Assembly (NCBI RefSeq): GCF_001625195.1
Contig: NC_054390.1
Span: 4,364,027 to 4,428,026, forward strand
Source of the DNA: Drechmeria coniospora
Lineage: Eukaryota > Ascomycota > Sordariomycetes > Hypocreales > Ophiocordycipitaceae
DNA length: 64,000 bases
Direction: 5' to 3'
Shown here: positions 1-64,000 of the stretch, one piece after another
How the letters are laid out: each line of letters opens with the position of its first letter
Numbering within the stretch: the stretch's first letter is position 1
The notes under the pieces: model-generated
What the model was told of the DNA's origin: nothing
The model's input: the letters and a program-made list of their open reading frames with translations, nothing else
Databases searched by the model: none
Position numbers and translations under genes: made by a program

Positions 1-3000
1 AGTGGGGAACCGGTGTCTTATAATGTCCTGGAGCTGTTAAGCTTAGGGTTCTCTTGGAATGCGCAGGGGTTATAGCGTATCCTAATACCGAGCTAGCTAT
101 TGTGCAAGCATGTGAGTGGCGATAGACAAGTCGAATATCCACTTAGCGCGAACTTTATGCTGCGTTCCCAGTTATATTGTTCTGGCACTTGTACGAGTAT
201 GGTGGCCTCCCTACAACTATGAGCACTGGTTTCAGAAATTGAGCATTGTTCTCTGCATTAAAGCACATTATAATTATATGACTGCAATACTACAGTACCC
301 GTTCAAATGCATCCTTTACATCTCCATACAGTCCAGTAGTATAGTACAGATTGAAATAGTAAATATAACGAGAGCGAAACATAGCGAAATAAAGTCTGAC
401 TATTGTTGTTTGATGTTCTACTGAACCACAGCCTATGGATTCCACATAAGTTGTGCCCGTATATATCTCTGTACATACATAGAGGTCGTGAACGAGTTTA
501 GATATAGACGGTGAGAGTTTTATCTATGTCATTGTCGCTACCTTCTCTGCGTGTTCAACGTACATACTCCGTACAAGACCAAAGGGATACTAAAGATACA
601 ACAGGTACGAACAAAGTCCGCCTCTAAAATACATTCAATTCAAACACGTGGCGCTAGGCTCCATCAAGTGCGTATACTAACGAATATGCGCTGGAGGTAG
701 GATGGTTCCGGAACAAGTGCACCGTTAGCGTTGCAAGATGAAATCGTCCGTACAATAATTTGTGCTGCTTCTTCTTAGGTCCAAAATAAGGTTTCTCTTA
801 CTTCATGTTCGTGACCGCAATTCATGTCTCCTGCTCGCTAACGTAGGATCTGAAGGTAGGATTTTATGCAAGCATGCAAGCCGTTGCAAGAACTGTAATA
901 TGTACATAGTTATTATACGGTATAATTACAAGCATATCCCTAATAGTTCCCTGCTTATTGGCGACAGTTATTTACTAATGACCGAAGGTATTATTCGTAC
1001 TAAAATTAAGAAGTTTCGCTGCACAGTAGTTATCTGATACAACAGATGGTAGGGGGTCCGCCCTACCTGCGGCTACAACGAATCAAGTATCGTGAGATGG
1101 GTCAGAATCAATCTATTGGTGTTCTTGATTCTGCTGTTTTCTACCACTATATGTCCTCAGTGCCCGCTTAAATAGGCGTAGAAGTAGCTACCGTTACGTA
1201 ACTAACTACCCGGACTTAACCCCGTTACAGACCCGTTGGCGTGACATTATCATTATTCTTATTCTTGAGACGGCAATTCCGGTCAAAATCATAAAGAGTC
1301 CTTGCCAAATACGAACACCCAGCTGCCTATCTAGTCAGGCGAGCGGCTCCTTATGATTTTTCCTAGAGCCATGCCCTAATCCCTTTTCGTACCATCCGAA
1401 TATCCTCGTTAGCTATTCGATATGACTGTCTCAGTCAAAAATAAGCCAGTATCCATCCTTCTATTATAGATATAGCGCCATTGTACGAAGAGAAAGCAAC
1501 GTTCCCTCCGCATAGCTCCAAGACTGACCTAGTAGCGGTGGAGAGAACAAAGCAATTGCCTTCGTACCGGACGACATTAATAACTGCATTTGCAAGCTGT
1601 ACCGATTAGGATTGATCGCCACAAAATAAACCCATAACTTTAAAGCATCCATTGTTCTGTGAGTTATCGTCTTTGACACAGAGAACAATGGAATGCATCT
1701 ACGCTTTACCGAACGCTTACGATACAGCATACCGCCCGGGCTACAACGAATCACCCCCGACAATGGAATAGCATTAAAATGATAAGTTTACTCCTCATTT
1801 AGCATGCTTAGCACTATACTTTTCGACCAGCTAGTTAGTGCTTCTGCAAGCAGCAGTAGGCAGAATGGCCAGCTGTAACGTTTGCCGACAGGACCGATAG
1901 AGTCGGATGGATGAACACGATTTATGACGGACCATTTGTCGGACAATCGGGCGGCGGATCGGAACGACGCTATAGCCTGCATACGGATACTGTTTTTGCA
2001 GTACTACTTGACAGCAGTATTTACGAGTAATTTACCTGATGGACAGGGTTATCGTACAACTGGCTCGGTCATCCTTACCCGGATATAGTAGCCGCGATTT
2101 GATGAGGCACGACAAAGTGTAGCAACCCAAGGAGAAGGGGGATCCAAGATTCATACAATTGAAGAAACGGTTTCATACACACAGAGACCCGTTACATGCT
2201 CGAATTTTATAGTCAAATGTAATGAGGTGTTTCAAGTCCAGTCAGCAACAGGAAAGAACTATAGTATTCCCTGCCATACTAAAGGCTCGACAGCAGGTTA
2301 ACCCAAGGCTTACAGGAGACCAGCACATACGAGTACATGTAAAAGTGCACAATAGAAACGCTTTCAAAGAGTCTATGGGTAAGATATATATGACTCGCTT
2401 ACTGGTCAAGTACTGGCAAGACTTACTAAAGTAGGGGTGTTCACCTACATTACATGTACGGAGTTCTCGTACAGGGATAATCGCGCCACGCCCCACCTAA
2501 AGGTGTAGCACTTAATAGGTGTTACTTCGTACTGCAATTACTCCGTACGTACTCCGTGCTTGCGGACTAGAGTAGTTGCAAGTGTACTCCGTACATTTAA
2601 GTAATAATGCTCCGCGCATGTATCGTACAAACAGTAGTATAGCACAAGGAATACAGAGTGTGGAGATAGATCATATATACTCCGCATAAGTATGGGGCCA
2701 TTCATTCTGTTACTGCTAGAACCATCCTAGTGCTCACAGAAGTGGACTCATAGTCGTTGCAGAAGGCACTAATCGCATGACAATGTTGAAGCTCTTACTA
2801 AAAAGCCAAGAAAGCTATCGAACTACTTTATCATGGTAGGATCAAAGGAGTATTACGGAGTACAGTATGATGTTGATCTTTATACTAATTTACTTATACT
2901 TGCGTATACATGTGCATATACATGTGCAGCACTTGCAGTACAGCACGTACACTTATTGCACATTATTATTGCGCAAGCATGTATGCGAGCACGAGTACTT

Positions 3001-3900
3001 CTACTCCGTACAAGACAATTGCAGTACAGTAACACTGCGCAAACAAGTACCCGGGTACGAGTACTTATACTCCGTACAAGTACGCATATCACATGCGTGG
3101 AGATCGGAACATTCGGAGGTAAGAGCGAATGGAGTATCACTATCAGTACCCAACAGATTGTGGATAATTCTGACTAGACCTACTCCTACTCCTATAGCAG
3201 GGACCCTCAAGTCCATGCAGCTATAGATATAGTATCAGTATCGTAGGAACGTTAAGCGCAGGGTCAATAATCCTCAATTCTACGTCCAAGACTGAAAACT
3301 ACTAACATCATCCCCGGCACTTTACCTTAGCCAACGAATATGAGGAGCAACAGATGTAATGGCAGAGGTGAAACCTTTTGTGATGCCTGAGAAAGGAATG
3401 CCTGGTGTACACGCACTCCCCCAACCTATAGGTGAACGCGACTTTGGTTCCCTTTGGGTAAGAGCAGCGACCTACATTTTCTCTACCTACGGCATCTGTA
3501 AAGGCACAATGAACCGTCCATGCCGCTGGGAATAGTTTTTAATTCCTCGATATTCTATATTTATGCAGGATATGGCGAGTATTTTTGCGGAATGTACAAT
3601 CACTGGCTTATTTAGTAAGTTAAGTATTTTGCTACAACATGAATACTAGCATGCATGCAAGTTCAGGTGAAGACTTGCACGAGTAATGCTTGTATGCTTT
3701 ATACAAGTACTCGATTCATTTATTAATTGCACAGTGTACACCATACCACCAAAGGAATGGAGTCAGGGGTATTACTAATACCTCGTGGAAGGAAGTGAAC
3801 ATTGGTGTCCAAGTACTTTACAAGCTGGGTTTTTTTTAGGCGTACGGTCCGTATAAGTATTCGTTCCGTATATCACATCAGCTGTAAACATTGCACCAAC
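1..3900. repeat. Left copy of a ~3.9 kb direct segmental repeat
   Basis: This stretch aligns collinearly, with many substitutions and indels, to about 15,481-19,270. Anchors: the AAGCTTAGGGTT block near 40 and 15,517; GTGAGTGGCGAT at 110 and 15,610; GGTCCAAAATAAGG at 778 and 16,313; the AATGAGGTGTTTCAAGTCC block near 2,220 and 17,688; GGTAGGATCAAAGGAGTA near 2,836 and 18,281; CTTGGAAGGAAGTGAA-like sequence near 3,785 and 19,153. The left copy often shows T or A where the right has C or G, as expected from repeat-induced point mutation (RIP), though this was judged by eye. Open frames inside are short and not shared in frame between copies, so no gene is called. The right copy is the upstream flank of the microexon gene, so this copy is probably the upstream flank of a second such gene lying left of base 1. 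Confidence 0.8.
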
Positions 3901-4262
3901 GAGACATAGCAGTCGGCAGCAGTCACGCATAATTGCAAATTTAACATAGTATAGAATTGATACCCCTTCCAACTTGATCAAATGGAAATGACAGGACCCC
4001 GCTAACGATCGGCCGAGCTTAAACTCTAGTAGAGAACTCCATACAACGACCGTAGCTACCATCCACCCAAACCATCATACCTAAACTCCTCCGGACTAGC
4101 TGGGATTATTTGAGTGTAGGGGCAGCTCACTACTGTATTTGTAAGTCGGACACATACGCCTGCAGTTATATTGAAGTAGATATGGCGCATACCCACTTTA
4201 TCGGCAGGCCAAAGAATAACCTATTAGCAATTCAACATAATGCAACCAGTTAAAACGCACCG
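3901..4262. other. Spacer downstream of the microexon gene
   Basis: AT-rich sequence between the end of the left repeat copy and the inferred stop codon of the microexon gene. It should hold that gene's 3' UTR and poly(A) site. No open frame here is supported. Confidence 0.4.
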
Positions 4263-6435
4263 TTAATACGGCTATCAGAAGCAGGAGCATTAGTGAAACC
4301 AAATGGGATAATAGACAATGTAATTGTTCGACATACGGGCTATAGTAATACGAAACTTTTTTAGCATTTAAATCGCCGACAGAGTGACTGTAATACATTG
4401 TGGCTAGGGATCACTTACTTCCTAAAACATGAATTATGCGAATTAGTTCGTCAGAAAAAAACCTAGTCATTTGACAGAAACAATATACCACCTGTGATTT
4501 GTTACATATTAACATAAAGACAGATTTATAAATGCCAGGCTCGATATAGGTAACCACGCACCACCTAGATTAGATATTCCCGATGCATTAGCGTTCAAAA
4601 AAAGAAAGAAATATACGGTAAAAAACATACCCGATACTTCTTCTATTATTTCAAACCTTTCTTTAGTATATTGTTGTAAGTCCAAACTGAGCAAGAGTAT
4701 TCAAGCCTACTCTTTGTAACTGTGTATCTTACTATTAGCATCTTATAGTACACACACTATATTAGTAGCAATTGCTTACCTCTTGGTCCTATATTTCGTC
4801 ACTTAATATTAAATTCCAAGATCTATAGTAGCCACTATATATTACCGGCTATTACAGTAAGCTGCATCAGCATGTCGAATTATTGATTTCAATCTTTGAT
4901 TGGAAGCAGCTATGTTTCTCAATCGGCGCAATTCAACCTACCTTCTAAACAACGTGAATATATTAGTACATTAATAGTAGTTCTAGGCTACATCCGGATA
5001 ATGCTAAATATTTTATAGACTAACCTTTTTGATCTCAGCCGGCGGGTTATTCTTCTGTTCAACTGGAGGTAAAGCCTCTTCAACTAGAGGTTTAGCCTCG
5101 TTAAGCTGAGGTTGAGCTCCCTATAGTAGCCAGCCGTATCAATATCTAAGTAATAATTCTTAATAGTTACCAGTCAACACACCGTCTAAACAAAGTAAAT
5201 ATATTAGTACATCAATCTTAATACAAGGCTAGATCTCGAATGCATAGCTACTAACCACAGTATTGAACTCGGTAGGCTAGGATTAACCTAAGCATACTGC
5301 TCATTATTTGCGTATTTTCAGCAACATACCTTGGCGTCTGGCTAATGTTGCAATAAGGTAAGATACAATGCATTAATGCCAGTTTCAAGTTTACACATAA
5401 CAACCTACTTGAACCTTAATATTGATGAGCTTAACAGTCAGCTGTATCCGTATCTTAAAATTCAAGACTCCAGAAGGCCTGTTGGTAAACACCTACCTTC
5501 TAAAATATACATCTTTCTTAGCATATCGCTAGCATCAACACATTCCACCTACTGACGGCAGAAACTTACTGACTAGCCCACTATTGTATTAGAATAACTA
5601 GATAACCATGCTATCATGATTCGCGTTAGAACATACCTGCTCCCTTTTTTTTTTCTCCTATTACAGTTGCCCATATTAATATTATGCTGATAATCGGACT
5701 CTACCAATATTGCTAACAGGAACTTAAAACTTACCTCCTAAATCGACTCCTGCATTAGTATAACAAACGATGATGCTGCTCTATCATATAGTTAGGATTC
5801 ACCTCAGCCGCCGCTTTTTGCTATCAAAGATGCCCCTGTAAATATGATCCTGATAACTAGGCTCTACCAATATTGCCAGCAGGGACGTACTCTCTAAACT
5901 CGCTGGTACATTAACGAATCGATGCTATTTTATTTATAGTACAAGGTAGTTTGGAACTTACGGCAATCAACTGGTTTAAAATTTAGCCAAAAACCTGCCT
6001 CAAAACAACGTATTCATATTCATTAGATTGAACGCACCATTGGCCGCAGGTGTGTCAACGGAATAACTTTGGTCCTCTATAACGACCAGTAGTATTATCA
6101 TCAGACCAAGTCAAACTCCTTGTAGATTGAAATAGGCACTTACGATCTATCGTTCTCACTATCAGCAATAGAGTAACTTTTGAGTTCCAAAACAAATAAG
6201 GTACAAGTAGGAACCTACCCCCTATAGCATGGTATATCAGAATTGTGATTCAACAAGTCTTCATGTGCTATCAGCGGGAAAGCCTACATTCTGGAGCAAG
6301 TCAATATATCAGCACAACAATGACTCTTTCTATTCGAGATGCAACTCACTCCCTAGTATTGAGGTGGAAGTCAGTCAATGGCCAAGACTTTACTTTATTA
6401 AGAGCAACAAGTAAGAAGATTGAACTTACCACGGA
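4263..6435 (-). other. Microexon gene, part 5: exons 132-159, with longer exons
   Basis: Exons: 6430-6435 (6 nt), 6350, 6288, 6219, 6144, 6068-6076 (9 nt), 5962-5970 (9 nt), 5891, 5803-5820 (18 nt), 5735, 5637-5657 (21 nt), 5570, 5497, 5409-5414 (6 nt), 5330-5341 (12 nt), 5256-5276 (21 nt), 5183, 5025-5120 (96 nt), 4942, 4846, 4780-4788 (9 nt), 4711-4719 (9 nt), 4631-4642 (12 nt), 4562, 4489, 4419, 4337, and the terminal 4263-4271 with stop TAA. Single numbers are 3-nt exons. All keep phase 0. The 18-nt exon encodes QKAAAE, the 21-nt exons EKKKREQ and PTEFNTV, the 12-nt exons PDAK and KKYR. Least certain: 5409, 4942 to 4846 (93-nt intron) and the 97-nt intron between 6068 and 5970. If the 4562 donor is not used, reading continues 12 codons to a stop at 4,526. 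Confidence 0.7.
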
Positions 6436-9400
6436 CTACCATTACACAGTATATCTAATTAGTATACTGCTAGTATTTAATTTATCAGCTAGCTAGGTTC
6501 CAACTTACAACCTAGATGACCTGAATTAGCGCAGCAAGCTTATTTCCCATAGAAAATTAGGCAGAATTTACACGCTATAATGCCGCTTTCCATTAGTAAA
6601 TCCCCACTACAATCGTCATGTTTCTGAATGAACGACTTACGAGCTATTATTTATCTTAGCGTACTGCCAGCTACTCACCAATTCGATACACTAGAAGCAT
6701 AAGATAAGATGTTGAGGATAAATAGGACCTTACCGTCTATTATTTATTTTAGTATTATTACTCTCCTTGCGCATTTTCTGCTAGTAGTTATTTACTTGCT
6801 AACGAATAGTGTTAACAGAGTACTAGCAGCTACAAAAGGTTCGTCTAGGATACAGATAGCTTACCGACTACGGTTTGCATATATATTAGCATCTGCAAAG
6901 GGATCTTTTGCACCAGGTACATATAGACCGGACGTACTAACTAATGGCACATTAGAATCCGGAATCCTTTCTGGCCAAATGAAACAAACCAAACTTACAC
7001 ACTGATATTGTCCAAGTATAAGCCAAAGTAGCAATTTTGGTCAACAGTCGGGCCTAGCACTTACTTGCTAGAGTAAACCGGCTTAGATAATTCCTAATAA
7101 CAAAAAGCTTCCCTACTAGGACATGCATACTTGCTTGCGTATCCATCGTATTAGATTACTGCTAGTAACTGGATCGGTCCAGAGCTATCGAAATAAACTA
7201 CCTTCTACAGTAGCGAGGCATATTAGAATTCTACTAGAATTCTCATAAGTTTTTAGTAATGATCTTACGGCCTTAAAACTTTGTTAAACCTCAATAACAG
7301 CATTCAATCGTAGAATAACAAACGCACATGCTGTAGTCATAAGCTAGATTATTATCCATATACAACAGTAATAGGTAAAGTAGAAACTTGCGTTCTAATA
7401 TATAAGTTAATATCTATCGACAGCCTTTCGCTTTCTATTATGGCGGCAGAGCTTACGAACTAGAGTTATCAGCCGCATTAGCATATCGGCATTACCTTTA
7501 TCTACAGCAAATGCAGGAAATTACTTACAGTCTATAATGATTCTGCCGTGTAAGATAATTGCTAACAAATGCGTAAGGACTTTACACTTTGATGTATCAA
7601 CGTACAAACTGCAGTTTCCAATTGACTTAGCCCATACATATCAAGAAACATGACTACTTCCTATATATGTGTGAACTTACGTCCTAAGGATCCGGCATAT
7701 CAATACTTTACTAGCGCTAGGCATTTTAACTTTGCAATAGCAAGGACATACAAGCTGGAAGTTCGCAATTATATTAGCATCTACCTATTACCCCTTAGAC
7801 AACTTAATGAGGAATACTTGCCGTCTAGTTTGCCAAGTTTAGCCCACTGCTACAAATGCAACTTTTTGAACAAAAATCAAACGCTTACTTCCTGTACATA
7901 CGCATTAGCTAATGGCTGGTTGCTAAAACTTAGCATTACAATAAATACTTACACACTAGTAATTCGTTTTAGCAGCTTACAGATGTCCGATGTTTTGAAG
8001 GTAAAGGCAAGACTTTACCAGCTAGAGATTCCACAGACTTCAGCAAGAATTCCTCGATGCAGCTATGAACAATACGTACCAACTATTCAAAGTCAAAATT
8101 CACTTCCTACAACCAGTTTTGGTTTTATCCTATCAGAAATAGAACTTACGCACTATATTTCCCAACAATTTTAGTACAATGCAAAAATGGAGCATAATTA
8201 AGACCAACAGACTATAATCGCCAGTTAATATCGATTCAACTAAATGGGGTACTTTGTTAAACTTACAATCTAGAGCAATTGCCGACTTAGTTTTATCTAC
8301 TTAAGGTTCGTAATTCTGAAGCATACATACTGTTATTGTATTAGTTTTCGTCTTATATATACTTTGCTTTTAAAAGTATTAACTTACGATCTAAATCTTT
8401 AGTATCGGCTAGTGCTCTACCGCTTTTTTTAAAAATAGTCAGGAGCGTACAGATTTCTCCTAAATATCCGTCATATTAGAACGCTATAAGATTCATATCA
8501 TAAATATACAGTTATAGGAAGGAACTTGCCATCTATATTTACCGCTATATTAGCATACAACATTATACCTACCTGAATCTGTTTTGTGTATCGATTGTTT
8601 AGAAGCTCACCTTCTAGAATCTCGAGTGATTCAATAGTTATACTAATAGTCCTGCACTTTTGTTGAAGGTACTTACGCCCTATCAATAGGAGATATCAGT
8701 GCCTAGAGTTAGACGTTCCCTCACTCACAGGGTGGAACATACATGCTATCGATCCCTGCCATATTAGCATTATGCACCTTCACTTATTGCTAGCTGTCAG
8801 ATGAAACCTACACACTATTAATTGTAGAGTATTAGCATCCAAGGTAGTAATAAAACAAATATCTTTAACATACTTTCTAAAAAACATAAAGTTACAATCA
8901 GACAAGAATAAATAATGATAGAGAGAACTTGCGTGCTAGCAATCGTTAGCTGTTTATATTATCTTCGACAATACATAGAGAATGGGGATATACAGTCTAC
9001 AGCCAATAGAAATTAGTACTATGCGTTGTAACTGATATTATTCATAGTAAACCTACTGGCTATATCGTAATTCAAATGAGTATCGTCCAAAATTAACACT
9101 AGCCGTCACAGTACGAAGCTTACAATCTAAACAAATGTATCAAACATTAATATAAATGATATTTTGGACGTTGTCGAAATTAAATGGAAACAAACAAGCT
9201 AGTGTTCAAGTTATGTCAGCGTAGTAATACAAAATGTTTTCAAATGATATTAGTCAAAACCTACCTTCTAGAGATACTCCCTACTTTAGAAACTTTCTCG
9301 GCAATAGACTCGTCTGAATATTGGGTGGTAACTAACGCCCTATAGGTTTTATATTTTTAGCGAAAATATATGTTAAGATTAATAGCTACTGGCTTACAAT

Positions 9401-12400
9401 CTTAAATTAGAGTGATATTAGTGTCTCGTCTATAGATCTATTTTTTGTTAATGGATGATCAAAACGTACATACTATACAGTTTAGTTACGATTGGAATTG
9501 CTAAAACGAAGCATTTTAATGATAACGAGAAAATACTTACGCGCTAGTTGCAAGCTGCATTAGTATGATACTATATTAACAATACCCAGGAACTACCTTT
9601 GGGAACATACCCACTAGAATAGCCAGCAATTAGCGTATACCATCATCAGCTGGTTACAATATAGAACCTTAAGAGGCTATAGCTGCCATCCTCATTAGTA
9701 ACATTTGTAATTAAAATTGCTTTAACAATAGGAAAGTACGTAACCCCCTAAGATATATAAGTTGTGCAAGAACTACTTAAGCAATCCGATAATGGAAATT
9801 ACCTTCTACAGTGTCCAGTCGTATAAGTATTCACGGTGTAATTTGAACAGTCCGAGGAAGAAATTACAGTCTATAGTTTCCAGTCGCATAAGTATTTATG
9901 GGGCGCTGTTACTGCTTATGGTCAGAACTTACAGTCTAATATGTCGCGCTTTATTAGCATTTTGCGATAGCCTGCGACTGTTTTGTCTACAAGCTCACTT
10001 CCTGTATTTATGAATTTAATTGATTTACTAATATATAAGTACGATACAGATATATATTTTAGTAACGTACGTTCTAAATTATAAATTATATTAGTGTACA
10101 AATTGCTAGCTATTGGCAAGAAATATACTTACATGCTACAGGCATTTGAGCATAATGCTGGTATTATCTTCCCCTGTACTACAGATAAAAACCTTACTGG
10201 CTAAAGAAGTAGAAGACATCAATACATCTTAAAACGTATTTCAGATTCCTGTCGGAGCTCACCAACTGTTAATGCCAACTTTATTAGCATATATTAAAGA
10301 ATAAATATTCCGAAGAGGTAACAATAGCATACACCCTATTTTGAGATATGTATGAATATTTACGCTAGGAATACTAATATTCTGAGTTTTTATTACGAAT
10401 GAATCAACGTACGAACTATAATTCATAGCGCTTAAGTATCACGTTACTCAACACAGCTGGTAAACGTATAAAAACGTACCAACTAGAATATTGAGACACA
10501 TTAATACCTCTATAAAAGGGTTGCGACAGAAGGAACATACAGCCTAGACTTATTCGTTATCAAAAATGTCGCTAAAAGTTATGGTAGCACTCATTCATTA
10601 ATAACTAACAAACTATGAACAAGCAGCACTATTAGTTACAAAGAATCTGTTATCGTTATAAAGTATGACTCACGAACTAACGATGCCGGCGCATTAGTAT
10701 TATACTAGCAGTGGAGTTGAATTGCAACTTGCTTTCTAGAGTTCAATCCCATCAATAATTAAGCTGCCCTTGGTAGGAAAATAAACATACGCCCTAGATA
10801 TCAGATCATCAGTATATCGACAGCAATTAAATTATTGTCACACGTTATTGTGTACCTTCTAGTATTGCATTATTTTAGTATATCCGCACTGATGATAAAA
10901 TTCATCGCGTCAGATAGAAAACATACTCCCTAGTTGCCGGTCTTGTTAGCTTATAATCAATAAAGAGGTACGTTCAGACAAAGTACATAGGAGCAACTTA
11001 CAATCTACACACGAGTTATCCGTTTGTCAATGATCAACAATCATGGTTGTTGCTTGTACAAGTAAATACTAACAAGCTACAGGTATTATCTGTATCAGTA
11101 GCTGGCCAGCAATATGAACGTAGTTAATTGCGAGTTACAACATACATCCTAGAATAAATATATAGGTTATTACTAAAAGTACGACTCGATAATAGTTATA
11201 TGTAGTAACCTACTTGCTAAATTGTTGCATTTTAGTAATTGGCAACAATCTGGGTCGATTTGGTGGGAAAATACGTCCTAGTTGCCAGGCGTTTTAGAAT
11301 CCTAATGCGATACTATTCGTTTTTATTAGAAGGAAATTTTATACCTCCTAATGGTAAGTTAGGTTAGCTACTATACAATATAAGTAGCATCGCCGAAAAC
11401 AAATAGAGCCAAACATACAATCTGGGAGCCATATTAGCATCATCGCTCAATTAGAACAGCTAATAATACAAACACCAACTTACGGGCTATATTTGCCAAC
11501 CATATCAGCATATAAACAGCAAAATACCTTTGTTACATATATAATGAGCAACTGACTATCTAAAGCATTGTATATAAGTATGAAATTCATGCTTTCTACA
11601 AAACAAGCAACATCATACTGTCTACTTGCGGTATAAGCATAATAAATCAACCAAGTTATTCTTCCTGTAAGGTAAGAACGTACGCCCTGAGGTTGTACGC
11701 TACGTTAAATTCTTAGGTCGTTCTAGAGGATAGATATCTCTTACTGGCTAGAATTGCCACCTATATTAGTATGTCCAGAGTGGTTGTAAGTGTATGGGAG
11801 GCGCCATACAGGCTACAGTTGTTATTAGGATGGACTGTTGCCTGTAATCCAAGGAAGGGCATACTGTCTAGAATTGCCAACCATATTATCAGGATGAGTT
11901 CAAAAAGAATTATCGACTAGGAAAAACTTACCTCCTAGAACCATCCGCCAGTTTAGCTAGCATACCGCAAGTAGTCAATACAATGAATATTGGGGTAAAT
12001 GACTTACCCACTAAAAGGGACCAACTAGATTAGCAAACCGCCAGACATATAAGCCGCATCAATTTGCAGCTAGCATCCAGACTTTTGTAGGGACTTGAGC
12101 AAGAACTTACGAGCTATGTAATCAGTTGTATCAGTATTCGGAAGGCCGTAACATTCATAGCTGGATTTAGAAAGGAAATTACCTTCTAAAACATTTTCAG
12201 TAGTAGCACTTCGCCACTTACAAGGGGCGCCAATACTGAATAGACTTACAGCCTGCAGTTGTCAGCCACACTCGACCTTCCGGTCCATTCGCTTTTTTTC
12301 AATTCTTGTATCCAGCTTACAGCCTAGAGAGTCCTAATTAGCATCGAAATTGCACTTGACAGGTACAATCCGAGCCAACATACTTTCTAGCGTTCCATGT

Positions 12401-15368
12401 ACATCAGAATCTAGTGCGCCCATATTCGCCAGATACGTATTGGATCTTACTTGCTAGATTCATAGTTACAATGCATTAGTAACAACAAGGTATGTTCACC
12501 AATACTAAATTGACTTACGCCCTGCAATATTCAGCCACACGCGCTCCTCCTGTCCATTCGTCTTAATGCCAATGCTGAAAACCAACTTACAAGCTAGAGA
12601 GTCCTAATTAGTAACCTGAACGCATTTGACAGATAAAAACCGAACAAATATACTTCCTAGCATTCCATGTACATCAGAATCTCACCAGATTTGCTAGATA
12701 CATAGTGGATCTTACTACCTAGATTCGGAGTTACAATCGCATTAGTAGCAACAGGTTGGGTTCAATAATCGGATGTTGTTTGTTCAAACATACAACCTAA
12801 ATATGCAGGATAACTTAGAGTCTTATATTCAATAATAAAAGTGGTAATATTACAAGTTCGTACCGACTAATAATCATTTTAGCACTAGACTTCAGGAGGG
12901 CTCATTCAAGAAAAACATACTTCCTAGATATAGCAGCGTTAGTAGCAGATAACTCTAAATAGGAAATCTCTATAATGAGCAAAAGCCTACGATCTAATTG
13001 TTAGTAGTAATGTTAGCATCTTGGTACAACGTAATTATTGGTTTGAACTTACAACCTAGTATTGCCAGCTGTATTAGACCGCAACGAGAAAGACCAGTAA
13101 TTTTCCTCATTATATCTACATACATCCTAGCGTTAGCAACCGAGTTAGTACATCGTTAGAGTAAACGAATTATGTATTTGATGCAGGAACTGACCAGCTT
13201 AAATACCAGCCTGATTAATATCGCGCTGTACTTAGGCCTACTAGTATTTGCCGGCTCCAACGTACAGGCTTGAGATGCCAAACGTATTAGAGCAGTGCTA
13301 GTAAAAGCTCGTATTAGATATTCTAGTAGGGGCCATACGCTCTAGCATTGGACTCCATATTAGCACGCTACTAGCTTTCCTAGGTTATTCTAGTCCCTAC
13401 AGTCTAGTGCTAGTTATATTATTATTTCATATGTAAATCTTCTGTTGCAGCTTACGTGCTATACATAGTCATTATCAGCCGCGTATCTGAATAATTGATT
13501 AATCCGAGGAGCATACTTTCTAGGTTATTAGCCGTGTTAATATACCGCCATGATCGATGTTGGACGATACTAGCACCTGCCTTCTGAGAGTGGGTACTCA
13601 GGTTAGTGTATCGCTATATTCTATATGCGACTGGTAGATATCAATAGGATATCCACGGCGGGGGTTTAGAACTTACCGACTGAGTTTTACGATGCATTAG
13701 GCTACCACTGGCCAATGCATGTATCGTGTAGAGCATACATACTAGCGTTAATCGTAGTATTAGCATCACAATGAGTGCGATACTGAACGATACAGCACCT
13801 ACGAACTAGAGTGATACACCGTGTTAGTACCTCACTATCAAAAAAGATACTACTTGCGGGGACAGGACGTACAAACTATAGTCATCTGCCGTATTACCAC
13901 CTCGACATTCAGACCCTTCCATAGCCACCAGCCCAAACTTACGCCCTTCAATTACCAGATGCATTAGATGACCGCTAGTGAATGGCCAATAGTGTATGAT
14001 GCGAAGAGCATACTCTCTAGGGTTGGTAGCCATATTAGCAGCTTTATAGCGGCATTTTAGGATAATAACACCTACGACCTGCAGTGGTATGTCGTGTTAG
14101 TGTATCACTAAAAAATACTTGTTGCTTGTAGGTCCAGGACTTACAGCCTGAAGTTACACACTCAAGTCAAAAAACGGATCATGAAACGGCCGGGAACTCA
14201 AGTGCAAATACTTTCTAGAGTCAGTTGTCGTATTAGCATCGCACTGAGTTCTACATTAATCGCTACTATCTCTTACTCCCTAAAGTTGTATCCCGTGTTA
14301 ATTTCTCACTGACCGAAAAAAGTTACCAATTACGGGCGTAAGACTTACAGGCTGTAGTTACCAGCTGTATTAAAAACTTGATATTTCAGACTCGTCTACA
14401 GTCAACAGCTCAAACTTACGATCTTAAGTTTTCAGAGGCATTAGAATACCATAATAATATTGTGCATTACAAGGAGCGTACTTCCTAGTTTTAGAAATCG
14501 TATTAGAATAACCCCACCAATTTCTACACTATGCAAGTTTAGGACGAGCTAACTATCTAGAGTTGGCCCAGGTTATTATGCTGTCGTGGTGTCAAGTCGT
14601 AAGAAGGGCGATATTCGAAACTAACCAGCTGGAGTTTCTGCGTATTAGGACCGCGGCTATAAAATATCATCGTTACGAGGGACATACAGTCTAGTATTAG
14701 AAGTTATGTTAGCATACTTCTGGACTAATTTATCAAAGAGGGACATACAGCCTAGTATTAGAAGTTATGTTAGCATACTGCTGGACTAATTTATCAAAGA
14801 GGGACATACAGCCTAGTATTAGAAATTATGTTAGCATACTGCTGGACTAATTTATCAAAGAGGGACATACAGTCTGGTATTAGAAGTTATGTTAGCATAC
14901 TGCTGGACTAATTTATCAATTACAAGAATTCAAGAATGCACCGACTAGGATTACGAATGTTGTTAACACTGTCTATCAAATATTACAGGTAACTTACGTT
15001 CTAGTGCAGGTTGTATTAGCAATACCTCGAACTAATTTTTGGGGGATATTGGAATATAGAAAATAGCATACGAACTAGTCCAATACAATAAATTAGAATA
15101 CATTATATTATGAATTCATACGGCAAGATAATCACAAGCTGTACGAACTTACAAGCTGCGATTTGGAGCAATATTAGCAAAATACGATACGGGGCTGGTT
15201 ACCGCATAGATCTTACGCCCTAGATGTTTAATTGCATAAGAATTTAGTTAGATCCTAGCTTGTTATTATCGTACTTACGCGAGGCAACACCTCCGACACC
15301 ATGTTAAATGTTCCGAATGCGATTCCTTGGCCAGCAAGGAATCCTACAGACAATATTGAGGGCTTCAT
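4263..15368 (-). CDS. Secreted-protein gene built of ~159 exons, ~143 of them a single codon
   Basis: Function unknown. Exon 1 is 15,279-15,368 (90 nt, 30 codons): it starts at an ATG in a good fungal context (GCCAAAATG), and its N-terminus, beginning MKPSILSVGFLAGQG, looks like a signal peptide. It ends exactly at a GTAAGT donor in phase 0. From there to 4,263 a module recurs about every 55-100 bp on the minus strand: a branch site (CTAAY or CTGAY), an acceptor (mostly TAG or CAG, sometimes AAG), exactly three bases, then a donor (GTAAGT, GTATGT, GTACGT, GTAGGT, GTGAGT, GTTAGT, rarely GCAAGT). I count 158 such exons; about 143 are 3 nt and the rest 6, 9, 12, 18, 21 or 96 nt, always multiples of three. 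None of the later codons before the last is a stop, and the final exon (4,263-4,271) reads CCG TAT TAA. The product has about 257 residues: two N-x-T sequons, four cysteines in the central part and an E/K/P-rich tail. Expression is not shown. The alternative, a satellite imitating splice sites, does not explain the fixed 3-nt spacing or the open reading. Confidence 0.82.
5025..5120 (-). other. 96-nt exon of the microexon gene with internal E-A-x-P repeat
   Basis: The largest exon after the first. It starts directly after a TAG acceptor and ends at a GTTAGT donor; its 32 codons are open in the same phase as all other exons. The encoded peptide carries imperfect repeats of the type NEAKPLVE / EEALPPVE, visible in DNA as about 21-nt repeats around 5,058-5,107. 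It is hydrophilic, proline- and acid-rich, then basic at its end. A 96-nt exon open in the predicted phase is independent support for the gene model. Confidence 0.75.
6509..8996 (-). other. Microexon gene, part 4: exons 94-131
   Basis: One-codon exons at (lowest plus coordinate): 8994, 8933, 8874, 8812, 8743, 8677, 8611, 8530, then a 9-nt exon at 8451-8459, then 8388, 8327, 8267, 8209, 8150, 8080, 8019, 7953, 7889, 7822, 7752, 7681, 7606, 7529, 7457, 7392, 7328, 7269, 7202, 7131, 7065, 6999, 6938, 6865, 6796, 6734, 6641, 6572, 6509. Cysteine codons fall at 8812, 8150, 7953 and 6999, the only cysteines I read in the protein. GC-type donors (GCAAGT) follow exons 8933, 8530, 7822 and 7392. Confidence 0.78.
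9057..10929 (-). other. Microexon gene, part 3: exons 65-93
   Basis: One-codon exons at (lowest plus coordinate): 10927, 10856, 10791, 10733, 10674, 10610, 10541, 10480, 10413, 10333, 10263, 10198, 10133, 10071, 9999, 9933, 9868, 9803, 9745, then a probable 9-nt exon at 9668-9676, then 9611, 9541, 9470, 9398, 9337, 9265, 9196, 9124, 9057. The 10733 exon has a canonical GC-type donor (GCAAGT). The 9668 exon needs the weak donor GTTCTA; skipping it would leave a 131-nt intron and stay in frame. Codons at 10071, 9999 and 9933 read N-E-T, the second sequon. Confidence 0.78.
9792..9920 (-). repeat. Duplicated pair of 65-bp modules
   Basis: Units with exons at 9,803 and 9,868 share donor GTAATT and an alignable intron (CCAGTCGTATAAGTATT against CCAGTCGCATAAGTATT). 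The codons are AAG and ACT. This is another case of a copied module with the splice signals kept and the codon changed. Confidence 0.75.
11002..12993 (-). other. Microexon gene, part 2: exons 35-64
   Basis: One-codon exons at (lowest plus coordinate): 12991, 12921, 12864, 12794, 12716, 12654, 12591, 12519, 12451, 12384, 12321, 12250, 12183, 12111, 12008, 11932, 11865, 11810, 11745, 11684, 11619, 11557, 11484, 11419, 11345, 11275, 11214, 11146, 11074, 11002. The intron between 12111 and 12008 is 100 nt, the longest seen, so one unit may be missed or decayed there. The donor at 11557 is GTCAGT. Exons 12716 to 12250 lie in a duplicated four-unit block, described separately. Confidence 0.8.
12233..12770 (-). 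repeat. Older duplication of a four-module block (~269 bp)
   Basis: The block with donors at 12,244, 12,315, 12,378 and 12,445 matches that with donors at 12,513, 12,585, 12,648 and 12,710 (offsets 265-270 bp). Intron sequence is readily alignable, for example CTAGAGAGTCCTAATTAG identical in both and a shared CATGTACATCAGAATCT. Donor and acceptor positions are kept. All four codons differ: GCT/GGC, GCT/CTT, AAA/GAA, CAA/GTA, that is 7 of 12 exon bases. Confidence 0.85.
13053..15368 (-). other. Microexon gene, part 1: exon 1 and exons 2-34
   Basis: Exon 1 occupies 15,279-15,368. One-codon exons, given by their lowest plus-strand coordinate (each 3 nt, read on the minus strand): 15217, 15153, 15072, 14998, 14942, 14871, 14810, 14749, 14688, 14626, 14554, 14482, 14420, 14349, 14277, 14212, 14145, 14076, 14014, 13943, 13873, 13803, 13739, 13677, 13581, 13517, 13456, 13401, 13339, 13266, 13195, 13124, 13053. 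Examples: 15217 is GGC between TAG and GTAAGA; 15153 is CTT between CAG and GTAAGT; 14998 is AAC between TAG and GTAAGT. Codons at 14998, 14942 and 14871 read N-S-T, a glycosylation sequon assembled from three exons. The donor at 13581 is the GC type (GCAGGT); that after 14942 is the weak GTGCAT. Confidence 0.8.
14677..14920 (-). repeat. Four tandem copies of a 61-bp intron + one-codon-exon module
   Basis: Four almost identical 61-bp units start at 14,677, 14,738, 14,799 and 14,860. Each holds one 58-nt intron and one 3-nt exon (exon bases at 14,688, 14,749, 14,810 and 14,871). They differ at a handful of positions, one being the exon itself: minus-strand codons are ACT, GCT, GCT, ACT (Thr or Ala). 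This is recent tandem duplication in which each copy adds one in-frame amino acid. Confidence 0.93.
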
Positions 15369-15445
15369 TTTGGCGAGGAGAATTAATGAGAAACAAATGC
15401 GATAAATATAACTGAAGGAAGGGGGGAAACGAGGGGGAAACAAAA
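15369..15445 (-). promoter_or_regulatory. Promoter/leader of the microexon gene
   Basis: Immediately upstream of the ATG, on the minus strand, is the context CTCCTCGCCAAA, then about 35-45 bp further up a TATATTTAT box (plus 15,402-15,410), then a long pyrimidine tract (plus 15,418-15,440, purine-rich on the plus strand). CT-rich leaders and an A-rich start context are common in expressed filamentous-fungal genes. The transcription start itself is not visible. Confidence 0.5.
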
Positions 15446-15480
15446 ATCACTATCGCAAGAGGTAGGAGGAATCAGATTGC

Positions 15481-18400
15481 AGCCGGGAACGCTGTATCTT
15501 ATACTCTCCTAGATCTAAGCTTAGGGTTGTCTCGGAATGCGCTAAACTGCTTTCTAGTAAGTAATAATAGTTAGCGTCTCTTGAAGCCGAGCTAGTTTTT
15601 GTTCAAGTATGTGAGTGGCGATGTACTGGTCAAATCTCCACTTAACATGAACTTTATGCAGCCATCCCAGTAGTTAAGTATATGGTTTAGGCACTTGGAC
15701 GAGTATGGTAGACTTGTGAGCATGATTATGAACCTGTAAATATGGGGGGAGGCAACTGAGATGGAATGTCAGATACACAACTATAAGCATTGGTCACAGA
15801 AATGAAGCCCAGTTCTCTGCATTAAAGCATACGGTATGGCTGCCATACTACAGTGTATCCATCACGTGCAGATTTTACAGTAGTAGCACAAGTTTGAAAT
15901 GATAAATATAACGAGAGCGAAATATAGCGAAATAAAGTCCAACTACCATTATTCGACATTTTACCAAATCATAGCCAAAATAGTGCCTGTTTAGATTTCT
16001 GTATAATATACATAGGAAGTTGTGAGTGAGCGTGGATGGAGACAGTGATAGGTTCATCCACGTCATTGTCACTACCGTCGCTGCGTGTTCGACGCAGATA
16101 CAAGACCACGGAGATGATTGAGATACAAAAGGTACGAATGAATTCTACAACTAATTTAAATATATCTATATCTAGCACGTGGCGCTACACTCTATTAAGT
16201 GCGTGTGGTGACAAATATGCGCCGGAGGTTAAAGATGGTTCCGGAAAAGGTATAGATAGTGCTAGCGCTGAATAATGAAACCGTCGGTAAATAATATTCT
16301 GCTTCCACCTAGGTCCAAAATAAGGTTTCTCTCGCTCGTGTTCGTATCCGCAATTCATATCCCCTCATCGCCAACCTCAGGATCTGAAGGTAGAAATTCA
16401 TGCGAGGATGCAAGCTGTTGCAAGAACTGTAGCCTACATATGAGAGTACAGCTGTGAAGGATATATATAGGGTATAATGGCGAGCAGGTTACTAATAATT
16501 CCCCGCTTATTGGCGGCAGTCATTTACTAATGACCGAGGGTATTAATCGTGTTAAAATTAAGAAGTCTCGCTGTGGTTATCCTTGTTCTTATTCCTTCGA
16601 CGGCAACTCCGGTGAAAATCATAAGAGTCCTTGCTGAAAATGGAACATCCAGCCGCCTTACTAGTCAGGCAAGAGACTCCTTGTGTCTCTACCGAGAGCC
16701 ATGCCCTAAATACATATTCGTGCCAGCCGATATACCTCTATTGGTATTCAATACGGTCACCATAGTCAAGCTTCAAGCCTTTGTCCATAGTTAGTCCTAT
16801 TTTTGTGTTGCCACATGCACTACGGAGTAATAGATCTGACGCCTTCTTACGAACCTAAGTAGCGTTTCCCTCTGCAAGGCTTCAAGGTTAGCCTGGTAGT
16901 GCTGGGGAGAACAAAGCGATTGCCTATCGGAAGACACTATCACTTCATTTGTCGGCTGTAGCGATTGGGATTGATGGCTAAGAAGTTAGCCCATGACTTT
17001 CACGCATCTCTCGTTCCCCGAGTCATCCACTCATGCCATCCTGTACGGCATGCAACGTCATCAATTCGCTTCCATCAAGGGTATCGACGTCAACTGTATT
17101 TTGACATGCATGCACGGCCCTCCAAGTCACCGTTCTGGTGCACTAATGGGGTCCCGTACCGACACATAAAAATGATTGAATGCACCCGCACTTTACCGAA
17201 CGCTTACGATGCAACATGCCGCTCGGTCTGCGACAAATCGCCCCCGACGACGGAATAGGATCGAAAGAATACGTTTTCTCCTCATATAGCAAGCTCGGCG
17301 CTACACCTTTCGACCAGCTGGTTGGTGCTTCTGCGAGCAGCGGTTGGCAGAATGGCCAGCCGTAACGGTCGCCGACAGGACCGATGGAATCGGATGGACG
17401 AGCCCGATCTACGGCGGACCGGAACGACGCTATGGCCCTTATTCCGATCCTATTTTTGTGTTACCACATGCACTACGGAGTACCGTTGTAGTATTACAAG
17501 TAATGTACCAAATGAATGGGGTTCTCGTACAACTGGCTCAGCCGTCGTTACCCGGATATGAAAGCTGCGTTTTGATATGGGGAAAGCGTGGTGACCTGAG
17601 AAGGGAGATCCAAGATTCATTCAACTAAAGAAGCAGCTATACAAACAGAGAGAACCTTAACATGATCGAATTCCATAGTCGAATACAATGAGGTGTTTCA
17701 AGTCCGGTCAGCAGCAGGAAACAACAATAGCATCGCCAGCTCTACCATTGGTTCAACAGAATGTCAGTTCAAGGCCCACGGGAGACTAGCATACAAGTAC
17801 GCACAATGGCGATGCTTGCGGGGAGTCTACAGGGTAAGAAATAGATGGCTCCAGCTCACTAGTCAAGTACCAGCAAGTACTTGCGTATACGTGCGGGTAT
17901 TTACATACATGTACTCGCACACACATAGTTCGTAGTGGTGGTTCCGTGTCGTGAGTGTAGTAGGTATTGCTTCGTACTGCAATACTCCGTACGTACTGCA
18001 AGTACTTGCGAAGTGCAGTAGGTGTGCAATTAAGTAATAATGCCCTACGCATGTACCGTACAAATAGTAGTATAGCACAAAGAACACAGTGTGCCGAGAA
18101 CCACTCCGTAAATTTGGATTATATGTACTCCGCATAAGTATGGGGCCATTCATCCTGTCACTGCTAGAACCATCCTAGTGCTCACAGAAGTGGACTCAGT
18201 CGTTCCAGAAGGCAACAGCCGCATGATAATGTTGAAGCTATTACGAAACAGCCAAGAATGCCCTCCAACTCTTTGTTGTGGTAGGATCAAAGGAGTACTA
18301 CTTAAGGTGTCCAGATACTTGTAAGAACATACTTAAGTATACTACATGTACACTTACATGTTCAGCAATTGCTGAACTTACACCACAAAAACTCACGGTA

Positions 18401-19270
18401 CAGCATTATTGTGCAAGTACGTATCCGAGTACGGGCACTTTTACCAGTACGCATATTAACTGCACGGAGCTCGGAACATTCGGAGGTAGGAACGAGTGTT
18501 ATCAGCATCGGTACCCAATATATTGTGGAGACGTCTGTCTAGACCTACTACTACTTCTGCAACAAGGACTCTCATGTGTATGCAAGTATAGGTATAGTAT
18601 CGTAGGAACGTTCAGCGCGGGGCCGGTAATCCGCAATTTTACGTCCGAGACTCAGAACCACCAACATCATCCCCCGGCACTTCACCTTGCAAACGAACAT
18701 AAGGAGCAACGGATGTAACGGGAGAGGTGAAACTTTTCGTGAGGCCCGAGAAAACTTTGATGTAATGCCTGGTGTACACGCGCTCCTCCAACCTACTGGC
18801 GGACGCTACTTTGGTCCCATTGAGTAGGAGCCGCGACCTACACCATCTGCCCGCTGCATGTGTAAAGGCACACTGAACCGTCCCTGTCGCTGGATGTGGT
18901 TTTCGATTCCTCGACATTCCGTGTTCGTACAGTATATGGCGAGTACTTTTGCGGAATGCGCAATCACTGGCTCGTGTGCTGAGTCGAGGCTTTTGCTACA
19001 ACATGAATACTAGCATGATTGAGGTTCAGGGGAAGACTTGCGCAAGAAATGCATGTACTTATGCCGCATACAAATGCTCGATTCATGTATTAATTGAACA
19101 CTACAACATACACCGTAAGACCAAAGGAATGGAGCCAGGGGTACCCCTACCTCTTGGAAGGAAGTGAAGATGGGGGTCTAGGTACAAGTACTGTATTTGT
19201 ATATGCTGGATTTCCTTTCGGCGTGCAGTCCGAGCAAGTATGTGCAAGTACTCAACTACCGATATCAGCA
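15481..19270. repeat. Right copy of the ~3.9 kb direct segmental repeat
   Basis: Counterpart of 1-3,900 and the upstream flank of the microexon gene. Homology begins about 115 bp upstream of that gene's ATG and fades near 19,270. It holds only short, unsupported frames, tracts of TACTCCGTAC and CAAGTAC type, and no recognisable transposase or reverse transcriptase. The two copies bracket the gene in direct orientation, so the array plus this flank looks like one unit (~15.4 kb) of a larger tandem duplication. Confidence 0.8.
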
Positions 19271-19473
19271 TCTCTTAACAATGATTCATGGATCATTACA
19301 ACTACACTCGTCCATATCTATGCCAAGGCTCGGTGCATTATCGGAAGGATGAAAGGATTCTTCTACGTGCAGATTGAGGGAAACAAGATGGCCATCGCTT
19401 CGAGTTCTCACGACAGTCTAAAAGCTACCATTTTCTTTATTCATACTAATCGAGAAGGAGAATACATCTCAAG

Positions 19474-20071
19474 ATGCAGCTTTACAGTCTCGTGCTTGCA
19501 CTTCCTATATGCGTACGTACTGCACCGTACGTTGCGGCGACGGAGCACAAGGGAGAGTTGCTGGTGGACAGCGAGAACCAATCTGGTATATATGGCTATT
19601 GAGCAGAGTGGCATGCCAGCAGCCGCCTTGAAATTCGAAACTCGGTGCTAATCCGTAGCCTTGGCAGCGTCATTTAACCAACTGGAACGCCGGTCGCTGA
19701 GGCAAAAATCCTACCCGCCGTCGTTTATGTATCACCAGATTACCAACCCTCATATCGTGCCCAGACCTCAAGTTGCGGCCAAGACTCAAAGCGCGGCCAT
19801 ACTTCAAGCTACGAGTCGTCCTGAGGCTGCCAGTAAATCTCGAGTTGCCGGCCACTCGGAGGTGACAACACAAGCTCAGGAGGCGGGCGAATCCGAAGAG
19901 GCGGGCATGGCCGAGAGTGAGGGGAAGTCAACTCAAGGTAAGGATACAAAACCACCGACTATTTGCCAGTGCGACGGACAAGAAATCCCGTGTGCCAGTA
20001 CGAGCACAAGTCAGCAGCGTGACTATAGGGCAATGGTGAGTACAGCGTGCACTCTTGTTCTATTTGCATAA
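19474..20071 (+). CDS. Small secreted protein, two exons
   Basis: Not recognised. Exon 1 is 19,474-19,585 and begins MQLYSLVLALPICVRTA, a short basic-free start plus hydrophobic core typical of a signal peptide. The intron 19,586-19,658 (73 nt) has donor GTATAT, branch TGCTAATC and acceptor CGTAG. Exon 2 is 19,659-20,071; the junction keeps frame. The product is about 174 residues: after the signal a polar stretch, an Ala/Ser/Thr/Gln/Glu-rich low-complexity middle (Q-V-A-A-K, E-A-A-S-K and E-A-G motifs), then a short cysteine-bearing part (ICQCDGQEIPC). A GTGAGT donor after codon ATG at 20,033-20,035 could start a second intron and remove the hydrophobic C-terminus. It lies beside the duplicated locus in gene-poor DNA, where fungal effector candidates are often found. 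Role unknown. Confidence 0.55.
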
Positions 20072-21274
20072 CGAAATCCACCCCGCCCCCGGCTTACTCT
20101 TCCGACCCCCTCACACTAAGCCGGAATGCATACAGTAAATATTAATTGGGGGATTGGGAGAGTCGACAGAGCTACTGTAAATACATCTCCTTAACCCTGG
20201 GCCCCTTGACATCGGACCGTCTTACTTTTATTGGCTGGAGTGCGAGCATCGAACCGATCGAGGTTCATCATTTGCAACGGAGAACGTTAGGTGCTGCTTC
20301 CAGACCGAGGCACATGATAAATGAGCTTGGCGACGAGCGTGGGATTGGGATAGATACGGTAATGTGACGATTAATTCGAGCCTGAAATATGAAGGCGGCA
20401 ACAGAAATGTCCATCTGCGTCGATATCGCCCGCTGTCCGACGTAGCCCTTTGGTCCTACGTCCTCGTCCTCGGAGGGGAAAGAGACGGTACCATACAAGG
20501 TCGAAGTCTGCTCTCGACAGTGTGTGTGTATGGTTCTGTTCGAAATACCGTCCTATCGGGAAGGGAATTATGATGTTGATCCAAAAAAAGCTGGAAGACA
20601 AAGCATGCACCTCGACACGTCGTCGAACATGCTCGTCTATCATGGATCGAGGCTAAAGGGCCTTCACGGTAGCTGAAATCCTGGATATCGGATTGGGACA
20701 GCTTTAGATGAAATGCAACTGTCGAATTATAATTTTCCACGGAGTAGTGCGTAAATCTACTCCTTCTCCCTAATCCGGGATTTCGGCCGGTGAAGCACGA
20801 AAAATAAGGTAACGCATCCCACCCGCTATAGAGTGAAATTTAGGGGCAGAACTGTTACACGATACACGAGTGTGTACAGTATTGACTGCCAGTACGTCTT
20901 GCAAGCAATGCGAATCAAAATCATGCAAGCATTCATGATTGGACAGGCACCTTCTATCTCTTTGCCCATGTTTATTTGCCTTGATCAAATCCTCATGAGA
21001 CTCCGTCATTATGCACCTCTTCCATAGTCCATGTTTCATCTACCTCGGTGACGTATTATTACAACTATAGCTATACCATTGTCATGCTTGGTGACATACC
21101 ATCAAGATATCTGACGGCGATGGGACATGGCATGATGGTGCAACGACGTGTCATCGAACCACGATCCCATCGACGTATTCCGTCTGTCAACTATGACAAA
21201 TATAGATTGCCGGCGAATAAAGCAGCCAGCTGAAGTGCAAGAATCCATAGCATAAATAAGTGTCTAGGCAGCCC
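20072..21274. other. Gene-free stretch
   Basis: Only short overlapping frames without domain-like character, signal peptide or convincing splice structure. No repeats apart from short dispersed motifs. Confidence 0.4.
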
Positions 21275-21604
21275 TCATACCGACACGGCACTTGCTTTCC
21301 TGCTCGCACATACAACTTCCTTGCTAGGACGGCGTAGCATGGCATCTCGTAAGCTGAACAGCACCGCGTGCTTGGGTCGTAATACTACTTGCATGACATC
21401 TTGACCAAGAAAATCAATCCGAATCCAAGCGGGAATGGAAGCGGGGCGAATGAATAACGGAAATCGGTGGACTCCATAATGGTTCAGCGCAATAAAACAT
21501 GAGTTATTACTACTCCGACGTGCGTATCCAATCGTCCATGCCGTACTGCGTTCGGGGGAGAGGAATACCGGCAACGAATTACTCATTCCAAATCCAACCA
21601 GCAT
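21275..21604 (-). CDS. Possible 109-residue hypothetical protein
   Basis: Open from ATG at 21,604 to a stop at 21,275. The sequence is of ordinary composition with alternating hydrophobic stretches (for example HYGVHRFPLFIRPASIPAWI) and is not low-complexity, unlike the surrounding shadow frames. No family recognised, no signal peptide. It could be one exon of a larger or decayed gene. Confidence 0.25.
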   Translation of the reverse strand: MLVGFGMSNSLPVFLSPERSTAWTIGYARRSSNNSCFIALNHYGVHRFPLFIRPASIPAWIRIDFLGQDVMQVVLRPKHAVLFSLRDAMLRRPSKEVVCASRKASAVSV

Positions 21605-21799
21605 CTAGATGCGACGGTCACCAATAACAGAAGCCACGCAGAATAGCACAAATGGACGCCGAGGCTCGGCGCAAGCTCGAGGGAGTTGTCGCCTAGGCTT
21701 CCCTTCCACTTGGATTAATACGCGGCAGCTCGCTTATGACAATGAAGTTGATCAAAATCGGCATCCTCACAGGTTCATCCCCACCGGCCAGAGAGCAGG

Positions 21800-22770
21800 A
21801 TGCCGCTCGGCCGTCTTGTTCTTGCGTTTCTCCTCTGCGCACACAATGCACCGTGGAGCGGCGTGGAGGTCGATGGGGATACGCTCGCGAGCCGCAGGGA
21901 CCAGAACGGTAGAGGCATAGACGGCTCTTGGCGACGAGAGCTTGCCGACGACGGCTGTGTTGATTTTGACGTTTACGTGCTTACTTGTTGGTTCGGCAGC
22001 GGCATTGGCATACAACTGGACGGAACGTCGGGGGTTGAGGCAACACTCCCACCCGCCGCCGATTCCTCTCAGGCGGGTGCCCTTTCCGGACGACATGGGG
22101 GAAAGAATGATGAGGTGGTGTACGCGACACGGCTTTCATTGCTCCGTCGATGCGCATAGATTGCAGTGCACCCCAATGGCGAAAGATGAGAACGACAACC
22201 GACTCGAGCATCGCGTCACTGCATTGACACGCAGGTCGAGGTGGCCTTGGGGCTCACGACGGGAACCAAGAGCGCCGTCTTAGCCTACTTTGGCGACAAG
22301 GATGTCGTCGATGAAAGCGTCCGGGGCCGTCTCATCAGAATCCTCGAATCGCCGAGACCGGGCACCATCGAGATGGTTGATGTTCCGCTATCGCCTCATT
22401 TAGGGAACGACAACTCCGTCGCTGCAGGATGTGTCGAGATTACGAATAGTGCAATCTCCATCTTCCGATCAGTTTATGATTAAAAGTATGTCAAAACAGA
22501 GCCGAGCTCCTTCACCGGCGTTCCATTGCACCTTTTCCCGTCGACGGCAGTGACATCTAATCATCGCGGTGCAGGGATCGTCCTCAGAGCACATCATCAA
22601 GGTAGCCAGCCACCTGCTCCTGGAAAACGAGCAACTCGACTCGTTCCAAAACAAATGGCTGGGCAGCAAAACAAAGGCAAAGCATGATGTCGTCTGGGAT
22701 GGACAGTTTGGCATTCGCGATTGGCACATACAGCTTCAGAATGCAAAAGTACGTCGATCGGTACCGCTCT
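21800..22770 (+). pseudogene. Exon-like pieces of an unrecognised secreted-protein gene
   Basis: Several open pieces look like exons, but I could not join them with confidence. A signal-peptide-like start (MPLGRLVLAFLLCAHNA) lies at 21,800. A piece near 22,060-22,190 in another frame carries a cysteine pattern (WCTRHGFHCSVDAHRLQC). After a CACGCAG acceptor at about 22,233 a piece runs to about 22,480 (VEVALGLTTGTKSAV onward). After a GTGCAG acceptor near 22,574 a piece runs to a GTACGT donor near 22,750 (contains NKWLGSKTKAKHDVVWDG). Frames change between pieces and stops intervene, so this is either a multi-intron gene or a decaying one. Function unknown. Confidence 0.3.
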
Positions 22771-23839
22771 GGCATGCCGTCGGACATGCTCCGCCTCGAC
22801 GGCACTTCCGGCGCAGGAAAAAGCGCACGACGACACTCGACTGACGCTGACGGTGCTAGTGGGAATGTCCGAAGAAGAGGAGGCGAAGGTACGATTGACT
22901 TTCGCGGGAACAAAGGGCCGTCGCGTTCGTGGTGACGACGTATTCACGTCGAACGTTGCAGGAAGTGAGCGAGCGGATCGACTCCCAGCTCGTGGTGCCA
23001 TGCTGATGTCGACAGCGACTCGACAGAAAAACTAACCTTCCTTGGTCGTGGACCAGGAGCAGGTAGCGCGGAGCCGGACGCGAGAAGGATGGTGCAACGA
23101 GCCGAGAATGGGGCTGTGCGGCTGCGGCAAATTGTTTGTCAGGGAACATGGTCGCGGTCCCGTCGCGGTACGGACGATGGTCTCCCAGCTACGAAGCCGG
23201 TGCGCAGCAGCCACCAATCGAACGCCCACAGTGCGCGGACGCTGCGGATGCTCACAGGCACTCCGAAAGGGGATGGCCGACAACGCAGATGTCACCAGCT
23301 GGATCGGCACGGCACGGCCGCTCCATCACAACCCACGCCCTGGCGGCGTCCGGAGCGTTGCTGGAGCGACAGCCCCGGAGCGTGTGCGTCATTTCTGATG
23401 GGCGCGGGCGACGATTCGCAAGATCGAGGGCTGACGAACAGTCGGAGGGTGGGCTCGGGCACGCGAAGAAGGCCGGCAACCGGGCATATGATTCCGGCAG
23501 CATGAATCGACCCACGGTTCCATCACTGGCCGAAACGAGGCGGAGCCATTTTCTTCGTAACCATGCAGGAGATGATGGAGATGATGGATGCGCTCGCCAA
23601 GCGTCAAGGGAGTGATGTGGCCGAGCATCCGACGACGCACCGCGACCCCGACAACGAGGTATTCCCCGTCGACGGAACGACTCGTTACGATGTGAGGTTG
23701 CGTACGCGTGCCGAAGGTTGAACATCGTTTCTCATCCTTTCGTCCCTTGAGACGTGATTTCGAATCTCGGGCGTCGTGACGCGAGCTGCGAGTGCGTTGC
23801 GTTGGACCGTGCCATCATGACTGCGACGGGCGGCAGACT
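22771..23839. other. Unresolved GC-rich stretch
   Basis: GC-rich sequence with long overlapping frames on both strands, none convincing. A CCCGTCGACGG motif at 23,66x resembles one near 22,537, hinting at an internal duplication of the preceding region. Confidence 0.25.
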
Positions 23840-24035
23840 GGTGAAGGCGGGGGGGTGAACAGTTGGCGAGGGCGGGTGGACGATGATGTGGGCGAGTGTG
23901 GGTGGGCGGTGATGTGGGCGAGGGAGGGTGGATGGTGATGCGGATGAGGGCGGGTGAACAGCTGGCGAGGGTGGTGATGATGATGTGGGCGAGGGTGATG
24001 TGGATGAGTGTGGGTGGGTGAGGGTTGGGCACGGT
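23840..24035. repeat. G-rich degenerate minisatellite
   Basis: Irregular tandem repetition of motifs such as GGTGATGTGGGCGAGG and GGGCGGGTGAACAG, strongly G-rich on the plus strand. It can support G-quadruplex structure. Frames across it give proline/histidine-rich artefacts on the minus strand. Confidence 0.7.
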
Positions 24036-25194
24036 GGTGCCACCTTGACGCAACGTACGAGCACCTGTTCCGATGTCTGCCGATTGCTGAGTAATAAATC
24101 GCTGTGCGGAGTGAGAGCAACTAATACGCAGTACTCCGTACTCCGAAGTATTACCACAGTCTAAAACAACGGAGCATACGATAACGGCGAGGTGCCTGTA
24201 CTTGCAAGTAAGTCGATGTACTGTGCAGTACGGAATACTGACTGTGCAGTTTGCAACGGAGTAAGTACATGTACTTGGTGTGGTGCACCTACTGTGCAGA
24301 GCCGGGCGGAGACGGTTAATCGTTGAGTGGCTTGTCGTTTGCGTTCTACTACTCCGTAATAATAATACTCCGTAGTCTAAGTACGTACTTGGCAAGTACG
24401 AGCACGGAGCACACGACAACGAAGCACCACAGTAAGCAAACAGCACATGCACTGTACAGTACTTGGGGCACGCCTAGCGTCAAGTACCTTTACCTCCTAC
24501 GCATGTGCAGCACAGTAGAGGCGGTCCGATGTTGGCACTCCAAGTACTGTGTACGGAGCCCACGACAACTAAGTCATCACTGCACAGTGCAAAGTAATAC
24601 TGCTTGGACACTACGCACTGTATACAGTTGGCAAGTACGGAGTTGCTGGCACGCTATTACTGTTAGCAGGGAATAAGTACTGCACTGTGGTCCGTACAGT
24701 ACTTGGCAGGTGTACCCACTGTATTCCAGTGCGCGGCAAGGTATTACAGCGTACAGTGCGGGCAGTTTGGTTGGCATTCGCCTCCGTCCGACCTCGGCCT
24801 GATGATAAGGCGCCTCCCCAACGCCAGGGCCCGTGGTCCGATGCTAACTCGTTATGGTCGTGGCGACCCTCTTTATCATCTTGCCACCCTCCGCGCCCGT
24901 GCCGTGTCATGGATTCGAAGCGGCTCAACAAACCACCACCACCACCAACAATCTCTTCCTCGCCACTCCATTTCGCCTCCATTCCACGCTTGTTGCATTC
25001 CTTCCGCCCCTTGAACGCTCAGGGCCGTTGACTCGTCTTCTCCTCGTCGCAGGCTCAACCTGTCCCTGCTCGCCAACGCAGAACGATCGCCGTCGACCCG
25101 TCCGTCCCTTCGACGACCGTCCCCGGGTGCCGTCCATTCGTCGACGGTGTCGGCATCGTCTCCAGTCCGCCGGGCGGCCGCGGTCGAGCGCAGG
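24036..25194. promoter_or_regulatory. Spacer upstream of the adenylate kinase gene, with dispersed TACTCCGTA motifs
   Basis: 24,050-24,760 is packed with short motifs that recur in most spacers of this window: TACTCCGTA and its reverse complement TACGGAGTA, CAAGTAC/GTACTTG and CAGTACTG-like palindromes. From about 24,900 the sequence turns pyrimidine-rich and likely contains the promoter and leader of the adenylate kinase gene. No gene seen. Confidence 0.45.
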
Positions 25195-26091
25195 ATGCAG
25201 CTTCGCAGGGCCGCGAGGGTCATCCTCGTCGGCGCGCCGGGCGTCGGCAAGGGAACGCAGAGCGAGCGCCTCCTGCGGCGTTTCCCCCAACTGAAGTCCA
25301 TCAGCACCGGCGACCTGCTGCGCAGCAACGTCAAGAGGCGGACGCCTCTAGGTAGGTGGTCGGATCGTCGGAAGTCCTCGCGGCGGGCGTCGCTGACGGG
25401 TCGTCTCCCTCCCGCAGGCATCATGGCCGAAAGCACCATCAAGACGGGAGGCCTCGTCGCCGACGACCTCATGCTCCGTCTCATCTCGAGCGAGCTCCGC
25501 ACGCGCGGCTGGCTCGGCCGCGACGCCCCCGCCGTCATGACCCTCTCCTCGGAGGCGACGGCCACCGAGATGGGCGCGCACGATGACGAGCGGCAGCCCA
25601 TGGACGGCTACGTCGGCGCGCCGTGGTCGCTCCCTCCGACGCGCGAGTCTGCCTCGGCGGCCCCGCGCGCCTCGGACGACCCGGCTGCCTCCTTCATCCT
25701 CGACGGCTACCCCCGCAGCGCCTCGCAGGCGACGACGCTCGACGCCATCGTGCCCATCAACCTCGCCGTCTCCATCAAGACGCCCTTTTCCGTCATCCTC
25801 GAGCGCATCGCCGGCCGCTGGGTCCACGAGCCCTCGGGCCGCGTCTACAACACCACGTTTCGCGCGCCTCGCGTCGCCGGCCGCGACGACGTTACCGGGG
25901 AGCCGCTGACCCAACGGCCCGACGACACCGAGGACGTCTACCGCGCCCGCTTCCGCCGCTTCGAGGAGACGAGCGAGCCGCTGCTCGAGCACTACGCCAA
26001 GAAGGGCGTCCTCCTCGAGGTCGAAGGCTTGAGCAGCGACGAGATCAGCCCGAAGCTGTACGGCGAATTCGAGAAGCGCTTCGTCGGCTGA
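25195..26091 (+). CDS. ADK2: Adenylate kinase, mitochondrial AK3/Adk2 type
   Basis: Transfers phosphate between a nucleoside triphosphate and AMP; the fungal Adk2/AK3 branch is a mitochondrial-matrix enzyme that prefers GTP. Exons 25,195-25,351 and 25,418-26,091, intron 66 nt in phase 1 (GTAGGT...CCGCAG), 276 residues. The P-loop GAPGVGKGTQ sits near residues 13-22, the AMP-site stretch STGDLLRSNV follows, DGYPRS is the NMP-side motif, and the LID segment has the short form with W-V-H-E-P-S-G-R-V-Y-N as in AK3 enzymes. The insertion between the AMP-binding part and DGYPRS is longer than usual and Ala/Pro-rich. The ATG at 25,195 is the first in frame and fits the typical MQLRRAARVI start. Its neighbour on the right is convergent. 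Confidence 0.93.
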   Translation: MQLRRAARVILVGAPGVGKGTQSERLLRRFPQLKSISTGDLLRSNVKRRTPLGRWSDRRKSSRRASLTGRLPPAGIMAESTIKTGGLVADDLMLRLISSELRTRGWLGRDAPAVMTLSSEATATEMGAHDDERQPMDGYVGAPWSLPPTRESASAAPRASDDPAASFILDGYPRSASQATTLDAIVPINLAVSIKTPFSVILERIAGRWVHEPSGRVYNTTFRAPRVAGRDDVTGEPLTQRPDDTEDVYRARFRRFEETSEPLLEHYAKKGVLLEVEGLSSDEISPKLYGEFEKRFVG

Positions 26092-27239
26092 CGCGCCCGC
26101 CTTGCCTCCCCTCACCTCGGCCGGATCCTCTCCCTCGCCCCCGTGCCGACCCAACTCGCCTTGGCCTCGCTCCTCCCCCTCTCCCCCCCCCCCCGGTTCG
26201 GCTTGGCTTCTCGCCACGACGGCCGTTGCCCTGGGCCTACAACATCTAGTACGATTTTCCTTTTCTACGCCGGCGTTTTTCACGCGGCCGAGTCGCCGCC
26301 ACGTTCATGAAGGAATCAGGTCCGCGTTGGTCCGTTGATTGGACCCGGTGCTGTCGGATCGGGGGCTCAGCATCGACATGCCGCCGCCCGTTTTATTGTT
26401 CGTTCCGACACGGCTGTGCTTTCAACAGCACATGATTTGTATATACATGCTGCCTGCGGATCCGACACTTTGGGTCCCGGGCAAACACCCATTGCATACT
26501 TCCTCGGTAGATGAGTAAAAAAACGAGGAATGCCGAACAGCACCGTGACGATGGATGGCACATGCCTCGGGCCCTCGTGGCCTCGTGTCCCTTCCACCTT
26601 ACATCGTCCGCACCCCGCCCCCTAGCGTGCGCACCTAGAGCGAGGAGGCCACGTGCAAACGGCTTTCACATGATGCCGCTTCAGGCGACGGCTGGGCCTT
26701 GACAGCCGAAGCAGTGGCTGCTGCTTAGAGCGTTACTGTAGGCATACGCCGTACATGCAGGGGTAGGCGTCGATGCTGCACGGTACGGAGCACATGGGCA
26801 CGGCACAGAGAAAATACACGCAAGTGCAACGCGGCGCAAGGCAAGGTACCCCGCGCCGCGCAGCCGAAGCTCCACCAACGGCAGCAACGGCAGCCTCGTC
26901 GGATGCTCGTCACTCGCGGGGAGAGGCACAAAGGGACGGGGCGGGTGGGTGCAGCAAAGGTAGTAATACCATGTTCACAGACTGCCATCCACCCCGGCGC
27001 GCATGCGATGCGGCGGCGCACCACTCGCGACTCTTCTCCTTACATCCAAGACTGCCCAACATGCGGCGCGCCAGTCTACTCGTACAATCCGCGTTGCAAA
27101 GGCGACGACGCTTCCGATCTGTCCGCTTCGCTCCCCGACAGCGGCCATCCTCCGGCCGTCGAGGGGAGTCGGTCGCGCGAGCGAGGCCGCACATGCGTGT
27201 GCCGTCATGCGTGTGCTCGCAAGCGCCTCGCGCACCCTT
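26092..27239. other. Convergent spacer
   Basis: Lies between the 3' ends of the adenylate kinase and the Erd2-like gene. It should hold both 3' UTRs. It contains a C-run near 26,185 and no supported gene. Confidence 0.5.
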
Positions 27240-28431
27240 TCAATCCTGCCATCCGTTCCGCTTGTCGGCTAGCAAGGAATTTCTCTTGCCGTTCGTCTTG
27301 TTCTGCGACGACGACGTAGGGGGGTCGGCGTCCGAGTCGGAGTCGTCGACGAGCGCCCTCGCCAGCTCGTCCGGGTCGTGCATCTTGGCATCGGCCTCGC
27401 CCTCCTCATCAATGTCCTCGGCCGGGTGGCGATGCCTCTGCGGCTCGAGGACGCCGTCGTCGGCGCTGACCGAGATGCCGCGGACGCCCCAGCCGGGACG
27501 CGAGTTGCGTCGACCGTCGTGGCCCGGGCTGCCGAGCGCCGGCGAGTTCTCCTCGTCCTCGTCGACGTGCTCGAACCTCTTGCCGAAGAGGCGGCGCAGG
27601 AGCCACCCGCGACGGATGTCGTCGGCGTCGACGAGGCCGCCGCCGCGGAGCTTGACCCGCTGGCGGGTGTAGTACACCCAGGCAAAGTCGACGTAGAGGG
27701 CCGTCTGGACGATGCCGAAGATGACGGACACGGCCTTGGGCGACCGGTCGGTGGGGTCGAGCGCGCGCCAGATCCAGTTGAGGCAGTAGAGGGCGCGGTA
27801 GGAGCCGAGGGCGACGAGGTAGAAGGAGTCTATGACCGTCGGCACCGTCGTCTGCCGCAGGAGCAGCAGCTGCGGCAGGACGCAGACCGACTCGAGGATC
27901 TCGGAAAAGACCCACATCCACTGTCGAATTTCACGTCAGCATCCGTCCAACGTCGGGGCCGTGGCGGCCAAAAAGGGCTCGGCGTCGTTCCATACCACCT
28001 TGAAGCTCCAGTGCGACTTCTTCTCGAAGATGAGCATGGAAAAGGGCGACAGCAGGAGGGAGCCCCCCAGGACGCCGGCGCCCATCTTCCACGACAGCTC
28101 GCGCTCCCGCGAGCGGGAGTACAGCCACTGCATGATGCCGAGCGTGTAGAGCGAGGAGCATATGTAGGAGATCTTGAAGAGCAGGTTCCACAGGGATTTC
28201 TCGACAAAGATGTCGAGGTAGCGGGTGCAGAAGACGAGGGCGTAGAGGCCCTGGGTGATGAAGGAGACGCCCTCGGCCGAGCGGTTGCGGTGGATGGAGA
28301 AGATGAGGATGCACTTGGAGAGGGCGTGGGACAGGTCGCCGACGATGCGGAAGATCTGATGGAGCCGTCAGCACGCGGCCGCCGTCGGCCATGACGCGAG
28401 GGCCTCGACTCACGTTCCAGGCGTGTGCCAT
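27240..28431 (-). CDS. ER-lumen protein retaining receptor (Erd2/KDEL receptor family) with long C-terminal tail
   Basis: Golgi/ER seven-helix receptor that returns HDEL/KDEL proteins to the ER. Three exons: 28,414-28,431 (18 nt, MAHAWN), 27,999-28,355 and 27,240-27,920, all junctions phase 0, giving 351 residues. The family core is clear: IFRIVGDLSHALSKCILIF, the segment RSAEGVSFITQGLYALVFCTRYLD, later YRALYCLNWIWRA and IVQTALYVDFAWVYYT. The human and yeast proteins are about 210-220 residues; this one has about 125 further cytosolic residues rich in D, E, S and R after the last helix. The second intron removes 78 nt that would otherwise disrupt the helix corresponding to LWTFSIYLESV in animals. 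Exact Erd2 orthology against an Erd2-like paralogue is not settled. Confidence 0.88.
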
Positions 28432-31008
28432 GGCGGCGCTCGCGGGCCGTCCGTCGCGGGGCGGGCGAGCGAGAAGGGCAAGGCGGGGGAGCGGGAGGGG
28501 TCCGAACGGCTACGCCGCGTTACTCGGGCACGCGATGGGCGGTGCTGCTTTGCTGGCGATGCCGGCGGTGATGACGAGACTGCTCGATGGAACGGCCGCA
28601 GTGATGAAGAAGTCGAGGTGGAGCTTGCGAACTCGCATCAGGCTTCGGCACGCGGCGGGACCCTTGATTGGTGCGGGCCACGGCCATGTGGGGACGTCCA
28701 CTCCATTCCACCACTGTAGCTGTAAGTACAGCAGGTGTGCTTACTCCGTACAAGTGCTGTATTAATTCTCAATACCATAAGTACCTACTTCAGTAGGTGA
28801 ACTGGCACCAAGTGCTCCGTACTCCGTAACACAAACCTACGGAGTACTAAGGTAATACTACTCTGTTAGTACCTACTAGTACCTTAGTACCTAGTACTGA
28901 GGCCACTGCGCGCAGTAAAGTACAGTGATTAGTTGTACGCGCACGCTACCGAAGGGGCATCCGCAGCACAATGCGCTTGTTTGTGTGCTTGTACCCCGTA
29001 ACATGAACAGTGCTTGCATCGCCCGCACGGCAGATGCTCGGTACCTGCAGCTGCTACCCATGCACAACGGTTAGCGCAACCGATGCCGTGCGGGACGAGG
29101 CCAAGCCTAGGTCACGTCAAGGCCGCACGAGGCGAGACCTGACTAGGCCTGCCCATCACCACCCACGACAGTACAGCCGGCACAAAGCCCCGACGACATC
29201 GGTATGATGCAGGCTGCTCCTGGATCCCGGACACCGGCGGCGAATGCGTGGCAGATGTGCCTCTGCTCGCAGGAGCATGCAAGTGCCTCGGGTGAGCGTG
29301 TCCCCCTACCGAAGCCGTCTCCAACAAACAAACGGTCAAGCCTCGAAAGGGGCCTGACAAGCAACTGCAGCTCCATCCGTCCACGCCGTCCTCGTCGACT
29401 CCCACACACAAGTGCATGCACTCCTGCATCTCCCGTACACCCAAGACGCGAGCCAGGTGCCGAGCATGACAAGCACGTTGCAGAGTGCATCGACGTGCTC
29501 CGTCACGCTCCAACCTCTCCCCTCCCCCCGACCGACCGCACTGCCCCTGGCCCCTGGACGTGGCGAACATCGAACGCGTGGCAATGACTGAGCAGCACAG
29601 ACAACTACCGTACTTGCCTGGTAGGTACATGTCGGTAGGCCCATATCGGTCGGCACATGTCGGCAAGAACGGAACTTGCACGCAACGATACCATCGAGTA
29701 TTATTCCGCAAGTACAGAGCACTGTAGGTGCACTCCCGGCAGATGCTCCTGTGCGCCGGCAGCTTCCAGCAAACTCCGATTCGTCCCTCCGCACCTGGTG
29801 GGGAGGCCGAGCGAGTCCTCGAGCGAGTCCTCGTATTATTTCTTGGCATGGGTCAGAAAGCACCAAAGAGGACAGAGTATTAATTATCATTCGTGATCGA
29901 TGTTGTTCGTCGTGGCGGGCACATGGCGTTGCCGTGTCATGCGCGTCGTTGTAGCGACACATACAACGGCAGCGGCAGCGTCGTTGGATACTGCCCAGCA
30001 CTATTGCCCCCCAAAGCCCAGTTAAGCGTTCTGGGGATGGGTCCAGCGTGTGCCTCTGACGTAGGTAGAGAGCACCGTTCACGGCAGCATTACGTGGTTA
30101 GAGTCAATCGTAAGAAAGTACAAGCAAGTACAAGCAAGTACAGATAATCGTAGGTAAGTACAGGTAGTTGCAAGTACTGGGTACTAGGTAACTATGGTGG
30201 GTGGCAAAAGTGTCGATTCAATTTGCACCGAGCGGTCATAATTAATACTGCAGTAATGGCACTACCTAGTAGGTTACTAGGTATTACTAGGCAAGGTGAA
30301 TGGTCACTTTTGTCCAGTGACTGGAGTCGCAAGTGAGGTAAGGAGTACTAGATTGGTACTCGGCAACTAGGACCTCTGGCGGTACATGCATGTACTTGCA
30401 TGTACTTGCCGCGTAACCTGGACGTCGCGGGACAGGCAAGCATTAATTACAGCACATGCGTCGTCTCCTCCAGTTCATCCACAGGGGCCGTAGCTTGAAA
30501 CTAGCCCGACCGTGTGTGTCTGGCAACCCTTGCCGAACACCCGAGTTGACGCGGCCTCGCACTCGACTCCTCCAACCACCAGCATTTTCCGTCGACAGCC
30601 CGTCGAGCATGGATGCCGTGCGTACCGTGAGCCCGCGACCTATCCGCCGCTTCGTCGGCTGCCGCTCCGTGCCGCGCTGACCTTGTCCAGCTTCGACGAG
30701 AGAATGACAGCCTCACGTGACGGCTCCGTGGATGACGAGTCTTAGGAGAGGACGTCTCCTGCCCTTCAAAGGCCCCGAGGTCCGCTCGCTGCCCAGGACA
30801 GGACCTGCATCTCCTCGCTCTCGACGCCGTCCTCCTCCCTCTCCCAGCTTCTCCTCGTCGTCTGTCTTCTCGGTCGTAACGGATGATCACGACACATGTG
30901 CCTCCCAATCTCGCTCCATTCCCATTGAGCGTATTGGCCTCCGACGGCAACTTGAAAGTCCTCTCCCGTGGCGGCCACAGCAGCGGTTCGGTTCGCCTCC
31001 GGCACACG
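28432..31008. other. Divergent spacer, 2.6 kb
   Basis: Contains the promoters of the flanking genes at its two ends. 28,700-28,900 and 30,100-30,430 are rich in TACGGAGTA, GTACTAGGTA and CAAGTAC motifs; GCGAGTCCTCGA is doubled near 29,811-29,832. Long overlapping frames on both strands (29.1-30.1 kb) show no domain, codon pattern or splice structure, and none is called. Confidence 0.45.
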
Positions 31009-32216
31009 ATGATGTCGCATTCCACCCTCCTCCACCTGCTGCTCGCCATCGTCGGCCTCGCATGCCTCGTGGGAGTGCAGGCCGTGCCTACGCCGCCGCG
31101 CGGGCCGGTGCGTCAGAGGGTCAAGCGTGACGCGGTGCCCGAGAGCGACGAGGCCATTGTGCGGCCAAAATATTTCAGTAAGCCTTTGCTCGCTCGTGTC
31201 ATGCATGCTCACGTGCTCTGCCGTGGCATCGAATGCCGGCCCTTTCGTGACCTGAGCTTGTCTAACAAGCGGCAGCGGAGAGAATGTACGTTTCATGCCG
31301 TCCACGCCTCGCCACCACCGACCTGCTCGTGTGTTCCGCCGCTGACCCTACCCAGCGGTGATCCCCATTATGATGCCCGATTCTTCGTGAGGCGCCTCGA
31401 CGACGACGACCAGCTCCGCGTCATCCGCTCGCTCATCCAGACCTACCTCGACACGTTTCACCAGCTCGGCATCGACACCTGGCTCATGCACGGAAGCCTT
31501 CTCGGCTGGTGGTGGGGGAAAAAGGTAGCGTCCGCCCTCCCCGCCGTGGCGCCGCTCGACGAGGCCGACGAACTGACGTGACGCCCTCCCTCGCCCGTCC
31601 AGGTCATGCCGTGGGATTCCGACATCGACGTCCAGGTGACGGAAAAGGACATGTACTTCCTCGCCGCCTACCACAACATGAGCACCTACTACTACGAGGA
31701 GGGCAGCCTCGGCGAGGGCCGCCGCTTCCTGCTCGACATCAACCCTCACTTCAGATACCGCGGCCGCGACGACTACCTCAACACCATCGACGGTCGCTGG
31801 ATCGATATGACGACGGGGCTCTACATCGACATCACCGCCGCACGCTACGACCCGGCCCACGAGAACGGCGAGGGCATCCTGTACGACAAGAACAACCACG
31901 AGTTCAGGGTGAGGCTTGCTCGAGCTGCCGCGCGCAGCCCGCCGTTGCCGTCACGAGGCTAACTGCCCCGGCAGGACACGTACCTCTATCCCATGAGAAA
32001 CACAGAGTTCGAGGGCATGGCCGCCAAGATTCCCTTCCGCTACAAGGCCATGCTCGAGTCGGAGTATGGCAAGGCGGCGTTGGAGAAGGATACCTACAAC
32101 GAGTACGTCGTGCCCCCCGCCCCCGCCCCCACACGCTGGCCGAGCCGCCGCTGACGGAGGACGGCAGGCACAAGTTTGACAAGGGCCGGCAGCAATGGGT
32201 CCTCACCCCGAAGTAG
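31009..32216 (+). CDS. LicD family protein, predicted secreted or Golgi-lumenal
   Basis: LicD/fukutin-type nucleotidyltransferase-fold proteins attach phosphocholine or phospho-sugar groups to glycans; the fungal target is unknown. Six exons: 31,009-31,177, 31,270-31,285 (16 nt), 31,356-31,524, 31,603-31,908, 31,975-32,102, 32,168-32,216; phases fit throughout and give 278 residues. The N-terminus (MMSHSTLLHLLLAIVGLACL) is a signal peptide or anchor. Family signatures: DTWLMHGSLLGWWWGKK, then MPWDSDIDVQV carrying the D-x-D metal site, later DGRWIDMTTGLYIDITA and a C-terminal PFRYKAMLESEYGK. The 16-nt exon is inferred from phase and from the need to join KYF to DPHYDARFF; a different tiny exon is possible. 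An ATG three bases downstream could serve equally. Confidence 0.88.
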
Positions 32217-33535
32217 AGCCTCGCCAGCGTCGATGCGAGATGCGACCGAGGCACGCCGGTCCCTCCACGTGATGGGCAGATTTCTCCACGGGGCTATTTC
32301 TTCGAGTAATCGCATCGTCACGAAGCCCGCAGTGGCCGATGGCTGCCGGGGCATGCTCGTCGTCGACCGACTTGACCTGGACCACGCGAGAGAGGTTGGC
32401 CCTCGTGGAGAGCGGCGCGGCCCGACCGGCACGGTGCTGTTGACGGCAGTCGGTTGATGGCGCCCGGGGTGTTGCGCAGTGCCAACCACACCTACCGCCA
32501 CCATCTCGCGTCGTTCTTTTTCACGTCCTGCTTCGCATGTGCGTGCGCCCGTCGTCGAAGAATGGAGCGGCCGGCCATCGGGTGCCACCGCCCAAGGAAA
32601 TGCCGTCGAGGACATGGGAGAGTGAAAGGTTCAAGGACGCGGTGCCAGGAGCAAGGCATGCGACGTGGCCGTCGCCAGGCTGGAAGAGATGATGGACGGG
32701 TGGGATGCCGGAGGGGCCGGATATCGTCAAGCCGCATCGTCGCAGCCTTGAATCAATCTTGCATGGGCATGCAGGCAGGCCGAAGGAAGTTGCCGGCGTT
32801 GCAGAAGAATCATGGCAGCGTTTGATGAGGTCGTTGGTGATGCCGAAGATGGCTCCTATTCGGGTGCGTCGGACGAGCCCTGGCACTGTAACGGGGTTAC
32901 ATGATGCCTGATCAAGCTTGTCACCACGGTGTGCTCCCTACAGTATACAGTACGATGGACTCCTCGTGGGCTGTCCGTGCTTGAGAATAGCAACGAGAAT
33001 ACCAACCTGTCGAGCGGATCCCTTGCCGCCCGTTGCAACGTAGTTTGCTGAAAAACTCTGCTCCTCGCAATCTCATGGTCTGCGGTGGCAGGCATGCGCC
33101 CGAGCAAGTGTGAACGATGATGGCATCAAGCTCCTGCGCTGGCGTGACGATGCACCATGCATCTCGGTGCTTCATCCAACCGCTCCGTGCTGTGCAGGTG
33201 GCTGGTCCTGTTATCCTACTTGGAGATTTGATACGATGGAATGATTGCCGAGGTGAAAAAATATATAGCAATAAATACATTTGCCCTGCGACACATTTTT
33301 TTTCACCGGCGTCCTTTATGGTGCGGAGGGTGCTGTGCTGCCTAGATGCCGACGTCACCGCCAAGAACGAGCACACAGTCACGCGTTGCTCATAATTGCT
33401 TCACGCGTCCTCCACTCGCCACCACCACGACAGTTCGGACAACGCCAACGCAGATCGCTTCGGTGCGCCCCATCGCTCTCCTGCCCCCCTCTGTTGCCTG
33501 TGTCATCCTGCCGCACCTTGCACCCTCGTCCGGTC
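32217..33535. other. Spacer
   Basis: Between the LicD gene and the kinetochore-type gene on the same strand. No supported gene; the stretch near 33,250-33,305 is AT-rich and the last 200 bp are pyrimidine-rich, as expected of a promoter. Confidence 0.45.
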
Positions 33536-35620
33536 ATGGCCACGGGTACGTCTCTTCGACGCAGAATCGAAGCCCCAGCCCGACGTGATGACAGCCTTCT
33601 GACAAGCGTGAACCAGCAACGGCGGGCGGCCGCGAACGTCGTCAAGAGCGCCTCAACGAGCGTCTTCGCGGCGCGCAGTAAGCCAACCGACCCGCTGCTT
33701 CCCGAGACTGGCCACCGGTTTGACCGATTCTTTGCAGGCGCGCGAATGTCCAAGACGAGTCTTTTCACCTCAACATCGACGGCCTCGAAAGCTCGAGCCC
33801 GTCACGCGTTGCCCCGAGCTCCTCGACGAGGAAACGAAAGCACGGGGACGCTCCGGCATCGCGAGAGAATAGCAGTCCGGCTCGACGGTCGACCCGATCG
33901 GCCACCAAGGACCCGTCCGTCGCCGAGCAGGGAGCGGAAACGAGAGGCGCAGGATCCGACATCGGCAATGCTTCCTCCGGTCGCAAAACGAGGACCCCGA
34001 GCAGCCTGGCTTCGGCCGTGAGACGTCCGGCCGATACGGGTCCTGACGAGCTGGAGATGCCATCGGAGCCGCCAAGCGCACCCTCGCCCCCTCGAACGGC
34101 AATGTCGACAGCGATGCTGGAAGAGATAGAGGAGAGCCCTCTGCACGCGCCCGGGAGTGGAAGGAGGCGAACGATACCGCTGGGCTCGACCCTCAGCTCC
34201 GCGACGAGGCTCGGCAGCGTGCTGAGTGCGGACAACGGCTCGGCTCCCTCCTCATCTCCGCTCGTGAGAAAGGTCCGAAGAAGCGACGTCGCACCATCCG
34301 TTCCATCACGTCTATCCCTGCGCCCAGCATCTACGGTGGGAGGCGACGAGAACGTGGATGAACTGTCGCCAAACGGCCCCGGCGTGCGGCGACCAGCGGA
34401 GGCGCCACGCTCGTCGCCTCTGTCCGTCCACGAAGCCGAACGCACGGCGGAAGGCGAGGTGGCAGGGAATGTGCCACGGTCCGAGGATGAAGCAGAGAGG
34501 GTTGGTGCCACGGAAACGGCCAAGTCGCCGCGCAGGAAGCGACCGAGACGAAGCTTGCGGAATAGCTCTCCCGAGCTCGGATCGGGCAGCGATGGCTGTG
34601 CACAGCAAACGGAACCCGTGCCGTCGCAGAAACGACCACGGCGGGCAAGAAGCCCGGTGAGGCAGAAGGAGCCGGCTTGTAAACCAAGGTCGAGAGCGCA
34701 GCAAGCACGGCAAAAGGCACCCGGCTCGACAATGATGGCGAAGAAACGAGACAAAGGTGCCGACGACGACGGTGCCGATGACGGTGCCGATGACGGTACC
34801 GACAACGACGGCGGTGGCATCGAAATCACCGTCCAGCGATTCGTCAACAACAAGAGACGCGACGGAGATGACGATGTCGATCCGCTGCAATGCGTCATCC
34901 CGTTCGCGAACCGCAGCGGCGAGACGGTCGTGGACGTCTTTGCCCAGGTATGCAACGAGGTCATCGACGTCACGCTGAAGCAGTTTCAGCAGCTCCTGGC
35001 GCGAGCGGACGACGCGGCCAAGAAAAAGGAATATCGCATCAAGATCAGGGCCGTCGAGGCGTATAGAGAGGAGCTGCGCTCCAGGCTTCTCCTCCACGTA
35101 GGCGCGCCCCTCCCCTGGCGCTGTCGCGACACCGATGCTGACGGCGGCGCAGGCGATACATCTGAATCACTGGTACTCGCTGCGGAAGCAGGCGCGCGAG
35201 GCACAAAAGGAGAAGCTGGCCCTGCGGCAAGAAATCCTGCGGCTCCGAGGGGAGAGAGAGCAGGTTGCGCTGCGAATGGATGCCGTGCGCATCAAACACG
35301 AGGCTGACGACAAGGAATTGACGGTAGGTCGAATAAGACGTCATGTGGACATGAATTCCAAAACTCTGACAGACATGCAGTTCCGCCTGAATACATCAAC
35401 GCTCATGCAAGAGATCGAGCTTGCCGTGGATCAAGGCCAGGCGGCGCCGGAACTTGCCACCGCCGAACGCAAGCGAGCCGACATCGCCAACCTCGATCTT
35501 CTGGCGGCGCAGGTCGCGGACCAGGCAAGCTCTGCGAGCTCCACCGGCGGCCTGCTACGTCGGGTGCAGGAGTTCAATGGGCTTCTGGAGCGAGCGGCCG
35601 CTGCGCTCGAGTCGAGATGA
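33536..35620 (+). CDS. Probable inner-kinetochore protein, CENP-U/Mis17-like
   Basis: Start ATG at 33,536 (MATGTSLRRRIEAPARRDD). An intron follows the first ~142 nt: donor GTAAGC at 33,678 is good, but the usual acceptor at 33,737 gives the wrong frame; AAG at 33,754 restores it, so this junction is uncertain. The main exon then runs to 35,097 and the last exon is 35,153-35,620 (intron GTAGGC...GCGCAG, 55 nt). The first half is low-complexity, basic, with AT-hook-like KRPRR and SPRRKRPRR runs and an acid D-rich patch. The conserved part begins EITVQRFVN and continues through a block ending AVEAYREELRSRLLLH, then AIHLNHWYSLRKQ and a long coiled coil. This pattern matches fungal proteins annotated as AT-hook or CENP-U-like, members of the COMA/CCAN complex. 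A long antisense frame (33,765-34,973) is a composition artefact. Confidence 0.5.
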
Positions 35621-35703
35621 CGGGACAAGCACGAGGCACGCATCATCTCAGGCCGACGAATGTGTCACCTCGTCTCAACAAATGTATTTTTCCCCTCCCT
35701 CCA
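35621..35703. other. 83-bp convergent gap
   Basis: The stop codons of the CENP-U-like gene and nudC are only 83 bp apart, so their 3' UTRs must overlap. Confidence 0.6.
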
Positions 35704-36445
35704 TTAGTTGATCTTGGCCTTGCTAAAGTCCATCTCAGGATGCTGCGACTGGAACTTCTTGAGAATGTCGAGCCTTTGCTGCTCGTCCGACGTCGGCAGG
35801 CCCGCCTCCTTCTGGCGCTGGTCGAACATCATCTTCTCCACCATGCCGCGCGTCTGGCCGTCAAGGTCCGAGAGCTTGGACGAGTCGGGCTGGATCTTGG
35901 TGACGTCTATGGTCGGTGCCGAAGTCACGACGTGCGCCCACCACTCCATCTTGTTCGCCTTGTCGAGGTGGATCTCGACCGTCTTTGTGCCGTCGGCGTT
36001 GGTGGTGAGCGTCCAGGTCGAGTCGCCGACGATGATGGCGTGGGGCAAGTCACCCTGAGCACTTCGTCAGCACCTCTAGGAGTTTTGAGGCAAAGGAAAG
36101 AGTCCGCCGTCATTGTACCTTGATGACGGGCTCTTGACCCTTGATGCCGGCAGACAGAGACTGCTTCTGAATGTCGACGACGAGATCGCGCGACTTCATG
36201 TTTCCCGGCACCGTGAAGGTGACGTCGAGCTCGCTGATCGTCTGCACCCACTTGTAAGGAAGGGCGGCCTGCTCCTCGGCCTCCTTGGCGCGGGTGGCGG
36301 CGACCTCGGCCGCGGACGGTTCTGCCCTCGTCAGCGGAGGCGAGCACGCAACGATGGATGCGTCGAGCGAGGCGTGCGGGAGATGGGGGGAGTTCTCTCA
36401 CGGAGAGGTGGGCGTGGGATCCGGCGTACCGTTGGCATCGGCCAT
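35704..36445 (-). CDS. nudC: Nuclear movement protein NudC
   Basis: Co-chaperone of the dynein/LIS1 pathway; cytosolic and needed for nuclear migration in filamentous fungi. Exons 36,430-36,445 (16 nt), 36,119-36,321 and 35,704-36,054, giving 189 residues, close to the A. nidulans protein. The CS (p23-like) domain spans most of it: [15 protein letters not shown] at its start, [17 protein letters not shown] in the middle and [16 protein letters not shown] near its end. The conserved tail contains [20 protein letters not shown] and [12 protein letters not shown]. The first junction was chosen because splitting after AACG gives phase 1 and leads into [18 protein letters not shown]; a longer first exon would break the frame. 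Confidence 0.93.
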
Positions 36446-37094
36446 GATGACGAGCTCGTCGTTTGTGGTGGGAAAAGGCTTTGACGATGGATGGCCGTGA
36501 ATGCTGTTTGCTGATGATGCGATGCTGGCCGTGATGGACTTAACGTGGACGACGAAAGGATGGTGCGGGGAGTGGGGTAGAGGCAAGGGTCCGCCAACCC
36601 CCGCGCTGAAGCGGGATGCAAACCACGGAGACGGCCGCTATAATTACGCTGGAGGCAGCGCCGTGGCACACCGAGCACCCGCTGTAAGCATTCCGTCGTG
36701 CCCTGAGCGCGCACCGACTTGCAGGGTGCTGCGGCGCTGTAATTGGTTTGTCATCCACCTGGCGCCCACTGATCGCAGCAGTACAGTAGTACAGTATAAT
36801 ACTTACTGTACAGTACAGCAGGTGCTCAAGTGCGGCAGAAGGCACTAGACGGATGACAAAGCTCCAGCAGCTGCAGCTACAGACTACAGTGCAGCACTTA
36901 ATGCTAAACCTTGATGGCATACGCAACTATTTCATGTCAACCAAGCAGCCTGTCGTCGATCCTTCTCTCAACCCTCACTCGCCACGTCACCGGCGACCAT
37001 CCAACCTTCACCGGTGCCTGTCCAAATTCGCCCTTCTCTCTGCTACGCGTCCAATCCGACTCGGCAGGTCGACACCTGCTGGCCGGCATTCGCA
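36446..37094. promoter_or_regulatory. Divergent promoter region of nudC and TFB3
   Basis: About 650 bp between two divergent starts. Contains a CAGTACAGTA-rich stretch near 36,780-36,820 and a pyrimidine-rich leader before the TFB3 start. No gene. Confidence 0.5.
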
Positions 37095-38168
37095 ATGTCG
37101 CGGCCCGGCGGCTCGATGCGGTCAAACGACGTCCCCCCTTCGCTGGACCAGGACGAGACGTGTCCCGTCTGCAAGACGACTCGCTACTTCAACAAGGACA
37201 TGGAGTTCCGCATCAACACCGAGTGCTACCATCGGATGTGCAAGACGTGCGTCGAGCGCATCTTCAAGGACGGGCCCAACCAGTGCCCCTACGCCGGCTG
37301 CCACAGGACGCTGCGTCTTCGCGGCTTCAAGACGGCCTTCTTCGCCGACCTGCGGGTCGAGAGGGAGGTGGACGTCCGTCGCCGCGTCGCTCAGGTCTTC
37401 AACAAGGGCGAGGATGACTTCGAGTCGCTCGAGGCCTACAACGATTACCTCTACATGGTGGAGTGCCTGACCGACGACCTCGTCAACGGCCCCGACGAGG
37501 CCAAGAAGAAGGCCGAGGGGCAGCTCGCCGAGTGGGAGACGCTCCACAAGGCCGAGATCGAGCGCAACCGCAAGCTCGCGCGCGAGTCCGACGACGCCCG
37601 CCAGAAGCGCCTGGCCGCCGAGAAGGACGCCGCCCGCCACCGGCGCATGCTCGACATCCAAGCCCAGGCCGACGAGAAGGCGAGCCACGCGCGCCTCCGC
37701 GAGGAGGTGCTCAACACCCTCGCGAGCGCCGAGGTCGGCCACGCCACCGAGGCCGTCGACAAGGTCCTGCTCAAGAAGCGCGGCCAGCAGAAGCGGGACG
37801 CCGTCTCGCACTCGACCCTGTCCACCACCGGCCTGTCCATACGCGGTCTTCGCGACAAGACGCGGGCGAGCGATGCCAACAAGCTCTACGACCCCTTCGG
37901 CGGTCTCTACCTGGCCCCCGAGCGCGTCGAAGTCTCCTCCCACGAGCTGCTGCTGGCCTACCACAGCGAATGGATCGACGCCGTCCGCTCCAAGGACGAC
38001 TATCTCGTCGGCGGCTACGGTGCCGACGAGTACATCTCGCGCGTCCTCTTCGATACCTTCTCCGGCCTGGGCGTCTTCGTCGCCAATGAGGAGGAGAACG
38101 GAAGCGTCGCTGGGGCGCCGCAATCAGTGTCGGTCGTGCCGACGGTCAGTCTGAATGGCCACGGATGA
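37095..38168 (+). CDS. TFB3: CDK-activating kinase assembly factor MAT1/Tfb3
   Basis: Subunit of TFIIH that joins the Kin28/CDK7-cyclin pair to the core; acts in the nucleus in transcription initiation and repair. Single exon, 357 residues from the first ATG of the frame. The N-terminal RING is complete: CPVC near residue 22, then TECYHRMCKTCVERIF and QCPYAGC. The segment LRLRGFKTAFFADLRVEREV follows, then NDYLYMVECLTDDLVNG, the long charged helix (KAEIERNRKLARESDDARQK onward) and a C-terminal part that docks to kinase and cyclin. No sign of damage. Confidence 0.95.
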   Translation: MSRPGGSMRSNDVPPSLDQDETCPVCKTTRYFNKDMEFRINTECYHRMCKTCVERIFKDGPNQCPYAGCHRTLRLRGFKTAFFADLRVEREVDVRRRVAQVFNKGEDDFESLEAYNDYLYMVECLTDDLVNGPDEAKKKAEGQLAEWETLHKAEIERNRKLARESDDARQKRLAAEKDAARHRRMLDIQAQADEKASHARLREEVLNTLASAEVGHATEAVDKVLLKKRGQQKRDAVSHSTLSTTGLSIRGLRDKTRASDANKLYDPFGGLYLAPERVEVSSHELLLAYHSEWIDAVRSKDDYLVGGYGADEYISRVLFDTFSGLGVFVANEEENGSVAGAPQSVSVVPTVSLNGHG

Positions 38169-38702
38169 GGCCAGCTGCGCCCGTCGAGCCACGAGCATCG
38201 CACGCGCCGAAGCAGATGACGGCCTTTTGTTTACTGGCCACGGCAGGAGTCGTGTAACCGGGCGAGAGTCGGCGTCGACGAGACTAATGAAGACATGATA
38301 CCAACTGTCCAACATGCGAGACATCTACACAAGATTCACACCATCAAGCAGACTGTGTCGCGCGGAGCGGTGGTCGTCATTCGTAACTTTTCCGAAAGAG
38401 CTAGTCAAAAAGATGCAGCGTCCACCTGTGACTTGACGCGGCCAAGCGACCTCTCCTCGCGCCCCCCGCGTCCGCCATGGGCAGCTGAGGGCTGCCGATG
38501 TAGCCCGATGTCAATGAATGCCGACGCAGGATTCCCGCCTCTAGCCCGGACGGCAGTCTTTGAGCCCTGACAAACGCCTCGCTAAGAAATGCAAAAGGGA
38601 AGAGCAAGGCAGTCCCGGCAAGGAGGTGCCGATGGAGAATGGAATGGAAGCAAAGGACGCCAGCGCGAGCTCATGTTGGAATGGTGCTTCCTGCCGCCTC
38701 CT
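38169..38702. other. Convergent spacer
   Basis: Between the 3' ends of TFB3 and the AP180 gene. No supported gene. Confidence 0.5.
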
Positions 38703-40923
38703 TCATTGCTGCCACGGCGTCTGCTGGGCCGGCCGGGGAAAGACGGGCACCGTCGCCAGCTGGTCGATGCCGCCACCGATGGTCGTCTGGTTATGCTGCC
38801 ATCCGAGGCCGGTGTTGTGGTTGACAAAGGCGCCGTTGCGGAAGGGGTTCGTCGTGCCCGTGGGCTGCGGCGCGATGCCCTGCTGAGGAAACTGCTGGCC
38901 TGCCGGCGGAGGACCGTTCCGCGCGAAAGGATTCGTCCCCGTGAGCGTCGCCTGGAGAGGGGCGGCCGGCATCTGCGGCTGGAAAGGGGAAGTCGAGTTC
39001 TGGGGTGAGAGGCGGGCAAACGGGTTGGTCGACTGCCGCTGGAGGGCCGGCGCGGCACCGGCCGAGGAGAAGGAGAAGTTTGACGGGCCGGTCTGCTGGG
39101 TGAGCAGCATGGACTGCCGGAAGGGATTCGTCGTCCCCGTCTGCATCGGCTGCATCGCTGCCGTTTGGCCCGTCTGCATCGGCTGGATTGCTGCCGCCTG
39201 GCCCGTCTGCATCGGCTGGACCACCGCCTGGCCCGTCTGCAGCGTCGCTTGGCCTTGGAACCCCTGGTTTTGGAATGCCGGCACGGTACTCTGCGGTATG
39301 GCACCGAGGGTACCAGGTTGGAAAGTCGGCCGAGGTTGGGGTGTGAAGCCGCCAAAACCGGCACCCGTCAAGTTCGGCTGCAGTTGCTGGGGTTGCTGAA
39401 TCTGCATTTGCTGCTGCTGCTGCATTTGTTGTTGCAGTTGCATCTGCTGCTGCTGCTGCTGCTGCTGCTGCATCTGTTGCTGCTGCAGAAATGCCTGCTG
39501 CTGTAGCGCATCGTTCGAAACGAAGCCATTCGCCTGGACCGACAGTCCATTCTGCGGAAACGCCAATCCGGTTGCCTGCTGTTGAGGGGCCACGTTGCCG
39601 TGTACCGTCTGCTGGGGGTTGACTTGCATCGGCGTCTGGTTCTGCTCGATGGAGTCGAAAAAGTCAATCAAGTCTGGATCCGGACCCTTGTTTACCTGCG
39701 GCTTCGCCCCGGCGCCGCCTTCGTCTGGGACGGGGAGCGGACGGTCGGAGGATTGCGTCGACGGCGTGGGAAACTCGAGCCCGGTGGCCTTGGCCGACAT
39801 GGAGGATGCGCCTTTGAATCCCTGCTTCTTGGCCTCCTGCTCGGCCATGTATTGTCGTCGGTGAATCTCAAAGTCGGGGTCTTTGAGATAGTCTTGCAGC
39901 TGGCGGCCGAGGTTGACGGGTGCGTGCTTCAGCTTGGGCACCTCGACCCTCGTGTGATGCTCGTGCAGACGCGCGCAGCCGAGGTAGCGGACGACGTCAT
40001 CCGTCTGTCTCGTAAAGGTGCGGTAGATGTCCATAGCCTTCTCCGCATCCGGTTTGGACATTTCAAAAAAGTGACCTGGAGCATGTGAGCGTCGTCATCG
40101 GCCGACGGCATCGCGAGCCGCTCACCCAGAATGTTGATGAGTCCCTGGTTCAGCACCTGGAACAAGGAGAGAAGATCCAAGACGAGGAGGCGAAAGACGG
40201 CAATCGTGATGTCGTTGGCCGGCTCCGACTCGAGAACCTGACGGGATTAGCGGGCGACGTCGCCTCCCCGGGCGGCGACGGCTCACATCGCATTTGACCA
40301 GCGCCGTCAGCTGGTGCTGGACCGCCTCCGTCTCTCGAAGCAGTCCCTTGGCGACGGTGACCTTTTCGAGCCTCGTCTCCGAAACGCGCACCCAGTCGGT
40401 CTTGGTTTCGCGGTACGCGCGCGCGCGCTCGGCGAGGTAGACGGCGTAGTGGCGAATGTTTCTGCCTTGCGTTTGTGCTGCGTCTCGGTTAGCCGTGGCG
40501 GGAAAGTCAATCGGCCGGCGGCCGGCGAGAAGACGGACCATCCGACAGCTGACTAAGCTGCAGCATGCTGCGATGCTTGGACAGGAAGGAGAGCGTCACG
40601 TCGGGGGAGCCTTCGCGGATCATGAGGTGGATGGTGATGAGGCTCTTCATGACGACGGTCCACGTCGTGTCGCGCAGACGGTGCTGCAGGGCACGGAAGA
40701 CCTCGCCGACGCCCGCGTCGCCCGAGTGGGTGGCGACGAGGATGTGCTCGATGTATTTGGTCTTGGGGGGCGCATTCTATCGAGAGCATCGATGGAGGAG
40801 ATTAGCCTCGGCCACCGACGACGGCCGTCACCGTGATGGGACGGTGGGGGGAGCGGACGAGGGTGACGGCCGCACCTTGATCTTGGTGGCGCCCTTGACG
40901 GACTTTTCGAATGAGCTGGACAT
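38703..40923 (-). CDS. Clathrin-coat adaptor AP180 (ANTH domain; Yap1801/1802 type)
   Basis: Endocytic adaptor that binds PtdIns(4,5)P2 through ANTH and recruits clathrin and EH-domain proteins. Five exons: 40,876-40,923, 40,554-40,776, 40,287-40,477, 40,126-40,237, 38,703-40,075; phases agree and give 648 residues. The N-terminus MSSSFEKSVKGATKIK followed by K-T-K-Y-I-E-H-I-L-V-A-T-H is the lipid-binding motif region; ANTH continues through GRNIRHYAVYLAERARAY, LLSLFQVLNQGLINILG and the MSKPDAEKAMDIYRTF stretch. The C-terminal half is Gln-rich (CAG runs near 39,410-39,490) and carries at least four NPF motifs (TNPFRQS, TNPFARL, TNPFARN, TNPFRNG) for EH-domain partners such as Pan1/Ede1. Gln-repeat length is likely polymorphic. 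Confidence 0.93.
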
Positions 40924-41722
40924 GGCGCGAGCCCGATGGAGGTGCCGGAGGCAACGGTAATGATACTGCTGCGGTCCTGAGGGTGGCAACTGTGGGAGCG
41001 AGGGAAAGGAGAAGAGGCTGTCGGCCGAGGAGCAAATACTAAATGAGTGTCGAGGAGAGGTCGGGCCGCGGGTTGGGTAGATTGCCCCCATGTGGGCCAG
41101 CCGGCGGAGGGGTTCCTTGGAATGGGAGTGGACGGTTCAGGGCCTGCTGAGCCTGTGGGCCTCGAACGTCGGCGGGTTTCTCGCCGAAACAGCACTACAG
41201 GTAGGTGTACTAGGAATACCACCCACTGGCGGTAGCCGCCAGCACTCCGTAGTGCATACAGTGCAGTACAAATACTACTTGCAGGCGAGCAATTATAGCA
41301 CGCTTTCCTCACCCCCATCCCGTGCAGCACTGTAGATGCCCTGGCAGCGTACCGAGTAATACCTACAGCACAGTACAGCAAGTAATTACTGCGAGTAATT
41401 ACGGTACCTCTGGGCGTACTACACTCGATAGCAGGATCAACAGCCGCGGCGCTCACTGCCACAGCACACACAAGCAGCTCGGGCACACTCGCAGCTCTCA
41501 CACGCAAACGAAGCACAAACCGTTCGCCCAGGGTCATCGAGCTTTCGGCACAGCAACGAGATGCAGTTCCTACCCAGCCATCCACGGACAGCCAGCCTGT
41601 GTTCAGTTCTCTGCATGGGAACTGAACGTGCCGAGTCGTTCAACCGTTCTCTGCCCCTCTCTCCATCCCATCTCGGTCGTTGTCCCATCCAGGTCGTGGC
41701 AACTCACCGATCGTCAAGCATC
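40924..41722. promoter_or_regulatory. Divergent spacer
   Basis: Promoters of the AP180 gene and the following hypothetical gene. 41,210-41,400 is rich in CAGTACA and GTAATTAC motifs. No gene. Confidence 0.45.
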
Positions 41723-42806
41723 ATGCACTCGGCCTTCCACTCCGTCGAGAGCTCCTCGTCGGCTCCATCCATGCACGGCAACGGCCCGGCAGCTGCGGCG
41801 GCTGCGGACGGTGACGTGGGCTTCCGTGTCGCCGTGTCCGTTGAGCATGTGCAGGTCAGCCGCGGCGACGGCGTGCTGGGCAAATACCTTCCCTTCGAGA
41901 TCACCGAGCACATCTCATACCTGCGCTGACGAGCAAAGGGTGTATGGTACGCTGCGGCGGCCCCGGCGTCTTCCTCATGAGCCGCCGTCTTCGTCGCCGG
42001 TTCCTCCCCACGCTCAAACTGGACCTGCTCGAGCACGTCCACTGCCGCGGCTGCGACAAGCTCTACTCGCTCGACGGCCTCGTCGGCTCCGTCGTGGAGC
42101 TCGCGAGATGCATGCGATGCTTCGAAAGCTCTCGCCTTCTCCCGCCCTTGCTGGGCCAGAAGCTCCTCCGACTCCTCGTGAGGCGGCATCGTGCAGGGGT
42201 GGACTGCGGCCCCATCCTCCACCGCATCGAGGAGCACGACGAAGCGAGACCGTCGAGGCTCAGCTACGAAGAAAAGGCACTTGTCATCGGCCGCGTCGTC
42301 GACGAGCTCCTCGTCCGCACCTCAAACGTCATCCCGCCGCCTCGGCGTGGCTGGAAGACGCATCACGCCATCCGCCGACTACGCCTCGTCGGCTGGCCGT
42401 GTGCTGCACCCTCTGTCCGCACAAGATGTGGGAATTCAGGCATCCCTTTCTGCGTCCCATCGACGCTGACCTAACGGTCGACGGTCCCGCCACGGAAGAA
42501 GTGATGCGGGAATTTCTCGGCGCCGGCCTCCATTGCTTGGTATGGCACCGGCAGTCGTACCATCGGCGATGCGTGCCGAACGTCGACGTGGTCAAGGCTT
42601 GCCACCTGTGCCACACGGACTTTTGCATCGGCTCCTTGGACGTCGAAGGACTAGGACGCACCATTGTGCTGACGAGCTGGAAGAATGTCGGCAAGGGCCT
42701 CGACGTGCATGATCCGAAGTGGACGTCGCACTTTCACCGGCCCGCACCCAAGCGCTGTGCGTTCAATCGCAACGACAATCCCCTGGTGTACTTACCAGGC
42801 CTTTGA
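41723..42806 (+). CDS. Cysteine-rich conserved fungal hypothetical protein, intron positions unsettled
   Basis: Function unknown. Three open pieces in different frames must be joined by splicing. Piece 1 starts at ATG 41,723 (MHSAFHSVESSSSAPS, then VGFRVAVSVEHVQV). Piece 2, about 41,944-42,330, holds FLPTLKLDLLEHVHCRGCDKL and ELARCMRCFES. Piece 3, about 42,400-42,806, holds CCTLCPHKMWEFRHPF, HRRCVPNVDVVKACHLCHTD and a C-terminal DPKWTSHFHRP. Paired C-x2-C motifs (CRGC, CMRC, CTLC, CHLC) suggest zinc binding. The C-terminal pattern resembles a family of short fungal hypothetical proteins. Exact donors and acceptors could not be fixed by eye. Confidence 0.5.
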
Positions 42807-43698
42807 GAATCCTCCCCGAGGCACACTTGAGCTGACGTATCGTCCTCGTTTGACGCAGCATCATCTCGCATGGTTTGCCCGACGAACCCCCCCCCCGTGC
42901 TTCCTGCCGTCGCCAAGACGTAGCAGTGATTCCCCAGCACGTCCAGCCTCGAGGGGATGAGGAAGACATGTAGTAGAAGCAAAGCAGCCAAGCAAGGCAT
43001 GGTGCATTCCGAGGTGAATGGACACTGCCACGACGCGCAGGCTGAAATGGAATCAAGTTGGTGATACTACGAGCGGAAGGAACGCGACTCGAGGTAGGTC
43101 GGCTGCAAAATGAGCCTTCCACATGGCCAATGTGCAGAGGAACAACGGTACCCATCTAGACTTCTAGAGTGGCTCATCCATGACCGAGCCAGAGACACCC
43201 TGCGCTATCTATCATGTGAAACTCGAAAGACAAGAGACAAACATCTTCCATTCAGAAAGTCAGAGCGTTTTTCCATCGCGTCCGATGCTGTAACAAGGTC
43301 GTGTCGGACGCCTATTTCATCGACATCGCCACTTCCGCTCCCTCAAACCCTGAAGCCGTTGTCCCGAAGGAGCAAAGGAGAGTCGAAAGGTTTGGAAGGG
43401 CGACATCTGCATCATATTAAACACGCGGTTCTCATCACGGGTATTTGAATGGAAGGGTTCATGAGGAGAAGAAAAAAGAGAGGCAAAATGGGAGGAAAGA
43501 GTGGGCGATATTTAACCTAGCGCAGGTGGGTCCGGAATTTTAGCCGGGTGAATTTCGCTCCGCTGCCCGGCCTTGAGACGGTGGACGGCGAGCACGACGT
43601 ACTTACTCGTAGTAGATAGAGTACAGTAAAATGCTGGAGCTTCACGAGAAATCCTGGATTGGCAATCCGACTTGCACTGCACCTTTGTCCGGCCGGCC
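42807..43698. other. Spacer
   Basis: Between the hypothetical gene and the AspRS gene on the same strand; no supported gene. A C-run (C8) occurs near 42,888. Confidence 0.45.
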
Positions 43699-45867
43699 AT
43701 GCTGTCCCGTCTCGGCCACTCCAGAGCGGCATTTTTCAGAGCCTGCACGTGTTCGATTCCTCCCGCATCGCAAAGATGTCTCTCCAAGTCGGCAGCGCGC
43801 CTGACCGACTCGGCAGCAGGCAATCGTTGCCAATCGAGCCGAGCAGAGCTTCTAAGCATATGGAATAAATGTGAGTCCAACCGTGGCACGACGGAACATT
43901 CCTAATGTTGGTAGATTGCAGTGCCGAGCCATCTGCCAGCTTGCAGTCCGACGTCCGTGTTGGCTTCGTCGGGAAACGACGCAACGTTGGCAAGCACCTC
44001 GCCTTTGCCGATCTCACCACGCCGTCGGGCGAGGTGATACAAATATGTTCCAACGCCGATGCCGACGCAGCGGCGCACGAAAAATTTCGACAAATACCCG
44101 CCTTTTCACCCGTTCGCATCGAGGTGCGGTCGCAGCCCCCGCCGAGCACGCCGAGCCGAGACTCGGACGGCTCGAAGCCCACGTACCACCTGCGTGATAT
44201 ACGACCGCTCAACAGCGTGCCGAAAGACCTCATCGTGACACCCGACGTGCAGTTTCCTCCGACAAAGCGGCATCTGCAGCTTCGCTTTCACCCCGAGCTG
44301 CAGGCCCGACTCAGGTTTCGCTCCTGGCTGAAGGGTGCGCTGAACCAGGCGTTGCTGGAGAAGGGGTTCTTGGACGTCGAAACTCCCACGCTGTTCAAGT
44401 CTACCTTGGAGGGCGCCAGGGAGTTTCTCGTGCCCACGAGACAACGGGGGACGGCGTACGCTCTGAGCCAAAGCCCTCAGCAGTACAAGCAGGTCCTCAT
44501 GGCCAGCGGCATGTCGCGGTACATGCAGTGGGCGAGGTGTTATCGCGACGAGGACCTGCGGGCCGATCGACAGCCAGAATTCTCACAGGTATATCGGCCG
44601 AGTTTCCCCGTTCGGGCTACGCTAACCTGACGGGCAGCTCGACATGGAATGGGCGTTTGCGGACGCGTCGTTGGTCAGGCAAGATGTGACCGACATGATG
44701 CTGAAAGCGCTATCCGCTCTGCATCCGTCTTCAAGCTACCGGGATGTCCGCGGGGAGAGAATACCGCTGTTGTCGGAGATCCCGGCCGACTCTTCATCCG
44801 CCGGGGGGCGAGCAGCGCACGAAATTACGACGATTACCTTTGCCGAGAGCATCGCAGCGTACGGATCAGACAAGCCGGACCTGCGAATACCCAACCGAAT
44901 ACACCGCATTGAAAGTCTAGATTCCATCCGTGGCTTTGTCGGCATGATCACGCATCTACCTGACCCTCAGGTCGAAGCCTTCACCTTTGCCCTCAGCGGC
45001 TGCTCACCTGCCGAAGCTCGCAAGTTTGTCGTCAACTTCATGGACAACTTGCCGCCCTCCTTGGCCGAGAACGCCGATGGCAAACCTCAAATCATGATTC
45101 ACGATTCCAGACAACCCCTGGCAGGGTTCTCGTCGCTCGGGTTCGAGTATCAGTCGATACTGGATCAGATATCCGGTGGACGCGAGATCAACGACGGGGA
45201 TCTTGTGGTCTTCCAAGCACGAGAGAAACCGTCTGGTCAGTACTGCCTCGGGTCGACGAAATTGGGCGACATTCGGTCTGGGTTGTGGAAGGCGCTTGTC
45301 GAAGCAGGCTTCATGACGAGGCCTCCTCGGCTGGGAGAGGCGGGTTCCCTGCGGTTTGCATGGATAACGGAGTTCCCCATGTTCAAGCCCGTCGAGGAGG
45401 GCGAGCCCGGTCAGGGCGGCGCAGCAGGCATCTCGGCCTCGCACCACCCGTTCACGGCGCCGCTGTCCGCCGCCGACCTCGAGCTGCTCTTCACCGATCC
45501 GCTGCAGGCGAAGAGCGCCGCGTACGACCTTGTCCTCAACGGCACCGAGATCGGCGGCGGCAGCGAACGCAACCACATCCCCGAGGTGCAGGATTTCATC
45601 ATGCGCGACGTTCTTCGGATGACGGATCAGCGGATACAAGACTTTGCCCACCTCTTCGACGCGTTGCGCTCCGGCTGCCCGCCGCACGCCGGCTTCGCCC
45701 TCGGATTCGACCGTCTGGTGGCGCTGATGACGGATACACCCACGGTGAGAGACGTCATGGCCTTTCCCAAGACGATGAAGGGAGAAGATCCATTTGTGAA
45801 ATCGCCGAGCCGGCTGAGGGATGAGCAGCTGGTGCCATACGGGCTGCAACTGAGGAAGAAGGAGTAG
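43699..45867 (+). CDS. MSD1: Mitochondrial aspartyl-tRNA synthetase
   Basis: Charges mitochondrial tRNA-Asp; bacterial-type class IIb enzyme. Exons 43,699-43,870, 43,915-44,588 and 44,638-45,867, giving 691 residues. The N-terminus, starting [17 protein letters not shown], is Arg/Ser/Ala-rich without acids, as expected for a mitochondrial presequence. An OB-fold anticodon domain begins near [19 protein letters not shown]. Class II motif 2 is [20 protein letters not shown]; motif 3 is [13 protein letters not shown] near the C-terminus. The bacterial-type GAD insertion lies between. The first intron is short (44 nt, acceptor TAG at 43,912-43,914); the next AG, at 43,920, would break the frame. 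Confidence 0.93.
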
Positions 45868-46300
45868 CGGACTCTCGTCAGACTATGTTACGCGACGTAC
45901 TGTACACTATTGCTCATTTCGCCGCAGGCTTTCCCCCCTCGTGAAAGAGTTTTCAAACTTCAATATCCATGAGGAAGAATACGTTCGGCAAGCATGGAAT
46001 AACAATTTCGTACCGTAGATGCGTGCTGTATTGTTAGCGTCTGCAAGATCCCATAGATGGTGATGAACTTTATCTGTGGGGCCAATGACGGAACAGCGCT
46101 AGATTCAAAGATCCGGAACCCCACTCTGAACGGGTAAGCACCACTCAGTGTTCACCAGTCCAGTCAACGCAAGCTTACCGCCAAAATTTGAGAAATTCTG
46201 CCAGTTTCACCTCACAACCAGACGAACGCTCCGAGGTACCCTGCTTCACGGAACGACCTCCATCGCAACAAACAGCGAGAGGCCATCCGAGTTCGCCACA
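45868..46300. other. Spacer upstream of UTP11
   Basis: About 430 bp holding the 3' end of the AspRS gene and the promoter of UTP11. No gene seen. Confidence 0.5.
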
Positions 46301-47167
46301 ATGTCATCCATGCGAAATGCCGTCCAGCGGCGGCCGCACCGCGAGCGTGCGCAACCCCTCGAGCGCAGGCGTCTCGGACTCCTCGAAAAGCACAAGGTAG
46401 GCTTCCATGCGTCCGGGACGGTCAACGTCTTGCCCATGTGCTGACCCCAACAGGACTACTCCCTCCGAGCCCAAGACTACAATAAAAAGAAGGTTCAGCT
46501 CAAGGCGCTGAGGAACAAGGCGGCGGATCGCAACGAGGATGAGTTCTACTTCGGCATGATGTCCCGCAAGGGACCCGGGTCGCGCATCCAGGACGGCAAG
46601 AGGTGGTCCGGCACCGTCCAGGGTGATCGTGGCAACAAGGTCCTAGATATGGACACGGCACGCCTTCTGAAGACGCAGGACTTGGGGTACGTCCGTACAA
46701 TGAAGCAGGTCTTGTCGAAGCAGGTCAAGAAATTGGAGGAGCAGGTCGTCCTAACTCGGGGCTTGGATCGGTTGGACGAGGGCGAGGGCGGTGATGACGA
46801 TGCCGACGACGACGACGACGATGACGACGGCATGCCCGTGCGAGTCAAACCCAAGGCGCCGAGAAAGATCGTTTTTGTCGATGACGAGGAGGAGCGCGAG
46901 GACGCCATGGAGCTAGCACTCGAGCAGGAAGAAAACGACGACCACAAAAATGCAGAGGCTGAAGATGACGACGACGAGACTTTCGAACGCGAAAGATCAC
47001 ATCGGCGACTGAAGAGGCAGCTCGAAAATTCGCGACAGAAGCTCAAGACGCTCGCAGAGGCCGAGATCCAGCTGCAAGTTCAACAGGCAAAAATGGCCAA
47101 GACGGCCACCTCGGGCGGCACAACGAGAAGAGGCAAGAAGATCAAAGTCCGGACGCGAAAGCGGTGA
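46301..47167 (+). CDS. UTP11: U3 snoRNA-associated protein Utp11
   Basis: Component of the nucleolar small-subunit processome for 18S rRNA maturation. Exons 46,301-46,396 (96 nt) and 46,454-47,167, intron 57 nt in phase 0, giving 269 residues. The conserved N-terminus is complete: [26 protein letters not shown] joined to [20 protein letters not shown], then [36 protein letters not shown] follows. An acidic run (DDDDDDDDG) and a basic coiled C-terminus end the protein. The first ATG of the exon is used; upstream codons in this frame lack a better start. Confidence 0.95.
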
Positions 47168-47350
47168 AGGAATGAAGGGTGAATGGGGTATCGTTTGGGT
47201 CGTTGCATACATTGGCGTTGGGAGCATAAGATAATTCATCTGGACTCGGTTATCCATCGAATCGCATCCCGTCTGAACTCACGCGTGCGCCCCCTTTTAC
47301 GGTGCCCGTTCCGTCGTCTCGTCATCTTTTTCTCCTCCTCTGTCGCGACG
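47168..47350. other. Short convergent gap
   Basis: 183 bp between the stop codons of UTP11 and the next, convergent gene. Confidence 0.6.
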
Positions 47351-49264
47351 CTATTTTGATCCTGCGCATTTACCTACCAGCTTGCAAAGGCCAGCGACAC
47401 ACTTGACCGCGATCGTGAGCATGCACAGAACACACTTGAAGCCTCCCTTGGCCAGCTTGACGATGATGCGTATCATCAACGGCCGTTTGTTTTCTGCATC
47501 TTCCTTTCTCCTTGCCTTGCCGACGCTCCCCGCCTGGCTCTCAACATCCATCTCAAACGTTTCCATCTTGCCACTCTTCTTGCCTCTTCTGTAGTCGCGC
47601 CGGATGCTCAGTTTGCCGAGGCGACCGGCATCACGACACCCGGTACCTGCGAGGACGGCGGGCGGTGGCGGCTCAAACGTCTCGAGCGGAGCCGGTAAAT
47701 TCTTGTCGTCGGAGGCAGCGACGAGGAGAAGGGCGGTGACGGCAACGTCGATGATGTAGCAACTGTCGACGAGGGAGGCTACCAAGGTATCTATCTCGAC
47801 CCAGCCGCCGCCCGTGCCGTCTCGCATCAGCTTGGCGAGGTGCCGCGGCGACTCGTGATGCTCCAGCGTGTACTCGACGCGAGAGTAGGCGGGCGAGCCC
47901 TCGATTGCGACGCAGAATGGTGTGGCGAGCGCCTCGTGAACGAGGAAATATTTTGCCGTGTCTTCGTCATAGACGAGCCGGGCGCACTCGCTCTCGGCCA
48001 TGGCGACGGCAACCGGATCGTCGGACTTTTCAACAGCCATTCTTGTCGCCGGCGTCGGCATGAGCAGCGCGACCAAGCCATCGTTGGGGTGGTGCCTGCG
48101 AGATTCCTCCTCGAGTGTCGTCGTGAGGGCTTCTTGCCAATGCTTCTTGCCGTCACCGTTGCTGATGGAGGATGACGAGATGCGGCGGTCGGGCACTTTG
48201 CATGGCTTGCTAGGGTCGTGACGCGTGAGGGTGACGTACGCGGACGTCGAGGTGGGATCAAGACGGAGGATGTAGAGCGGTTGCGACGAGGCAGAGGAGA
48301 GAGTGTACACAGGTGCATCCCTAGCCCGGGTCATGCTGAGGCGGTAGATACGGCCTTCGGAGGGGGAGGCCTTCGATCCGTTGATGGCTCGCCATAGGCT
48401 TTTGAGCTGCTCTGTTGTGCATGTCTCGGGCTCGGCGGCCAGTTCGACAGCTGGCTGCGGTGGCCAGGTGGTCCCCGGACCAGCTATTTGTGAATTGCCC
48501 GTACTCGCTCGGCCATACACCCGGGTGTTGCGAGATTCTGGAGCAGTCGGCTCGTCATAGTACGACTGCCGGCTGATGGCTGCTCGGGGGATCCTTATCG
48601 GACCCAGCTTCACCGGCGTGTGTGCCGGCCCGTACGCCTGTTGGTTGAGGGGGACCTCGGGGTCATACGTGGGGAAGATGGATGGCAAAGTCCGTGAAGC
48701 GTTTGAAAATCGACCGCCAGCATCGCCATTGGTGGGGAGTTTGGAGATGAAGCTCTCGGAATGGGCCCTGTGGCCACGCCCGTGGATGTTGGTTTGAGAA
48801 ACGGACAGCTCAGTGCCCTCGGCGGCACTGCCGCTTGCTTGTGCGCTTGCCTGGGGCTGTTGGACAGGCACGGGATTTGGTTCTCGGGTGTTCGCGTTCA
48901 CGGGACGGGGCCAGCCCTGCACATCCCTGCTCGCGACGGGACGTTGGCTGAAGTCAATTTCACCATATCCATTTGCCTGTTGCGGTTGCTGCTGCGTCAA
49001 CTGTGGGAGCCTATTCGTGCCGGGCGTTGTGATCTGCAGCGACGGTCGGCGGGGGTGAGGCCGAGAGGACCGATGAGTGTGCTGCTCTGACGTCGGGCCG
49101 GGTCGCCGTTGCTCCTCCCGCTCGGGCAGAGAGGGCGGTGTTGGTGCTCGACATGCTTGGTCCTGCATAACAGCACGAGGAGTAATCGCTCGTGTCGCCG
49201 GTAGCGAGTTGGACGAAGCCGGAGTTGGGAAGAGGGAATGTTTGGCCTGCCTCTGGTGAAGCAT
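47351..49264 (-). CDS. Conserved fungal hypothetical protein, 637 residues
   Basis: Single exon from ATG at 49,264. The first ~270 residues are Pro/Gln/Ser/Thr-rich and disordered. The middle (from about LKSLWRAINGSK through YILRLDPTSTSAYVTLTRHD, NDGLVALLMPTPATRMAV and VEYTLEHHESPRHLAKLMRD) is the conserved part. It ends with a basic linker and a Cys-containing hydrophobic tail (IRIIVKLAKGGFKCVLCMLT, then CVAGLCKLVGKC) that may anchor it in a membrane or be lipidated. From memory this matches proteins named acetylserotonin methyltransferase-like in Hypocreales, but no methyltransferase motif is visible, so that name should not be taken as function. Confidence 0.8.
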   Translation of the reverse strand: MLHQRQAKHSLFPTPASSNSLPATRAITPRAVMQDQACRAPTPPSLPEREEQRRPGPTSEQHTHRSSRPHPRRPSLQITTPGTNRLPQLTQQQPQQANGYGEIDFSQRPVASRDVQGWPRPVNANTREPNPVPVQQPQASAQASGSAAEGTELSVSQTNIHGRGHRAHSESFISKLPTNGDAGGRFSNASRTLPSIFPTYDPEVPLNQQAYGPAHTPVKLGPIRIPRAAISRQSYYDEPTAPESRNTRVYGRASTGNSQIAGPGTTWPPQPAVELAAEPETCTTEQLKSLWRAINGSKASPSEGRIYRLSMTRARDAPVYTLSSASSQPLYILRLDPTSTSAYVTLTRHDPSKPCKVPDRRISSSSISNGDGKKHWQEALTTTLEEESRRHHPNDGLVALLMPTPATRMAVEKSDDPVAVAMAESECARLVYDEDTAKYFLVHEALATPFCVAIEGSPAYSRVEYTLEHHESPRHLAKLMRDGTGGGWVEIDTLVASLVDSCYIIDVAVTALLLVAASDDKNLPAPLETFEPPPPAVLAGTGCRDAGRLGKLSIRRDYRRGKKSGKMETFEMDVESQAGSVGKARRKEDAENKRPLMIRIIVKLAKGGFKCVLCMLTIAVKCVAGLCKLVGKCAGSK

Positions 49265-51177
49265 GATGCCTTTCAGAACCTAAGGACGGGCGGAATACCA
49301 ATATCAATACCCACGGTGGGTGATGTTTAATAAATAAGGCCTAGATTTTCTTTCTGTCTCCCGCAGCCAGCGACTTGAAACTGTCCAGCCGTGGAAGCGG
49401 CGGCGACATAAGGCATAAGCTTTGGATCGGCAACGACGAGTCGCAAGATAGGGTGAGGAGTGTTGAAGAATCCATGGAAGCATCCAGCCGCCGACTTGGA
49501 GGCCACCAAAGGCCATCGGAGGTCGTTGGAGGCGTGACGCGAACAAGATATATGTTCATGGACGACGGCCACGGCCATCCATTCTCAAGGTGGACAAGGA
49601 ACGACTCCAGTCGCAGGCGCTTCCGTTCGGCATCAGCAGCGGCACCCGGCGCTGATACGTCCGGACAAGGCGGGGGTCGAACTTGGTACGGCAGGGGTGC
49701 CGAAAATAGAATTCGGCACGGGACGGAGTTGGTGGCCAATGGGAGCGTCGCGGTCCGGGGTGTAAGCGCCGTGCAAGGGTGCGTCGGAGCGTTCATTGGA
49801 TGGCTGCCGCTGCCTCGACGGCATGGCACTTGGCATCCCGGCACTGGTGGATGCAGGAAGATGAGAGAACGGGGGTTCTACCGCCGGATTGGTGCGTCAT
49901 GGTCTGCTTCGGCGGTAGGTGTGTGTTCTCGTATGCCTTCTCGGGGTTCTACGTTGACGGCCAACCCCCTTTGGCAGCCCGTCGGATGGGATGCCTCGAC
50001 CTAGACGGGGACGGGCGCATTGCAGGTACCGAGACGAAGCAGGAAGCAGCACGCGTTGCGGCACCGTTCGGCACTCGATCCGATGGAGCACACAAACGGC
50101 GAAGGGCGAACGGCATGGGCCCGGCGTGAGTCGAGGCGCAACAAGAGCAGCTGCCGACCAAGTCTGGCGGTATGCCCCGATTCGGAAGCACAGCGAGGCC
50201 AGTACTGAGACATCCATGCCCGACATGAGACGAGAATAGCAGCCGCCGTCTCGGTGCTTCGCTCCGGCCACCTAGGGATTGCAAGCCTGGTTCCCACCTG
50301 ACGCGCCAAGTGAGGAGCGTGGGGACCTCGGGGCCGAAACATGGACGGGGAGCCGATGCCGGGCTCACGGCTCACATTGACGGTCCATACAGACATTGAC
50401 ATGGGCGAGTGAACAGGGGACATTTCGTGGCTCCTTGATGATCGAATTGTGCCTTAGCGACGGGCCGTCTCGAGGATCCAGGTCTTGTCCGACTCCATGC
50501 CATGGTCAACCTGGCCATGCGGACGGATTTCGGCTTTGGCGAGCCCTCATGCAGACTACCCTTTTTCGCAATCTCCCCACATCATACGCGAGCAACGGTT
50601 ACCGTCCACGGGGACGCATTCGGAGAGCACGTCTCGGGCGCGTAAAGCGCAGGCACAGCCGGGCTCTGCCAAAGGATGAATGGCCTGTCGGCGGCGAGGT
50701 GGCGAGATGACAAGCGGCTTTCCCAGAACAAGCGGCTTTCCCAGAACAAGCGGCTTTCCCAGAACAAGCGGCATGGCATGTCATCGAAGAGTAGACCGGT
50801 TCGCCGAGGCTGCAGGAAGAATGGCGTTCATTCGCGGGCGAGGCAATCGCCATCGGATCTCAGCAGGGCCAGACTCGTCGTTGCGGGTTGTCATTCGGCG
50901 CAGGGGCACGGGGACGGGAGAAAGCTGGCAAGACTTGGCTGCGGTCCCGCGGCAAGGGTAATGAGAGGCGTGTCCGAGGCTCGGAGCCACGATGTCAAGT
51001 GGTGCGCTTTCTATATTCTGGTTGCGAAAAGCATGTCGGCCGGCTACGAAATACCACGGATATCGAACTTGTCGTCAGGTCGAACAAAAAAAGAAGCGGC
51101 CAAAGATGGGTGATGCAAAACGCCAGATATGATGCAATAGCGGGCTCTTCATCGTCTTCGTCGTCGTAGTCGAAGGG
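49265..51177. other. Spacer, 1.9 kb
   Basis: Upstream region of the 637-residue gene and downstream region of the CMC1 gene. Overlapping frames on both strands are shadows. Contains the 18-bp minisatellite listed separately. Confidence 0.45.
50711..50772. repeat. 18-bp minisatellite, three copies and a partial one
   Basis: CAAGCGGCTTTCCCAGAA is repeated perfectly three times, followed by CAAGCGGC. The perfection indicates recent slippage or unequal exchange. Confidence 0.95.
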
Positions 51178-51790
51178 TTACCTCGCGCCGGAGCCGTCGG
51201 TGCCCAGCGCCGGCCTGTCCTTGGCCGGCATGCCGCCCACGCGCTCGACCGAGTCGACGCCGTAGCGTTTCTGAATCTCGTCCTGCCGCTTACGCCGCAC
51301 CTCCTCGGGCAGGCCCCACCACTCGCGCAGGAACTCCTCTTGGGCGGCGGCGACCTTGGCGGCGTGCTCGCGCTTCTTCTTGCGCTCCATACGCATGCCA
51401 AACCACTCGACGCGGGCGGCGTCGTGCTCCTCCTGGGTGGCGTGCAGCTTCATGCAGCTGTTCATGACGCGGTGCGGCTCGCGGCAGGCGAAGGAGACGG
51501 TAAAGGTGCGGCCGAGGGCGCAGGCGGCGAAGGCTGCGCGGGACCGGCCGTCAGCACGTTGCCCTCGGCACGGGAGAGGGACGGAGACGACGAGGACGAC
51601 GGCGGCGGGGATGGAGGTGGAAGGCGAGGGGTGGGGGTTTCTCACCCTTGATCTCGTCGGCGCATCGGCTGCGCACCCGAGCGTAGAATATGTCGCGGAC
51701 CTGGGATTCCTGGGAGGCGGAGAGCGGCAGCGGGTTGGGCGAGGGAACGCCGAGAGGCTTCTCGGGAGCCGCGGGTGCGTCATCGGCCAT
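51178..51790 (-). CDS. CMC1: COX assembly protein Cmc1-like (twin CX9C)
   Basis: Small mitochondrial intermembrane-space protein involved in copper delivery and Cox1 assembly. Exons 51,646-51,790 and 51,178-51,533, intron 112 nt in phase 1, giving 166 residues. The twin CX9C motif is complete across the junction: CADEIKAFAAC, then CREPHRVMNSC. ALGRTFTVSFA between them is typical of the Cmc1 family. The N-terminus is Pro/Ala-rich; the C-terminus is a charged helix (ERKKKREHAAKVAAAQEE). The tail after the last Cys is longer than in yeast. Confidence 0.9.
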
Positions 51791-51910
51791 GGCGGCCGTG
51801 GACCACGCTCCGGCGGCGGCTGCTCTATGGCGAGAGGAAGGTCGTGCCTCGCCGTCTGGGCGCCGGGGGGAGGGTGTGTCTGGTGCGAGAAGCGGGGCAG
51901 CCGTCGATTT

Positions 51911-52022
51911 GGTCTGAAGTTTGTATGTGGTCTGAAGTCAGTATATGTCTGAAGTTGGTATGTGGTCTGAAGGTGGTATGTGGTCTGAAGGTGGTATGTG
52001 GTCTGAAGTTGGCATCTGGTCA
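51911..52022. repeat. Degenerate ~19-bp minisatellite (GGTCTGAAGGTGGTATGT)
   Basis: Five to six imperfect copies of GGTCTGAAGTTGGTATGT-like units lie just upstream of the CMC1 gene. Confidence 0.85.
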
Positions 52023-52085
52023 AAGCTTCGATGCTTCGATTAGGTCGGGCCGGCAGTATCCTCACCGCCTTTACTTTTTTGATGT

Positions 52086-52103
52086 GGGGGGGGGGGGGGG
52101 GGG
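52086..52103. repeat. Run of 18 G
   Basis: A pure G18 homopolymer on the plus strand. Its length is likely polymorphic and prone to assembly error. Confidence 0.85.
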
Positions 52104-52410
52104 TTCACCGTACTAAAACATACTTACAGTACTTAAGTACGGCAGTACTCCGTACTTGCACTAATTACTGTACGTGGCACACTATTATACGGAGGACAAT
52201 GGTGGGCGGCGCAGAAGGTACAGGGTAATTAGGTGTATGCGATGACATTTGCAGCAAAAAGTGCTTCATGAGGACGAATCGATAATACAGCATGTACTAC
52301 GCAAGCATTACCGCCCAATATGCGGAGTACTTGCAATTAAGTATCGTCCCTACATCTCCTAGGTACACTTGCAACTCACTGCAGGTGCGCAGTAGGCCGT
52401 AGCCTGTACA

Positions 52411-52572
52411 GAGCACTCACTTACAACAGGTGCCACTCACTTACAGCGCATACCACTCACTTACAGCACATACCACTCACTTGAGTACAACTGATCTCAC
52501 TCACTTACAGCACGCACCACTCAATTACTGCACGTACAGTACCGCTCACTTACTGCACGTACCGTTCACTGT
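52411..52572. repeat. ~20-bp minisatellite (ACTCACTTACAGCACATACC)
   Basis: About eight imperfect copies of CACTCACTTACAGCACATAC-like units. The motif contains CACTTAC, but there is no branch-site pattern and no fixed 3-nt spacing, so it is unrelated to the microexon array. Confidence 0.8.
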
Positions 52573-55500
52573 GCAGTACAGAGAACCGATCTTACTACCT
52601 CGTCGGTAATTCCTCCTGAGGTTAGGCAAATTCATCGAGGGGAGAGCGTATTTTCACTGTCCCTGCCGATGCAGCTGGCCTTTCGTCGCTTGCTTCCATG
52701 CACCGACCCGATTGGGTAGTTCCCCATTCGAAGCCAGCACATGGCCTGGCCGGTCGTGTGTGAGGAGTCGGGCACTGACCGCTGCGGATGGCGTGCCGTT
52801 TTGGAGCCCGGAGTGCTCTCGGCCGTTGGTCGGCAACGTCGCCGCGACTCGACGGCCGCCGAAGCGCAGCTCCGAACGGGACTCGGCATGGTCGACGCCG
52901 TTCCACCCGCGAGTCCCCCCCACCCGTCCGCGTCGGCCTGCGACTCATTCGCGTCGAGGACGGCGCATGTTGCGTGCGCGCCCAGTCGGAGGGGAGGCCG
53001 TCGTCCGCAAGTACCGCCGACTCGTCGTGGTAAAGTATACTTGGGTGAACAGTACGCAGAGTTGAAAAACCAACTGCTGCACTGTACGCCTGGGCGACGA
53101 CAAAGAGCGGTACACGGTACGCACAGCACGGAGTGGCGCACCGAGCATGGGCTGTCCGGGTACTCCGTACCGTGCCGCACGAATCAGTACCTGTGCACCT
53201 ACGCCTGGGTGCAAGTACTGCACAAGCAGGGAACACTCCGTACGGGAGGCCTGTACCTGCATGTCTCCTAACAACCGTCCGCCCGTGAGTGAGTCAGACT
53301 CGCTTCCTTAGCCGCCTTTGCCCCCGCAGGTCGATAAATGCCTCTTCCGTCTCGCCGAACCCAGAACGGCAGATAGGCCCTCGCCGTGACGAGCGCAATC
53401 TTGCCGATGGTTGGAATTGCCCTGGGATTCGCAGCCTCGATGTTTGCTTCATCTTGTTGAGTTTTCCGCCACGAACCGGGTGTGCTGTGCAGTCACCGCG
53501 TGCTTGTGCGGGCGACAATCGTCGACGGCGCAAGTATGGTGTTCGAGAACAACTCATGCTGTGGATCCATGCAATATCGGTTGTTATTCTACATTGCAAC
53601 GCTTGCCAAGCGAAGTGGAGGCCGAGGCTGCCGATCTGCGGGAGCGAGTCATTGGCTTCGATGCGTCGGCCGACCGGCGGAGCGCCATGCACACTTGAGT
53701 AACTCCTACTTACATGCAAGTACTTACTTACAGCTGGCTATTACTCCGTACACCCACATGTACTCCGTACTTGATCGTGGCACGAGTGCAGCGAGCGGAC
53801 GCCGGCGCACTTGCACGTATTGCAAGTACACCTAATACGACGCTTGTCGGACCGTGGCGTACAACCAAGTACATACGAGGGCGGCACAGTGCCGATACTG
53901 GGCGACTGTTAGCAAGTACTCGCATGTCATGATTCGCATCGGCCATGCTTCTTCATACTGTATACTTTCATGTGCAGCTGCTGGCACGTCCACTAGCGGA
54001 TGTCGACGAACCTGGCCGGCAGGGTACACACGCCGTACCGCAAGGTGCATGCGGCGCACGGAAGCGAGCCGGTTGATCATCGCACCCTGAACCTAAATTT
54101 ACTCATCCTCTCCGGAAGATCGGCTCGAGATGGCATGAGTGAGGAGCTCTTCCATTGTCTCGCCGGCATGGCAGATGGCCATTGTGCCTCGACGTCCGTG
54201 TCGAAAAAGGTTGCCTACATCGGACCGCGCATGGCATGACGACCCGCCGAGCTGGTGCCTGTGCCGTCGTATCGAGCCTACAGCGCTCGCAAGTACACGG
54301 TGCCGCAACCGTACGGTGTACAGGTGCGCGACACGGACGAGTGCCGGACCAGGGTCCCCCATACCCAGCGCCGCACCGGGCGGATAACGGCTGCTCGACG
54401 CTGGGTGCCACCACCAATGTACCTGTACATGGGATGCTCCGACTGTACCTCGATCTGCTTGATCTGAGACGATGACCGACAATGGCTTGCGCGTGCATGT
54501 ATGTACCTTGCACACGACTCCGACTCCGACGGGCAAGTACCGGCTTGGCGCCAGGCGTACCGGTACCTCGCGGCCAGGCCTCGGGGAGGCAGCGATGCAG
54601 ATGGATGGCACTCGTCTGGTGGTGAACGAATACGGAGCACAGTGCCCGAGCGGCGAGTACTGTACGCTTACGTGTTGGTGCCGCTCTCACCATCCATGCT
54701 CGTTCGGTCCACACAACGTCGTCGTCACCCACACCATCCCCAACCTACTCCCACCATCACCGAACTTGTACGCTTACAACCTTAGTCCATCTCGCCCTTC
54801 CCGTCTCGGCTCCATCTCGAATCATTCGATCCCTGACCATCGCCTCACCATTCCGCCTACTCACTAGCCAGGCACGCGAGAGGTGGGCCGCGCAGAACCG
54901 CCGACATCCGCACACCGTGCCGCCACTCGTGCTGCATGGATGAGGCCGGGAAGGAAAATAAAAAAACTGATCAACATGTTGAGCTATCCGGCTTCCTTCG
55001 TTCTCCGTCCCTCCATGCTCCCACCGCTCCGCAGACGCGCCCGCGTACACGTACTTACAGACGACCAATACGGAGCCGGATACGGAGCCGGCGACGGAGA
55101 CGAATCGAGGCCCAGAGCCAGAGACGGACGAGGCCACCCGGAACCCTCGTTGCGATTATTATACCCCTGCCCAGCGAACCGTCCATCATCTTCTCCACCC
55201 TGTGCCACGACGGACGCTCTACCCGCCAGCCCTTCCTCGACCGCCATGTCGCCTGCCCTGTCGCGGCTGATAAGCTGACCCCGCCGCTCCGTCCCTCGCC
55301 CTCGTCGCGCGCTGCGAATTCGAGGTAGACATAAACAGAGCCGCTCTCGGCCGTTGGCTGCGGTGCGAGGACGATACAAATATCCTCGTCGGCCCCCCCC
55401 GGAGGCAGCGAGACCGGCACCGGAATCGGCACCGAACAGGCTGAGAGATCTCGTCCAGACGGCCGGCCGACTTGCCTTTTCGCTCCGCTCGCAGACAACG

Positions 55501-55595
55501 GTAACGTGCCGCGCCGACAGCTGGCTCGACCGGACAGACCACCACCCGTACGGCCGGCATCCCTCACGCCGCACCTGGACCTCGACGCAGAGACC
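52573..55595. other. Spacer upstream of the permease gene
   Basis: Three kilobases without a supported gene. Tracts of TACTCCGTAC and CAAGTAC at 53,040-53,270 and 53,700-53,960. Overlapping frames around 52.6-53.3 and 54.1-55.3 kb have no domain or splice support. GATACGGAGCCG-like repeats lie near 55,074-55,097. The last 300 bp hold the permease promoter. Confidence 0.45.
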
Positions 55596-57385
55596 ATGGA
55601 GCCCGAAAACGTGATTGACCAGGACGTCGACGTCCTCGAGCACAAGATAGGATACAAGCAAGGTACGTGCCGACGTCCCCGCCGCGCGTGAGCGTCGCCG
55701 TCGCCGTCGGGGACGGGGCCTCCATATCCGCATCGCCGGCCGCCGCTGACCTGACCTCCCCTCTGCCGCAGAGCTGCGCCGGTCCTTTTCGGCCCTCCAG
55801 TCCTTCAGCCTCTCCTTCGGCATGATCGGCCTCGTGCCGAGCATCTCCGCCACCGTTGGCTTCGGCCTGTACGCCTCCCCCGCCAGCCTCGTCTGGTGCT
55901 GGCCCGTCGGCCTCCTCTTCATCACTCTCATCGCCATCTCGCTCGGCGAGCTCGCGTCGAGCCTGCCGACGAGCGGCTGCTTGTACTTTTGGACGCACCA
56001 CTTCGCGCCCGAGTCGATCCGGAACCCGCTCTGCTTCTTCGTCGGCTACGCCAACACGCTCGGCAACCTCGCCGGCTTCATCTCGGCCGAGTACACCGTG
56101 GCGACCATGATCGCCTCGGTCGCGTCCATGGCCAACGACGGCGCCTGGTCGCCGTCGCGGGGCGAGCTCTACGCCATCACGCTCGCCGTCGTCGTCAGCC
56201 ACGCGCTCCTCTGCGGCTCCCGCACCGACCCCCTCGCGAAGCTGCAGATCTTCTACAGCATCGGCAACCTCGTCATCATTCTCGCCCTCGTCGTCGCCCT
56301 GCCGGCCGTGACGCCGGCGGCGAATCGCAACTCGGCCGCCTGGGTCTTTGGCCACGTCGAGAACGCGTCCCCCGGCTGGCCGACGAGCTTCAGCTTCATG
56401 CTCGGCTTCCTCGTCCCCCTCTGGTCCGTCACCGGCTGGGAGGCGACGTTGCACATCTCGGAGGAGACGGCGGGCGCGACGAGGGCCGTGCCGAGGGCGT
56501 TGCTGACCGTCTGCCTCACGACTCTCGTCCTCGGCTGGGTGACGATCCTCGCCATCTGCTTCTGCATGGACCCGGACGTCTCGCGCATCATCGGCAGTCC
56601 GCGCCCGCCGATGGCCCAGATCCTTCTGGACTCGTTTGGCAAGACGGGAGCGCTCGTGACGTGGAGCTCCATCATGGTCCTGACCTGTACGTCGTCCCCC
56701 GCGGCGTCGGGCCCGGCACCCCTTCCCCCGCCCCCCCCCACGACCTGTGCAGGATAAAGGTATGCTGACGCGTCGAGCACGCACAGGGTGCATGGGTTCG
56801 TCCTGCCTCATCGCCACCAGCCGACAGGTCTGGGCCTTTTCCCGCGACGGCGCCTTTCCCTTGTCGACCTACATCGCGCGCGTGTCGAGCTCGGGCGTGC
56901 CGCGATACGCCGTCTGGTCGACGTGCTTCGTCGCCGCCGTCATGGGTCTGATCTGCATCGTCAACGAAGCGGCGACCGTCGCGCTTTTCTCCCTCCTCAT
57001 CGCCGGCTGCTACACGGCCTACTGCATCCCCGTCGTTTGCCGCCTCGTCTTCGGCCAGCACAAGTTCACGCCCGGTCCCTTCTACACGGGACCGACGCTG
57101 AGCCGCGTCATCGGCTGGACGGCCGTGGCCTTTGAGGTCGTCATGTTCGTCGTATTCATGTTCCCCATCAAAGGGCCGAATCCGTCGGCGGCTGAGATGA
57201 ACTACGCCTCCGTCATCTTCGTCGCCATGACGCTCGCCGTCGTCGTCTACTGGTACCTGCCCGTCGTCGGCGCCAAGCTGTGGTTCCACGGGCCCAAGAA
57301 CAACTTTAACAGGGAGCCGCGGGACGAAGAGCCCGTCGTCAGCGAGTGCGAGTCGCCAGTTTCCAAGTCCGCCGTCGATGTCTGA
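55596..57385 (+). CDS. APC-superfamily permease, GABA/polyamine/choline type
   Basis: Plasma- or vacuolar-membrane transporter, probably of GABA, polyamines, choline or a related amine. Exons 55,596-55,662, 55,772-56,686 and 56,787-57,385; phases agree and give 526 residues. The N-terminal EHKIGYKQELRRSFSALQSF leads into TM1 FGMIGLVPSISATVGFGLYA, the consensus start of Uga4/Tpo5-like permeases. ISLGELASSLPTSGCLYFWT follows, then an amphipathic VTGWEATLHISEET stretch. The second junction restores MGSSCLIATSRQVWAFSRDG, a family landmark. About 12 hydrophobic segments can be counted. The substrate cannot be told from sequence. The second intron contains long C-runs near 56,707-56,740. Confidence 0.9.
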
Positions 57386-57864
57386 CCGATCGAGACCTGG
57401 CCACATGGCCCTGCAGCCTCGTGAGCGTGGCGGAAGCCGAGGACAGGGATCCGACGACGCCTGCCATGGAGGGACGACGGCGGGTGGTGCTGTCGCCGAG
57501 GCCGAGCGGGCTCACGTCTCGGCCGGCGCGAATGAATGTCTGCGTTGTTGTTGTCACGGTTGTTTTTGTCGTCGTTGCCGCCGTCGTTGCCGTTGACGAT
57601 GCCCATGGAGGAGTGTTGATGATGCCAGCTTGCTGCCTAGGCACGCGCTCACGCACGCACGCACGCATGATAGCATAGAGTGTAGCGGAATGAACAGGAA
57701 GATGGCCAAGACATTCATCCCCCTCATCACCATCGAGCTCGCCGAGCTCGCCGTACGCCTTGCCTGTGCCATCTGCGTGAGAGTTGCGTCCGAGGTCGTC
57801 TGGCGGGCCGTCGGTGCCGTCGACGGTCCTGCGGCGTGGGTGCGCGGCGGGAGGGATGGAGCGC
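57386..57864. other. Convergent spacer
   Basis: Between the permease and the UstYa-like gene. Includes a short ACGCACGCACGC repeat near 57,650. No gene. Confidence 0.5.
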
Positions 57865-58593
57865 CTATGCGCAGGTGGGATACTTGACGACGGCAATGAC
57901 GCCCGTGTCCCGGCCCTTATTGGCGAAGCTCTCGCCGAGCACGTGGATGCAGTGCTCGGTGTGATGCAGGTTCGCCGAGTAGGAATCCATTTGGATGCTC
58001 GCGTTCAGCATGGCCCGGTGCATCCGCTTCCAGACGTACATGCAGTGCATGAGGTGCATGTCGTAGGTGGAGGTGAAGTTGCGATAGTTTCCCAGTCGAA
58101 GCTCGTCCATGGTCATGTTTCGACCCTCGCTTTCGTAGTGCCACGACTGTCCGCCGTGCATGCTCTCCTCGTCGGCGGCGTCGTCGGCCGTGTGGCAGCC
58201 CGGGGGGAGCCAGCCGAAGAGGACGATGCTGTAGCGGCAGTTGCGGGCCATCGCCTCGGCCGGCGAGTTCCCGCAGTCTCCGTCGGACCAGTTCAGGGGC
58301 AGGCCGGTTTTGTTGCTGAGGCCCTCGCGGACGACGGGAAAGGTTCGATTGGCCACGGCTCGTCCCGAACCTCGCAGGTGCAGGCCCAAGGCGACGAAGA
58401 GAAGGATGGCGACGAGGGAGGAGGCGGCGCCGACGAGGCAGAGTCGAAGGGGCGTCGACTTGGACCTCGACCTCGGCCCGGCATCGGGGCTCAGGTCGGG
58501 CACGTCGCCGAGCTTGTACGGCCTGCCGTCTTCGCTCTCGCCGTCGGGTGCGAGGGCATACTCGGCACTCGCGGGCCGCTGGTTCTTGAGCAT
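57865..58593 (-). CDS. UstYa-like membrane protein with two HxxHC motifs
   Basis: Single exon, 242 residues from ATG at 58,593 (a GTG two codons upstream is also open). Topology: cytosolic N-terminus of about 55 residues, one membrane helix (LCLVGAASSLVAILLFVALG), then a lumenal domain with N-glycosylation sites. The domain carries CGNSPAEAMARNC, WLPPGCHTAD, then HLMHCMYVWKRMHRA and HHTEHCIHVL. Two HxxHC motifs are the hallmark of UstYa/DUF3328-type oxidases that modify ribosomal cyclic peptides, but many fungal proteins of this wider family have no known pathway. No RiPP precursor or other cluster gene is adjacent, so a metabolic role is only a possibility. Confidence 0.75.
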   Translation of the reverse strand: MLKNQRPASAEYALAPDGESEDGRPYKLGDVPDLSPDAGPRSRSKSTPLRLCLVGAASSLVAILLFVALGLHLRGSGRAVANRTFPVVREGLSNKTGLPLNWSDGDCGNSPAEAMARNCRYSIVLFGWLPPGCHTADDAADEESMHGGQSWHYESEGRNMTMDELRLGNYRNFTSTYDMHLMHCMYVWKRMHRAMLNASIQMDSYSANLHHTEHCIHVLGESFANKGRDTGVIAVVKYPTCA

Positions 58594-60287
58594 GGCCACG
58601 CCCTCGACTCGAACTCGGCTCCGTCGTCGGTCTTTTGAATCGGGCGTGACGGGACAAAGGACGGCGGAGGCGATGGATGCTGGTCGGAGGCTTCGTGGAG
58701 GGCTGAAGCGAAGCTCGTCGTGAGATGGCTCGCGAGAAAGGCAACGGTGTGGCGGTACTTGTAGGTGAGCAAGGCGGCCTCGCAGATGCTACCGGCTCGC
58801 AGATGTTACCGGCACGGGACGGATGATGGCATGGTTCGCTGCTGCTATGACATGAAGAGAATCGGCTCTGAATCGTTGCATCGACCCAAGGTCGTACGAC
58901 GCGCGGCTTGGGCAGGTTCTTGTACTGGCGGTGACGCCGGGACGTCCAGGTGCCGTAGGAGTAGCGCCGCGCGCACGGAGTACTTGCACGTGCGTATTCC
59001 TTACCGTACTTGCGCGTTCGGAGTAGCCATATAGGTGTATAAATTACTCGATTTCAGCAGACGCAGAGGCTCGTCTCCGGGGAAGTTGCCTGATGTGGGT
59101 GGCATGGGTCGCTGTTCGTGTGTTGGCGCGTTGCAAGCGTTGCAAGGTCCGATCCAAGCAAGCAACTTGTGGGACGAAATCTCATGATACTCTGCATGCG
59201 CAAGTATTTACATGTATAAGTATGTAGTTGCATAAATACTCTGTACTTGCTCTGTGATGACTGCACGGAGATTATTGATAATAGCTGTGCTCCGTACAGT
59301 ACATACTACAGCTAAGCACTGTTCACTTGGGTATCAAGTACTTACATGTACAACTGCGTATATGCATGTACAACTACACCTGCGTGCACCTACTTGAACA
59401 TGCAGGAATGTGGGTATGTACCTGTACGGAGGACGAGCGTGAACTCGTGCTGGACGTTGCGTACTTGTACGTACGGTAGGCAGGTTGGTGTTGGTGCACG
59501 CACAGTTTGCAAGTAGATGGACATACCGTGCGAGAGCGCAACAACAAAGTACATGTGAATGGAGGCAGGTGCAACACGCTTCATTGTCCCGCACGAAATA
59601 CTTCACCTCAAAAAGGAAGAGTAAAGGAAGCGAATCGTACAGTATACAACTGGGTGCGCCTACTGTGCACGATAATAACCGCGCTTCATTGCCGCGTAAG
59701 TATGAATACTGCGCCCAGTACGGAGTAAGGAAGTGCCTACAGTGTGCAAGCAGGCATCATGCCGTGCTACCATGTAAACGACGCATACTCGAGCTTACTT
59801 GGGCCGTATGAATTATGACTAGTCGTACGGCGCCAAAACAAGGAAGAGGAGTGTATCGTACAGTGTCCAAGCAGGCTCACGTACCGTGCCACGGAATACG
59901 AAGTGCAAGCAACCACGCTTCCATGTCCCGGATGAATTATGAATAATAAATAATACTGCACCTAGCGAGAAAGTGCATCGTACTAGTTGTACGGTGTCCC
60001 AGGAGGCGTCCGTGCCGTGCTATGGGATGCAGAGTAAGCACAACTACTTGGCTGTACAAGGAACCACGCCTCGTCTCGTCTGAAATACTGGGCCTGGGTC
60101 CCAAGTGCATCGTGCATATAAGTACGGAGTACAGCACGACAATCTCATGTTACCTTCGGCCATCCTGAAGGATCGGACGGATGTGCACGGCTACCGTTTC
60201 AGTATCATCATTCACGCACTAGATCCGTCTGCCGATGGATGGGAATGGAGAAGACTCCACCGAGGCGGACCCGATTCCGTCAGGATG
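58594..60287. other. Gene-poor spacer
   Basis: No supported gene. Dense in GTACGGAG, CAAGTACTTACATGTACAA and similar short palindromic motifs, especially 59,200-59,520 and 59,700-60,060. Confidence 0.45.
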
Positions 60288-60640
60288 CCGCGACGGTTGG
60301 GTAGAGCGTTTGGGTTTCCGTACCGCCTACGAAATAATATTACGACATGACCCTACTTTCACTCTCATTTACGGAGCACATCCGCCTAAATGTACTTTTC
60401 TACAGTACAAGTACGTAAGTGTAAGCGGTTGCAAGTGCGTAATGATGACTTGTGCTTCGTAGTAAGTGCATGTAAGTACAATACTTATTACTATACACCC
60501 ACTTACACCTACGGAGTACAGTCATGACCGGCGTACTTGCAGGCAGGTGTGGTTGTACGCACCCCCATGCTCACGAGTGTAGGTGCACAGTAATGCTCCG
60601 TAGTTGTGCTTGCAGTGCTCAAGTTCGCAACTGTCAACCG
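60288..60640. repeat. ~350-bp direct repeat, left copy
   Basis: Matches 63,658-64,000 in the same orientation. Shared blocks: CGGTTGGGTAGAGCGTTTGG, CGTACCGCCTACGAAATAAT-like and AGTACAGT-GTGACCG-like sequence, then CTTGCAGGTGTGGTTGTACG-like sequence. The left copy includes extra bases such as the doubled GCAGGCAG. The right copy runs to the window end, so the full length is unknown. Confidence 0.85.
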
Positions 60641-62379
60641 AGGGAGGAAATGGTATTCGCCATGCGCGGTCCACATTGCATGAAATTTCATCAGGTAATG
60701 GTACAGAGCTCCGTACGGCACTCCGTGCATGCCAATGTAACGTGTGCCTGCGTACGGAGTAAGTACAGAGCACGGGACGGTACAGTATCAATATACCATG
60801 CCAAAGTGAGCGCTGCACTTTGCCGTGCCGGTGGACTGACAGTAGCATCCAAGTACAGTACCGAGTACGGGGTGCCGCGTGGGAATCTTGGCGGTGACCG
60901 AGGAAATGCTTCAACCAAGTACTGTACCCGCATTACGAGAAGGAGTATAATAACACAACTGCGCCTGCGAGTAGGAGTCTGCCTGCAAGTATTATGCGGA
61001 AACGATTGAGTAATTACGAGCGCGAGTACGAGATGGGTCGGGAGAGCTCGACGCGGCAGCGGAATTCGACGCTTCGGCCGGTACCAGGTGGAATTGACTG
61101 CAGTGCTGGCCGTTGGTCCGCAGATCCTGCATCGATACCTTACGAGGAGGAGACAAGAGCGGACGCCAGCCGACCAGCCGAGTAAGGATGCTTGTGCCGT
61201 TGGTGGAAAGCAGAAAGAAGAGAAGAGCACCGGCTGGAGCGAGGTAGTCTGAAGTGTATTATTTATATAGTGCATTACATAAATACAGCACATGAATACA
61301 GCACGTGAATGCAGCACGTAACGGATCCATAGTGGCCGACGATAACAACGAAAATCAACAAGGTCAAGGTCGGGGAGGCGAATTGCGATACTTTGCTCTC
61401 AGTAACACGCGCGACACGAACCAGTAGGTACTTGCTTGTGGGTTTGTACGCGAGCGTCAGGGCCGAAAATACGTAGGATATAATATGTCCTTGTACTATG
61501 AATGGGGTCAGGATCGACAAGGAGGTACGAAAGGAACTAAAGCTAAATCCCATCTCGGCTATTACTCCGTATCGTTGTCCTTATACGCATGCCTTTATTT
61601 ATTTGCATACTCCCTCTCTTGCCTTTTCTTATACTTGCTTTCTCTTTCCTTTGCATTTTCTTACTTTCTCTTACTCTCTCTATCCTACTAGTTCCTTGTT
61701 GTTCTCTCCGTCCACTCGACCTCTCTACTATACATATATATACGTATATGCAGTATATTACCCGCTTCCCTCTGTTCTGTACAAAAGTAAAGTTTATCGA
61801 GTCGAGAAAACTCGCCCTATGCCTAACGCGCAACGGTAGTAGCTTACGCGTATATGTATAGTAGAGACAATATTGCGGAGAGCTATCGTTCGGCCCTGTC
61901 TATTCTTCTTCGGCACTATGCGTATTGTTACTGTCTTTGTCGCTATCTTAGCAGCCGTATAAGCGGCGCCCCTTGCTATGCCTGGTAGGTAAATTGTCCA
62001 AAGGAGTTTATGGCTCGAATTCTGCGATCCTATCGCTAACCGAAGACGTACCCTAGAACCGACGATTCGTAAGGTTCCGCATCCCTGCGTACGTTTCTCT
62101 TTTACCTATAGCTACCGGCAGTAGTAAAAACGATTTAGTACTAATAGATTGCTCCCAGACGGCCGGTATGTCGAGAAGGAACTACCGTAATGCGTTGATG
62201 CCCTTTATCCGATTCGCCAAAATATAGTCTAGAGAGACTTAACGGCAAGCGGCCCTTTATCGACAGCAATCGTTAATATAGCAACATAGCATCGGTATAA
62301 GGATAAGATATATACATATTCTGCCCATCTGCCTGTATATGTATCTAGGCATTACTCGTACTACGCCCTACTACCAATA
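60641..62379. other. AT-rich gene-poor stretch
   Basis: No gene supported. 61,500-61,720 is a pyrimidine-rich, low-complexity run (CTTACTCTCTCT-like). From about 61,860 the sequence is AT-rich with many TA dinucleotides, as expected of RIP-mutated DNA. Confidence 0.4.
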
Positions 62380-63403
62380 GGTAGTACTTACTAGCGGACC
62401 AGGCACCCTAGCGGACTAGGTACTTTAATATACATTGGAATTCAACCGTTCTTTCCATTACAGACCTATAGATATTCTAATACTCCTTCGCTCGGCCATT
62501 TTCGTGCCTTTTTTGCAATGTTAATAAATACCCTTTTGCTACTGTATACAATTTCTTATCTATAGCTCTACAATCTTCCTTCGAGCTTGAGCAATCTTAT
62601 TAGTTACTTTGAACTCTACTATTCGACGGCCTTGTTCAACTGTAAGGATTCCTCTAGTCTTAAGAACCTTATTTTTAACAATTGGCGAAGTTAATGCTGC
62701 TTTTGTAGTCCGCTGGAGGTCCCTTGTTACTTGTATTAGCTCGGTAGCTATAGTCAAAGAACCCCGAATGATTAAGATTAGAGTTAAAGGTATCATCAAG
62801 AGTCTCATTTCCGTTATTTACTGTATCCTCTAGCTGTCCAGCAACTTTTTGAACTTGCCGCAGTGTTATTGGTGTTAAGAAATTGGAAGAACTAGGTAAA
62901 TTAGAGGGATTTGGGGAAGGAGTCCTTAGTGCTCGGGTTTGCATTGATTGAATAACCAATTGAGGATTCAAAGGATAGATGCCGGTCTTTTTGAATGCTG
63001 ATATTATTGTAGTATGTTTAAATGCTTGTTTTCGAACGTCTTGGATTATTGAAAGGAACTCTAGCTTAGTTATATTAACTAAGCTATCTCGGACTGCAAA
63101 GTAAAGAGCCTTTGCATGATAATCTTTAAAGACTGAAAAACAGCTACATTAAGTGGTTGTAGAAGGTGCGTAGTACAAAAGGAGTAATATTGTTTTCTGT
63201 AAGGCGCGCCATAGGCGTGAAGGCCTTATAAGCGAATGTGAGGTGTATAGTACACGCACAAAGTGCGGATACTAGCGAATCTTTTGACGGTTTGGCCATT
63301 TGGCCTAACGGTTAACTAATTTATTGTCAATATGGGCTCACCTCCTATATGTACTACAAAGTGCCTGTCCGCTGGGGTGTCTGGTCCGCTGGTGAGCACT
63401 ACC
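62380..63403 (-). mobile_element. Internally deleted pogo/Fot-like Tc1-mariner element with terminal inverted repeats
   Basis: Left end 62,380 (GGTAGTACTTACTAGCGGAC...) and right end 63,403, whose complement reads GGTAGTGCTCACCAGCGGAC..., form terminal inverted repeats of about 50 bp with mostly C/T-type differences. Both ends are flanked by TA (62,378-62,379 and 63,404-63,405), the target duplication of this superfamily. The element is about 1.02 kb, roughly half the size of an intact Fot-type element, and contains only the 3' part of a transposase. Confidence 0.85.
62560..63200 (-). pseudogene. Remnant of a pogo/Fot-type DDE transposase, C-terminal part
   Basis: Reading the minus strand from about 63,190, shifting frames give HLLQPLNVAVFQSLK, then DYHAKALYFAVRDSLVNITK and EFLSIIQDVRKQAFKHTTII, then SAFKKTGIYPLNPQLVIQSM, a typical DDE_1 transposase C-terminal segment. 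Near the end, KVLKTRGILTVEQGRRIVEF is another family landmark. At least two frameshifts and the missing N-terminal DNA-binding and catalytic parts make it inactive. Confidence 0.88.
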
Positions 63404-63657
63404 TATCAGTGGTGGGGCGTGGCACGAGTAGTCTATTACGAGCCAAGATACAAGAGCCTTATACCGACCGATTCGATCGATTCCCGTAGGGGCGACTGGA
63501 ATAAAGCAAGGGATAAAGGCGCAACGATGCGAAAAGAGGTACCGTATCTGCGACTCTCGTTTGCGTTTCCTTTATAGGAACGTTACGTCTTGCGAATAGA
63601 TGTGCCTGTACTATCGTTATATCGCAACGTTGCCTCGCCTCTCTGCTCGTCCGTATA
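63404..63657. other. Spacer
   Basis: Short unannotated sequence between the DNA transposon and the repeat copy; no gene. Confidence 0.4.
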
Positions 63658-64000
63658 CCGCAACGGTTGGGTAGAGCGTTTGGGTTTCTGTACCGCCTAC
63701 GAAATAATGCTATATCATAACACTACTTGCACTCTCATTCACGGAGCACATCTACCTAAATGTACCTTCTACCGCACAAGTACATAAATGTAAGTGGTTA
63801 CTGCAAGTGCGTAATAATAACTTGTGCTTTGTAGCAAGAACATGCAGGTACCGCACAATACACCTACGTCCTGTACACCTACGGAGTACAGTTGTGACCG
63901 ACGTACTTGCAGGTGTGGTTGTACGCACCCTTATGCTCACAGGTGCAGGTGTTATGCTCCGTAATTGTGATTGTAGTGCTTAAGTTCGCATTTGTCAACC
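63658..64000. repeat. ~350-bp direct repeat, right copy (cut by window end)
   Basis: Counterpart of 60,288-60,640, more AT-rich than the left copy. The last bases (TTCGCATTTGTCAACC) match the left copy just before 60,640, so homology may continue beyond the window. Confidence 0.85.

Follow-up and report, generated by a model that had tools for sequence, protein, structure and literature searches.

A Drechmeria coniospora gene family predicted to consist mostly of single-codon exons

The fungus Drechmeria coniospora (Ascomycota, Hypocreales, Ophiocordycipitaceae) is an endoparasite that kills nematodes. The stretch of its genome analyzed here (the window; 64,000 nucleotides, C2:4364027-4428026, from an assembly of 32.8 Mb in 28 contigs) raises the question whether a gene can be built mostly of exons that are one codon long. 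The initial annotation had read positions 4263-15368 of the window, on the minus strand, as about 158 repeats of a splicing unit comprising about 143 single-codon exons. Over 413 aa, an aspartyl-tRNA synthetase encoded in the window matches the D. coniospora protein at 100% identity. In published gene models of this species, a gene has 2.83 exons on average, with a mean exon length of 504 bp (PMC4859500, excerpt).

The strict motif YAG-N(L)-GTRNGT was matched 74 times at L=3 on the minus strand of 4263-15368, and 0-9 times at each other L between 0 and 39. No match at L=3 was found on the plus strand of the same region, and the window outside it contained three on the minus and two on the plus strand. 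The gene, termed W, was then parsed with a Viterbi splice parser that started from general fungal preferences for donor, branch and acceptor, refitted to W, left exon length free and ignored stops. At an intron penalty of -2 this parse yielded 154 introns (median 64 nt), and 126 of the 155 exons were 3 nt long. The number of 3-nt exons varied with the penalty (95/132 at -4 and 26/78 at -6), with 3 nt being the commonest length at each. Fifteen dinucleotide shuffles of W gave a mean of 0.3 and a maximum of one 3-nt exon, and the opposite strand gave none. Chance as the source of the 3-nt pattern was thus ruled out by the other exon lengths, the opposite strand and the shuffles.

A second model of W, in which phase 0 and the absence of stops were imposed, consisted of 158 exons, 143 of them of 3 nt, and ended with a stop at 4263. 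These counts agree with those of the initial annotation, as does the modelled 90-nt first exon with its ATG and signal-peptide-like start. The predicted structure was otherwise the same, whereas the lengths proposed earlier (about 774 nt and 257 residues) were replaced by a coding sequence of 810 nt including the stop and a protein of 269 aa. Single-codon exons account for 429 of these 810 nt, and the longest run comprises 99 consecutive ones (exons 2-100). The donor of exon 83 departs from both GT and GC; this codon may be skipped in W (Table 1).

Searching the D. coniospora genome with the upstream and exon-1 DNA of W pointed to three more minus-strand loci on C2, and four additional arrays in tandem (A1-A4) were found in the 80 kb flanking the window on its left. 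A sixth gene, B, lies on the plus strand 1.4 Mb away and was reached via the upstream DNA of A2; no second array was present in the 90 kb examined around B. A protein search of the same genome gave, among the best candidates scored, six exon-1 matches corresponding to the six genes and three further matches to repeats in the tail of A3, and the DNA searches with upstream and exon-1 stretches gave no matches beyond the family. The family therefore has at least six members in the stretches pointed to by matches and among the best candidates scored. The tandem unit takes in about 3.7 kb of upstream DNA. Beyond the upstream region of W, two open reading frames starting at ~19475 and ~21801 (plus strand) have, by eye, similar secreted-protein-like N-termini and are possibly a pair of small secreted proteins.

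Table 1. Positions of the six genes (C2 coordinates) and of features within the window (window coordinates); fractions are 3-nt exons among internal exons in the free parse
Feature	Position	Strand	Remarks
A1	ATG C2:4307893	minus	111/143
A2	ATG C2:4328407	minus	123/151
A3	C2:4331812-4345507, ATG 4345507	minus	138/179
A4	ATG C2:4363920	minus	123/150; just beyond left edge of window
W	ATG C2:4379394	minus	126/153
B	C2:2964420-2975183	plus	113/142
W, exon 1	15279-15368	minus	90 nt, ATG, signal-peptide-like by eye; homologous exon 1 in five paralogs
W, exons 2-100	8530-15219	minus	99 single-codon exons; introns 52-126 nt; all phase 0 in model
W, exons 101-147	5183-8459	minus	single codons plus exons of 9, 6, 39, 9, 18, 21, 21, 12 and 21 nt (phase-0 model)
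W, exon 148	5025-5120	minus	96 nt (phase-0 model)
W, exons 149-158	4263-4944	minus	stop TAA at 4263; C-terminus alike in A4, variant in A3
W, exons 56-124	6938-11559	minus	conserved-core codons; end one codon past fourth cysteine
W, exon 83	9674-9676	minus	single codon, donor neither GT nor GC; A4 donor there canonical
61-bp intron-plus-codon unit	14677-14919	minus	four tandem copies (ACT GCT GCT ACT)
Four-unit tandem duplication	12230-12764	minus	77% identical
Duplication offset by seven units	13735-14445	minus	about four units alike, 13735-13968 vs 14208-14445, 70%
Upstream region of W	15572-19241	minus	68-77% identical in pieces to 73-3860
Upstream region of A4	73-3860	minus	matches 15572-19241

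Inside the six arrays the strict motif occurred 5-20 times per 2-kb bin, compared with 0-2 times in bins wholly outside and 0-1 times on the opposite strand. When the parser trained on W alone was applied to the family, so that the five paralogs were out-of-sample, 734 of 918 internal exons were 3 nt long. Shuffles of W, A2 and B (15 each) contained 0-1 such exons, and so did the opposite strands of these genes. The best phase-0 models comprised 152-188 exons per gene, of which 131-155 were of 3 nt (848/967 in total), and 129 of the 143 single-codon exons of W aligned with single-codon exons of A4. Longer exons recur towards the 3' end, with lengths of 39, 9 and 18 nt in A1-A4 and W, and of 39 followed by 15 nt in B. 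The tail of A3 contains four near-identical repeats of 32 residues, each made of a 57-nt exon, a 33-nt exon and two single codons, and four modelled acceptors of A3, spaced at one per four introns, are not AG. Either unit duplication also acts on longer exons in this tail or a modelled border is off.

None of the 734 three-nt exons of the free parse was a stop codon (TAA, TAG or TGA), compared with 26.6 expected from the positional base make-up (P 1.7e-12); the phase-0 models exclude stops by construction and were left out of this test. This result bears on the alternative that the single-codon exons are mostly skipped. In the mature mRNA exon 1 would then be followed by the longer exons of the 3' part, with the array acting as a single long intron that contains recursive or decoy splice sites. 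Splice sites only 3 nt apart are sterically demanding to use. Moreover, no gene consisting mostly of single-codon exons was found in the titles and abstract openings searched, which covered few subscription journals. Both points speak for skipping; however, untranslated triplets would contain stops, and neither the invariant cysteines nor the constraint on core codons described below (w 0.34) would be expected in them. We consider skipping of most of the array very unlikely.

Over the 961 introns of the six genes, the donor positions +1 to +6 carried 1.98, 1.81, 1.17, 0.30, 1.42 and 0.80 bits of information, whereas the three exon bases preceding the donor, measured in these 961 introns alone, carried 0.04, 0.04 and 0.01 bits. 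The splice information is thus almost all intronic, which leaves the codon free to change. Median intron length was 65-66 nt per gene. Introns started with GT in 931 and with GC in 28 of the 961 cases, the two exceptions being a donor in W and a donor in A3, and 11 of the 961 modelled acceptors were not AG; some borders are therefore wrong or some exons skipped. The most frequent best-scoring branch pentamers were CTAAT (352), CTAAA (87), CTGAT (77), TTAAT (74) and CTAAC (64), and a weak consensus around the branch site was common to a subset of introns. Retention would introduce an in-frame stop for 796 of the 961 introns. We infer that each intron (median about 65 nt), with its own donor, branch site and acceptor, would be removed by intron definition, and that the introns would be taken out stepwise, one after another; at a spacing of 3 nt, an acceptor and the donor that follows it can hardly be occupied together. 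Since the intron would carry all signals, exon length would be irrelevant to recognition. As the lengths of the modelled exons are divisible by three, the loss of one by skipping would remove a residue and preserve the frame.

The six predicted proteins, assembled codon by codon, aligned with 26-50% identity. The alignment across all six comprises the signal-peptide-like first exon and a four-cysteine core, in which the residues W, C, Y, C, C, H and C are invariant in six of six; the C-terminal ends of W and A4 are alike, and A3 has a variant of them. Across the six proteins 30 columns are invariant, and 13 of these are encoded by single-codon exons in all six genes. The four invariant cysteines sit in such exons. 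Eight of the 13 columns show synonymous codon variation, including two of the four cysteines. Conservation of the core of the predicted spliced product was thus demonstrated at the sequence level.

The paralogs were aligned as genomic DNA, with introns rather than protein anchoring the alignment. In six paralog pairs the splice signals were 83-96% identical and the intron bodies 57-74%. For the assessment of selection, three pairs with no gene in common (W-A4, A1-A2 and A3-B) were pooled. The predicted core codons (187 pairs) were less divergent than introns (0.258 vs 0.313, OR 0.76, p 0.006), their differences fell on the three codon positions 41, 42 and 62 times (third-position excess p 0.017), and w was 0.34 (bootstrap 0.22-0.51). 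As modelled, the core codons are under purifying selection. The N-terminal codons (135 pairs) were more divergent than introns (0.415 vs 0.293, OR 1.71, p 4.5e-7) with w 0.92 (0.62-1.38), and would accordingly be near neutral or diversifying. Taken singly, three of the six pairs showed a core less divergent than introns at p<0.05 (A2-A3, A2-B and A3-B), in two this was not clear (W-A4, p 0.14; A1-A2, p 0.86), and in W-A3 the core was more divergent than introns (p 0.04).

In both the core and the N-terminal regions, synonymous sites diverged by 0.43-0.46 and intron bodies by 0.29-0.31, which indicates that the intron bodies are partly constrained or that the alignment favours them. Positive selection was considered for the internal duplicates of W, where 23 of 39 exon columns differed compared with 193 of 583 intron-body columns (OR 2.9, p 0.0016; three duplicated blocks, 8 mixed columns dropped), and for the N-terminal codons of the pair W-A4 (OR 2.5). 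This reading is not supported by the w of 0.92, and since synonymous sites exceed intron divergence in both regions, positive selection is not shown.

The lack of stops among the 734 exons together with the constraint on the core codons ruled out a non-coding array. A more specific form of this idea is that a former gene holds an array of satellite-like or selfish introns (introner expansion), whose splice signals were kept by recent duplication. The tandem duplications inside W, the subset of introns with a weak branch-site consensus and the off-consensus donor of W would fit such an array. Against it, few alike intron pairs stood out in W among the 12246 compared (a comparison made without a shuffled control), and between paralogs the splice signals are far more alike than the intron bodies. 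In view of this and of the coding signatures we regard such an origin as improbable in the extreme. The reading of the locus as a coding gene of single-codon exons, put forward in the initial annotation, was therefore upheld by five paralogs of the same architecture, the absence of stops, the aligning proteins and the purifying selection on core codons.

Within W, alike introns were mainly local duplicates, and at the site of the 61-bp unit W has three residues that are absent from A4. These observations suggest that the genes may have gained some residues through tandem duplication of a unit consisting of an intron plus a codon. Elsewhere in the window, a direct repeat (60278-60639 and 63648-64000) is 79% identical. 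The visible unit duplications and the near-neutral N-terminal codons also agree with an alternative in which the family is coding and spliced as predicted, but the one-codon structure arose neutrally as a by-product of duplicating units and the proteins have no role at the host interface. However, the six copies each keep about 150 or more introns with conserved splice signals, and the core is constrained. Although it deserves serious consideration, we judge this by-product explanation rather unlikely.

Searching for homologs gave no assignment of the product. W alone had no match at E<=10 among 5.8 billion proteins (1116 candidates, 0.55-1.75x query length), and neither had a five-member alignment searched against the protein database (7999 candidates scored, 0.55-1.75x query length). 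No match of weight was found in Pfam, where two families reached E about 0.1 with one member each, and the Protein Data Bank gave weak matches alone (E 0.4-0.8). Since genes of this kind would probably escape gene finders, their absence from protein databases tells little as to whether other species have them. Such genes are not mentioned in the passages on exons and introns covered from Drechmeria papers, nor in one section of PMC10512298. In that section, four annotated proteins of strain ARSEF 6962 are described as having 'atypical structures' and were left uncurated; these could be gene-finder attempts at such loci. Within the window, the minus-strand protein at 57865-58788, with two HxxHC-like motifs and no match in Pfam, resembles UstYa-type (DUF3328) proteins by eye.

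Taken together, we conclude that the six genes are very probably coding and spliced as predicted, mostly through one-codon exons in phase 0. What the genome sequence establishes is the modelled architecture, its presence in six copies, the absence of stops, the conservation of the spliced product and the unit duplications. The predicted product is probably a secreted four-cysteine protein, secretion being read from the first exon, which is similar and, by eye, signal-peptide-like in all six genes. Our best guess, towards which we lean slightly, is that this putative protein acts at the interface with the nematode host.

Of the known systems, schistosome micro-exon genes (MEGs) come closest in concept, though they are far less extreme. 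The exons of MEGs are mostly several codons long, the range of 6-36 nt being the figure of the initial annotation, whose comparison with schistosome MEGs and aphid bicycle genes was judged fair. In schistosome MEGs the coding region consists mostly of very small symmetrical exons, and the products are secreted or found in glands where host and parasite meet (PMC4350168, excerpt). The six Drechmeria genes are similar in that their coding regions are mostly very small symmetrical exons (734/918 internal exons in the free parse, 848/967 in the phase-0 models). They differ in having one-codon exons, 131-155 per gene and up to 99 in succession, and in belonging to a fungus. Alternative splicing that generates a pool of similar proteins is a trait of the MEG family. 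The protein-database search, an indirect comparison at 0.55-1.75x query length, revealed no sequence relation to MEGs.

Aphid bicycle genes, which are putative effectors, have many small internal exons that share a phase; their exons number about 17 on average and are nearly all in phase 2, and 2092 aa are encoded by the 118 exons of one megacycle gene (PMC9168663, excerpt). This gene thus encodes about 18 aa per exon, compared with about 1.7 in W. The internal exons of bicycle genes are in phase 2, whereas those of the six Drechmeria genes are in phase 0 in the best models, which places them outside the bicycle definition; phase was not imposed in the free parse, and 734 of 918 internal exons were still of 3 nt. 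Spliceosomes of plants and animals can include exons of 1-15 nt, such as the 1-nt exon of plant APC11, and these microexons, as described there, are single or few in otherwise ordinary genes (PMC8831610, excerpt), whereas in W they would be the main form of the gene. According to its abstract, the microexon of Xlr2 in Trichoderma is the first functional one described in filamentous fungi (PMC11121469); it is a single regulated microexon in a transcription factor gene of a related filamentous fungus, whereas W contains an array. Fungal introner-like elements are multiplying introns (PMC4457414, excerpt) that are characterized by near-identical intron copies across many unrelated genes. In contrast, in the six-gene family intron and codon appear to multiply together, in tandem and within one family. 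What would set the predicted architecture apart is the near match of exon and codon over most of the gene's length. It would nevertheless work like a micro-exon gene, and in a stricter view it may be an extreme form of one.

Such genes would be expected to escape both gene finders and RNA aligners, and further ones may therefore exist undetected. D. coniospora infects Caenorhabditis elegans in laboratory use (PMC4859500, excerpt), and with this infection the expression of the genes, their order of splicing and the effect of their removal are directly testable. If the genes are transcribed and spliced as predicted, exon and codon would be nearly the same thing over long stretches, the fungal spliceosome would remove about 150 short introns per transcript, many of them 3 nt apart, and there would be no practical lower limit to exon size under intron definition. 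Duplicating intron-codon units could then lengthen and reshape the protein one codon at a time. Tentatively, and with considerable doubt, we suggest that each codon may be a cassette that can be skipped, duplicated or rewritten while the frame and the splice signals stay untouched, so that one gene might give rise by splicing to a large pool of in-frame secreted variants and, through unit duplication, might evolve residue by residue against a changing host.
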